A stretch of DNA of 42,823 nt, from positions 67,084 to 109,906 of the forward strand of contig DAHXOO010000006.1 of the NCBI GenBank assembly GCA_027364845.1. Direction: 5' to 3'. The notes under the pieces were generated by a model. The model was not told the DNA's origin and did not search any database. It was given only the letters and a program-made list of their open reading frames with translations. This document shows, piece by piece, positions 1 to 42,823 of the stretch. How positions within the stretch are numbered: position 1 is the stretch's first letter; each line of letters opens with the position of its first letter. The DNA is from Pseudomonadota bacterium. Its GTDB lineage: Bacteria > Pseudomonadota > Gammaproteobacteria > Acidiferrobacterales > UBA6901. The position numbers and the translations under genes were made by a program.

Positions 1-1
1 T

Positions 2-805
2 CTCGGCCTGCCTGATGAGGCCGAGACGCAGGCGGTGGTGAGTCTGTGCACGCCATCCGGTGTCACTGCGGATTGGTTCGACCTGCCCGTACCACGCATC
101 GGCGCTGTATCCGGGGATATTTTCGGCCAGGGGCCTTTCAAGGTGTGGAGTGGCTGTCGCGTTGCCGAAAGCGGCCACGCCGAGGCGGTCATTTGCGGGA
201 GTCAGAGTGCGATCCGGACCTCGCAAGGGGTGCGCGCGCTAACCTCGCCGATCGAGGTTGCGGAAGTCCACGGGTACGATGTGTTACGACTCGGTCACTA
301 CCCGGCGCTCAACGTCCTGGTCCAGGCTCTGCCCGTCGGCGTGCGCGAAATGGACCATATCCCGCTGCACCTGATCATGGGGGGCGTTACATTTGGAGAT
401 CCACTCACCGCGATTCGCGACGGCCGCTACCGCCTGAAACACATCGTATCGGCCAATCTGAGCGACCAGTCGATCACGTTGTCGCATCCGCTCGCGCGCG
501 GCGAAAGACTGTTCTGGGCGATGCGCGACACGCTCACTGCCGAGCGCGATATGCGCCAGACGATCGAACGTACGCGTGAGCAGCTCGCCGCTGCGCCGGA
601 TTTCGCGCTGCTGTTCCCGTGTATGGGGCGCGGACCCCATTTCTACGGAAATCGCGACCGTGACCTGGACCAGCTGCGCACGACCTTTCCGGATCTGCCC
701 ATTATCGGTTTCTACGGGAATGGTGAGATCGGACCCGTGGATGGGGGTAATCATCTGTACCAGTATTCCACCGTACTGGGGCTGTTCCGGGCGCAATCCG
801 GCTAG
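2..805 (+). CDS. FIST domain protein, 5' end cut by window
   Basis: The reading frame is open from base 2, so the N-terminus lies outside the window; about 267 residues are visible. The C-terminal half fits a FIST_C domain: a FALLFPCMGRG strand, a GNRDRDLDQL stretch, then GFYGNGEIGP near the end, which is the typical signature of this sensory family. FIST proteins are thought to bind small ligands such as amino acids and often sit in signalling contexts; no enzyme activity is known for the domain alone. A GTG at 35 could be mistaken for the start, but homologous FIST proteins are about 380-400 residues, so the true start should be upstream. The next gene follows after 12 bases, suggesting co-transcription. 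Confidence 0.8.
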   Translation, partial: LGLPDEAETQAVVSLCTPSGVTADWFDLPVPRIGAVSGDIFGQGPFKVWSGCRVAESGHAEAVICGSQSAIRTSQGVRALTSPIEVAEVHGYDVLRLGHYPALNVLVQALPVGVREMDHIPLHLIMGGVTFGDPLTAIRDGRYRLKHIVSANLSDQSITLSHPLARGERLFWAMRDTLTAERDMRQTIERTREQLAAAPDFALLFPCMGRGPHFYGNRDRDLDQLRTTFPDLPIIGFYGNGEIGPVDGGNHLYQYSTVLGLFRAQSG

Positions 806-817
806 GAACTTGCCCCC

Positions 818-1264
818 GTGTACACGCCGGACCGCAAACGTCTGCGGGAAACTTTCTTCCTCGCCTGGCGGCACTACCGCGATGGCCTGCCGCTCGAGGG
901 AATCGAGCCGCTGATCGTAGCGGTGGCCGAACGCCATCCCGAGTACCATGCGATACTCGAAAATGCCGAGGACCATGGTGATCGGGATTACCAGGCTGAG
1001 TTTGGACAGACCAATCCCTTTCTGCACCTGGGCATGCACATCGCCATCGCCGAGCAGCTTTCCATCGACCAGCCGCACGGGGTACGCGCCTGTTATCAGG
1101 CACTGCGTGCCGGCAGCAGCAGTGAACACGACGCCGAGCACCGCATGATGGAGTGCCTGGGCGAAACCTTGTGGCAGGCGGGACGCGCGAGCGCCGCGCC
1201 CGATCCGCAAGCCTATCTCGACTGCCTGGAGCGTCTGTACGGCAAGAACCCGCGGCTAGGCTGA
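818..1264 (+). CDS. DUF1841 family protein
   Basis: A 148-residue soluble protein starting at GTG 818. The central stretch QTNPFLHLGMHIAIAEQLS and the later MECLGETLWQAGR segment are hallmarks of DUF1841, a small family common in beta- and gammaproteobacteria with no known function. Length matches the family (about 140-150). It lies 12 bases after the FIST gene on the same strand, so the two are probably one transcript. No signal peptide or membrane segment is visible. The family call is strong; the function is unknown. Confidence 0.85.
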   Translation: MYTPDRKRLRETFFLAWRHYRDGLPLEGIEPLIVAVAERHPEYHAILENAEDHGDRDYQAEFGQTNPFLHLGMHIAIAEQLSIDQPHGVRACYQALRAGSSSEHDAEHRMMECLGETLWQAGRASAAPDPQAYLDCLERLYGKNPRLG

Positions 1265-1334
1265 AGCATTCCAGCCCGACTGGCGCATCCCGCTGCGGCG
1301 ATCATCAGAATCCATCGCAGCCGCCGCGGGACCA

Positions 1335-2009
1335 TCACGACAAACTGCCTGGGTTGAGGGGAAATATTTGGGGCGAGCGCCGCACTACCATGGGTTGCAG
1401 CACCGGGTAGTACTGGGCTACACAAATCAGGTCTTCCCAGGTGTCTATGTCACGCAATGAAGCAAGCGTGTGGAACTCGATCCCTGCCGCCCGGGCGCGC
1501 GCCTGGGTTTCATTCAAGACCAGATTCCCGCCCCAGTCCACGCCACTGAACAGTGCCGGCTCGGCCCGCTGCAATCCAATGAAATAGAAACCACCATCCA
1601 TGGCCGGACCGATGACGCTGCCGCCCCGGGCGAGCGTCTCATAGGCGTCTTCCAAGGTGCCGGCATCGCAGTGGGGCACATCACACCCCATCACCGCTGC
1701 TGCACCGCACCGCTCAATACCCCGGCGCAGAGAGCCGAACATGCGCTCACCTAGATCGCCTTCACCCTGAGCCGCCAGATGCACATGCAAATCAGCGGCG
1801 AGATGTTCGAACAGCGGGTGCCGGGCATCCGGCGCACCGCAGAGATAGACCTCGCCGGGCCAGTTGTCCGCTGCCAGCGCCACAGTCTCGCGGATGAGGA
1901 CGGCCGCGATTTCAGCGGCGCGCTCCGCCCCGCAGACCTGCGCCAAACGCGTCTTGACCTGTCCGGCAAGCGGTTGTTTTGCGAACAGGATCAAATCCGG
2001 CCGTTTCAT
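1335..2009 (-). CDS. DUF2064 / TIGR04282-type glycosyltransferase
   Basis: A 224-residue protein beginning MKRPDLILFAKQPLAGQVKTRL, the nucleotide-sugar-binding N-terminus typical of the DUF2064 (TIGR04282, 'arsenosugar biosynthesis glycosyltransferase') family. A GCDVPHCD motif near residue 100 is in the position of the metal-binding acidic motif of GT-A-like folds, and GPAMDGGFYFIGL follows as in the family. It begins 21 bases after the stop of the GT2 gene at 2031-2747, so the two form a pair. The same pairing is common in bacteria that lack arsenosugar genes; none are visible here, so the substrate is unknown. Confidence 0.8.
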   Translation of the reverse strand: MKRPDLILFAKQPLAGQVKTRLAQVCGAERAAEIAAVLIRETVALAADNWPGEVYLCGAPDARHPLFEHLAADLHVHLAAQGEGDLGERMFGSLRRGIERCGAAAVMGCDVPHCDAGTLEDAYETLARGGSVIGPAMDGGFYFIGLQRAEPALFSGVDWGGNLVLNETQARARAAGIEFHTLASLRDIDTWEDLICVAQYYPVLQPMVVRRSPQIFPLNPGSLS

Positions 2010-2030
2010 GGCGCAGTACCTGGCGGTGAC

Positions 2031-2747
2031 TCAGCGTACATCAGGGTAGAACCGCGCAAGTTGCGCCGCAGGGATGCCTGACCAGTATAGAAGCCGCAGA
2101 CCCCACATGCGCAGAACGGTGCGCACGATTCCGCCACGCTGCCAGCGGCGCGCCGCACTGATCACTGGGGTGCGGATGCGAGCGGGCCACGCCAGTGTAC
2201 ACAGCCGACGGGAAAGGTCTATGTCTTCCATCAGCGGAATCGGGGCGAAACCGCGCAGCATCGCGAAAATATCGCGTCGCACGAATTGCGCCTGATCGCC
2301 AGTGGCGATGCCGGTAATTGCCGAGCGCCAGTTCATCGCCCACTCTATGAGTCGGAACGGAAACTGCGGGCTATCGAGGCGCACGTCGAAACGGCCCCAT
2401 TCGTAACGGCGCCGTACCGCCTCCCGGATCGCTTCTGCCGCCCGGGGTGGTAAGCTGGCGTCGGCATGCAGAAAAAGCAGCACCTCGCAAGTCGCGGCAA
2501 CCGCGCCCCGGTTCATCTGGATGGCGCGTCCGCGTCCCGAGTGCAGCAGGGCCACGCGGCCGGTGGTCTGCGGCTCGCGCGCCAGAGTATCGACCAGAGC
2601 CCGCACCTGCGTGGTGGTTCCGTCGTCACTGCCGCCGTCAACCACGATCACCTCATCAAAGCCGGCGTCGACCAGTACCTGCAGCCGCTCACCGATCTGG
2701 GCCGCCTCGTTCAGGACCGGGATGATCACCGCCACCCGGGGCGCCAT
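2031..2747 (-). CDS. family 2 glycosyltransferase, TIGR04283-type
   Basis: A GT-A fold glycosyltransferase of 238 residues. I place the start at the ATG of MAPRVAVIIPVLNEAAQIG because the GT2 domain begins there; the frame stays open upstream but that part (to 2927) is arginine-rich and unlike the family. Visible motifs are VDGGSDDGT (nucleotide-sugar binding), FLHADASLP (the DXD-like metal site) and a late LMEDIDLSRRL segment with the catalytic-type ED. It belongs to the TIGR04283 group that is regularly coupled to the DUF2064 protein encoded just downstream. No membrane helices are seen. The acceptor sugar or lipid cannot be told from the sequence. Confidence 0.82.
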   Translation of the reverse strand: MAPRVAVIIPVLNEAAQIGERLQVLVDAGFDEVIVVDGGSDDGTTTQVRALVDTLAREPQTTGRVALLHSGRGRAIQMNRGAVAATCEVLLFLHADASLPPRAAEAIREAVRRRYEWGRFDVRLDSPQFPFRLIEWAMNWRSAITGIATGDQAQFVRRDIFAMLRGFAPIPLMEDIDLSRRLCTLAWPARIRTPVISAARRWQRGGIVRTVLRMWGLRLLYWSGIPAAQLARFYPDVR

Positions 2748-3014
2748 GTGGCCAACGCCTACGCTGCCTGTCGGGAGCAGTCGTGCCGCACCTGCGGCAC
2801 GAACCGCGGCGGCGGTGGCAATCCGCCCGATTTGATCTCGACCGTCGTGGTCTTCACCCATGCGACAACCCCGTTCACCGCCCTTCCTGAAAGTACGGCC
2901 GCAATTCATCTGCCTGGGACCTTGCACCCATCACGCACCGGTCTAACCTTGGTCTCCGGCAGCCATTATATTACGGGCCGGCACCGTAAAGACAAAAAGC
3001 ACTTGCAATCGTCT

Positions 3015-3157
3015 ACACTAGGGAGTAAATAGCCGACTGGATCATGACTGACTCAACTGACTGCTGTAGTATCGATTCCGCCTCGACCTCTGCGGCCAAG
3101 CGCATGCGGAGTTCTGATGCTATCAAACGCCAACGGGGCCCGACGCCCCGTTTTTTT
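3015..3157 (+). ncRNA. candidate small RNA ending at a strong terminator
   Basis: Between the divergent glycosyltransferase start (2747) and the terminator at 3133-3157 there is no convincing coding frame, yet the terminator must end some plus-strand transcript. Weak promoter-like hexamers (TTGCAA near 3004 and TACACT/TAAATA near 3015-3030) lie about 130 bases upstream. The candidate is a short RNA or an attenuated leader of the downstream DUF2156 operon. I recognise no known RNA family here. Boundaries at the 5' side are a guess. Confidence 0.25.
3133..3157 (+). terminator. rho-independent terminator
   Basis: A 7-base-pair stem ACGGGGC/GCCCCGT with a CCGAC loop is followed directly by seven T residues. 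This is a textbook intrinsic terminator on the plus strand. It lies 64 bases before the small leader ORF at 3221, so it either ends a short upstream RNA or acts as an attenuator for the DUF2156 operon. Confidence 0.8.
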
Positions 3158-3220
3158 ATGGCTGCTCATCCTCGCGTTTGCGGTCCGTTCACCTAACCAT
3201 ACCCAAAATAAGGAGCCACC

Positions 3221-3322
3221 GTGCCCGAAAAAACTGAAAACGAACCTCCTGAACCTTTGACGGCGCCGACATGCGCCGGGACCCTCCGTGGCACACACCA
3301 TGAAGGAGCCCGCCCATGCTGA
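3221..3322 (+). CDS. 33-residue leader ORF, translationally linked to next gene
   Basis: A GTG start at 3221 is preceded at good spacing by AAGGAG (3210-3215). The frame runs 33 codons (begins MPEKTENEPPEP) and its TGA stop overlaps the ATG of the DUF2156 gene by seven bases. The position after a strong terminator and the tight overlap suggest a leader peptide or translational coupling. The product has no recognisable domain, is proline-rich, and could simply be a chance frame, because the DUF2156 ATG has its own AAGGAG about 8 bases upstream. Confidence 0.35.
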   Translation: MPEKTENEPPEPLTAPTCAGTLRGTHHEGARPC

Positions 3323-4410
3323 ACGCCGTCAATGCCGTCATGGATGTTCACTTCCTGACTCCCGTCGGCCCCGCGCCCGTCCCTCCCGGCGACTCAGCTG
3401 CCGGTCAGAGAACTGCCCGCCACGAGTCTCCTCCCAAACGCTACCTTGTCGCCGGAAAGTACCGGCTTTATCCGTTCGATCGCAGTGCCAAGGCCTATTT
3501 CGACGATGCCTGCGCCCGTGGCAACGTGGCATTGTCGGACTACAGCTTTGCCAATAACGTCGTCTGGCTGGCCCAGGCGAGCGGCTTTTACCAGATCATC
3601 GAAGGCTGCTTCTGTCTCTTCGCCCTGAACGGCAACGGCCTGACCATGCTCCTGCCGCCGCTGGGAGACAGCTCACGCCAATATCGAGCGCTAAAGATAT
3701 GCGTAAAAATCATGGACTTGTACAATCCGTCACCGCTTCAAGCCCGACTCGATTTCGTGTACAAGGATTTCCTCAAGGTCCTGGAGCTGGACGCCGAGAC
3801 CGGCGCGGCTCTGATCAACGGCGAGCGCTGGCACGTGGAGGTAACCAATCCGGACTATATCTACCGGACTCAGGATCTAATCGAGCTGCGGGGCAACGCA
3901 TATAAAACCAAGCGCAATGAAATCAACCAGTTCCGCCGCGCCTATCCTAATCACTCCCTGGTACCGTTCAACATGGCCCATCGCGACGAGGCGCGGGCAC
4001 TGGTGAACACCTGGATGCAGAATCGCCTGCGTACCCTGCCGGACGGACCGGTGGAGGAGTTTCTGTACAACCTGGAGATGGAACGCAAAGCCATCCAGCG
4101 CGCCATCGCCCTATACGAAGAGCTCGGATTGGATGGTATGAGCCTGTTCATCGATGGACGCCTGGAAGGCTTTACCTTCGGTGAACGCCTTAACCGGGAT
4201 GTTGCTAATGTACTAATTGAAAAGACTAATTTTAACATCCAGGGCGCCGCTCAGTACCTGTTTCGGGAGTTCAGCAAGGTCTTTGGCGACTGTACCTACA
4301 TCAATGTGGGCGATGACCTCGGCTTCGAGAACCTGCGGCGCGTAAAGATGAGCTACCGGCCGGCCATGTTCGGCGAGAAGATCATCCTGAGACGCCCCTT
4401 GTCCGAGTGA
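3316..4410 (+). CDS. DUF2156 (phosphatidylglycerol lysyltransferase C-terminal-like) protein
   Basis: A 364-residue soluble protein without the N-terminal membrane domain of MprF. It shows the double GNAT-like layout of DUF2156: an ADYSFANN-like N-terminal region (SDYSFANNVVW, about residue 75), a central DLIELRGNAYKTKRNEIN segment (about 187-205), and a C-terminal GLDGMSLFIDGRLEGFTFGE strand pair ending with INVGDDLGFENLRRVKMSYRP. Such proteins transfer or are thought to transfer an aminoacyl or acyl group; the acceptor is unknown here. An AAGGAG sits upstream of the chosen ATG. Its stop overlaps the start of the GNAT gene (TGATG), so the two are co-translated. Confidence 0.8.
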   Translation: MLNAVNAVMDVHFLTPVGPAPVPPGDSAAGQRTARHESPPKRYLVAGKYRLYPFDRSAKAYFDDACARGNVALSDYSFANNVVWLAQASGFYQIIEGCFCLFALNGNGLTMLLPPLGDSSRQYRALKICVKIMDLYNPSPLQARLDFVYKDFLKVLELDAETGAALINGERWHVEVTNPDYIYRTQDLIELRGNAYKTKRNEINQFRRAYPNHSLVPFNMAHRDEARALVNTWMQNRLRTLPDGPVEEFLYNLEMERKAIQRAIALYEELGLDGMSLFIDGRLEGFTFGERLNRDVANVLIEKTNFNIQGAAQYLFREFSKVFGDCTYINVGDDLGFENLRRVKMSYRPAMFGEKIILRRPLSE

Positions 4411-4970
4411 TGGCTGCCAGGCCGGCGATACGCCGCGCTGGGTCGTCCGACCTTGACCAGATCGTCACGCTGGAACGGGAGTGCTTCGGTGACGTCGACG
4501 GAGCCTTTTCGCGCCGTCAGCTCGGACGCCTGCTCGCCAATCCCAATGCCTACTGGATCCTGGGGGCCGATGACCAGGCTGTAGCCTGTTGGCTGACTGC
4601 CGGCAACGGCCGGGCCCGTTGGGCACGGCTCTACTCTCTGGCGGTTCACCCCAAGCTGCGCGGTCAGGGCTGGGGCGGACGGCTACTGCGCGCTGGCTTG
4701 GCGTGGATGCAGGCATGTGGTTTGTCGGTCTGTCACGCGGAAGTCAAAGCTGACAATCACGCGGCACGTCGGCTTTATGCGCAATTCGGCTTTCAGGAAA
4801 TCGGTCAACTTCCCGGCTACTACGGGCCCGGCATTGACGGCCTGCGTCTGGTTCTACACCTGAGTACCACGAAATCCGCCGTAGCCGGCGGGGCATCGAC
4901 TGACAGCCATTCGCGCCAACGCGCATACAACCGGTCGGGACGCGCGATGGGCACTAGGAGCCGGCGCTGA
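4410..4970 (+). CDS. GNAT family N-acetyltransferase
   Basis: A 186-residue protein whose ATG overlaps the DUF2156 stop by one base. The acetyl-CoA binding motif A is clear: LYSLAVHPKLRGQGWGGRLL (about residues 71-91), followed by HAEVKADNHAARRLYAQFGF, the NxxA-xxLY-xxxGF motif B of RimI-like enzymes. It probably acetylates an amino group on a protein or small molecule; the substrate is unknown. The last 35 residues are Ser/Arg/Gly-rich and run 17 bases into the convergent dehydrogenase gene, so this tail is probably not part of the fold. The coupling with DUF2156 suggests a shared acyl-transfer pathway. Confidence 0.82.
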   Translation: MAARPAIRRAGSSDLDQIVTLERECFGDVDGAFSRRQLGRLLANPNAYWILGADDQAVACWLTAGNGRARWARLYSLAVHPKLRGQGWGGRLLRAGLAWMQACGLSVCHAEVKADNHAARRLYAQFGFQEIGQLPGYYGPGIDGLRLVLHLSTTKSAVAGGASTDSHSRQRAYNRSGRAMGTRSRR

Positions 4971-5856
4971 GACCGGCGTCTTCGCGCGCACCCAGAGCCA
5001 ACGCAGTCCAGTCCAAGTCGCCACGGTTTCGAGCGAGGCCCGCAAGCAGGCGATCATGCAGAAGGCTGGCAAGCGGCATGGGCACGCGGCTCTCATTGGC
5101 GGTCTGCAGCACGAGATCGATATCCTTCTTTCCCAGCGACAGCTTGAAACCTGCCGGTTCATAGGTCCCCGAAGCGATAAGCCGGCCGTAGTTCTGATAG
5201 ACCGGGCCACCAAACAGGGTTTCGCTCATCAACGAGGCGAAGCGCCCAGGGTCGACTCCGTTCTTTGCGGCGAGCGTAAACGATTCGGCCATGGCTTCGA
5301 GCGCGGTGACGATCAGGAAATTGCCTGCGAGCTTGACCACGTTCGCAGCCGTCGGGTTGTCGCCAAAATCATAGACTCGCTGCCCCATGACATCGAGCAA
5401 AGCTTGCACGCGGGATTTGGCGGCTGACGCACCGGCCACACAAATCCACAGCTTCCTGGCGGCCGCCGCTTCCGGACGCCCGAACACCGGCGCCGCCACA
5501 TAGGCACTGCCCCGGTCCGCGTGGTAATCGGCGAGCCGCCGCGCCGTCGCTGGCGCCACCGTGCTCATCGACAAATGCACGCCACCCTCGCCCAGCACTT
5601 CTCCAAAACCGCCCATACACAGCACCACATCCTCCAGAGCCTGGTCATTCGCAACCATAGTCACAACGATTCCGCCAGGCTTGGCCGCTTCGGCAGGTTT
5701 GGCCGCCGGCGTCACGCCGACGGGACCCAGCTCCTGAATTCTGCCAGCGCTGCGGTTGTAAGCATGCAGGTGATAACCCGCACTGAGAAGATTGGTAGCC
5801 ATGGGTTGCCCCATCTGCCCGAGACCGATAAAGCCGATCGTCTGGTCATTGTCCAT
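4954..5856 (-). CDS. NAD(P)-dependent beta-hydroxyacid dehydrogenase (3-hydroxyisobutyrate dehydrogenase family)
   Basis: A 300-residue enzyme with the N-terminal Rossmann motif GFIGLGQMGQPMATNLL (residues 8-24), the substrate-binding region HLSMSTVAPATARRL (about 93-107), and the catalytic-lysine stretch AANVVKLAGNFL (about 170-181). These define the 3-hydroxyisobutyrate, tartronate semialdehyde and glyoxylate/succinic-semialdehyde reductase superfamily. Which acid it reduces or oxidises cannot be told. In an autotroph, handling glyoxylate or tartronate semialdehyde from photorespiratory phosphoglycolate is one possibility. A GGAG lies about 10 bases before the ATG. The 3' end overlaps the convergent GNAT gene by 17 bases. 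Confidence 0.85.
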   Translation of the reverse strand: MDNDQTIGFIGLGQMGQPMATNLLSAGYHLHAYNRSAGRIQELGPVGVTPAAKPAEAAKPGGIVVTMVANDQALEDVVLCMGGFGEVLGEGGVHLSMSTVAPATARRLADYHADRGSAYVAAPVFGRPEAAAARKLWICVAGASAAKSRVQALLDVMGQRVYDFGDNPTAANVVKLAGNFLIVTALEAMAESFTLAAKNGVDPGRFASLMSETLFGGPVYQNYGRLIASGTYEPAGFKLSLGKKDIDLVLQTANESRVPMPLASLLHDRLLAGLARNRGDLDWTALALGAREDAGLSAGS

Positions 5857-6540
5857 ATCGTTGTTTCTCCGTGATTCAGATTGAGAAAGACATCATTGCA
5901 CGCCGGATTCCGTCCGCCCAACGTTCAGGTAGCCGGCGGACTGATCCCAGGATTCTTTCGAGACCCTGGTTTTGGCATCGGGTGCAGTTCTCGACACTTC
6001 GTCGAGGGTTCACTTGCGTTCGCCTCACGATATCCCACCTGACAGCGGTACCGCTGCCTTTTCTCTGGACGCTCACCACCGATGCTCTTAACATCGGCAG
6101 CTCCGAGTGGTTTGACCTCTGCGCCTGAACGCCGAGGAGCCTACCCTCATCTTGGTTACAGCATGCCATCCCACTTTCCGTGCTGAGATGACTTCTTGGC
6201 ACACTGACAGCTATGCTGACAAATGCCGCTTACCAGGCGAAGCAGGTGGCGATCGCCGATACGGTGTTCCGGAAACTGTGACGTCCAGTCGTGGGAAGTC
6301 ATACCAAAATAATGGGCCACGATGTGCAAAATGCCTTTGTGGACCTACCGAGTGATGAGCCAGAGTTCATGTCCTTGGGAGCGAAGTCTATACGAGCACA
6401 GCGGTCCGACGACACAGATACAGCGCGAGAGCTATCTGGAGCGGATCGTCGCTATGCCGCAGGCCACTGCAAAGAAGATCGCGCAGTTCATCAAACGCAA
6501 TTGCTTGTCCCGGTCAGCAGTTGATTTGACTGAATGGTGC
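5857..6540. other. gene-free stretch with intron-like and decayed sequence
   Basis: There is no intact gene in these 684 bases. The left half resembles group II intron RNA on the minus strand (annotated separately). The right half, about 6313-6510 on the plus strand, has protein-like pieces in two different frames (MGHDVQNAFVDLPSDEPEF, then ESYLERIVAMPQATAKK), as if a small gene had suffered a frameshift. No family was recognised. The region lies between the end of selD and the start of the hydroxyacid dehydrogenase and may mark a past insertion. Confidence 0.4.
5885..6170 (-). ncRNA. possible group II intron RNA remnant (domain I-like)
   Basis: On the minus strand this segment contains runs that I associate with domain I of proteobacterial group II introns: GTTAAGAGCATCGG (near 6085), then GGTGGGATATCGTGAGGCG and AACGCAAGTGAACCCTCGA (about 6005-6045), and ACCTGAACGTTGGGCGGAC (about 5910-5930). 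No reverse transcriptase/maturase frame and no domain V hairpin are visible, so if the call is right this is a truncated, dead copy. The ends are approximate. The identification is by memory of such introns and needs a covariance-model search. Confidence 0.4.
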
Positions 6541-7602
6541 TCAGCACACCGTCACTTTGGCTGGCCCAGCGTGCATGGTACCAATCACACAAGCCTGATC
6601 GAAGTCCTCGCTTCGAAATACCCCCAAAACTTCATTAGCCGTCTCCGGCGCACACGCCACCAGCAGGCCGCCGCTAGTTTGCGGGTCATTCAGCAGCTTG
6701 TGTTGCCAGGTGGGCAGGTGCACCGGGATCACGACGTCATGACCGTAGCTGTTCCAGTTACGCTCCGCGGCACCAGTAGCATAGCCTTGCTGCGCCAATT
6801 GGCGCGAAACGCTCCAAAATGGCAATTGGTCGAACTGCAAGCTTGCACCCATTCTGGAACCGTGACAGATTTCAAGCAGATGACCCAACAGAGAAAATCC
6901 GGTGACATCGGTCATCGCGTGGACGCCAGGTATTTCGGCCAGTCGGATGCCGGGAGTATTGAGCTTGGTGGTGCTGGCCAACATCTGGCGGTAGCCTTCC
7001 GCGGACAACTCTCTCTTTTTCAGCGCGGCACTCATTACTCCGACACCTAGCGGCTTGCCGAGCACGAGCAAATCACCAGCACGGGCCATGTCGTTGCGCT
7101 TGACTCGGTCCGGATGCACGATACCGAGCACCGCTAGACCGTAGATAGGCTCGGGCGCGTCTATCGAGTGACCACCCGCGATAGGGATGCCCGCAGTAGC
7201 GCACGTCGATTCACCGCCGGCAAGGATTTCCCGGATTATTTCTACCGGCAACTTGCCGATTGGCATGCCGACAATGGCAAGCGCGAAAATTGGCTTGCCG
7301 CCCATGGCATACACGTCAGAAATGGCGTTGGTGGCGGCAATGCGGCCAAAATCGAAAGCATCGTCCACGATCGGCATGAAAAAATCCGTGGTAGCAACGA
7401 TCGCTTGGCTGTCATTGAGCTTATATACGGCCGCGTCGTCGCTGGATTCTGTACCCACCAGCAGTTCCGGCGGCAGGAAGCGAGCAGCGCCAGAACTGGC
7501 CAGGATTTTGGACAACACCGCCGGCGCGATCTTGCAGCCGCAACCGCCTGCGTGAGAATACTGGGTCAGACGGATTTGTGCCGATGCCAGGGAGTCGTAC
7601 AT
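6541..7602 (-). CDS. selD: selenide, water dikinase (selenophosphate synthetase)
   Basis: SelD makes selenophosphate, the selenium donor for SelA, from selenide and ATP in the cytoplasm. The 353-residue product starts at MYDSLASAQIRLTQYSHAG, chosen because it aligns with the N-terminus of known SelD and has GAGAAGG 8 bases upstream. The catalytic GCGCK motif (Cys21, Cys23, Lys24, equivalent to Cys17, Cys19 and Lys20 of E. coli) is intact and uses cysteine, so SelD is not itself a selenoprotein here. ATP-binding and dimer regions such as VATTDFFMPIVDD, GGKPIFALAIVGMP and AGGHSIDAPEPIYG are present. It is the last gene of the selenocysteine block, 121 bases downstream of selC. Confidence 0.97.
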   Translation of the reverse strand: MYDSLASAQIRLTQYSHAGGCGCKIAPAVLSKILASSGAARFLPPELLVGTESSDDAAVYKLNDSQAIVATTDFFMPIVDDAFDFGRIAATNAISDVYAMGGKPIFALAIVGMPIGKLPVEIIREILAGGESTCATAGIPIAGGHSIDAPEPIYGLAVLGIVHPDRVKRNDMARAGDLLVLGKPLGVGVMSAALKKRELSAEGYRQMLASTTKLNTPGIRLAEIPGVHAMTDVTGFSLLGHLLEICHGSRMGASLQFDQLPFWSVSRQLAQQGYATGAAERNWNSYGHDVVIPVHLPTWQHKLLNDPQTSGGLLVACAPETANEVLGVFRSEDFDQACVIGTMHAGPAKVTVC

Positions 7603-7723
7603 TCTTAGTACCTTCTCAGATAAACCGCGCGATTCGCTAACCACGTTTTGCAGCAGAAACCCCAGGATAAAACTGCACCTCACACACTGTTTTTGCGAAA
7701 ATCCGAAGAGCCGTTTAAATAGA

Positions 7724-7820
7724 TGGCGGAAGAGAGCAGGAGTCGAACCCACCAGGGACCGACTGACGGCCCCTACCTGATTTGAAGTCAGGTCGCCCCA
7801 CCGGGGTGCGTATCTCTTCC
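7724..7820 (-). tRNA. selC: tRNA-Sec (anticodon UCA)
   Basis: The 97-base gene reads from GGAAGAGA to a matching TCTCTTCC followed by an encoded CCA. The 8-base-pair acceptor stem, long D-stem (CACCCC/GGGGCG region), anticodon loop CTTCAAA with UCA anticodon, and long variable arm (GGGGCCG/CGGTCCC) are the hallmarks of bacterial selenocysteine tRNA. It lies inside the sel operon between selB and selD, and its 5' third overlaps the end of selB, so its maturation requires processing of the long transcript or a promoter inside selB. Charged first with serine, it is converted by SelA and delivered to UGA by SelB. Confidence 0.97.
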
Positions 7821-9779
7821 ATTGTCCAGCGATCCCGGCGCGCTGACCCGATCTGCCCGGCGCACTGCCGGCCCGTCAACCAGCAGTTCGGTAACGCGCA
7901 AGCGATGCGCATCTCCGATGCGGCGCGAAGCGCCGGTTCTGTCTAGAAACTCGAGGATCTGGATGGCGAGCCGGCGCCCTGTCCCGATGTGGTCGCGCAG
8001 CTGTGCGGCCCGCACCATGCCAGTTTCGGCTGCGATCTCCGAGGCGATCGCCACGATACGCGCCACCGCTTCGCGCAAGAAAAAGCGATCGTGTACCACT
8101 TCGTAGACATCGCCCAACACCGTGACTCGCTGCATCAGCGCACGCACCTGGGCCTCGGGTGCCACGAGCACCCTTGCCAGGTCGCGTATCCACGGCGGCT
8201 GAAACGGCGTCGCTCGGAGGAGCGGCGCGACCGCGCGCCACAGCCTCTCCTCGGCGGCGGTCAGCATGACGCGGTGCCCGGGCAGGTGCAACCATGGCCC
8301 ATGCCGCGCCAGACACCCCTCGGAACAGAGCGCTTCGACCAGCACCAGAAAGGCCTCCCAGGCAAGCTGCGGATCCACCCTACGCCGCAGCGGCCGGGCC
8401 TGGATGCCGAGTAGCTCCGGAGCACTGCGGTGCTCGGCAGCGACATTATCCAATACCGCCTGCTTCAGCGACGCCCAGCACGCCGGTGCGAAGCCGAGAC
8501 GTCCGCCACCGACGGTCGCAACTGTCGTCACTGGCAATGTGCGCAACATCGATTCCATCGCATCAGGCAGCAGGTTGTGGCTACAAGCGAACGTGTTGAG
8601 ATCCACACCCGCCATCGATATTTCGAGAAGCGATGCCAGAGCGGCGCGCGGTGGCTCACGTTCCAGCGCGCCGAGCAGCGCAAGCCGCTGCGGCGTACGC
8701 ACCCGACGCGCGGGCGCGAACGGTTGCAGCACTACCCCCCCTGCCAGCGTGGTGCGCGCCGACTGATCCCGCAGAATGAAGCGGTCACCGTGCAGCACAC
8801 CGACGGGCCTGTCGAGCACGAGCTGTACGAGACCGTCGCGGCCCGGCTCCACGCCTGTCCCTTCGAGCACCGACACCCTCGCCGCGACGTTCGCAGCACC
8901 CAGATGTACATGCACGCCGGCCCAGTGTCTCAGTGCCCTGGCAGCGGAGCGCGCAACCTGTATTCGGGTATCGAAGCGCTGGCACGGCCGGTGCAGCGGC
9001 GCAGCGACCAGCCAGTCGCCGCGAGCGACATCATTTTTTTCTATTCCGGCCAGGTTGAGCGCGCAACGCTGACCGGCCTCGCCGGTTTCCGATTCCCGGT
9101 TCTGTGCGTGAATCGCGCGCACCCTCACCTCGGTTCCGGAAGGCGACACGAGTAGCCGGTCTCCGACCCGCACGCGCCCCGCGAACACTGTGCCGGTAGC
9201 GATGGTGCCGGCTCCGGTGAGGGTGAAACAACGATCGACAGCCAGGCGAAAATAGGCATCAGTGCGCCGCGCGGCAACCTGCGAAGCGCAGCGTTCCAGA
9301 TGCCGGCGCAGCGCCTCGATGCCCTCCCCGGTCACCCCGGATAGCGCGAAAATCGGACATCCGGCGAGGCGCGTGCGGCCGAGCAGCGAGTGGATATCGG
9401 ACTTGACCTCGGCCACGCGTGCGGCATCGACGCGGTCGATCTTGCTGAGCGCAACGAGACCGCTGGAGATTCCGAGAAGGTCAATGATTTCCAGGTGCTC
9501 CCGGGTCTGCGGCATCACACCGTCGTCGGCGGCCACCAGCAGCAGGACGCAGTCGATCCCGGTCGCGCCGGCGAGCATGTTGTGAACGAAACGCTCGTGT
9601 CCGGGCACGTCGACGAACCCCAGCACCCCACTATCTGGCAAAGCGTAATAGGCGAAGCCGAGATCGATCGTGATGCCGCGCTCCTTTTCTTCCTTCAGGC
9701 GGTCGGCATCCACGCCAGTGAGCGCCTTGATAAGCGTGGTCTTGCCGTGATCGATGTGGCCGGCCGTCCCTACGATCAT
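7788..9779 (-). CDS. selB: selenocysteine-specific translation elongation factor
   Basis: SelB is the GTPase that binds selenocysteyl-tRNA and the SECIS hairpin to decode UGA. The 663-residue product (E. coli 614) opens with [13 protein letters not shown] (G1, residues 4-16), then [13 protein letters not shown] (switch I/G2), DVPGHERFV (G3) and SKID (G4). The EF-Tu-like domains follow, and the C-terminal half carries the winged-helix repeats that bind SECIS, ending near VTELLVDG. The ATG overlaps the selA stop as ATGA. The last 33 bases, including its TGA stop at 7788-7790, lie inside selC; the final 40 residues look like read-through tail beyond the usual family end. Confidence 0.95.
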
Positions 9780-11257
9780 GTTTCGACCCCGCCGCCGCCC
9801 AAACGCAGCTGCCCCAGCTGCTCGACGAATTCGCGCTCGTTTTCGAGACAGCGCAAGTCGAACCTCAGGGCCCCTTCACTCACTGCGCCTATCACCGGTA
9901 CCGGCAACGCCCGGAAGGCCTCCGCCAGGCGTTTGAGGGCAGCACCTTCACCGCGCCCGCGCTTAAGGGGGGTGAGAGCCAGCGCCTGGCTCGGCAGCCG
10001 CTCCAGCGGCAGTGCACCGCTGCCAATCTGGCTGTCGCAAGGCACGATGCCTACCTCCGCGGCGCTGGCTACTGCGCGCGCGACCGCCGGCGCAACGCGC
10101 TTACACAGCCGATCGATATCGTCGAGCGGCCGCGTGAGCAACCGCAGGACCGGCAGCCGTTGAACGAGGGTTTCCGGCTGGCGATAGAGCCTGAGCACCG
10201 CTTCGAGCGCTGCGACCGTCATCTTGTCCACCCGCAGCGCGCGCCGCAGATGATTGCGTTTGATGCGCGCGACGAGTTCCGTACGCCCCACGATGATCCC
10301 GCACTGCGGGCCACCCAGGAGCTTATCGCCGCTGAAGGTAACCAGGTCGGCACCGCTGTTCAGGGAATCCTGCGGTGTCGGCTCGTGCGGTAGGTCATGC
10401 AACCCCAGATCCACCAGCGTGCCACTGCCCAGATCGACTCCGAACGCCAGCCCGTGGGAATGCGCAAGCACGCCCAGTTCCTCTTCCGAAACACCTGCCG
10501 TGAAACCTACTATAGCGAAGTTGCTGGCATGTACTTTGAACAACATGCTGGTGCGGCCGTTGATTGCCTTCTCGAAATCGGCCAGGTGGGTGCAGTTGGT
10601 GGTGCCGACCTCGTGCAGCCTGCAGCCGGCACGCGCCATGATCTCAGGCATGCGGAACGAACCACCGATCTCGATCAGCTCGCTGCGAGAGACAATCACT
10701 TCTTTGCGGAGCGCAAGCGTGTTGAGAGTCAGCAGCACTGCGGCGGCGTTGTTGTTGACCACGATTGCTGCCTCGGCGCCGGTGAGCTTGCACAGCAGCG
10801 CCTCCACATGAACGTCCCGGTCCCCGCGACCGCCCCGGTCCAGGTCATATTCGAGATTGCACGGCTGCACCATCGCCGCCTGCACCGCCGCGACAGCCTC
10901 GTCCGGCAACGGGGCACGCCCCAGGTTGGTGTGCAGTACGGTTCCGGTGAGATTGAACACACGCCGCAGCGACGGCTGCATCGTGGTGTCCAGCCGCTGG
11001 CGGATGCCGCGCGCGAGCGCTGGCTCGCACGTCGCCTCCGCGGGCAGCTCGGCGCCATCGAGGATTTCCTGGCGCATATCGCTGAGCAATGCGCGAACAA
11101 CGTGCACGACAGTGGTGTGTCCATACTGGGCGACAAGCGCTTGCACCGCAGGCAGACGCAACACGCGATCTACCGCCGGAAGGGCTACAGCATGCTGCGG
11201 ATTCTGCGCTTGGACCAAGGACTGTTCCGCCTGTTTGAGTGAAACCGCCGCCGTCAA
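9776..11257 (-). CDS. selA: L-seryl-tRNA(Sec) selenium transferase
   Basis: SelA is the PLP enzyme that converts Ser-tRNA-Sec to Sec-tRNA-Sec using selenophosphate. The product is 493 residues from the first TTG (E. coli 463). Family signatures include FNLTGTVLHTNLGRAPLP (101-118), IVVNNNAAAVLL, EVGTTNCTH, DLGSGTLVDL, and TFSGDKLLGGPQCG with the PLP-binding Lys312. The start is uncertain: TTG at 11257 has no good ribosome site, while TTG at 11218 has AGGCGG eight bases upstream and would give 480 residues. No ATG exists before the conserved LPAVDRVLR. It begins 16 bases after fdhE and overlaps selB by 4 bases. Confidence 0.95.
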   Translation of the reverse strand: MTAAVSLKQAEQSLVQAQNPQHAVALPAVDRVLRLPAVQALVAQYGHTTVVHVVRALLSDMRQEILDGAELPAEATCEPALARGIRQRLDTTMQPSLRRVFNLTGTVLHTNLGRAPLPDEAVAAVQAAMVQPCNLEYDLDRGGRGDRDVHVEALLCKLTGAEAAIVVNNNAAAVLLTLNTLALRKEVIVSRSELIEIGGSFRMPEIMARAGCRLHEVGTTNCTHLADFEKAINGRTSMLFKVHASNFAIVGFTAGVSEEELGVLAHSHGLAFGVDLGSGTLVDLGLHDLPHEPTPQDSLNSGADLVTFSGDKLLGGPQCGIIVGRTELVARIKRNHLRRALRVDKMTVAALEAVLRLYRQPETLVQRLPVLRLLTRPLDDIDRLCKRVAPAVARAVASAAEVGIVPCDSQIGSGALPLERLPSQALALTPLKRGRGEGAALKRLAEAFRALPVPVIGAVSEGALRFDLRCLENEREFVEQLGQLRLGGGGVET

Positions 11258-11272
11258 GCGGCAATTATCGAA

Positions 11273-12190
11273 TCAAGCCGATCCTCCCAACAAAAAGAAA
11301 TTCACACCGCTGCGAGCGATACCCCGCTCCGCCATCAACACATCCAGGGCTACGCTCGCGACGTCGTCCGCGACCGCCTCGACCGCAGGGTCCTTTTCCA
11401 TGTAAAAGATCTTAAGGTAGTTGCCACAAGCGTCGCAATTCTCCGCCTTTACCGCACCGCTACTGCCCTCGATCCCGTAATAGCTGATGCCTTTGGTGGT
11501 CTGGCAATAGGCGCATTTGATGCGCACTTCATGCCACTGGGACCCGCACAGGGAACAGCTGAGGTAGCGCAGACCCTGGTCCGCTCCGCCGATGCGCACC
11601 ACACTCGCCACCGGTTCCGATCCGCACACCGGGCACAGATGAGGCGCTTCCGGTGGCGCCACGACGCCGGGCGACAGGCTGGTGGCCATGTGCAGCCAGT
11701 ACACCTGCAACGCTGCCGCAACGAACGGCGCACTGGCACGGTCGATCCGGCCGAAATCACCGGACAACAGCCCCGCGGCCAGTCCTTCGAGGGTCTGGTC
11801 TTCAGCCCGGCCCAGCCTCTCGGCCGCCGCCCGCGCCATCTCGGGAAACGCCGACGTCACCACCTCCGCGACCAGCTGCCGCAGCACTGCGCGCCAAGCC
11901 GGCGCGCGGCTCCATCCCTGTATGCCCAGCGGCGGCAGGCCATGCTCGCGACAGCGCCGCAGCACTTCGGCGTCCGGCATCGGCACGTTGCGTACCAGAG
12001 GGAGCGCCTCGTGCTGCGCGCGCGCAATGGTGGCGAGAAACCGCAGGTACTCGCCCAGGGCGTGGCCCTCGGACAAGGCGCTCAGGCGCTGTGCGCGCTG
12101 ATCGAACAGCGAGCGCTCCGGCAGACGCAGCATAGGCAACTCGCCCGCGGGCGGCTCGATGGTCCCGGGCTCGATGAGGTCTGCGGTCAT
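11273..12190 (-). CDS. fdhE: formate dehydrogenase accessory protein FdhE
   Basis: FdhE is a cytoplasmic rubredoxin-like protein needed for maturation of respiratory, Tat-exported formate dehydrogenases; it interacts with the catalytic subunit. The 305-residue product carries four CxxC pairs in the family pattern: CPVC (186-189), CSLC (212-215), CAYC (226-229) and CDAC (252-255), as expected for iron binding. The N-terminal helical half is also FdhE-like. Its ATG overlaps the stop of the cytochrome subunit gene (ATGA), and selA follows after 16 bases, so it sits exactly between the enzyme and the selenium genes in one operon. Confidence 0.95.
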   Translation of the reverse strand: MTADLIEPGTIEPPAGELPMLRLPERSLFDQRAQRLSALSEGHALGEYLRFLATIARAQHEALPLVRNVPMPDAEVLRRCREHGLPPLGIQGWSRAPAWRAVLRQLVAEVVTSAFPEMARAAAERLGRAEDQTLEGLAAGLLSGDFGRIDRASAPFVAAALQVYWLHMATSLSPGVVAPPEAPHLCPVCGSEPVASVVRIGGADQGLRYLSCSLCGSQWHEVRIKCAYCQTTKGISYYGIEGSSGAVKAENCDACGNYLKIFYMEKDPAVEAVADDVASVALDVLMAERGIARSGVNFFLLGGSA

Positions 12191-12816
12191 TTCGCCTCTT
12201 TTCTTATCTCACGATACCAAGTCGCATGGTGCTGCCTCGCCCACGCCGGTGTCACCTTCCCGCGGGTCATCGCGCGGATCGACCCCTTCACCCACAACGC
12301 AGCATAGATGTGGATAATTATCGCGGCAATCGCGACAAACGCAGCGAGGGCGTGCACTACCACGGCTATCCGAATGACCCCAATACTGAATGCAGGCGCG
12401 AAATACGGCTGCCAGATGACCATGCCGGAAGCAAACAACAGGAGGATCGTCACCACCAAGGTCCAGAAAAGGTATTTCTGGCCCAGGTTGTATTTACCAA
12501 TTTCCGGGAGATTATCTTCCCGGTTTCTGATGAATTCACCCAGATGTTTTCCCCATTGCCGATCAGCTTCGGTAATTCGATTGTCCCGTCCGAAACGTGC
12601 TGCCAGAAGAAGGAACGAGAGCAGCGTTAGTACCCCCATGAACGGATGCAGAATCCGCGTCCAAGAACCGCCGCCAAAGAAGTTAGTCAGAAAGAAAAAT
12701 GCGGGATGAAACAGCGCCAACCCGCTGAGTGCCATCAAAACGAACAAGATCGCGGTCACCCAGTGGGTGATCCGGTCCTGTGTCCCATACCGTTCGATCA
12801 TTGGTTCGTTGTCCAT
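12187..12816 (-). CDS. fdnI: formate dehydrogenase gamma subunit, cytochrome b556
   Basis: This membrane subunit takes electrons from the iron-sulfur subunit and reduces quinone. The 209-residue product has four hydrophobic helices (about 17-38, 54-72, 112-133 and 152-174), and histidines in the heme-ligand positions: RITHWVTAILF, HPFMGVLT, and the HALAAF...IIIHIYAAL pair in the last helix. The segment WGKHLGEFIRN between helices 2 and 3 is typical of FdnI/FdoI. It follows fdnH by 45 bases and overlaps fdhE by 4 bases. FdnI and FdoI cannot be told apart by sequence alone; I use the fdn name for convenience. Confidence 0.93.
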   Translation of the reverse strand: MDNEPMIERYGTQDRITHWVTAILFVLMALSGLALFHPAFFFLTNFFGGGSWTRILHPFMGVLTLLSFLLLAARFGRDNRITEADRQWGKHLGEFIRNREDNLPEIGKYNLGQKYLFWTLVVTILLLFASGMVIWQPYFAPAFSIGVIRIAVVVHALAAFVAIAAIIIHIYAALWVKGSIRAMTRGKVTPAWARQHHATWYREIRKEAK

Positions 12817-12861
12817 ACTTCCTCCTTCAGACCGTAAGCCGGTACCGGCTGCCTGGTCCAG

Positions 12862-13761
12862 TCATTGGTCGCGGTGCTCGCTGGACTTGTCGACCTTGGA
12901 TTTGTCGTCCTTGGTTTCGTTCGGCCCCACACCCACGTAGTGTATGACGCCAGCAAATGCGATGACGCCCAGACCGAGCGACATGAGCGGCTTGAGCGCC
13001 CCCTTCCACAGCGACACCAGCGGGCTGATATGCGGATCCTTGGGCAGGCCGGCATAGATCTGCGGGCGGTCTGCATGCGGCAACACGTACATGACATGTG
13101 TGCCACCTACGCCCTGGGGATCGTAAAGCCCGGCGTTCTTGTATCCGCGCGACTTCAGATCCTCGATGCGTCCCGCGGCGTGCTGGCGCATATCATCCTT
13201 GCTTCCAAAAACCAGCGCCCCGGTCGGACAGGATTTTATGCATGCAGGCTCCAGGCCCACCGCCACCCGGTCCGAACACAGCGTGCACTTGTATACTTTG
13301 CTGTCCGCATCCGACAGCCGTGGGATATTGAATGGGCATCCGGTAATGCAGTAGCCGCAGCCTATGCAGTGCTCTTCGTGGAAGTCCACGATGCCGTTGC
13401 TGTACTGCACGATCGCGCCGGGAGCCGGACACGCCTTGAGGCATCCCGGTTCCGCACAGTGCATGCAGCCGTCCTTGCGGATCAGCCATTCGAGATTTCC
13501 GCCGGGCGGCTCGTACTCGGTGAAGCGCATCACCGTCCACTGGTTCGCGGCCAGATCGAATGGATTGTTGTAGGTACCGTCGCAGGTTCCCACATTGCCG
13601 CGATAATCGTTCCATTCCATGCACGCTGACTGACAGGCCTTGCAGCCAATGCACTTGGAGATGTCGATCAGCTTCGCCACTTCGGCAACATGGCCACGCA
13701 TATTTGGCGAGGGCGTTGTGGTGGCAGAGCGCCGTTCGATGTCAAGCGATTGCTGAGCCAT
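12862..13761 (-). CDS. fdnH: formate dehydrogenase beta subunit, iron-sulfur
   Basis: The electron-transfer subunit of formate dehydrogenase N/O. The 299-residue protein has four cysteine clusters for [4Fe-4S] centres: [14 protein letters not shown] (about 38-51), [14 protein letters not shown] (about 99-112), [13 protein letters not shown] (about 132-144) and CTLCSDR...CIKSCP (about 159-180). Near the C-terminus a single hydrophobic helix ([19 protein letters not shown]) anchors it to the membrane, as in FdnH. The tail after it is charged and lysine-rich. The gene starts 11 bases after the fdnG stop and is followed by fdnI. Confidence 0.95.
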
Positions 13762-13772
13762 GGCTCACCTCC

Positions 13773-16700
13773 TCACGCCTTCTCGATGTCGACGATAAAC
13801 GACTTGAACTCGGGCGTCTGCACGTTCGCGTCTCCGACAAACGGGGTTAGGGTGTTGGCGATGTAGCCGTTCTTGGCGACACCCTTGAATCCCCAGTGGA
13901 TCGGTACGCCCACCGTATGCACGATCTTTCCGTCCACTTTAAGCGGCATGATTCGCTTGGTGACAACGGCTACCGCCTTAATATGTCCACGGTTCGAGCG
14001 CACCATGACCCGGTCTCCGGACTTGATTCCCTTTTCTTTGGCCAGTACCTCTCCGACTTCGACGAACTGCTCCGGCTGCAGCACCGCATTGATTAGCGCG
14101 TGCTTGGTCCAGAAGTGGAAGTGCTCAGTTAGGCGGTAGGTCGTCGCCGCATAGGGGTAATCCGTCGACTTGCCGAATGCCTCGAGATCGTCTCGGAAGA
14201 CGCGCGCCGCCGGGTTGGAGACCACTTGCCGATGCAGCGGGTTGGTATCGATCGGCGTCTCGAACGGTTCGTAGTGTTCGGGGAACGGTCCATCCACCAC
14301 GTTGCCGAGCGTGAAAAACCGCGCCACGCCTTCGGGCAACATGATAAATGGACCCATCCCCTCCGCCGGCGGGGAATCGGGCTTGAAGTCCGGAACATCG
14401 AAACCCACCCAGGCGCGACCGTTCCAGTGAATCAGGTTACGCTTGATCGGATCCCATGGCCGTCCGGACGGGTTGCAGGACGCACGGTTGTAGAGGATGC
14501 GGCGGTTGGCCGGCCACGCGAAGGCCCAGCCCAGCGTCTCCCCAAGCCCGGATGGGTCGGCAGTATCACGCCGTGCCATCATGTTGCCTTTCTCGGTCCA
14601 GCATCCGGCGAAGATCCAGCAGCCGCAGGCGGTGGTACCGTCGTCGCGCAGCTGTAGGAAGCCGTCAAGCTGTTCACCGCGCTTCTTGATCACCTTGGTC
14701 TTGTTCTTTGGGTCGGTCAGGTCGGCAAGCGCGCTGCCGTTGTATTCCTTGGCAATTTCCTCCGGATGCGGGCGGTATGGGATGGCATAATCCCAAGTCA
14801 GATTCCGCACCGGGTCTGAAAATGCTCCGCCATGCTTGCGATACAGCTCACGGATCCGCAGGAAGATGCCGGCGACAATTTCGGTGTCCGACTTGCCCTC
14901 TCCCGGCGGATCCTGCCCCTTCCAATGCCATTGCATCCAGCGCCCGCTGTTGACTAGCGAACCGTCCTCTTCGGCAAAACAGCCCGATGGTAACCGAAAG
15001 ACCTCGGTGGCAATCTTCGCGCTATCAACGTCGTTGAACTCGCCGAAGTTACGCCAGAATTCCGAGGTTTCGGTGGCAAGCGGATCGATCACCACAAGAT
15101 ACTTCAGCTTAGCCAGAGCTCCACCGATCTTGGCCTTGTTCGGGAACGCCGCGAGTGGATTAAACCCCTGGCAGAGGTATCCATTCAGCTTTCCGTTGTG
15201 CATGTCCTCGAACACTTGCAGGACATCGTGGACCTTGTCGAGCTTGGGCAGCCAGTCATAGCAGAAGTTGTTTTCCTTGGTCGCAGCTGCGCCATACCAG
15301 GCCTTCATCAGGCTCACATGGAACTTGCCGTAGTTCTGCCAGAACGACAGCTGGTGAGGCCGCAGTGGCTTGAACGCGCGCGCCGCGATGTACTTCTTGA
15401 AGTCGACTTCCGATTCACCGGGCAGTGTCATGTAGCCCGGCAGCAGGTTCGAAAGCAGTCCAAGGTCGGTGAGACCCTGGATGTTCGAATGTCCGCGCAG
15501 GGCATTCACTCCCCCGCCCGGCATGCCGATGTTGCCGAGAAGCAGCTGCACCATAGCGGCGGTGCGGATCATCTGCGTGCCGACGGTGTGTTGCGTCCAG
15601 CCGAGCGCGTACATGAAGGTTGCGGTCCGGTCAGATGTGCTCGTCTCAGCAATAAGCCCGCACACTCTGAGGAACGTATCCTTCGGCGTACCGCAGATGT
15701 TCTCCACCACCTCGGGCGTGTAACGCGCATAATGCTGCTTCATGAGATTGAACACGCACCGTGGATGCGTGAGTGTCGGGTCAACCTTGGCGTAGCCGTC
15801 GGCTCCGATCTCGTACATCCATGAACTCTTGTCGTAGCTTCTCGTTTTCGGCTGATAACCGGAAAACAACCCATCCTTGAACAGATAGTCCGAACGCACG
15901 ATGAATCCGGCGTCGGTATACGCCTTGACATACTCGTGCTGAATCTTGTCGTGCGTAAGCAGGTAGTTGATGACTCCGCCGAGAAAGGCGATGTCGGTGC
16001 CGGTACGTAGGGGGGCGTAATAATCGGCCACCGCTGCGGAGCGGGTAAAGCGCGGATCGATGACTACAAGCTTGGCCTTGTTATGCGCCTTAGCTTCGGT
16101 CACCCATTTGAATCCGCACGGGTGCGCCTCGGCGGCGTTGCCGCCCATGATGATGACAAGGTTGGCATTCTTGATGTCAACCCAGTGATTGGTCATCGCA
16201 CCGCGACCGAACGTCGGGGCAAGACTTGCCACCGTAGGTCCGTGTCAGACGCGCGCCTGATTGTCGAACGCCAGTATACCGAGCGAGCGGACGACCTTGT
16301 GGGTAAGATAACCGCTCTCGTTGCTCGATGCCGAGGCCGCCAGGAAACCGGTCGAAAGCCATCGGTTCACCGGGACGCCCTCGGCGTTCTGGCCTATGAA
16401 GTTCTTGTCCCGGTCATCCTTCATGAGCCGTGCGATGCGATCGAAGGCTTCGTCCCACGAAATGCGCTTCCATTCGCTGGCCCCAGGCGCGCGGTATTCC
16501 GGGTATCGGAGCCGGTCCGCGCTGTGCACGAAATCGAGCAGCCCCGCGCCCTTGGGGCAGAGTGTGCCACGACTGACCGGATGGTCAGGATCGCCTTCGA
16601 TATGGATTATGGAACTTGGGGCGTTCTTGGCCTTGTCGCCCAAGCCGTACAAGATGAGACCACAACTCACGGAACAATATGGACAGGTATTGCGGGTCTC

Positions 16701-16835
16701 GGTGGTGCGGGTCAGCTTGAACTCACGGGCTTCCGCAAGCGCCGCCGCTGGAGAAAATCCGAGCACTGCGATGCTTGATGCCCCCAACCCTGCCGCACCA
16801 AGCTTCAGAAACTGACGCCTGGAGATCGATACCAT
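13773..16835 (-). CDS. fdnG: formate dehydrogenase alpha subunit, selenocysteine-containing (UGA read through)
   Basis: The catalytic molybdenum/tungsten subunit, oxidising formate to CO2 outside the cytoplasmic membrane. It has a Tat signal (SRRQFLK, then a hydrophobic stretch and AALA), a [4Fe-4S] site at Cys51, Cys54, Cys58 and Cys93, and the molybdopterin domains. An in-frame TGA at 16245-16247 falls exactly where E. coli FdnG has Sec196 (NQARV-U-HGPTVASL); here it is residue 197. Both flanks continue the same protein, giving 1020 residues against 1015 in E. coli, so automated callers will split it into 16245-16835 and 13773-16232. The C-terminal LTPFVGDANVQTPEFKSF is family-typical. AGGAG lies 7 bases before the ATG. 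Confidence 0.97.
16208..16247 (-). promoter_or_regulatory. SECIS-like hairpin with Sec UGA codon
   Basis: Directly after the UGA (16245-16247), the mRNA can fold around GGCAAGUCUUGCC (16218-16230): a 5-base-pair stem with a GUC loop, with a partial lower stem. The spacing from the UGA and the loop region AGUCU resemble the E. coli fdnG SECIS, which SelB binds. Family resemblance of the whole coding region means the hairpin is also constrained by protein sequence. Confidence 0.8.
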
Positions 16836-16859
16836 GACATTCTCCTAATGTGATAGTTG

Positions 16860-16940
16860 TTGCTTACCCCCCGATCGCACAGCGACGAATAGTTACAGTT
16901 TTTTCAATCTATACCCGGCGTGCTTAAAAATCAATCAGAC
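16860..16940 (-). promoter_or_regulatory. putative promoter region of the fdn-sel operon
   Basis: The AT-rich interval before fdnG has a TATAGA hexamer (16908-16913, minus strand) and TTGATT (16929-16934) spaced 15 bases apart, shorter than ideal for a sigma-70 promoter. No FNR, NarL or sigma-54 site is convincing by eye. It is the only obvious place for the operon promoter because all eight downstream genes are closely packed. Confidence 0.3.
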
Positions 16941-17525
16941 CGGAACTGGCCGACATCGCGGCGACGCCGCAGCAAACTTGGACGCTCGGTGTGACGTTGA
17001 ATCAATGCGATATACCAAAAAATCAAATGGATGATGCAAATCGCGCGACCAAGACAGCGTGGTATCGTGGAAACTGGCCCCGGCAGTCTCGTATCCTGAG
17101 CCAGCTGCGGAGACTGAGAGGAAGGTAACGAGTGTCCCACTCTGGGGTACTACGTCCTGATAGACTCCGTCCGCCCCGGATTCGTTCCAGTTTTCATTGA
17201 GATAGAGGATGCACGAAACCACCCGCTGTGGCGCATCGCAAAACCGGTTTCGGTGGCGGTGGAAGAATGCACGCTGAGAATAGACCGTGAAGCGCCCTTC
17301 GTATTCAAACAGTCCGACAAAAAGCATGCGGTTTATGGCGAGGCGCAGCGTTTCAAATTCCCGCGCCACGACAGCTGCGTCACTGTAACATGTGCGGCAT
17401 CGAACTCGACTACCCGATCTCCGCGCGTTTCCGGACGCACTTCCCAGTCTGCGCCTCTGCCGACGCGTGCCGCTCCGACCCGACAGATCCGGATGACGTC
17501 CTGCCGGTACCGGAAGAAGGCGCAC
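16935..17525 (-). pseudogene. decayed 2-oxoglutarate-Fe(II) oxygenase (prolyl 4-hydroxylase-like)
   Basis: About 80 residues in the middle (bases 17115-17357) clearly resemble 2OG-Fe(II) oxygenases: LFVGLFEYEGRFTVY, SCILYLNENWNE, and a QDVVPQSGTLVTFLS strand. The flanks do not: the N-terminal 50 residues are arginine-rich noise, and after TFLS the expected HEV and arginine motif for the distal iron and 2-oxoglutarate ligands is missing. The proximal motif reads HRHRNRF where HxD is expected, with Asn in place of the iron-binding Asp. An internal deletion after ESGADG also seems likely. I therefore call it a frameshifted, inactive gene. Confidence 0.6.
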
Positions 17526-17833
17526 TATTCGAAGTGACAGACATAATCCAGCAGGTCGTCGACCTCGATCTCGAAATGCGAGTTCCCTGGAACCGTGAAA
17601 CTCTGTCCGGCCTCGTAATCACTCCATGCCTCGGACCCGGAGACCTTTACCCGGCAGTGGCCCTGGGTGATATCGATTCGCTCCGGAGCCTGGGTGCTGA
17701 ACCGGTAGGTACCAGGCAGCATGATGCCCAGAGTTTTCATCTCGCCATCCGGCGTGATGATGCTGCGGCTGGTTACGTGCCCTTCGTGGTATATGTTGGC
17801 CCGGGTCTTTACCTCGACGTTCTTGAAGCTCAT
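17525..17833 (-). CDS. ppnP: pyrimidine/purine nucleoside phosphorylase PpnP (DUF1255)
   Basis: PpnP is a small cupin that splits nucleosides with phosphate into base and ribose 1-phosphate. The 102-residue product shows the family's pattern: SIITPDGEMKTLGIMLPGTYRF, PERIDITQGHCRVKV and YEAGQSFTVPGNSHFEIEV, ending DYVCHF. Length and layout match E. coli YaiE/PpnP (94 residues). GAGG sits 5 bases before the ATG. The region around its start codon is repeated, damaged, at 20291-20356. Its 3' end abuts the decayed oxygenase. Confidence 0.9.
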   Translation of the reverse strand: MSFKNVEVKTRANIYHEGHVTSRSIITPDGEMKTLGIMLPGTYRFSTQAPERIDITQGHCRVKVSGSEAWSDYEAGQSFTVPGNSHFEIEVDDLLDYVCHFE

Positions 17834-18199
17834 TCAATCCTCGCTCTAGGCTGTCCGGCCTGGAATCATGCCATTGAGGAAGATCAAAGTAAAAGCGCGT
17901 GGCCACACCGGGAACAGTGTCGAATCCGACGCTGCAGCCGTGCACATCGATAATCGGGCGCGGCCCAATCCCAGTCGGGCACCGTCGGTCGGACACACGC
18001 TGGGCCCGTCTTCATTCGCACAGCATAACGGGTGCGCGGATTTGCACGCTCCCGAATGGCATGATAGCGTCCTAATATCGTCGGGATCATATTGGACGAA
18101 CTGGGTACCGCTGGCCAACCCAGCGCCGCTGCCAAGGTTCCGCAAGGCACGGTAGAAAATAAGGATCGCCGACGATCTGGGTAAGGAGGCCGTGCTTGC
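17834..18199. other. intergenic region between divergent ppnP and membrane-module genes
   Basis: I see no gene in these 366 bases. The first 26 bases belong to the 66-base segment that is duplicated at 20291-20356. The right end carries AAGGAGG at about 18183-18189, the probable ribosome site of the next gene. Promoters for both neighbours should lie here, but none stands out. Confidence 0.5.
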
Positions 18200-18877
18200 A
18201 TGAACTTGCTCGCATTCGCCGAAGGGCCCGCCCTCGTGACGTCGCTCTCGGTCATGATAATTGGACTGGCTTGGCGTCTGGTTGCAATCTTCCGCCATCC
18301 GACGCAGCGAAACCTGTCAGAACCGCGAAGCACCGCCACCATTGCAGGTGCGGTTCGTTGCATCTTCACCCGCATGGTTCCTCATCAGGAATTCCGCTCG
18401 AGCACAAAGCTGTCCTCCACCAACGGCTACGCGTACCACGTCGGTTTGGCCGTGGTGGTATTCGGGTACCTCCCCCACATCGATTTCCTGAAACGTGTGG
18501 TCGGCATCTCCTGGCCTGCGCTGCCAAATGTCGTGATCTATCTGGCCGCCGGCTTGACGATCATTTCACTGCTACTTGCCATCATGCTCAGATTGAGCGA
18601 CCCAGTATTGCAGCTGCTATCGAACTTTGACGACTATTTCAGCTGGTTCGTCACCATGTTCCCGGTAGCAACAGGGATGGTGGTTCTTGGGGCCATCGGT
18701 GGCCACTACCCGCCAAACGATCCGTCCGCCCATGATCTTGCTGTCGCCATCCACCTCCTGAGCGTTGAATTACTCTTTCTCTGGTTACCCTTTGGCAAGC
18801 TGGCCCATGCCGCACTCGTGTTCGTGTCGCGCTCGGCCATGGGTGCCGATTTTGCCCGAAAGGGAAGCCGCATATGA
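18200..18877 (+). CDS. NarI/DsrM-like membrane cytochrome b subunit
   Basis: A 225-residue integral membrane protein with about five hydrophobic segments (roughly 12-31, 78-95, 110-132, 148-168 and 182-207). The spacing of histidines in YHVGLAVVVFGYLPH and the HDLAVAIHLLSVELLF...KLAHAALV pair fits the heme-binding helices of NarI-type cytochromes as found in DsrM and in heterodisulfide-reductase-like complexes. It overlaps the HdrD/DsrK-like gene by 4 bases (ATGA), so both form one quinone-linked redox module. A segment of about 30 residues (40-75) looks like a soluble loop. The ribosome site AAGGAGG is a little far from the ATG (11 bases). Role: moving electrons between quinone and the partner iron-sulfur protein. 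Confidence 0.78.
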   Translation: MNLLAFAEGPALVTSLSVMIIGLAWRLVAIFRHPTQRNLSEPRSTATIAGAVRCIFTRMVPHQEFRSSTKLSSTNGYAYHVGLAVVVFGYLPHIDFLKRVVGISWPALPNVVIYLAAGLTIISLLLAIMLRLSDPVLQLLSNFDDYFSWFVTMFPVATGMVVLGAIGGHYPPNDPSAHDLAVAIHLLSVELLFLWLPFGKLAHAALVFVSRSAMGADFARKGSRI

Positions 18878-20220
18878 ACGGCGTTGACAGCCATCCTCTC
18901 GACCTCGAATCTCCTCGCCTCACTGTCAAGGCGCCGGAGGTCCGCTATGACAAGCAAGGCAACAATCCGGACGAGGAGCGAATTGCCGCAGCAATACTTG
19001 CCTTCGCAAAGGACTTTGGACGCACCGCAGCCGCCTATATGGAGTCATGCGTCCATTGCGGCCAGTGCGCACAGGCATGCCACTACTACGTAGCGTCTAA
19101 AGAGCCAAAATATACGCCGATCTGGAAACTGGAGCCGTTCAAACGGGCATACGCGAGAGAATCCGGACCGTTCGCCTTCATCTACAAAGCATTCAACCTC
19201 AAGCCAAAGGTGACGATCGAAGAATTTCAGGACTGGCAGACGCTGCTGTACGACTCGTGCTCCATGTGCGGCCGATGCAGTCTCATTTGCCCCATGGGCA
19301 TAGATATCGCCGCACTTGTGGGCAGAGCGCGTCACGGAATGTTTCAGGCCGGGCTTGTGCCCCATGAACTGTGGGCAGTGGCCGAGAGGGCCGAACGCGA
19401 GGGCAGTCCTTTGGGAGCTACCGCCAAGGTACTGAAGGAGCGCATTGGATGGCTCGCTGAAGAACATGACATTGATATCCCGCTGGACAAAGAGATCGCC
19501 GATGTTCTAGTAACGCTTTCATCCATCGAAATCATGAAATACCCGAATTCCATTGTGTCTCTCGCGAAGGTACTGAATCACATGGAAGCCTCTTGGACCC
19601 TGCGCAGCGACGGCTACGAGGCCACCAATTTCGGCCTTTTGTCAGGAAACTTTCAATGGCAAAGTGACATGAGCATGAGACTGATCAATGCGGCGATTGC
19701 CTGCAAAGCCAAACTCATGGTGTTGCCGGAGTGCGGCCATGCCTATGGCGCACTCCGTTGGGAAGGAGCGAATATCTACGGCAAAACCCTGCCGTTCAGG
19801 GTACTGCATATTTCCGAGTTGTTGGAGGAAAACATTAAGAACGGAAGGATCAGATTGAACCCGATGAACAAGTCGTTGACCTTCCACGATCCCTGCCAGA
19901 TATCGCGCCGGGGCGGCGCTACCGAAGCGCCGCGCAAGGTCATCAGCGCGCTTGGCGTCGATTTCCGGGAAATGAAGGACACCGGGGATTTTAATTGGTG
20001 CTGTGGTGGCGGAGGAGGGGTCGTTACCATTCATCGAGCTGACCCTCTACGCTACCGGGCATTCGAAATAAAGATGAAGCAGATAGATGATACGGGTGCC
20101 GAACTTGCAGTGACTGCCTGCTCAAACTGCCGGCTAACCTTTGATGATGGAAAAGCGCATTTCCATTGGGATAAATCAATGCACAGCCTGCTGGATCTAG
20201 TCGCAGATAATCTGGTGTGA
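18874..20220 (+). CDS. HdrD/DsrK-like iron-sulfur protein
   Basis: A 448-residue cytoplasmic redox protein. Two [4Fe-4S] motifs lie near the N-terminus: CVHCGQCAQAC (Cys59, 62, 65, 69) and CSMCGRCSLIC (Cys129, 132, 135, 139). The C-terminal half has the CCG-type domain used for a catalytic, non-cubane cluster: ECGHAYG, FHDPCQISRRGG, NWCCGGGGG and TACSNC. This layout matches HdrD, DsrK and related subunits that work with NarI-like cytochromes on disulfides or persulfides. Together with the upstream gene it forms a minimal two-gene complex; no other dsr or hdr genes are in the window. The physiological substrate is unknown. Confidence 0.85.
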   Translation: MNGVDSHPLDLESPRLTVKAPEVRYDKQGNNPDEERIAAAILAFAKDFGRTAAAYMESCVHCGQCAQACHYYVASKEPKYTPIWKLEPFKRAYARESGPFAFIYKAFNLKPKVTIEEFQDWQTLLYDSCSMCGRCSLICPMGIDIAALVGRARHGMFQAGLVPHELWAVAERAEREGSPLGATAKVLKERIGWLAEEHDIDIPLDKEIADVLVTLSSIEIMKYPNSIVSLAKVLNHMEASWTLRSDGYEATNFGLLSGNFQWQSDMSMRLINAAIACKAKLMVLPECGHAYGALRWEGANIYGKTLPFRVLHISELLEENIKNGRIRLNPMNKSLTFHDPCQISRRGGATEAPRKVISALGVDFREMKDTGDFNWCCGGGGGVVTIHRADPLRYRAFEIKMKQIDDTGAELAVTACSNCRLTFDDGKAHFHWDKSMHSLLDLVADNLV

Positions 20221-20720
20221 CTAGGGTCCTGGCTGTAACCGGACAGAAAGTCGGCACAAACCATTCCCCACCACCCTAGACATCATGTCATGCTGGTCCG
20301 GATCTTTACCTCGACGTTCTTGAAGCTTGTTCAATCCTCGCGCCAGGCTGTCCGGCACGCCTGGGCCATGATCCGTCACTGAAATGCGCAAGTTCGCGCC
20401 ACCTCCTCCACTCTGGCCTCAACCACGCCTGCGTGAGGCGAAAAGCGTACGGCGTCCAAAACCAGACAGTCTATGCCTGGATCAGGCACGTGCCGTCGGC
20501 ATACACAGGGGACGCCCCGCGCCCGGGCTCTGACACCAAGACCACCACGGACACCGCGGCAAGGCGTGCGATCCTCGTCGACCACACGCTACGAGTTCTG
20601 CCAGATTGAGATGGCGGAGATCAAGCTTCACGATTCCGGACTGGATGTCGTCCGTGTCGATGACATCGCCGATCAGGCGCGACGCGCGTGGACGAGGGAA
20701 TTGCAAGTCCTTGCGGCCAT
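20221..20720. other. gene-free region with duplicated ppnP start and HTH-like fragment
   Basis: No intact gene is present. It holds the broken copy of the ppnP start (20291-20356). About 20427-20490 on the plus strand reads AYGVQNQTVYAWI, which resembles the helix-turn-helix of transposases (pattern YGVSxQTVYxW), but stops follow in every frame. This looks like debris from duplication or insertion events. Confidence 0.45.
20291..20356 (-). repeat. duplicated ppnP start region, damaged
   Basis: By my count this segment matches 17794-17859 at 59 of 66 positions without gaps. It spans the first 13 codons of ppnP and 26 bases upstream. The ATG of ppnP is changed to ACA here, and the reading frame ends within about eight codons beyond the match. 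Both copies are in the same orientation and flank the NarI-like/HdrD-like module. Confidence 0.8.
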
Positions 20721-21566
20721 TCACAGTTCGGTCAGGTAGCGCGCCATTTTCGCGCGCAATGCCACATCCGGCAGGCGCCCGCGGCCGGCCAGCAAGTCGT
20801 CAAGCGCATGCTCGGGGTTGTCAGTCGCCGGAATTACGCAGGTAACCGCCGGATGGGAAAGAATGAACTTGAGCATGAATTGTGCCCAGCTCGCGCAATC
20901 GAACTCGGATGCCCACAACGGCAGCGACCTGCCGCGCAGCCTGGAAAATAGCCCGCCCTCTTCGAACGGGCGGTTCACAAGGACAGCCACGCGCCGCTCT
21001 TGCGCCAGTGGCAGCAGGCGGGATTCGGCTGCGGTCGAGACAATCGAGTAATTTACCTGCAGGAAATCGATATCGCCGGTCGTGATCGCACGTTCCAAGT
21101 CTGGATAGGCGCTTTCTGAATAGTGCGTGACGCCAATGTAACGCACTCGTCCTTGTTCCTTCCACGCGCGCAGCGTCGTCAGGTGGGTTGTCCAGTCCAC
21201 AAGATTGTGCACTTGCATCAGATCGAAGCAAGTCACACGCAGGCGCTGCAGCGACTTCTCCATCTGGCGAACGCCCTGGTCACGCCCCTGGACCCAGACT
21301 TTGGTAGCGAGAAACAGCCGCTCGCCCAGGCCCAGCTCCTGCACCAGATCGCCGACCACCGATTCCGCGGATCCGTACATGGGCGAGGAATCCACAACCC
21401 GCGCTCCACCTTGCGCGAACAGGCGCAGCACGGCGCGCGGCCCGGCATACCGCGCCGGGTGTTCGCCCACGTCAAACGTGCGCCAGGTTCCAAGCCCGAT
21501 AACCGGCAGCAGCTCGCCGGAGCCCGGAATCGGCCGTGTCAACAGATTCGAACGTTCCAACGCCAT
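20721..21566 (-). CDS. aldo/keto reductase
   Basis: A 281-residue NADPH-dependent oxidoreductase of the AKR superfamily. The start MALERSNLLTRPIPGSGE is supported by GGCGGAG upstream; the frame is open for 16 more codons but those do not fit the family. The catalytic tetrad is visible: Asp and Tyr in VDSSPMYGSAESVVG, Lys in FLATKVWVQG, His in LMQVHNLVDW. The end contains VIPATDNPEHALDDLLAG, a typical cofactor-site segment. The substrate is unknown. It stands alone between two gene-poor regions. Confidence 0.88.
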   Translation of the reverse strand: MALERSNLLTRPIPGSGELLPVIGLGTWRTFDVGEHPARYAGPRAVLRLFAQGGARVVDSSPMYGSAESVVGDLVQELGLGERLFLATKVWVQGRDQGVRQMEKSLQRLRVTCFDLMQVHNLVDWTTHLTTLRAWKEQGRVRYIGVTHYSESAYPDLERAITTGDIDFLQVNYSIVSTAAESRLLPLAQERRVAVLVNRPFEEGGLFSRLRGRSLPLWASEFDCASWAQFMLKFILSHPAVTCVIPATDNPEHALDDLLAGRGRLPDVALRAKMARYLTEL

Positions 21567-22182
21567 GATCGATTCTCCGCCCAGATGCCGCAATCCGGAA
21601 CCGGGCTGCAGCAACTTTAAGACCCGTGGCCACCCCCGTTGGAATGCCGGCTTTCTTGAAAAGTACTGCCCTCAGCGAATACCGGGGGGGAATATTTCTG
21701 ACAAACCGTTGCCAGTGTCCGGAGTCAGCCGTTTCAGGTTGTCATCGAGTATACCGCTCCATTCCGAAAAATCAGGATCAACTTCATGATTTCGCACCGA
21801 ACGCAGGCAACACGCGGCCGCTTTGCGCACGTCCTGGGGATAAATGTCGGGCGCTGCACAACAATGTGCTGAGCAGGGTCACGGGCACTACAGATGCGAG
21901 CAGACTGTGCCTTGGAGAACGAGCATTTCGCGCCGGTCGAAACTCGACGTTGGCGCCCCGCTTCACGGAAATGGCCTGAAAACTCTGCCATCTGTGGCTC
22001 GATGACGCCAGGGCCCGCCAGCACGCAAAGTCGCCGCTCGGATTCGGGTCACGGCGCGTGGGCACTGCTGCGTGAAAGCCGACAGAGGGACAGCAGCAGG
22101 CTCGGAGGGGAAAGAATCACTCGAGCTGCGGCAGTCCATCCGGAGAAGTCGTTAGGTTGCGCCCGCAAGATACAGCACCTTA
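21567..22182. other. gene-free stretch
   Basis: I find no supported gene, RNA or repeat in these 616 bases. All open frames are short, lack ribosome sites, and do not resemble proteins. The downstream end of the cbb operon (minus strand) finishes at 22183; no clear terminator hairpin with a T-run follows it. Confidence 0.4.
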
Positions 22183-22536
22183 TTATCGGCGCATTGCCGC
22201 GAGACGCGTTTCCAGCATCGTATCCATGGTCGCGAGCGAAGAGCTGCTGATGAGGCCCGCGTGTACATGGTAGATATGCATCACGCAGCACACCGGCTCG
22301 TGCAGAGCGCGTCCGGACGGAGCGAATTCAGCCCACTCGACGAGCGGCAGCTCACTCTCTCCGTGCATGCATAGCCAAGATGTCTCCTCGAGAAACAGGT
22401 CGATGCCGCGCGGCAATTCCAGACGTAGCGGATTCGCCAGCCGCCGCAACGCCAGGCGCACGCGGTTGTATCGGACCGCATCGACCGACAGCGGCAGACT
22501 GCGCAGCGGTGGAATGTCCCGCACGCGCGTAACCAT
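22183..22536 (-). CDS. unknown 117-residue protein coupled to cbbX
   Basis: The ATG (22534-22536) lies one base after the cbbX stop (TGACATG), so translation is almost certainly coupled to CbbX. The product begins MVTRVRDIPPLRSLPLSVDA, is rich in Arg and Leu in its first half, and has FLEETSWLCMHG and CVMHIYHVHAGL in the second half. There is no signal peptide or clear membrane helix. I do not recognise the family. Position at the end of a red-type RuBisCO operon suggests a role in RuBisCO assembly, activation or regulation, but that is only inference from context. Confidence 0.7.
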   Translation of the reverse strand: MVTRVRDIPPLRSLPLSVDAVRYNRVRLALRRLANPLRLELPRGIDLFLEETSWLCMHGESELPLVEWAEFAPSGRALHEPVCCVMHIYHVHAGLISSSSLATMDTMLETRLAAMRR

Positions 22537-22537
22537 G

Positions 22538-23512
22538 TCACTTTGCTCCTGCGCCCGGCTCCTGTTCGTCCGGAACCCCATCGCTGAATACACGACTCGC
22601 CACGATGTCCTCCGGCTCGAGGTTCATCAGGTCGTTCTTGGTCAGTCGGTCGCGCGCATGGGCAAACAGCCGGTTTGCCTGGCGCAGCCGCGCGCGATCC
22701 AGGGCGTTTCGGATTGATCGCGCGTTGGCGAAGTGCGGCATAACCATGCGCCGCCGAATGTAGTCGCCGAACGCTTTTTCCGCTTCCGGGCTGAAACGGT
22801 ACTGAATTTGCGCGAGCATGAGCGAGGCAATGGCCATGAGCTCTTCGCCGCTGTAGTCCGGAAAGTCCAAGTGGTGCGCGATGCGCGAGCGCATCCCGGG
22901 ATTGCTGAGAAAAAATCGGTCCATCTTGTCCTTGTATCCGGCGAGGATCACCACAAGGTCATCACGGTTGTTTTCCATGATCTGCAGCAGGATTTCAATC
23001 GCTTCCTGGCCGTAATCACGCTCGTTCTCAGGTCGGTAAAGGTAATAGGCTTCGTCTATAAACAGCACCCCACCCATGGCGCGCTTGAGCACTTCTTTGG
23101 TCTTGGGTGCAGTGTGTCCGATGTACTGGCCGACGAGATCGTCACGCGTCACCGCAACCAAGTGGCCCTGGCGCACGTAACCCAACCGATGGAGGATCTC
23201 CGCCATGCGCAACGCCACCGTAGTCTTTCCGGTTCCTGGGTTACCGGTGAAAGACATGTGCAGCGTCGGCGTCTCGGTGGTAAGTCCGAGCTGCCGGCGC
23301 AAGCGGTCGACGAGCAGCAGCGAGGCAATTTCGCGGATGCGCGTCTTCACTGGTTTCAGTCCGACCAGTTCGCGATCAAGCTTGTCGAGCACTTCCTGGA
23401 CCTGAGAGTCGCGGAAGGCCGCCTCGAGATCCACCGGGGTATCGCCCGGCACCGCGTGCACGACCGTCTCCCCCACCTGCGGTCCGCTCTTCTTTTCGCT
23501 TGCTTCAGTCAT
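22538..23512 (-). CDS. cbbX: red-type RuBisCO activase
   Basis: CbbX is an AAA+ hexamer that pulls on the C-terminus of the large subunit of red-type RuBisCO to release inhibitory sugar phosphates. The 324-residue product has Walker [12 protein letters not shown] (90-100), Walker [14 protein letters not shown] (147-159), and sensor region [11 protein letters not shown] followed by [18 protein letters not shown], all family-typical. The extended N-terminus with [20 protein letters not shown] is also CbbX-like. It pairs with form IC RuBisCO upstream, consistent with the red type. About 750 bases separate it from cbbS, unusual for the operon. Confidence 0.95.
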
Positions 23513-24261
23513 GAATGGCCTTCTTCGCTACCTAGTCGGCGGAAAGTACCGCCCTCCCATTTTTTACCGCGGCGCGTCCGGCTGCTCCGGCCAACGCCCC
23601 ACCCGCGTGTGCGCAATCGGATGCGCCTGGCTCGTACGAGGTAACGACCAAACAGTTGGCCATCACCGGATTTTCGCCGTGCAGCACACCAATTCTGGCC
23701 ATCTGCTCCTTGAACTTTGGATTACCCATCGCCGCCAGCCTGCAAGATGGCCGTCAGCGGCAAGGATCGAGGGGCGGCGTAGATCGAAGCGTTGTCGCAG
23801 CGCTTGTGCCGGAAACGCGCAAGCAAGATTTTGATGCTCGCGCCGACGTGCGAGTACTTGCTGCCCCGGGTATGCCGCCCTGAAAGCACGATCATGCCGA
23901 ACTCCTGCTCCATCAGGAGCACCTCTTTTAGAGTCGTGCTGGAAACAACGACGCTGCCGCATGCACCTTTGACGGAGCCGGAATTGAGCCTCACAACCAC
24001 AACATCCGCGCCGGCACAACTTCTATCTCTTCCACCGATTCGATCTCCCCAAAGCCGTCGGTCAGCGGAGTCAACACCGTCGTCATGCAGGCCTTCCTCG
24101 CTTCCTCGACGGTCAGATGGCGCGAATCGCCCATCGAACCATGAACCGGGCCGGCGCCCGCTGCGGAAGCCGTGCCGCAACCGTTCGCGCCGGGGTGGCA
24201 CTTTGCTCGACCACTGATACAAAGTGGCCCCGACACAAACAATTGTGGTCCGGATCACCCG
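23513..24261 (-). other. unassigned spacer between cbbS and cbbX with three coupled small frames
   Basis: Three minus-strand frames lie head to tail: 23991-24242 (83 residues, includes HLTVEEARKACMTTVLTPLTDGFGE), 23722-23994 (90 residues from GTG, includes LLMEQEFGMIVLSGRHTRG) and 23532-23729 (65 residues, begins MGNPKFKEQMARIGVLHGEN). Overlaps are 4 bases (GTGA) and 8 bases, as in real operons. Alternatively they are pieces of one gene broken by frameshifts, because protein-like sequence continues across the first junction in a shifted frame (AGADVVVVRLNSG). I recognise no family. Third-position GC is high, which supports at least past coding. Confidence 0.35.
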
Positions 24262-24699
24262 TCAGCGATAGCGCTCACCCTCCGGCCGATCGGCAGCGTA
24301 CGACTGAATGGTGTACCGGATTTGGCGCCCGTCGACTTCCTGGCGGATTAGGCCAAACCCAGGCTCGACCTTCGGCCGATTCACGATGAATGACAACTTG
24401 ATGCTTTCGGTGCCACGTGTACTGTCGAAAGCGTTGAGCCGGATATAGTGATTCGGATACGCCTTGCGGCACTGGTTGACTTCGTAAAGGATACCGGCTG
24501 CATCTTTGATGTCGAACATCGGTATCCCCCACATATCCCAGTACGTGTTGCGCGGATGCGGATCGTCGGTGAATTCTACACTCAACGCCCAACTGTTCTT
24601 CAGGCAGTACTGGATCTGCTTGGAGATCTGCTCGTCAGTCAGGTCCGGAAGGAAGGAAAACGTTCCCTGCGTTATGCGGCTTCCGTGATTGGTCATCAT
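24262..24699 (-). CDS. cbbS: RuBisCO small subunit, red-type (form IC)
   Basis: The 145-residue product starts [18 protein letters not shown] after eight extra residues, and has the small-subunit core [28 protein letters not shown] and [12 protein letters not shown]. The C-terminal extension ([18 protein letters not shown] to the end) forms the beta-hairpin seen only in red-type small subunits. It follows cbbL by 18 bases. It assembles with CbbL as an L8S8 enzyme that carboxylates ribulose 1,5-bisphosphate. The start could be either of two adjacent ATG codons. Confidence 0.95.
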
Positions 24700-24717
24700 A
24701 GCGGGTGTTCCTCGCGA

Positions 24718-26355
<1,638 letters not shown>

Positions 26356-27324
26356 ATGCGTCATATGACATTCCGCCAGCTAGAGGTGTTTGAAGCGATC
26401 GCGCGTCATGGAAGCTTCACGCGTGCAGCCGAGGAACTGTTTCTTACACAGCCGACTGCTTCGATGCAGATCAAGCGCCTCGGCGACACCATCGGCTTGC
26501 CGCTTTTCGAGCAGGTGGGCAAGCGCATTTACCTCACCGACGCCGGGCGCGAGCTCCACGCCGCCTGCCACGAGATTTTCGAGAGGCTCGATCGCTCCGC
26601 GATGACAGTGGCTGACATGAAGGGATTAAAAAAGGGCCACCTGCGGCTAGCAGTGGTCACGACCGCAAAGTATTTCGCTCCACGCCTGCTGGGACCGTTT
26701 TATCATCGCTATCCGGGCATCGACGTCGCGCTCAAGGTAACGAATCGCGAGCGCATACTTGAGCGGCTGGCGGACAATCTGGATGACCTGTGCATCCTCG
26801 GTCAGCCGCCGGAGGAACTGGACGCTGAAATCCAGCCGTTTCTGGAGAATCCCCTCGTGATCCTGGCCCCGGCGAATCACCCGCTTGCAAAGCGCAGGAG
26901 AATTCCGCTCACGCGCATCGCCGAGGAACCGTTTCTCATGCGCGAACCAGGTTCTGGCACGCGCATGGCATTGGAGCGCCTGTTCAAGCAACACAACCTC
27001 AAGATCACGGTACGCATGGAGCTCGGCAGCAACGAGGCTATCAAGCAGGCGATCGTAGGAGGCCTGGGAATATCAGTGCTGTCGCAGCATGCCCTTGCGC
27101 TCGATGGCATAGCCGGCCAGCTCACCATTCTGGACGCGCAATACTTTCCGATTCAGCGCCACTGGTACGTGGCCTACCCGCGCGGCAAGCAGCTTTCGGT
27201 CGTGGCGCGCACTTTTCTGGACTATCTCTTCGAGGTGCGGCAGCATTTCGCGGCGCCGCCGTACCCGACTACATCCAAGAATCGTCGCGGAAAACGCCCC
27301 TCGCGGAACAGGCGAACTGCCTGA
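26356..27324 (+). CDS. cbbR: LysR-family transcriptional regulator of the cbb operon
   Basis: CbbR senses Calvin-cycle metabolites and activates cbb genes. The 322-residue product has the N-terminal winged helix-turn-helix (TFRQLEVFEAIARHGSFTRA and LTQPTASMQIKRLGD, residues 5-47), then the LysR substrate-binding domain with GHLRLAVVTTAKYFAPRLL at about 94-112. The phrase TAKYF and the downstream REPGSGTRMALER are frequent in CbbR. It is transcribed divergently from cbbL, the classical arrangement. Either ATG at 26356 or at 26365 could be used. The last 20 residues are basic and probably disordered. Confidence 0.92.
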   Translation: MRHMTFRQLEVFEAIARHGSFTRAAEELFLTQPTASMQIKRLGDTIGLPLFEQVGKRIYLTDAGRELHAACHEIFERLDRSAMTVADMKGLKKGHLRLAVVTTAKYFAPRLLGPFYHRYPGIDVALKVTNRERILERLADNLDDLCILGQPPEELDAEIQPFLENPLVILAPANHPLAKRRRIPLTRIAEEPFLMREPGSGTRMALERLFKQHNLKITVRMELGSNEAIKQAIVGGLGISVLSQHALALDGIAGQLTILDAQYFPIQRHWYVAYPRGKQLSVVARTFLDYLFEVRQHFAAPPYPTTSKNRRGKRPSRNRRTA

Positions 27325-27909
27325 TCGACCGGATTTTCGGGCGCCACGCTCTCCAACCGAAAGTGCGACGAGGAAGTAAGCGGGAGCCGCCGACGCTCGC
27401 GGTATTTCGGAGCATGACCATATCGGTCAGCGACCCTGCCGTTAGTTAGTGCCAGCCCATCTCTCGCTGTTCTCCCCTTGGAAGAGACATTTTTCCATCG
27501 CGCGAGCGCGCCAAAAACGCGCGCAGGCAAGGCCTTGCAACCGACAAATTGTACTGGCGTTATTTCACCGCGCGCATGTTTTCATAATGCATCGAACTGC
27601 ATATTGACAGCGAAGTCCATTGCCATCACAGCGACGTCGAGCGCGAAGACCGCCGCTTGCGGGGCAGATGCGTCGCTCAGCGCCACATCCTTTTATCCGG
27701 ATGAGTTCGGCGACGCCCGAGGAGACACCAGAAGCGAAAAGATCCCGGTACACAATCCAGGAACACGCTGACCAAAAGCACCGTTTTTCTCGGCCTGCAG
27801 CTGCGTCATCGATGAATACAAGCCGCAGGCGCCGTTCGGTACTACCGCAAGGGATTGCACTTCGTACTCCCGGTACGGATCGCACCCTGGCCTTCGCAGG
27901 CGCAGGCGG
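27325..27909. other. gene-free stretch
   Basis: These 585 bases lie between convergent cbbR and the large regulator. I see no supported gene or RNA and no clear terminator. Open frames on both strands are short, rich in arginine or serine, and unlike known proteins. Confidence 0.4.
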
Positions 27910-30900
27910 CTAGGGCTCGGCGCTTCCCTGGATGTCCTGGTAGGCCTTCTGGATTTCCTGTCCGGGTGGTCGGCCAAACAGTGCCATGAACAGACTCTCG
28001 CATCGGTGGTACGCCGCGATCGCTTCCACGTTCTGTCGCAGTCGCCGGTGGGACCGGATCAGACCCGCATGCATCTCCTCGGCCAGAGGATCGATCTCAA
28101 TGCCGCGCCGGTGCCATTCGATTGCAGCCGTCCAGGCGCCGCTGCGCTCCAGGGATTCCCCCAGATACCCGTGCTGGCGCCGGAACCTTGATCGTAGCCG
28201 CTCGCGCGACTCGAGAACCCACGGGACTTCTTCATCGGCGAGAAAGTCGCCGCGGTATATTTTCAACATTTCATCCATCGCATCGCCAAGGTTCACCTCA
28301 CTGCCCGGCATCACAGGATCGTCGATCTGCGGTAGCCGTTCGAACACCCACATATCGAGCCAAACCAGGCGGGGATTGAGCGAAACGCGACTGTCGTCCA
28401 GCAACACTGCCTTCTCGTTCGCCAGAAGGCGCCGTAGCCGGTGCAGCGTGGTGGCAAAGGATTGGTGAGCGATGTCACCATCGGCCTCCGGCCAAAGAAT
28501 TTCCGACAACCGCCGTTCTGGCACGGCGCGACCGCCTCGAGCGATCAGCAACCGCAGAAACTCCATCGGCTTGGTCGAGCCCTTTCGTCCAGAACTCAGC
28601 GACTTGCCGTCGATCTCGATCCGGAGGCGCCCGAACGAATATATCTTGACCGGCCATGGCCACGCGTCCGAAGCAATCGAGGAGTCCTGCGGCAGAAGTG
28701 CATTATGGCGAATCAGGAACTGGGTATAGTCCGTCTCGATTCCGTGCTTCATGGCGAGTTGGCACAACCGCACCATCATATCGCGCTGCCATGCCTCCCA
28801 CGGACTGCCATAGTGATGGCGGACACCGAGCACGAATGCCTCCCGCACCAGCCGGCAAGCTTCGTTTTCATCACCCTGGGACAGCTGGTTCCACGCCCCG
28901 GCAATCGAAACGATAAACAGAAGGAGTGAACTGTTCATGGCGTAGGCGATCCGCTGCGCGGCATATATATGTCTCGCCGCGCTAGCGTGCTCACCGAGCC
29001 TGGTCAGAACAAGGCCCTGGGAGACATGACATAAGCCCCGAGGGAATACGGTACCGGCCTCGTTCGCGAGCGCGAGTGCCTTGCGGCCGTGACTCTCAGC
29101 ACGCGCCAGATTGCCGTCGAGCAAATGAAAACATGCAGCCTGGTAGTGGTAGTGACTGGTATCGAGACGTCTTCCCGGATCGACCTGGGCCTCGACCGCA
29201 GACAGGATTGGTGCACTTTGAGGGATGTCTCCCAGTCCCAGATGGGCGTACAGGGCCTGCGCCCGGATCCGTCCGTCGAAGATGTGAAGCCCGGTGGAAT
29301 CGCCCAGGGCGAGCGCATCCCCGACGACTGACAGACAACGCGCAAATTCCCCCACATGCCACAGATATGCGGCCTCAAGCAGCATGTAAACCATTCGCTC
29401 CGTATTGGCGGCGCCGCGCGAATGGGACGCCCGGTAGAGCATGTCGATCAGCAGCCCGGCGTTGCTCAGATCTCCGATCCATAGATAGTAGGTGAGCAAC
29501 GGGGTGGCGCTGCGGATGCGTTCCTCCGGGTGGTCTGTGCCTTCGATCAGCGCCGAAAGGCGACCGGCCCAGGCACCGATCGCCGCATGTTGGGGCCGAC
29601 GGAACACGAGCAGCGCGACCAGACCGCTCACGACGCGCCGCTCGATCTCAATTGAGGGAAAATCCGGGTGGCGGCGCCGCAGATCTTCGAACGCGAGGAG
29701 CCAGTGGTCACAAGACGCGAACTCGTCCCAAAGCAACAGATAACAATGGGCGATCCCGGCCCAGGAAAGAAATTGTCCCAGCACTTCTTCCTGGGCGCGA
29801 AACAGATTGAATGCCTTGGCGAAATGGCTACGCGCCGGGTCGAGCGGCTGTTGCACCGTTGCCAGCCAGTAAAGCAGCCACGGTGACTGTTCGCGCATGG
29901 CCTCCGGCAGCATCATGATCCAGGATACCAGCGTTTGTCCGCGACCCTGCGCCAGCAACGACGCGGCCGCACGCACGCACAGGGGCCCGAGAGCTTCCCA
30001 GTCCTGCGCCTCGACCAGCAACGCTGCAGCAGCCTCGATCTCGCCCGACTCTTCGAGCACCTTCGTCGCAGCGGCGCGTATGCTGCTGAATTCCTCATGC
30101 GCGAGCAGGTTACGCGCCTGCGCGAGGAGAAAGGTACGGAAGAGCGGGTGGTACTGATAGGTCTGTCCGCCTGAATGGACTACGGTGAAATAATTGCGCC
30201 GGGCCAGATCAGCCAGCACCGTGGGCGCATGGGGACTTCCGGTGAGCCGCTGCGCCGTGGCAGCCGTCACCTCAGGTAGAAAAGCGGTAGCAAGCAGAAT
30301 CTGACGCACGCCGGAGTCCATCTGCGCGAAGATCTCGCGCGCGAAATAATCGAACAATAACTGCCCGATGCGGGCGGGCGGTCGCTGCTGGACCGAAGGT
30401 CCGTCCGTGCGGTCTTCCATCAGCAACGTCAGCCCTGCGGCCCAACCCCGGGTCTCGGCCAGCAGCCGGTCGATTCCCGCCTCAGGCAGGCGGATTCGGC
30501 GCAGGCGCGCGACACCCGTGGCTTCGGCACGCGTCATCGACAGATCCGCGCCGTCGATGATAGAGATACGCCGGTGGATTCGCAGCCGGGCAAGCGGCGG
30601 CGGCGGCTCGGCTCGGCTGCATACGATCACGTCGATGTCTTTACCAAGGGCTTCGAGGCCATGAAGGAGCAATTCGTACACGGGGCTGTCGTTGGGCAAC
30701 TCCTGAAAGTTATCCAATACCCACACGCAGCGTGGCCGGAGCATGGCGGAGAGCGTCTCGAAAAAATGGCGCGTAAAAGCGACTATCCCTGGAAGGTACT
30801 CCGGGGTCAGCACCGGAAGCTGACGGCGCGAGCGTGGGTTCGCCGCGCGCGCCGCCAGGCCGAGATAATGAAAGAGAGTCGCGGGATCGGCATCACCCGT

Positions 30901-31116
30901 ATCGACCTGGTACCAAAGCGACCGTAGCCGCTTCTCTTTGAGATAACTGCTGACGAGACTTGTCTTGCCGGCGCCCGGGGGTGCGGCGATCCATACCAAC
31001 CCATCCCGTCGGGCCCGGTCGAGGCGCCGGAAGAGGCGCGGGCGTGCCAGCAACCGCAATGGCCGCGGCGCGGTCACCTTGGCGGGAACTGTTGTGTCTC
31101 GCATCGGCATCATCAC
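27910..31116 (-). CDS. MalT-like STAND ATPase regulator with C-terminal BTAD domain
   Basis: A 1068-residue signalling protein. The N-terminal third is a STAND-type NTPase: P-loop IAAPPGAGKTSL (43-54), Walker B-like CVWVLDNFQ (about 139-147) and VIVCSRAEPP sensor. A long helical TPR-like middle (about 340-820) follows. The end has an OmpR-like winged helix (VKIYSFGRLRIEIDGK, then KPMEFLRLLIARGG) and a bacterial transcriptional activation domain (WILE-like WVLESRERLRSRFRR; IEIDPLAEEMHAGLIRSH). MalT itself ends in a LuxR helix instead, so this is the SARP/BTAD-ended variant. It probably turns on target genes after ligand and ATP binding. Targets are unknown; the start may be any of the clustered ATG codons. 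Confidence 0.85.
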   Translation of the reverse strand: MMMPMRDTTVPAKVTAPRPLRLLARPRLFRRLDRARRDGLVWIAAPPGAGKTSLVSSYLKEKRLRSLWYQVDTGDADPATLFHYLGLAARAANPRSRRQLPVLTPEYLPGIVAFTRHFFETLSAMLRPRCVWVLDNFQELPNDSPVYELLLHGLEALGKDIDVIVCSRAEPPPPLARLRIHRRISIIDGADLSMTRAEATGVARLRRIRLPEAGIDRLLAETRGWAAGLTLLMEDRTDGPSVQQRPPARIGQLLFDYFAREIFAQMDSGVRQILLATAFLPEVTAATAQRLTGSPHAPTVLADLARRNYFTVVHSGGQTYQYHPLFRTFLLAQARNLLAHEEFSSIRAAATKVLEESGEIEAAAALLVEAQDWEALGPLCVRAAASLLAQGRGQTLVSWIMMLPEAMREQSPWLLYWLATVQQPLDPARSHFAKAFNLFRAQEEVLGQFLSWAGIAHCYLLLWDEFASCDHWLLAFEDLRRRHPDFPSIEIERRVVSGLVALLVFRRPQHAAIGAWAGRLSALIEGTDHPEERIRSATPLLTYYLWIGDLSNAGLLIDMLYRASHSRGAANTERMVYMLLEAAYLWHVGEFARCLSVVGDALALGDSTGLHIFDGRIRAQALYAHLGLGDIPQSAPILSAVEAQVDPGRRLDTSHYHYQAACFHLLDGNLARAESHGRKALALANEAGTVFPRGLCHVSQGLVLTRLGEHASAARHIYAAQRIAYAMNSSLLLFIVSIAGAWNQLSQGDENEACRLVREAFVLGVRHHYGSPWEAWQRDMMVRLCQLAMKHGIETDYTQFLIRHNALLPQDSSIASDAWPWPVKIYSFGRLRIEIDGKSLSSGRKGSTKPMEFLRLLIARGGRAVPERRLSEILWPEADGDIAHQSFATTLHRLRRLLANEKAVLLDDSRVSLNPRLVWLDMWVFERLPQIDDPVMPGSEVNLGDAMDEMLKIYRGDFLADEEVPWVLESRERLRSRFRRQHGYLGESLERSGAWTAAIEWHRRGIEIDPLAEEMHAGLIRSHRRLRQNVEAIAAYHRCESLFMALFGRPPGQEIQKAYQDIQGSAEP

Positions 31117-31525
31117 GTTCGCGCGGCCACCACGCTGGGCCTGCAGGCGACCCGCGGAGACCGGCGCCGCTCCCCCCCCTGAAAGCTCCGAACTGCGCGC
31201 CCATCCCGGTATTATTCAAATTTCTTCCGGCTTGTGTGCGAGTGTACCCGATCACCAACCCGTAGTGCGAATGGGTATGTTCGCCAAGATTGAACTGCCC
31301 CATGCAGCTGAAACCCATGGCGGGCGCGGACACGAATCAAGATACCGAGCTGCACAAATGGAAGGTGGACGTCGACAAGTATCGAACCTTCGATAAACGA
31401 CTGGGAAGAAGACAGCCTGTTATCGAAAAACTGCAACCGCCGACGCCTGTTCCATTGCATCCGGACTGTCCGCTGGCGCAGACACCCTGCGCGGTCACAT
31501 CGTGCGCACACCGCTGGCCATCGCC
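31117..31525. other. gene-free stretch upstream of the large regulator
   Basis: No supported gene in these 409 bases. A plus-strand frame at 31290-31529 reads KPMAGADTNQDTELHKWKVD early on but becomes proline/cysteine-rich, has no ribosome site and no known relative. The promoter of the regulator gene (minus strand) should lie near 31117-31260. Confidence 0.35.
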
Positions 31526-32011
31526 CTAATGGGCTTTTGCTTTCGGCGGCGAGGTCACGGGCGTTTTGTCAATTTGTCCGCGAATGAACAGGACGGGAAC
31601 AGGCGACAGACGCGCCACCCCTTCGGCCACGCTGCCGAGTACCAGATGCCCCAGCCCGGCACGACCGTGGGTTCCAAGCACTACCAGGTCGGCGGGCCAT
31701 GCTGTCGCCGCTTCTACGACGACATTGGCCACGCGTTTTCCTACGGTTTCCTGTAGTACGGTCTCAGCCCGGAGGCCGGCCTTGTTGGCTGCCGCAACGG
31801 CGCGATCCAATATCGCCTGGCCGGTCTTGCGCAACGCCTCGAATACGCTGTCCAGGATCATCCCGCCGGCGCTCCAGTAGATCACGTCTTCGTCGACGAT
31901 GTGGATGAACCGCAGTTGGGCTTTCTGGTCCGCGGCAAACCTGATCGCCTCATCCACCGCCAACCGTGCGGTATCACTGCCATCGACTGCCACCAGAATG
32001 TGCTGATACAT
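31526..32011 (-). CDS. universal stress protein family protein
   Basis: A single-domain UspA-fold protein of 161 residues. It opens with MYQHILVAVDGSDTARLAVD and ends the domain with VVLGTHGRAGLGHLVLGSVAEGV, giving the ATP-binding pattern G-2x-G-9x-G-S, so it is likely an ATP-binding USP. GGAGG is 6 bases before the ATG. About 17 lysine/proline-rich residues extend beyond the usual end. USPs respond to stress; its partner or target is unknown. It lies downstream of argG but is separated from it by about 260 bases. Confidence 0.92.
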   Translation of the reverse strand: MYQHILVAVDGSDTARLAVDEAIRFAADQKAQLRFIHIVDEDVIYWSAGGMILDSVFEALRKTGQAILDRAVAAANKAGLRAETVLQETVGKRVANVVVEAATAWPADLVVLGTHGRAGLGHLVLGSVAEGVARLSPVPVLFIRGQIDKTPVTSPPKAKAH

Positions 32012-32248
32012 TGCGCCCCTCCAGTCCTGCCATTAGAGCCCGACCGGCCTTACGGTTCCCAGCCACCTGTTCGTAGCATTGCCAATGCCTTTTGCGTACT
32101 TTGGCGCGATTACGGGTGCCGGACGGTTGATGGTCAATCTTTGATGCCCAGGGAAATCGTCGGCAAAGTGCCAGATGCGGCGGAACTCACCGAAGCCGTA
32201 TTGCGCCGCCGCCCCCAGTGCACGCCGCCGTTGCGGCCGGCCACTCCT

Positions 32249-32268
32249 CCCACCGTTGGGACGGTGGG
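32249..32268 (-). terminator. inverted repeat after argG, terminator-like
   Basis: A perfect 8-base-pair stem CCCACCGT/ACGGTGGG with a 4-base loop lies 8 bases after the argG stop. There is no T-run on the minus strand, so it may slow RNA decay or act with Rho rather than be an intrinsic terminator. Confidence 0.5.
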
Positions 32269-32275
32269 CCGACGA

Positions 32276-33493
32276 CTAACGGTGCTTGCGCCGCCTCGCG
32301 GCGATGCGCATGCGCAACGCATTGAGCTTGATGAAGCCTTCAGCGTCCTTTTGATTGTACGCACCCTTGTCTTCCTCGAAGGTGGCGATACGCGGGTCGA
32401 ACAGACTGTCGCTGTCAGATTTGCGGCCCACGACGCTGACGCCGCCCTTGTAGAGCTTAAGGCGCACAACACCATTCACGGTTTTCTGCGAAGCGTCGAT
32501 CATCTCCTGCATCATGAGTCGTTCCGGACTCCACCAGTAACCGTTGTAGATGAGGCTCGCGTAGCGCGGCATGAGCTCATCCTTGAGATGGGCGACCTCA
32601 CGGTCCATCGTAATGGACTCGATCGCGCGATGGGCCTTGAGCATGATGGTGCCACCCGGAGTTTCGTACGCACCGCGCGACTTCATGCCGACGTAACGGT
32701 TCTCGACGATATCGGCGCGGCCGATGCCGTTCGCACCGCCCAGCTTGTTGAGCATGCCGAGCGCCGTGGCCGCACTCACGGTCCGGCCATTGACGGCGAC
32801 CACGTCGCCCTTGCGGTACGTCAGTTCGATGTAGCGTGCCTTGTTCGGCGCCTTCTCCGGTGCCACCGTCCAGCGCCACATGGACTGCTCCGGCTCGCGC
32901 CACGGATCCTCAAGGATGCCGCCCTCGTAGGAGATATGCAGTAGGTTTGCATCCATCGAATACGGGGACTTTTTGCCGCGCTTCATCTCCACCGGGATAC
33001 CGCGCTTTTTGGCATAGGCAAGGAGCTTGTCGCGGGAAGTGAGATCCCATTCGCGCCAGGGGGCAATAATCTTGACGTCTGGCTTGAGCGCGTACGCGCC
33101 GAGTTCGAAACGCACCTGGTCGTTGCCCTTGCCGGTTGCGCCATGCGAGATTGCCTGCGCGCCGGTCTTGCCGGCTATTTCGATCAAACGCTTGGCGATC
33201 AGCGGGCGCGCAATCGAGGTGCCGAGCAGGTATTCGCCCTCATAGAGCGCGTTCGCGCGGAACATGGGAAACACGAAATCGCGTACGAACTGCTCCTTGA
33301 GGTCGTCGATATAAATCTGCTTCACGCCGAGCTTGCGGGCCTTGGCACGCGCCGGCGCAAGCTCCTCGCCCTGACCGATGTCAGCGGTGAAGGTCACCAC
33401 CTCGCAGCCGTAGTTCTCCTGCAACCACATCAGGATGACGGAGGTATCCAGTCCTCCGGAGTACGCCAGCACAACCTTTCTTATCTTTGTCAT
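32276..33493 (-). CDS. argG: argininosuccinate synthase
   Basis: ArgG joins citrulline and aspartate with ATP in arginine synthesis. The 405-residue product has the N-type ATP pyrophosphatase loop [13 protein letters not shown] (9-21), [14 protein letters not shown] (citrulline/aspartate site), [19 protein letters not shown], and [22 protein letters not shown]. Length fits the long-established type I family (about 400). An AGG lies about 5 bases before the ATG. It follows the E2-E3 fusion gene by 69 bases on the same strand, so it may share a transcript with the 2-oxoacid dehydrogenase operon, but no pathway link is evident. Confidence 0.97.
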
Positions 33494-33562
33494 AGAGCCT
33501 GCTTAACGTTGCGCACCACCAACAAAAGCAAATCCGAAGCGGTGTCCGGCTTGCGTTGCCCG

Positions 33563-36268
33563 CTACTTGCCGCCCGCCACTTTTTGAGTCCGGCGCAGGC
33601 GTGAAAGCAGGCGCCGTGCCATCTCGCCGAACAGTTCGGTCTGAGTGGGGTGCGGATGAATGGCGCGCGCCACCTGCTCCAGCGTCATATCGCCTGCGAC
33701 CATCATCACGGCCTCGCCGATGAGGGTATCGGCGTGATCTGCGAGAAAATGCACGCCGATGATGCGCCGTGTCGCCTTGTCCGCCACGATCTTGATGAGT
33801 CCATCGGTTTCGGCCGTTATCATGGCCTTGGCGTCGATGCTCAAGGGGACCTTCACCTCCACCGTGTCGATACCCTTGCTCTTGGCCTGCTCGACAGATA
33901 ACCCGACAAAAGCTGCCTGCGGCCGGGTGAAGATTACGCCGCAGTCCTTGTCCTGGTCGTACTCCATGGGCTCGCCAAGGATGGTGGCCGCTGCCACCCG
34001 TCCCTGCTGACCCGCCGTGTGCGCCAGCATGAGCCCGCCGATGACGTCGCCCACGGCGAAGATATGCGGAATATTGGTGCGACAGTTACGGTCCACCGAA
34101 ATCACGCCGTGCGCATCGGCTTTCACGCTGGCCTTGTCGAGCTGCAGCGGTCCGGTCACGGGGCGCTTGCCGGTGGCCATCAGAACATAATCGCACTTGA
34201 AGTTCTTGGTTTTGCCTGAGGCGTCGACATAACCCAGCGACATCTGCCCCGGCTTGCCGGAGATCCGGCTCACCTTGGCGGAGGTGATGAGCGTGAGGTT
34301 CTTCTGTTTCCCGAGCAATTCTGTCAGCCCCTTGGCGATCTCGCTCTCAACCTCGGGCAGCGGACGCTCCTGCGCTTCGACGACCACCACTTTAGTGCCG
34401 AAATCGGCGAAAATCTGCGCCATCTCGAAGCCAATGGCCCCGGCGCCCACCACGCCGAGTCTCTTTGGGGCGGCTTTCAGGTTCCACACCGTATCCGAGG
34501 TAAGCACACCCTTGATGTCCGCACCCGGAATCGGCGGGACAAACGCGGGTGCGCCGGCAGCAATGACACAGGCCCCGAAGGTAATACGTTCCATCTTCTT
34601 CCCGTCACCGCGCCGGGGGCGCGCGAACCGGTCTTTACCATTGCCCGACACATCGACCACGATGCTATTTGCCGAATCAAAGTAGGCGAAGCCCTGCTTC
34701 AAGTCGATCTTGACGCCCTTGTCGGTCTTGAACGCCATATCGCCGCGCGCACTGAGCACATCCTTGCGCATCTTTTCCAGGCCGGTCCAACTGAGCCGCG
34801 CGCCAGTGCTGTTAACCACACCCAGATGCGCGTCGTGGGCACGATCACGGATGCGGTCCGCTGCTGCGCGCCACGCCTTCGACGGAATGCAGCCGCGCCA
34901 CAGGCATTCGCCTCCGGGCAGCGGCGCGTCATTGATCATGGCCACCTTCTTGCCGTGGTCGGCAAGATCGCGCGCGCAGTCCTCGCCGCCGGGTCCGCCG
35001 CCGATCACTACCACATCGTAGTCCCATTTCCCGGGCGCGATCGCGGCGCTGCCGGTTGCGGCCGGGATGCTGACGCCGTGCAGCCAGGATGCCGGATTCT
35101 CGACAAATCCCTTGAATGCATTCAGAAACTTGGCAGCGTCGGCGCCATTGATAATGCGATGATCGGCGGTAATGGTTACCGGGACCCCCTGCGGCCCCTT
35201 GGTGGCAATGGCGAAGATGGCCGAAGTGCCTGGAGAAGGAATGGCGTCGAACTGGTTCACCCCAAGCATGCCCATGTTGGAAATGGTGAACGTAGGGTTC
35301 GAGTATTCCTGCGGCTTCAGCCGCTTGATGCGCGCACGCGCCACCAGATCCTTCCATTGCTCGTTCATCGTCGGGAGATCGGTGTTGAGCACGTCGCGCA
35401 GCACCGGCACCACCAGCCCCATTCCTTCGGTCTCAACCGCGAGGCCGATGTCAACTTGTTCACGCTCGACGATTCGGTCTTCGTGCTGATAGACCGCGTT
35501 GACCCGGGGAAACGCCTGGATCGAGAGCGCTGCAGCCTTGGCAAACATCACAGTGAGCGAGTAACCCGCCTGCTTGGCCGCCGCCATCAGGCGCTCAGGC
35601 TGGATGTTGACGCTGGCGCGGAACAGCGGCATGGACAAGGCGTATTCCATGTTGTGGCTCACCGCCTTCTCCATGGCATCCATCGGCCGACCTGTTCCCG
35701 GCACCTGAAAGATGCGCCTGGCCAGGGCGCGCGGAACTTGGCCCTTGGTCACATCTGCAGCCTGAACTGACCCGGACGGGCCGGTTCCGATAATGCTGTT
35801 GATTTCGATTCCGTGCGCGCCGGCAAGCTGGCGGGCGTACGGGGTGGCACGGCCGGCCTGCGGGCGCGGAGCCGGTGTGGCGCCATGAGGCATGGCGGGA
35901 ATATGGGTTTTCGCTTTATGGGTTCCGAATGGCTCGAAGCGCATGCCGGAAGGCGCCTCGACCTCGACCTCAACTTCCCTGACGGCAGGCTTCATCGGCG
36001 CCTCGCCACCTTTGATATCACCCTTGTCCGCGACCAGATAGGCAATGATCTCCCCGACCGGCACCACTGCATCGACCGGTACCAGCGGGCCGGACAGATA
36101 GCCCTCGCGGAAGATTTCAACATCCATGATCGCCTTGTCGGTTTCCACCGTTGCCACGACCGTACCGCGGCCGATGTGATCACCGATGTTCTTTTCCCAC
36201 GACACCAACGTCCCTTCGGTCATCGTGTCGGACAGCTTGGGCATTTTTATCGCGTAGGGTTCAGCCAT
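33563..36268 (-). CDS. fused 2-oxoacid dehydrogenase E2 acyltransferase and E3 dihydrolipoamide dehydrogenase
   Basis: A 901-residue fusion of two normally separate subunits. Residues 1-80 form a lipoyl domain with Lys45 in VETDKAIMD; 141-175 form the E1/E3-binding domain (TPYARQLAGAHGIE...GTGPSGSV); about 190-396 are the acyltransferase, with the catalytic DHRIING (369-375). From about 414 the E3 part starts: FAD motif VVVIGGGPGG, redox disulfide Cys455 and Cys460 in GGECLWRGCIPSKAW, a second nucleotide-binding GVVGAGAIGFE, and the C-terminal HPHPT (871-875) bearing the active-site base. All key residues are present. E1 subunits lie just upstream. Substrate is likely pyruvate, but branched-chain oxoacids or acetoin are possible. 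Confidence 0.93.
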   Translation of the reverse strand: MAEPYAIKMPKLSDTMTEGTLVSWEKNIGDHIGRGTVVATVETDKAIMDVEIFREGYLSGPLVPVDAVVPVGEIIAYLVADKGDIKGGEAPMKPAVREVEVEVEAPSGMRFEPFGTHKAKTHIPAMPHGATPAPRPQAGRATPYARQLAGAHGIEINSIIGTGPSGSVQAADVTKGQVPRALARRIFQVPGTGRPMDAMEKAVSHNMEYALSMPLFRASVNIQPERLMAAAKQAGYSLTVMFAKAAALSIQAFPRVNAVYQHEDRIVEREQVDIGLAVETEGMGLVVPVLRDVLNTDLPTMNEQWKDLVARARIKRLKPQEYSNPTFTISNMGMLGVNQFDAIPSPGTSAIFAIATKGPQGVPVTITADHRIINGADAAKFLNAFKGFVENPASWLHGVSIPAATGSAAIAPGKWDYDVVVIGGGPGGEDCARDLADHGKKVAMINDAPLPGGECLWRGCIPSKAWRAAADRIRDRAHDAHLGVVNSTGARLSWTGLEKMRKDVLSARGDMAFKTDKGVKIDLKQGFAYFDSANSIVVDVSGNGKDRFARPRRGDGKKMERITFGACVIAAGAPAFVPPIPGADIKGVLTSDTVWNLKAAPKRLGVVGAGAIGFEMAQIFADFGTKVVVVEAQERPLPEVESEIAKGLTELLGKQKNLTLITSAKVSRISGKPGQMSLGYVDASGKTKNFKCDYVLMATGKRPVTGPLQLDKASVKADAHGVISVDRNCRTNIPHIFAVGDVIGGLMLAHTAGQQGRVAAATILGEPMEYDQDKDCGVIFTRPQAAFVGLSVEQAKSKGIDTVEVKVPLSIDAKAMITAETDGLIKIVADKATRRIIGVHFLADHADTLIGEAVMMVAGDMTLEQVARAIHPHPTQTELFGEMARRLLSRLRRTQKVAGGK

Positions 36269-36396
36269 TCTCTTTATTTATATCAATGACCGCGAGTTGT
36301 GGTTTCGAAAATCCGGGCGCGTGGTCCGGGCAGCCGATGCCTGCCCTTTGGCCACTTGGAAAATAACGCGGCGACGGTTTGTCGTGCCGCGCACCG

Positions 36397-37377
36397 CTAG
36401 ATTTTCCCCAACACCTTGAGTGCGCCCTTATAGACGTCGTGCTCGTCCGGAATGGCAGCATGCTCCAGGTTGGCTGCATACGGTACTGGCACGTCTGCGG
36501 CATGAATACGCACCGGCTGTGCATCCAGAGCGAAAAAGCAGTCTTCGATGATGACGGAAATGATTTCGGCACCGGTGCCCACCGCAGCCTCATCCTCTTC
36601 AGCGACCAGCACTCGGTGTGTCTTTTCCACTGAGCGGCGGATCGTCTCGCGATCAAGGGGCTTGAGCGAACGCAAATCGATGACCTCAGCGCTGATGCCA
36701 TCCTTCGCCAGCATATCCGCCGCCTTCATGCACAGAATGAAGCTCCAGTTATACCCGATCAGAGTGATGTCTGTACCTTTGCGCACGATTTCCGCACCTT
36801 CGAGCGGTCGGAAATATTCCGTATCCGGCACTTCCTCCCGCATGTTGTACATGCGCTCGTGCTCAATGAAGATCACTGGATCATTGCAACGCACGGCCGA
36901 TTTCAGCATGCCGCAGGCGTCCATGGCACCACGTGGGGTCACGACGCGCAATCCCGAGGTACTCATGAACATCCGCGCGAGACGCGCGGAATGCTGGGCC
37001 GCAAGCTGGTGCGCCGTGCCACCTGGCGTGCGCAGCACGATCGGGCAGGACACGCGCCCGCCCGACATGTAGCGGATCTTGGCGGCGGCGTTGATCAGCG
37101 TATCGAGGGCGAGCAGCGCAAAGTTAATCGACATGATCTCGATGATCGGCCGCACCCCGGCCATCGAGGCGCCGATGCCAATGCCAGTATAGGAATTTTC
37201 CGAAATGGGTGCGTCGATGATGCGTTTCTCGCCGTACTTCTGGTACAGGCCGGAAGTCGCCTTGTAGGTACCTCCGACGACACCGATGTCCTCACCAATG
37301 GCGATGACCATCGGATCATTGGCCATTTCCTCGTCGTGGGCGCGGCGTATCGCCTCCCAATATGCCAGCTCAGCCAT
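36397..37377 (-). CDS. pdhB: 2-oxoacid (pyruvate) dehydrogenase E1 component, beta subunit
   Basis: A 326-residue thiamine-diphosphate-dependent subunit. The start MAELAYWEAIRRAHDEEMAND is chosen because the domain begins there and AAGGA lies about 9 bases upstream; the frame is open further but that part is noise. Family segments include IGEDIGVVGGTYKATSGLY, SENSYTGIGIGASMAG (cofactor and interface), and RTPGGTAHQLAAQHSARL. The C-terminal transketolase domain contains EVIDLRSLKPLDRETI. It forms an alpha2beta2 E1 with the product of 37421-38425, 43 bases upstream. The gap to the E2-E3 gene downstream is 128 bases. Confidence 0.93.
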   Translation of the reverse strand: MAELAYWEAIRRAHDEEMANDPMVIAIGEDIGVVGGTYKATSGLYQKYGEKRIIDAPISENSYTGIGIGASMAGVRPIIEIMSINFALLALDTLINAAAKIRYMSGGRVSCPIVLRTPGGTAHQLAAQHSARLARMFMSTSGLRVVTPRGAMDACGMLKSAVRCNDPVIFIEHERMYNMREEVPDTEYFRPLEGAEIVRKGTDITLIGYNWSFILCMKAADMLAKDGISAEVIDLRSLKPLDRETIRRSVEKTHRVLVAEEDEAAVGTGAEIISVIIEDCFFALDAQPVRIHAADVPVPYAANLEHAAIPDEHDVYKGALKVLGKI

Positions 37378-37420
37378 GCATTGATCCTTCTTGTTGACGA
37401 TTTGCCTGACGGTGAGCCTG

Positions 37421-38425
37421 TCAGGAGTTCTGCAGCGGCCCGATCCAGCGCGGATCCGGGCTATCGTCCAGAACGAACTTGTTGAGATCCTCGACTTTCG
37501 GCGCCGGACTTTCTTCGGCGAATTTGACGATGTCGTTTTCAATCTCGTTTAAGACTTCGTGCTCCATGGCCTTGATGTCGGCGTCGGTCACAACTTTCGC
37601 CTTGACGAGCTTTTCACTGTACAGCTTGATCGGATCGCGCTTGGCCCATTCCACCTCTTCTTCCCTGCTGCGATAGGCCGCGGTCTTGTCAGACATCGAA
37701 TGTCCACGCTGACGATAGGTGAGAAATTCGATGAAATAAGGACCATTGCCGGAACGCACATGATCAATCGCCTTGGCAGCGGCGTCTATGACAGTCTCGA
37801 TATTCTGACCATCATGCTGGCTCGAGGGTATGTTATAGCCACACACCCGTTTGTACTGGTCAACCACTGCGGTCGAACGGTCGATGCGCGTGCCGATGGC
37901 ATACTGGTTATTTTCGCATACGAAAAGAACCGGCAGATGCCACAACGAGGCCATGTTCATGGTCTCATGGAACGTGCCTTGGTTATTGGCGCCGTCACCA
38001 AGGAAGCAAACCGCGATCTGATCGGTTCCCTTGTGCTTGCATGCCAACGCCAGGCCCGCCGCCAGCGGGAAGGGCTGACCGACAAGCGCGTACCCCCCCA
38101 TGAAATGCACGGTCGGATCAAATATGTGCATGGAACCGCCACGGCCGCGCGACGAACCCGTATCCTTGCCGTAGAGCTCCGCCATCACCTCGCGCGCCGG
38201 GGCGCCGGTCTTTATGGCATGGATGTGGTCACGATACCCGGTAATGACGTAATCCTGCCCGCGCCGGATCATCTCCAGTACTCCGGTGGCCACCGCCTCT
38301 TGGCCGGAGTACAGGTGCAGAAAACCGCCGATCTTGTGTTCCATATAGGCTTCGAAGCACCGCTCTTCGAAGCGGCGGAAAAAGATCATTTCGCGCAACA
38401 GGCGTTTCTGGTCAGCGGCTTTCAT
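37421..38425 (-). CDS. pdhA: 2-oxoacid (pyruvate) dehydrogenase E1 component, alpha subunit
   Basis: A 334-residue thiamine-diphosphate-binding subunit. I choose the second ATG (MKAADQKRLLREMIFFRRFEE) because GGGAG sits 5 bases before it; another ATG lies 15 bases upstream without a ribosome site. It has the cofactor motif GDGANNQGTFHETMNMAS with the downstream CENNQYA, the SRGRGGSMHIFDP substrate-loop segment and YRQRGHSMSDKTAAYR, the regulated loop of E1 alpha. It is the first gene of the operon E1 alpha, E1 beta, E2-E3. Gammaproteobacteria usually use single-chain AceE, so the heterotetrameric form is notable. Confidence 0.93.
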   Translation of the reverse strand: MKAADQKRLLREMIFFRRFEERCFEAYMEHKIGGFLHLYSGQEAVATGVLEMIRRGQDYVITGYRDHIHAIKTGAPAREVMAELYGKDTGSSRGRGGSMHIFDPTVHFMGGYALVGQPFPLAAGLALACKHKGTDQIAVCFLGDGANNQGTFHETMNMASLWHLPVLFVCENNQYAIGTRIDRSTAVVDQYKRVCGYNIPSSQHDGQNIETVIDAAAKAIDHVRSGNGPYFIEFLTYRQRGHSMSDKTAAYRSREEEVEWAKRDPIKLYSEKLVKAKVVTDADIKAMEHEVLNEIENDIVKFAEESPAPKVEDLNKFVLDDSPDPRWIGPLQNS

Positions 38426-39335
38426 GAATCTCCCTGGCATTGGAGAAAACGTTCATTTTTTTAACAACCGATGCCCGGAAGCCGGGGCTCGACGGCGCGC
38501 GGATAACGGTTTGGACGGATACCCGCCGATTTCAAGCGGCGTATGATCGTTTTTTTGTCCGACAAGGTCAAGGTATTGACTTTCCAAGGCGATTTAAGCG
38601 GTCAGTGGAACGCGCCCAGTGGCGTCACCGATGTGCCAGATCACTGATTTCCCCGAGAATACCCGCACAATCACCCTCGGTTCGATGGAAATCGCGGCAT
38701 CTTTCGCATCAGGCACCAGCTGTGCCGGCACCCGCAAACCAGGGAGGAGAATCGATAAACATAGCGGCGACACGGTGGTTGCGGATACCGATGGAATCGG
38801 GCAAGCCCTTTGCGGGTACTGCCCAACGGACGCCCATCCGTCGTTCCCGTCACCCGGGTCGGCGCTCCCCAGACAGGACCTTGGCGATTGATGGTAGACT
38901 TTCCGGACCGGTCTTCCCGTGATTCCTGGAACTGTTGCCCGGGGCATCCGGCATCGTGCAAACTCGGGAAGAGCCGCGCAGTCGCTGCAAATGACGTAAT
39001 GAAGCAATGCCGCCGTACCGCGCGCACTCGTTATCTGCGGAATTTACGTGCGGCGACCGGGCAGGCGATGAACCACCGATGCTTCAGGAAAAATTCACCC
39101 TGGGACGGAGGGATTGCAGCACTCTCTGAACATTGACGCCGGAACAACGTGAAACAAATAATGCCGCTACCGCAAAGCATTCGTACCGTGGCAGCACAAT
39201 CTTAATCACTCTCATAGCCATTGTTGCTCCTGGATGCCTCCTTGGTAACATAAGGATAGACTCAAGATAGAGACTTATTTGGAAATTTAGCAAAAAAACT
39301 GCCGCATACCCCTGCAGCTCGCAAGATGGAACCTT
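38426..39335. other. gene-poor region between divergent pdh operon and DsbG-like gene
   Basis: No convincing gene in these 910 bases. A 34-residue plus-strand frame at 38543-38647 (MIVFLSDKVKVLTFQGDLSG, ending SGVTDVPDH) has protein-like composition but no known family and no strong ribosome site; it may be a fragment. The last 150 bases become AT-rich, suggesting the promoter of the DsbG-like gene near 39230-39330. The pdh promoter should lie near 38430-38560 on the minus strand. Confidence 0.4.
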
Positions 39336-39980
39336 ATGAACAAGATATTCTTTAAGAAACATATCATTATAGACACACTTCGCGTCGGAATTCTTTCCAT
39401 TTCACTCCTGGCCGCGGTCGGTGTGGTGACCCTGATGACCTCCGGACGCGCTTTGGCGGCTCCCGCCGCGCTCAACTCGGCGCAATCCGTCCGCGCAAGA
39501 ATAGCAGGTTCGATCCTGCAGGATATCCAGCATGCCACCTGGATCTCGGAAGGCCACAACAAGCACGTCATCTATATATTTTTTGATCCGAATTGCCCAT
39601 ATTGCCACAAGCTATACGAGGAATTTCGCCCCTGGGTCAAGCGTAATGAGGTCCAGTTGCGCTGGCTGCCCATAGGAACGCTGATGGCTTCAAGCCGCGG
39701 TAAGGCCGCCGCAATCCTCCAGGCCAAAAATCCACTTGCCGCGTTCCGCCGGAATGAACAAGGGTTCAGTCCGGTACACGGCTTCGGACGGATCGGCGAG
39801 GAGCCATTACCGAAACCGGCGATTAAGAAAGCATTGAACATCAACGCAGAATTGCTCGATCGCACGGGCCAGGAGGCGGTGCCCACCATGGTGTTTCGCG
39901 TCAAGGATGGCACACCGATCTTCATCCAGGGATCACCGCCACCGCGTTTCCTGGGACAAATCGTCGATCAACTCGAGTAA
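39336..39980 (+). CDS. DsbG-like periplasmic thiol:disulfide interchange protein
   Basis: A 214-residue exported thioredoxin-fold protein. The N-terminus has a basic start and hydrophobic segment ending ALAAP, a probable signal peptide with cleavage near residue 42. The redox site is FFDPNCPYCHKLYEEF (Cys-Pro-Tyr-Cys), as in DsbC/DsbG; the cis-proline is in GQEAVPTMVF. The inserted helical domain contains GFSPVHGFGRIG, typical of DsbG-like proteins. It probably isomerises disulfides or reduces sulfenylated cysteines in the periplasm. It lacks the full N-terminal dimerisation domain of true DsbG (about 230 residues mature), so I give no symbol. Confidence 0.82.
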   Translation: MNKIFFKKHIIIDTLRVGILSISLLAAVGVVTLMTSGRALAAPAALNSAQSVRARIAGSILQDIQHATWISEGHNKHVIYIFFDPNCPYCHKLYEEFRPWVKRNEVQLRWLPIGTLMASSRGKAAAILQAKNPLAAFRRNEQGFSPVHGFGRIGEEPLPKPAIKKALNINAELLDRTGQEAVPTMVFRVKDGTPIFIQGSPPPRFLGQIVDQLE

Positions 39981-40262
39981 TCCTGGCGCTGGCTCCAGGG
40001 CACCTGGATGTCATCCGCTGCCGGCAGGATCTCGCGCTAAAACACTACATCGCGGGGCTTGGGTTTTGATGCAGATCATTGCCGGTTGTCCGTTGGAGGG
40101 TTTAAAGTTCTAGTGCGCTGATTGATCAAGGATCGTTGCTGGGTCAAAACGAAAACCATTGCCGCAAGTCAGCGTACCGGTGCGACGCACTTGCATTCTG
40201 CGGTCAATTCAGCGCAAAGTAACTTGGCATGCATTGATATTACTTTCATGGAGGGCATAGAG

Positions 40263-40469
40263 ATGGCGAAATCAAAAGCCGTATCGACCGAAAGGAATTC
40301 CAAGGCGCCGGTTGCGTCACTGACGATCTCTGCGGAGGAAAGGCGTCGAATGATCGCAGAGTCCGCCTACTATCGTGCCGAGCGCCGCGGTTTTACGGGT
40401 GGCGACCCGATCGAGGACTGGCTAACGGCGGAAGCCGAAATCGAAGGACGGCTTAACCGGGTACACTGA
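40263..40469 (+). CDS. DUF2934 family small protein
   Basis: A 68-residue protein. The start MAKSKAVSTERN follows GGAGGGC at good spacing; a longer frame from 40122 is open but unlike the family. The C-terminal half, ESAYYRAERRGFTGGDPIEDWLTAEAEI, is the DUF2934 core, a short helical motif of unknown function found in many proteobacteria. A lysine/serine-rich tail precedes it. It stands alone, convergent with the DsrE-like gene and separated from it by two terminator-like inverted repeats. Confidence 0.85.
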   Translation: MAKSKAVSTERNSKAPVASLTISAEERRRMIAESAYYRAERRGFTGGDPIEDWLTAEAEIEGRLNRVH

Positions 40470-40475
40470 AAGTCC

Positions 40476-40500
40476 GCCGCGGACCCATCGGACCCGCGGC
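40476..40500 (+). terminator. inverted repeat after the DUF2934 gene
   Basis: GCCGCGG (40476-40482) pairs with CCGCGGC (40494-40500) across an 11-base loop, starting 7 bases after the stop codon. It has no T-run. It probably ends or protects the plus-strand transcript. Confidence 0.45.
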
Positions 40501-40598
40501 GTGCAATTCAGGATCGGTTGTTTGCCCCATAAATAATAGCAGCGTCGACCAGGCAGCGCAGCGATTGGCGCTTAAACGGGGTCATCACGCCTGCCTGA

Positions 40599-40615
40599 CC
40601 GTCCGACCCGGACGG
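40599..40615 (-). terminator. inverted repeat after the DsrE-like gene
   Basis: A perfect 7-base-pair stem CCGTCCG/CGGACGG with a 3-base loop lies 4 bases beyond the stop of the minus-strand DsrE-like gene. No T-run follows, so it is terminator-like only. Confidence 0.45.
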
Positions 40616-40619
40616 AACA

Positions 40620-41132
40620 CTAGAATGCTTCGTGACCGGGCGCCGAGGGGTGAATATAGGCCCAGCCCTCGGACTCCCGCAGTGTAATCTCGCCCATTCC
40701 CGAAGGCACAATACTCACGAATGGGTAAAGTTCGGAACGGTTCACATGCAGCTCATGGAGGGTATTGTTGCATTGCGCCAGAATGACGCCCTGCTTTTGC
40801 AAACCACTCAGCTTTTTCTCGAACCCATTATTCTTGACGTAGATAGCATATCCCTTGCTGTTCGCGATCAATTCAATCTTGATTTTTCCCTTCAATCTCG
40901 GATCATTCAGCAGATTCTCCACGTTATTGATCGTCTTCTTGATCGCGCCATTGCTGCCACTGTCGATCTGGAAGATCGCTCCGTAGTGCGACTTGGTCGC
41001 CACTGCCCCGTGAAACTCGCCGGCGGCTGCGGTCTGACTTGCAAGACCCAGTACCGCCGCGACCGCCACAACGGCGACCCGGGCACACCGCGCAGATTTA
41101 AAGCCGAAAAACCTGTCTTTTATGGTCGTCAT
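40620..41132 (-). CDS. exported DsrE-family protein
   Basis: A 170-residue protein with an N-terminal signal peptide (basic start, then VAVVAVAAVLGLASQTAAAG; likely cleavage after AAA). The start MTTIKDRFF has GGAGG 5 bases upstream. The mature part follows the DsrE fold: YGAIFQIDSGSNGAIKKTI, KIELIANSKGYAIYV, then LQKQGVILAQCNNTL with one conserved-position cysteine, and SGMGEITLRESEGWAYIHP at the end. DsrE-type proteins can carry persulfide sulfur on such a cysteine; periplasmic members are of unclear function. With the nearby DsbG-like protein it may handle sulfur or thiols outside the cytoplasm, which is inference. Confidence 0.82.
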   Translation of the reverse strand: MTTIKDRFFGFKSARCARVAVVAVAAVLGLASQTAAAGEFHGAVATKSHYGAIFQIDSGSNGAIKKTINNVENLLNDPRLKGKIKIELIANSKGYAIYVKNNGFEKKLSGLQKQGVILAQCNNTLHELHVNRSELYPFVSIVPSGMGEITLRESEGWAYIHPSAPGHEAF

Positions 41133-41552
41133 GCACTCCTCCAATGAATTGACAATCGTCTTCTCGCCGTTTTACGGCGACCGTGCGGAAGCGGTGGTCT
41201 GATCGCGCCGGACAACCGTGCCTGCGGAGCCAGAGCGTAATCGGCATCATTGCTCAGATCACTGGCCTCAGCACAAGACGTCGGAAGCGCCCAAGTTTAT
41301 TCCCTGGGTTCCCCCGCGGCTGCGGCGCGCGGAACGCTCCGACGGCAAGGTTTTGTACCCACTGGAGTCCAAAAAAAACGGTACCCCCGGCACTACGGCG
41401 CCTCGCGACTGCAGGCGGACAGGGAAGAGGAGACAAAAACTGCTCCGGGAAGGCACAAACCCACGGAATTGCCGGGCCACCACACACCCGGGCGAGAAGA
41501 TGGCGGCACGCGCCATGCCGGTCGGGCCGGCGCATGCCGCTTGCACGTAGGC
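41133..41552. other. gene-free stretch
   Basis: These 420 bases lie between two minus-strand genes. I see no supported gene. The first 100 bases should hold the promoter of the DsrE-like gene. Frames here overlap one another on both strands without family resemblance or ribosome sites. Confidence 0.35.
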
Positions 41553-41966
41553 TCAGGCCATTACATTAATGGAACCGCTGCCATCACCGTCGCCATCGCT
41601 ATTGCTATTGCCATTACTGGGAAGCGCCAGCGCGTTCGCCCCGCCGTGATGGTGATGGTGGCTTCGACTCATGCTCTGCACCTGCTGCATGAGATTGGTA
41701 AACCCCTGCTGCGCTGCCGACAGATTCCCACCTTGCAAGGCCTGGCCGATGGCGGCCAGATCGCCGGACAGCGGCGAGCTGTTGCCACTCGCAAACGGCG
41801 AACTATTGCCGCTGCTGTTGCCGCTTTGGCCCTGCATCAAGCTCATTAGCGCGGAAAATGCCTGCTGCGCCCCGGCAAGACTGCCTGCATTCAGGCTCTG
41901 GCCAAGCTGCTGGAAATCGGCGCGGCGCTGCTGGGGCTGGCCCTGAATGCTGTTCTGGGAGGACAC
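41553..41966 (-). CDS. low-complexity protein with two GQxLxxGxLxxAQQxF repeats
   Basis: From GTG 41966 the product is 137 residues, rich in Gln, Ser, Asn and Gly. Two helical repeats stand out: FQQLGQSLNAGSLAGAQQAF (residues 18-37) and LAAIGQALQGGNLSAAQQGF (about 70-89), separated by a Gly/Ser/Asn linker; HHHHH at about 102-107 and an acidic GDGDGDG run follow. Similar two-repeat proteins of unknown function occur in many proteobacteria. The frame is open upstream to 42008, and the best ribosome site (GAGGGA) precedes an ATA at 41997-41999, after which the frame reads SISGITIDAS. The real start may be that codon, so the gene may be 11 residues longer. Confidence 0.65.
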   Translation of the reverse strand: MSSQNSIQGQPQQRRADFQQLGQSLNAGSLAGAQQAFSALMSLMQGQSGNSSGNSSPFASGNSSPLSGDLAAIGQALQGGNLSAAQQGFTNLMQQVQSMSRSHHHHHGGANALALPSNGNSNSDGDGDGSGSINVMA

Positions 41967-42242
41967 GCTGGCATCGATAGTGATACCGGAAATCGATATA
42001 AGATTCCCTCATCGTCGGAAGTTCAAAGGAAAAGATTGGTCACAGAAAACAGACCCGCGCAATGAGTATGCAATTGGCATGCCGGGGACTGTATGCCGTT
42101 TCCCGCCCGCATCGCTGAAACAGAACCCGCAACCATTGCGTTTTGTCCGCGGATGCCCGCAGCGTGAAGACTCGCCCCGGGGACCCCTGTCACATACAGT
42201 GCAACAACCCACGCAACAGACTGCGCTGCACCGGGATCTCCA

Positions 42243-42823
42243 TCACTCCTCGAGATCGTCGATGTCGCCGCTGCTGCGCTTATCGCGGACCGCCAGCAGC
42301 TGATCCATTTCGCGCAGGCGCTTGAGCACCGCTGCATTCACGGTACCTGCGGGATAGGTTCCGTCCCAGCGCGACTCACCAGCCGTTCGTAGGGTCAGGA
42401 TTTCGAGCGCCTCATCCATGGTCGACACCGCGTAGACATGAAACTTCCCCGATGCCGCAGCTTCGACGACTTCGTCCTTGAGCATGAGATGCCTGACATT
42501 AGCCTGGGGGATGACGACACCCTGCTCACCCGAAAGTCCCATTGCCTTGCATACCGCGAAATATCCCTCGATTTTCTCGTTTACGCCGCCTACAGCCTGG
42601 ATCTCTCCACGCTGATTCACCGACCCGGTGACCGCGACTCCCTGACGCACCGGCGCCTCAGCTAACGCGGACAGCAGCGTCAACAGCTCCGCTACCGATG
42701 CGCTGTCTCCATCCACCATGCCGTAACTCTGTTCAAATGCGATGGTTGCAGATAGTGAAAGCCTGTTGCCGCGGGCGAAGCGCCCGCCCGAAAAATCCCG
42801 CGAGGATGAGCATGCCCTTGCTG
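42243..42823 (-). CDS. Lon-like ATP-dependent protease, C-terminal part, cut by window
   Basis: The frame is open to the window edge (42821 is the last full codon in frame), so the N-terminal ATPase part is missing. The visible 193 residues are the S16 peptidase domain: RFARGNRLSLSATIAFEQSYG, then MVDGDSASVAELLTLLSALA with the catalytic serine, GSVNQRGEIQAVGGVNEKIEGYF with the catalytic lysine, and GVVIPQANVRHLML. The FEQSYG spelling and the tail resemble the Lon-related AAA_32 type rather than classical LonA. It degrades proteins with ATP; substrates unknown. The last 25 residues are charged. Confidence 0.88.
   Translation of the reverse strand, partial: ARACSSSRDFSGGRFARGNRLSLSATIAFEQSYGMVDGDSASVAELLTLLSALAEAPVRQGVAVTGSVNQRGEIQAVGGVNEKIEGYFAVCKAMGLSGEQGVVIPQANVRHLMLKDEVVEAAASGKFHVYAVSTMDEALEILTLRTAGESRWDGTYPAGTVNAAVLKRLREMDQLLAVRDKRSSGDIDDLEE

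Follow-up and report, generated by a model that had tools for sequence, protein, structure and literature searches.

A selB reading frame that ends within the anticodon stem of the adjoining tRNA-Sec gene: a further case of selB-selC overlap

The window analysed here, a stretch of 42,823 nucleotides taken as a whole, is part of a 184-contig draft assembly and carries a compact cluster of eight formate dehydrogenase and selenocysteine genes on one strand, in the order fdnG(Sec)-fdnH-fdnI-fdhE-selA-selB-selC-selD, with selC as the seventh of the eight. From fdnG to selD the successive gaps are 11, 45, -4, 15, -4, -33 and 121 bases. The genes fdnG, fdnH and fdnI are named from reading frames, SECIS family and gene order rather than from a family search. 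The fdnG frame is open on either side of a UGA(Sec) codon at 16247-16245, starting from an ATG at 16835, and the SECIS_3 element of the Sec-containing formate dehydrogenase is found at 16192..16250 on the minus strand (Rfam RF01989, 81.3 bits). Also on the minus strand are fdhE (11273..12190; TIGR01562, E 7.6e-93), selA (9776..11257; TIGR00474, E 1.2e-169, start codon provisional) and selD (6541..7602; NF002098, E 3.5e-160, start set by alignment). The ATG of selD, at 7602, lies 121 bases past the 3' end of the tRNA, is preceded by an AAGG-type leader, and is independent of the tRNA bases.

Some other elements were observed around this cluster. Just downstream of selD, at 6037-6148 on the minus strand, RF01999 picks up a group II intron domain (82 bits); a long intron ORF is missing alongside, and the element looks like an intron remnant. 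A second selD-like domain is encoded away from the sel cluster, both in the window's genome (L153, G000:C140:73798-74712) and in that of a same-genus relative, G002 (L152, G002:C69:82971-83885); both domains sit in frames of about 750-770 amino acids and possibly represent an oxidoreductase-SelD fusion belonging to another selenium trait. A match to the sX4 sRNA at 7668-7828 was dismissed, given its score of 19.5 against a gathering score of 70.

The selB gene (7788..9779, minus strand) is read from 9779 to 7788 and encodes 663 amino acids, its ATG overlapping the selA stop by 4 bases. The frame is that of a complete SelB, as TIGR00475, an NCBIfam equivalog, covers residues 1-628 (E 1.9e-141) and the Pfam GTPase, beta-barrel and winged-helix domains are present, the last of these (SelB-wing_3) ending at residue 627. 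Residues 628-653 (7821..7898, minus strand) form a linker leading from the last winged-helix domain to the tRNA. Within this same frame, and on the same strand, begins a complete tRNA-Sec(UCA) gene, selC (7724..7820, minus strand), of 97 nt with an encoded CCA, which is identified by ARAGORN as tRNA-SeC(tca) and by the Rfam tRNA-Sec model RF01852 at 7820-7728 (68.2 bits against a gathering score of 47), with a full cloverleaf as its predicted fold (-46.6 kcal/mol).

The two genes share 33 bases (7788..7820, minus strand), in which selB codons 654-663 and the stop correspond to tRNA nt 1-33, reading GGA AGA GAT ACG CAC CCC GGT GGG GCG ACC TGA. The tRNA is thus read from its first GGA, so that the C-terminal extension of SelB opens with Gly. 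The selB stop, UGA at 7790-7788 in the ORF list, is tRNA nt 31-33, and the anticodon UCA (7783..7785, minus strand; nt 36-38 according to ARAGORN) lies two bases past it. In the predicted fold, nt 28-33 (ACCUGA) pair with nt 41-46 (UCAGGU), which places the UGA, paired with UCA at 41-43, on the 5' strand of the anticodon stem, in the half nearer the loop. A further in-frame UAG is present at nt 46-48 (7773..7775, minus strand). Sequence comparison thus establishes both the anatomy of the overlap and its frame. An earlier note on this DNA, made from the letters and ORFs, had placed the selB stop at TGA 7788-7790, had described the last 33 bases of selB as the 5' part of selC, and had situated the stop in the anticodon arm close to the UCA anticodon; all its coordinates are right, the ORF list, ARAGORN, Rfam and the sequence itself agreeing with it and the fold putting the UGA two bases before the anticodon.

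The nearest SelB proteins, 62-64% identical, are encoded by three Nitrospirae-labelled MAGs (L054, L056 and L057) and one Rhodocyclales-labelled MAG (L055). In L054, L055 and L057 selB overlaps selC, entering the tRNA in the same frame as in the window and ending at a TAA at nt 46-48, while in L056 a TAG 6 nt before the tRNA leaves the two genes without overlap. The same-genus relative G002 shares with the window both the frame and the UGA at nt 31-33. In the window, G002 and all four of these loci exactly 30 codons separate the AHR motif from the tRNA. In the SelB tree, the window and G002 are sister to L054-L057 (SH-aLRT 99, by a quick method with six rows). At the level of sequence, common ancestry of these overlaps is established by such comparisons. 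The locus L055 lies on a 4.6-kb contig and its cassette is nearly the same as that of the Nitrospirae MAGs, for which misbinning or a recent transfer may be responsible.

These assemblies also bear on whether a sequencing or assembly error conceals an earlier selB stop, the circumstance that the earlier note had named as fatal to its description. The window does come from a 184-contig draft; nevertheless, the separately assembled G002 has the same frame and the same UGA from the linker on, and the assemblies of three relatives enter the tRNA in the same frame, so that the suspicion is contradicted by independent assemblies and an error of this kind is hardly credible.

The SelB of the window lies far in the tree from those of the same-order genomes G021, G025 and G042 (about 40% identical), where the order is selB, selD and then tRNA-Sec. 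The host rpoB, on the other hand, is 83% identical to that of G021 and 56% identical to those of the Nitrospirae MAGs. Given this tree placement and these rpoB identities, the sel cassette probably moved between phyla. The cassette of same-order genomes (L135, L136 and L137), arranged selA-selB-selD-selC and with SelB about 40% identical, is unrelated to that of the window, which implies that this taxonomic order gained sel genes on more than one occasion.

In the case of G002, the sel locus (L134, 8096-10412) is a relic. Its homology to the window is confined to the end of selA together with selB and selC, and stops 3 bases past the tRNA; selA is truncated, one extra base in an A run throws selB out of frame (A8, where the window has A7), no selD adjoins the locus, and no SECIS_3 match was found in the G002 genome. 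The conservation of the overlap in G002 was consequently rejected as proof of function. The A run lies near position 9040 of the window (selB codons about 245-250), where seven A residues occur in GAA AAA AAT and G002 has eight, out of frame; in such a slippery run the difference could reflect assembly error, decay or slippage.

The identity of the stop codon can be traced to the tRNA. The codon at nt 31-33 and the bases that pair with it are AGA/TCT in L054 and L056, GGA/TCC in L055 and L057, and TGA/TCA in the window and G002. One anticodon-stem pair has therefore been exchanged on both sides, from A-U or G-C in the sister clade to U-A in the window, and the stem stays paired after the exchange. 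Judged from these alignments, the exchanged pair is a sufficient explanation for the UGA at nt 31-33. The tRNA of the window's group also has an extra D-arm base with respect to the Rfam consensus, and because of this base the selB frame meets a stop in the anticodon arm; in alphaproteobacterial tRNA-Sec, which lacks it, the same starting frame is open through the tRNA.

The earlier note had also attached meaning to the stop being UGA, the codon that SelB itself recodes. A related explanation takes the UGA as a sensor, SelB with Sec-tRNA-Sec reading through its own stop and so gaining a few residues under ample selenium, and it may draw on the use of UGA as a Sec codon in this organism's formate dehydrogenase. 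Nevertheless, no SECIS-like Rfam match occurs within 7500-8000 at E up to 5, while the fdnG element scores 81.3 bits, and readthrough of the selB UGA would add only U-LQIR, five residues, before the UAG. The sister clade moreover uses UAA at nt 46-48, and the exchanged stem pair already accounts for the UGA. A role of the selB UGA as a Sec codon was rejected for these reasons; the exchanged pair and the lack of a SECIS within that interval argue, from the sequence side, against a special meaning of the codon, that proposal of the earlier note was given up, and the sensor explanation is very improbable.

The C-terminal extension itself offers few signs of importance. An AlphaFold2 model of residues 440-663 places most of the domains at pLDDT >90; values drop to about 30-45 from residue 634 onward and are about 30 in the extension, which is predicted to be disordered. 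For the last 25 codons before the tRNA, taken as the linker, pN/pS values in six pairs of the Nitrospirae clade are 0.43, 1.07, 2.43, 1.14, 0.78 and 1.37, against 0.19-0.53 in the preceding 100 codons, whereas the pair of the window and G002 gives 0.37 (8 synonymous and 7 nonsynonymous changes) against 0.24; the numbers are small, the pairs are not independent and G002 is decaying. These ratios suggest weak or no constraint on the peptide sequence of the linker, although some coding constraint may act in the pair of the window and G002. Near-neutral change in the Nitrospirae-clade linkers and disorder in the model leave a conserved C-terminal peptide unsupported. Furthermore, the TAG that precedes the tRNA by 6 nt in L056 indicates that the overlap is dispensable.

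Overlap is uncommon. Of 41 sampled Pseudomonadota loci in which selB is directly followed by a co-oriented selC, four show it: the window, with its stop at nt 31-33, L183, with its stop at nt 46-48, and L166 and L189, in which the frame runs through the whole tRNA. A stop at nt 31 is found only in the window among these 41. Gaps of 0-50 nt between selB and selC are frequent, and in L044 the selB stop touches the tRNA, so that with such short distances the loss of one stop codon would be enough to create an overlap. The betaproteobacterial loci L089 and L129 overlap with a TGA at nt 46-48 in a separate region of the tree, the alphaproteobacterial nested cases form another SelB group, and parsimony on the SelB tree gives four changes of overlap state. 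A further partial overlap outside the window's group, with its stop near nt 46-48, was seen in L086. A preference for frame 1 among overlaps was also considered; resting on perhaps three separate origins, it carries too little weight for interpretation.

Overlaps of this kind were described by Mukai (2021, Int J Mol Sci 22:4605, PMC8124441) in Alphaproteobacteria, Gammaproteobacteria and Nitrospirae, in nested and partial forms, with the proposal that tRNA processing generates a nonstop selB mRNA. The proposal is repeated in reviews of 2022 and 2026, and no experimental test of it was found in our literature search. The window resembles the partial overlaps of groundwater Nitrospirae, Dyella and Luteibacter (PMC8124441) in its co-oriented genes and in the consequence proposed for them. 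The partial overlaps of Dyella and Luteibacter stop at nt 46-48, a stop and frame shared by L054, L055 and L057, whereas the window stops at UGA nt 31-33 and yet keeps the in-frame UAG at 46-48; its host also belongs to another lineage, of the same GTDB-type class as the sampled gammaproteobacterial genomes, judging by grouping and rpoB. As with the selC nested within selB in Alphaproteobacteria (PMC8124441), the window reads the first GGA and has a tRNA-encoded C-terminal extension. In the nested type, however, the frame has no stop within the tRNA and frequently runs into the next ORF, while in the window the longer D arm shifts the frame to the anticodon-arm stop and selD follows 121 bases on. 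E. coli SelB autoregulation through a SECIS-like element (Thanbichler and Boeck 2002, as cited in PMC8124441) is likewise proposed to keep SelB low with respect to Sec-tRNA-Sec; as summarised there, it is translational repression that, unlike the arrangement in the window, involves no selC overlap.

The reading that we consider rather probable is that of a tolerated, horizontally inherited overlap in which selB translation and tRNA processing are in passive competition. The ancestor shared with the Nitrospirae-type cassettes would have had a selB without a stop before selC, running to nt 46-48, and in the window's lineage the exchange of an anticodon-stem pair, purine-pyrimidine to U-A, would have made the UGA and left SelB five residues shorter. 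We infer that selB and selC are co-transcribed and that the shared RNA is processed, with an effect on SelB; the processing step follows from what is known of tRNA processing. An uncut transcript would be translatable into full-length SelB, while cleavage by RNase P at tRNA nt 1 (7820/7821) would remove the last 10 selB codons and the stop, making the selB part a nonstop message and a substrate for ribosome rescue and decay. A tmRNA was found both in the window genome and in G002, so that nonstop rescue would be available. The coupling would then be passive competition, its size set by the share of selC that comes from the long transcript. The physical logic of the earlier note, that processing of the tRNA breaks the selB mRNA, is thus retained, and the regulatory link that it suggested is weakened by the overlap-free, hence dispensable, state in L056.

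Alternatively, according to the Mukai model, the overlap could be a selected switch in which folding and processing of the tRNA do away with the selB stop, so that one transcript yields either SelB or tRNA-Sec and SelB is kept low with respect to tRNA-Sec. The rationale is published (PMC8124441), a tmRNA is present, and overlaps occur in several SelB lineages, with the tRNA always read from its GGA; such recurrence in separate lineages, together with retention in most alphaproteobacterial members, may mean selection. On the other hand, the overlap is absent from L056 and from most relatives, linker evolution in the Nitrospirae clade is close to neutral, and the only same-genus relative that keeps the pair has a truncated selA and a frameshifted selB, so that conservation there says little. 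A selected switch is consequently possible, albeit on the unlikely side. A more doubtful reading has translation gating the maturation of tRNA-Sec, as a ribosome ending at nt 31-33 would cover the anticodon arm and block folding and cutting; equally doubtful is its corollary, that SelB synthesis and tRNA-Sec production would be mutually exclusive in time and that the position of the stop in the anticodon stem would tune the competition.

The size of any coupling also depends on where selC transcription begins. E. coli selC is transcribed on its own, and here too tRNA-Sec could come mainly from a promoter in the 3' end of selB, the long transcript being rarely cut and the overlap inconsequential; in this GC-rich region, promoters invisible to a scan may be used. 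Nevertheless, no sigma-70-like promoter was found in a scan of 7400-9900, such scans being weak evidence, and in the last 72 bases before the tRNA 14 of the 72 differ between the window and G002, which matches the roughly 18% across the rest of selB, so no conserved promoter block is visible. A separate promoter of this kind seems, all considered, improbable.

Both the arrangement and its proposed consequence have already been published, and the window is a further case of Mukai-type overlap. Its novelty is small and consists in a stop within the anticodon stem, compared with nt 46-48 in the sister clade and in the published partial overlaps; it adds a case in which the stop codon of a protein was moved by an exchanged tRNA stem pair. 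Together with the overlap-free L056, the window provides natural variants for a direct test of the published hypothesis. If the overlap does set the ratio of SelB to tRNA-Sec, an elongation factor would here be matched to its only tRNA by very simple means, and the shared segment would be one of the rare stretches of bacterial RNA that are both the end of a message and the start of a tRNA.
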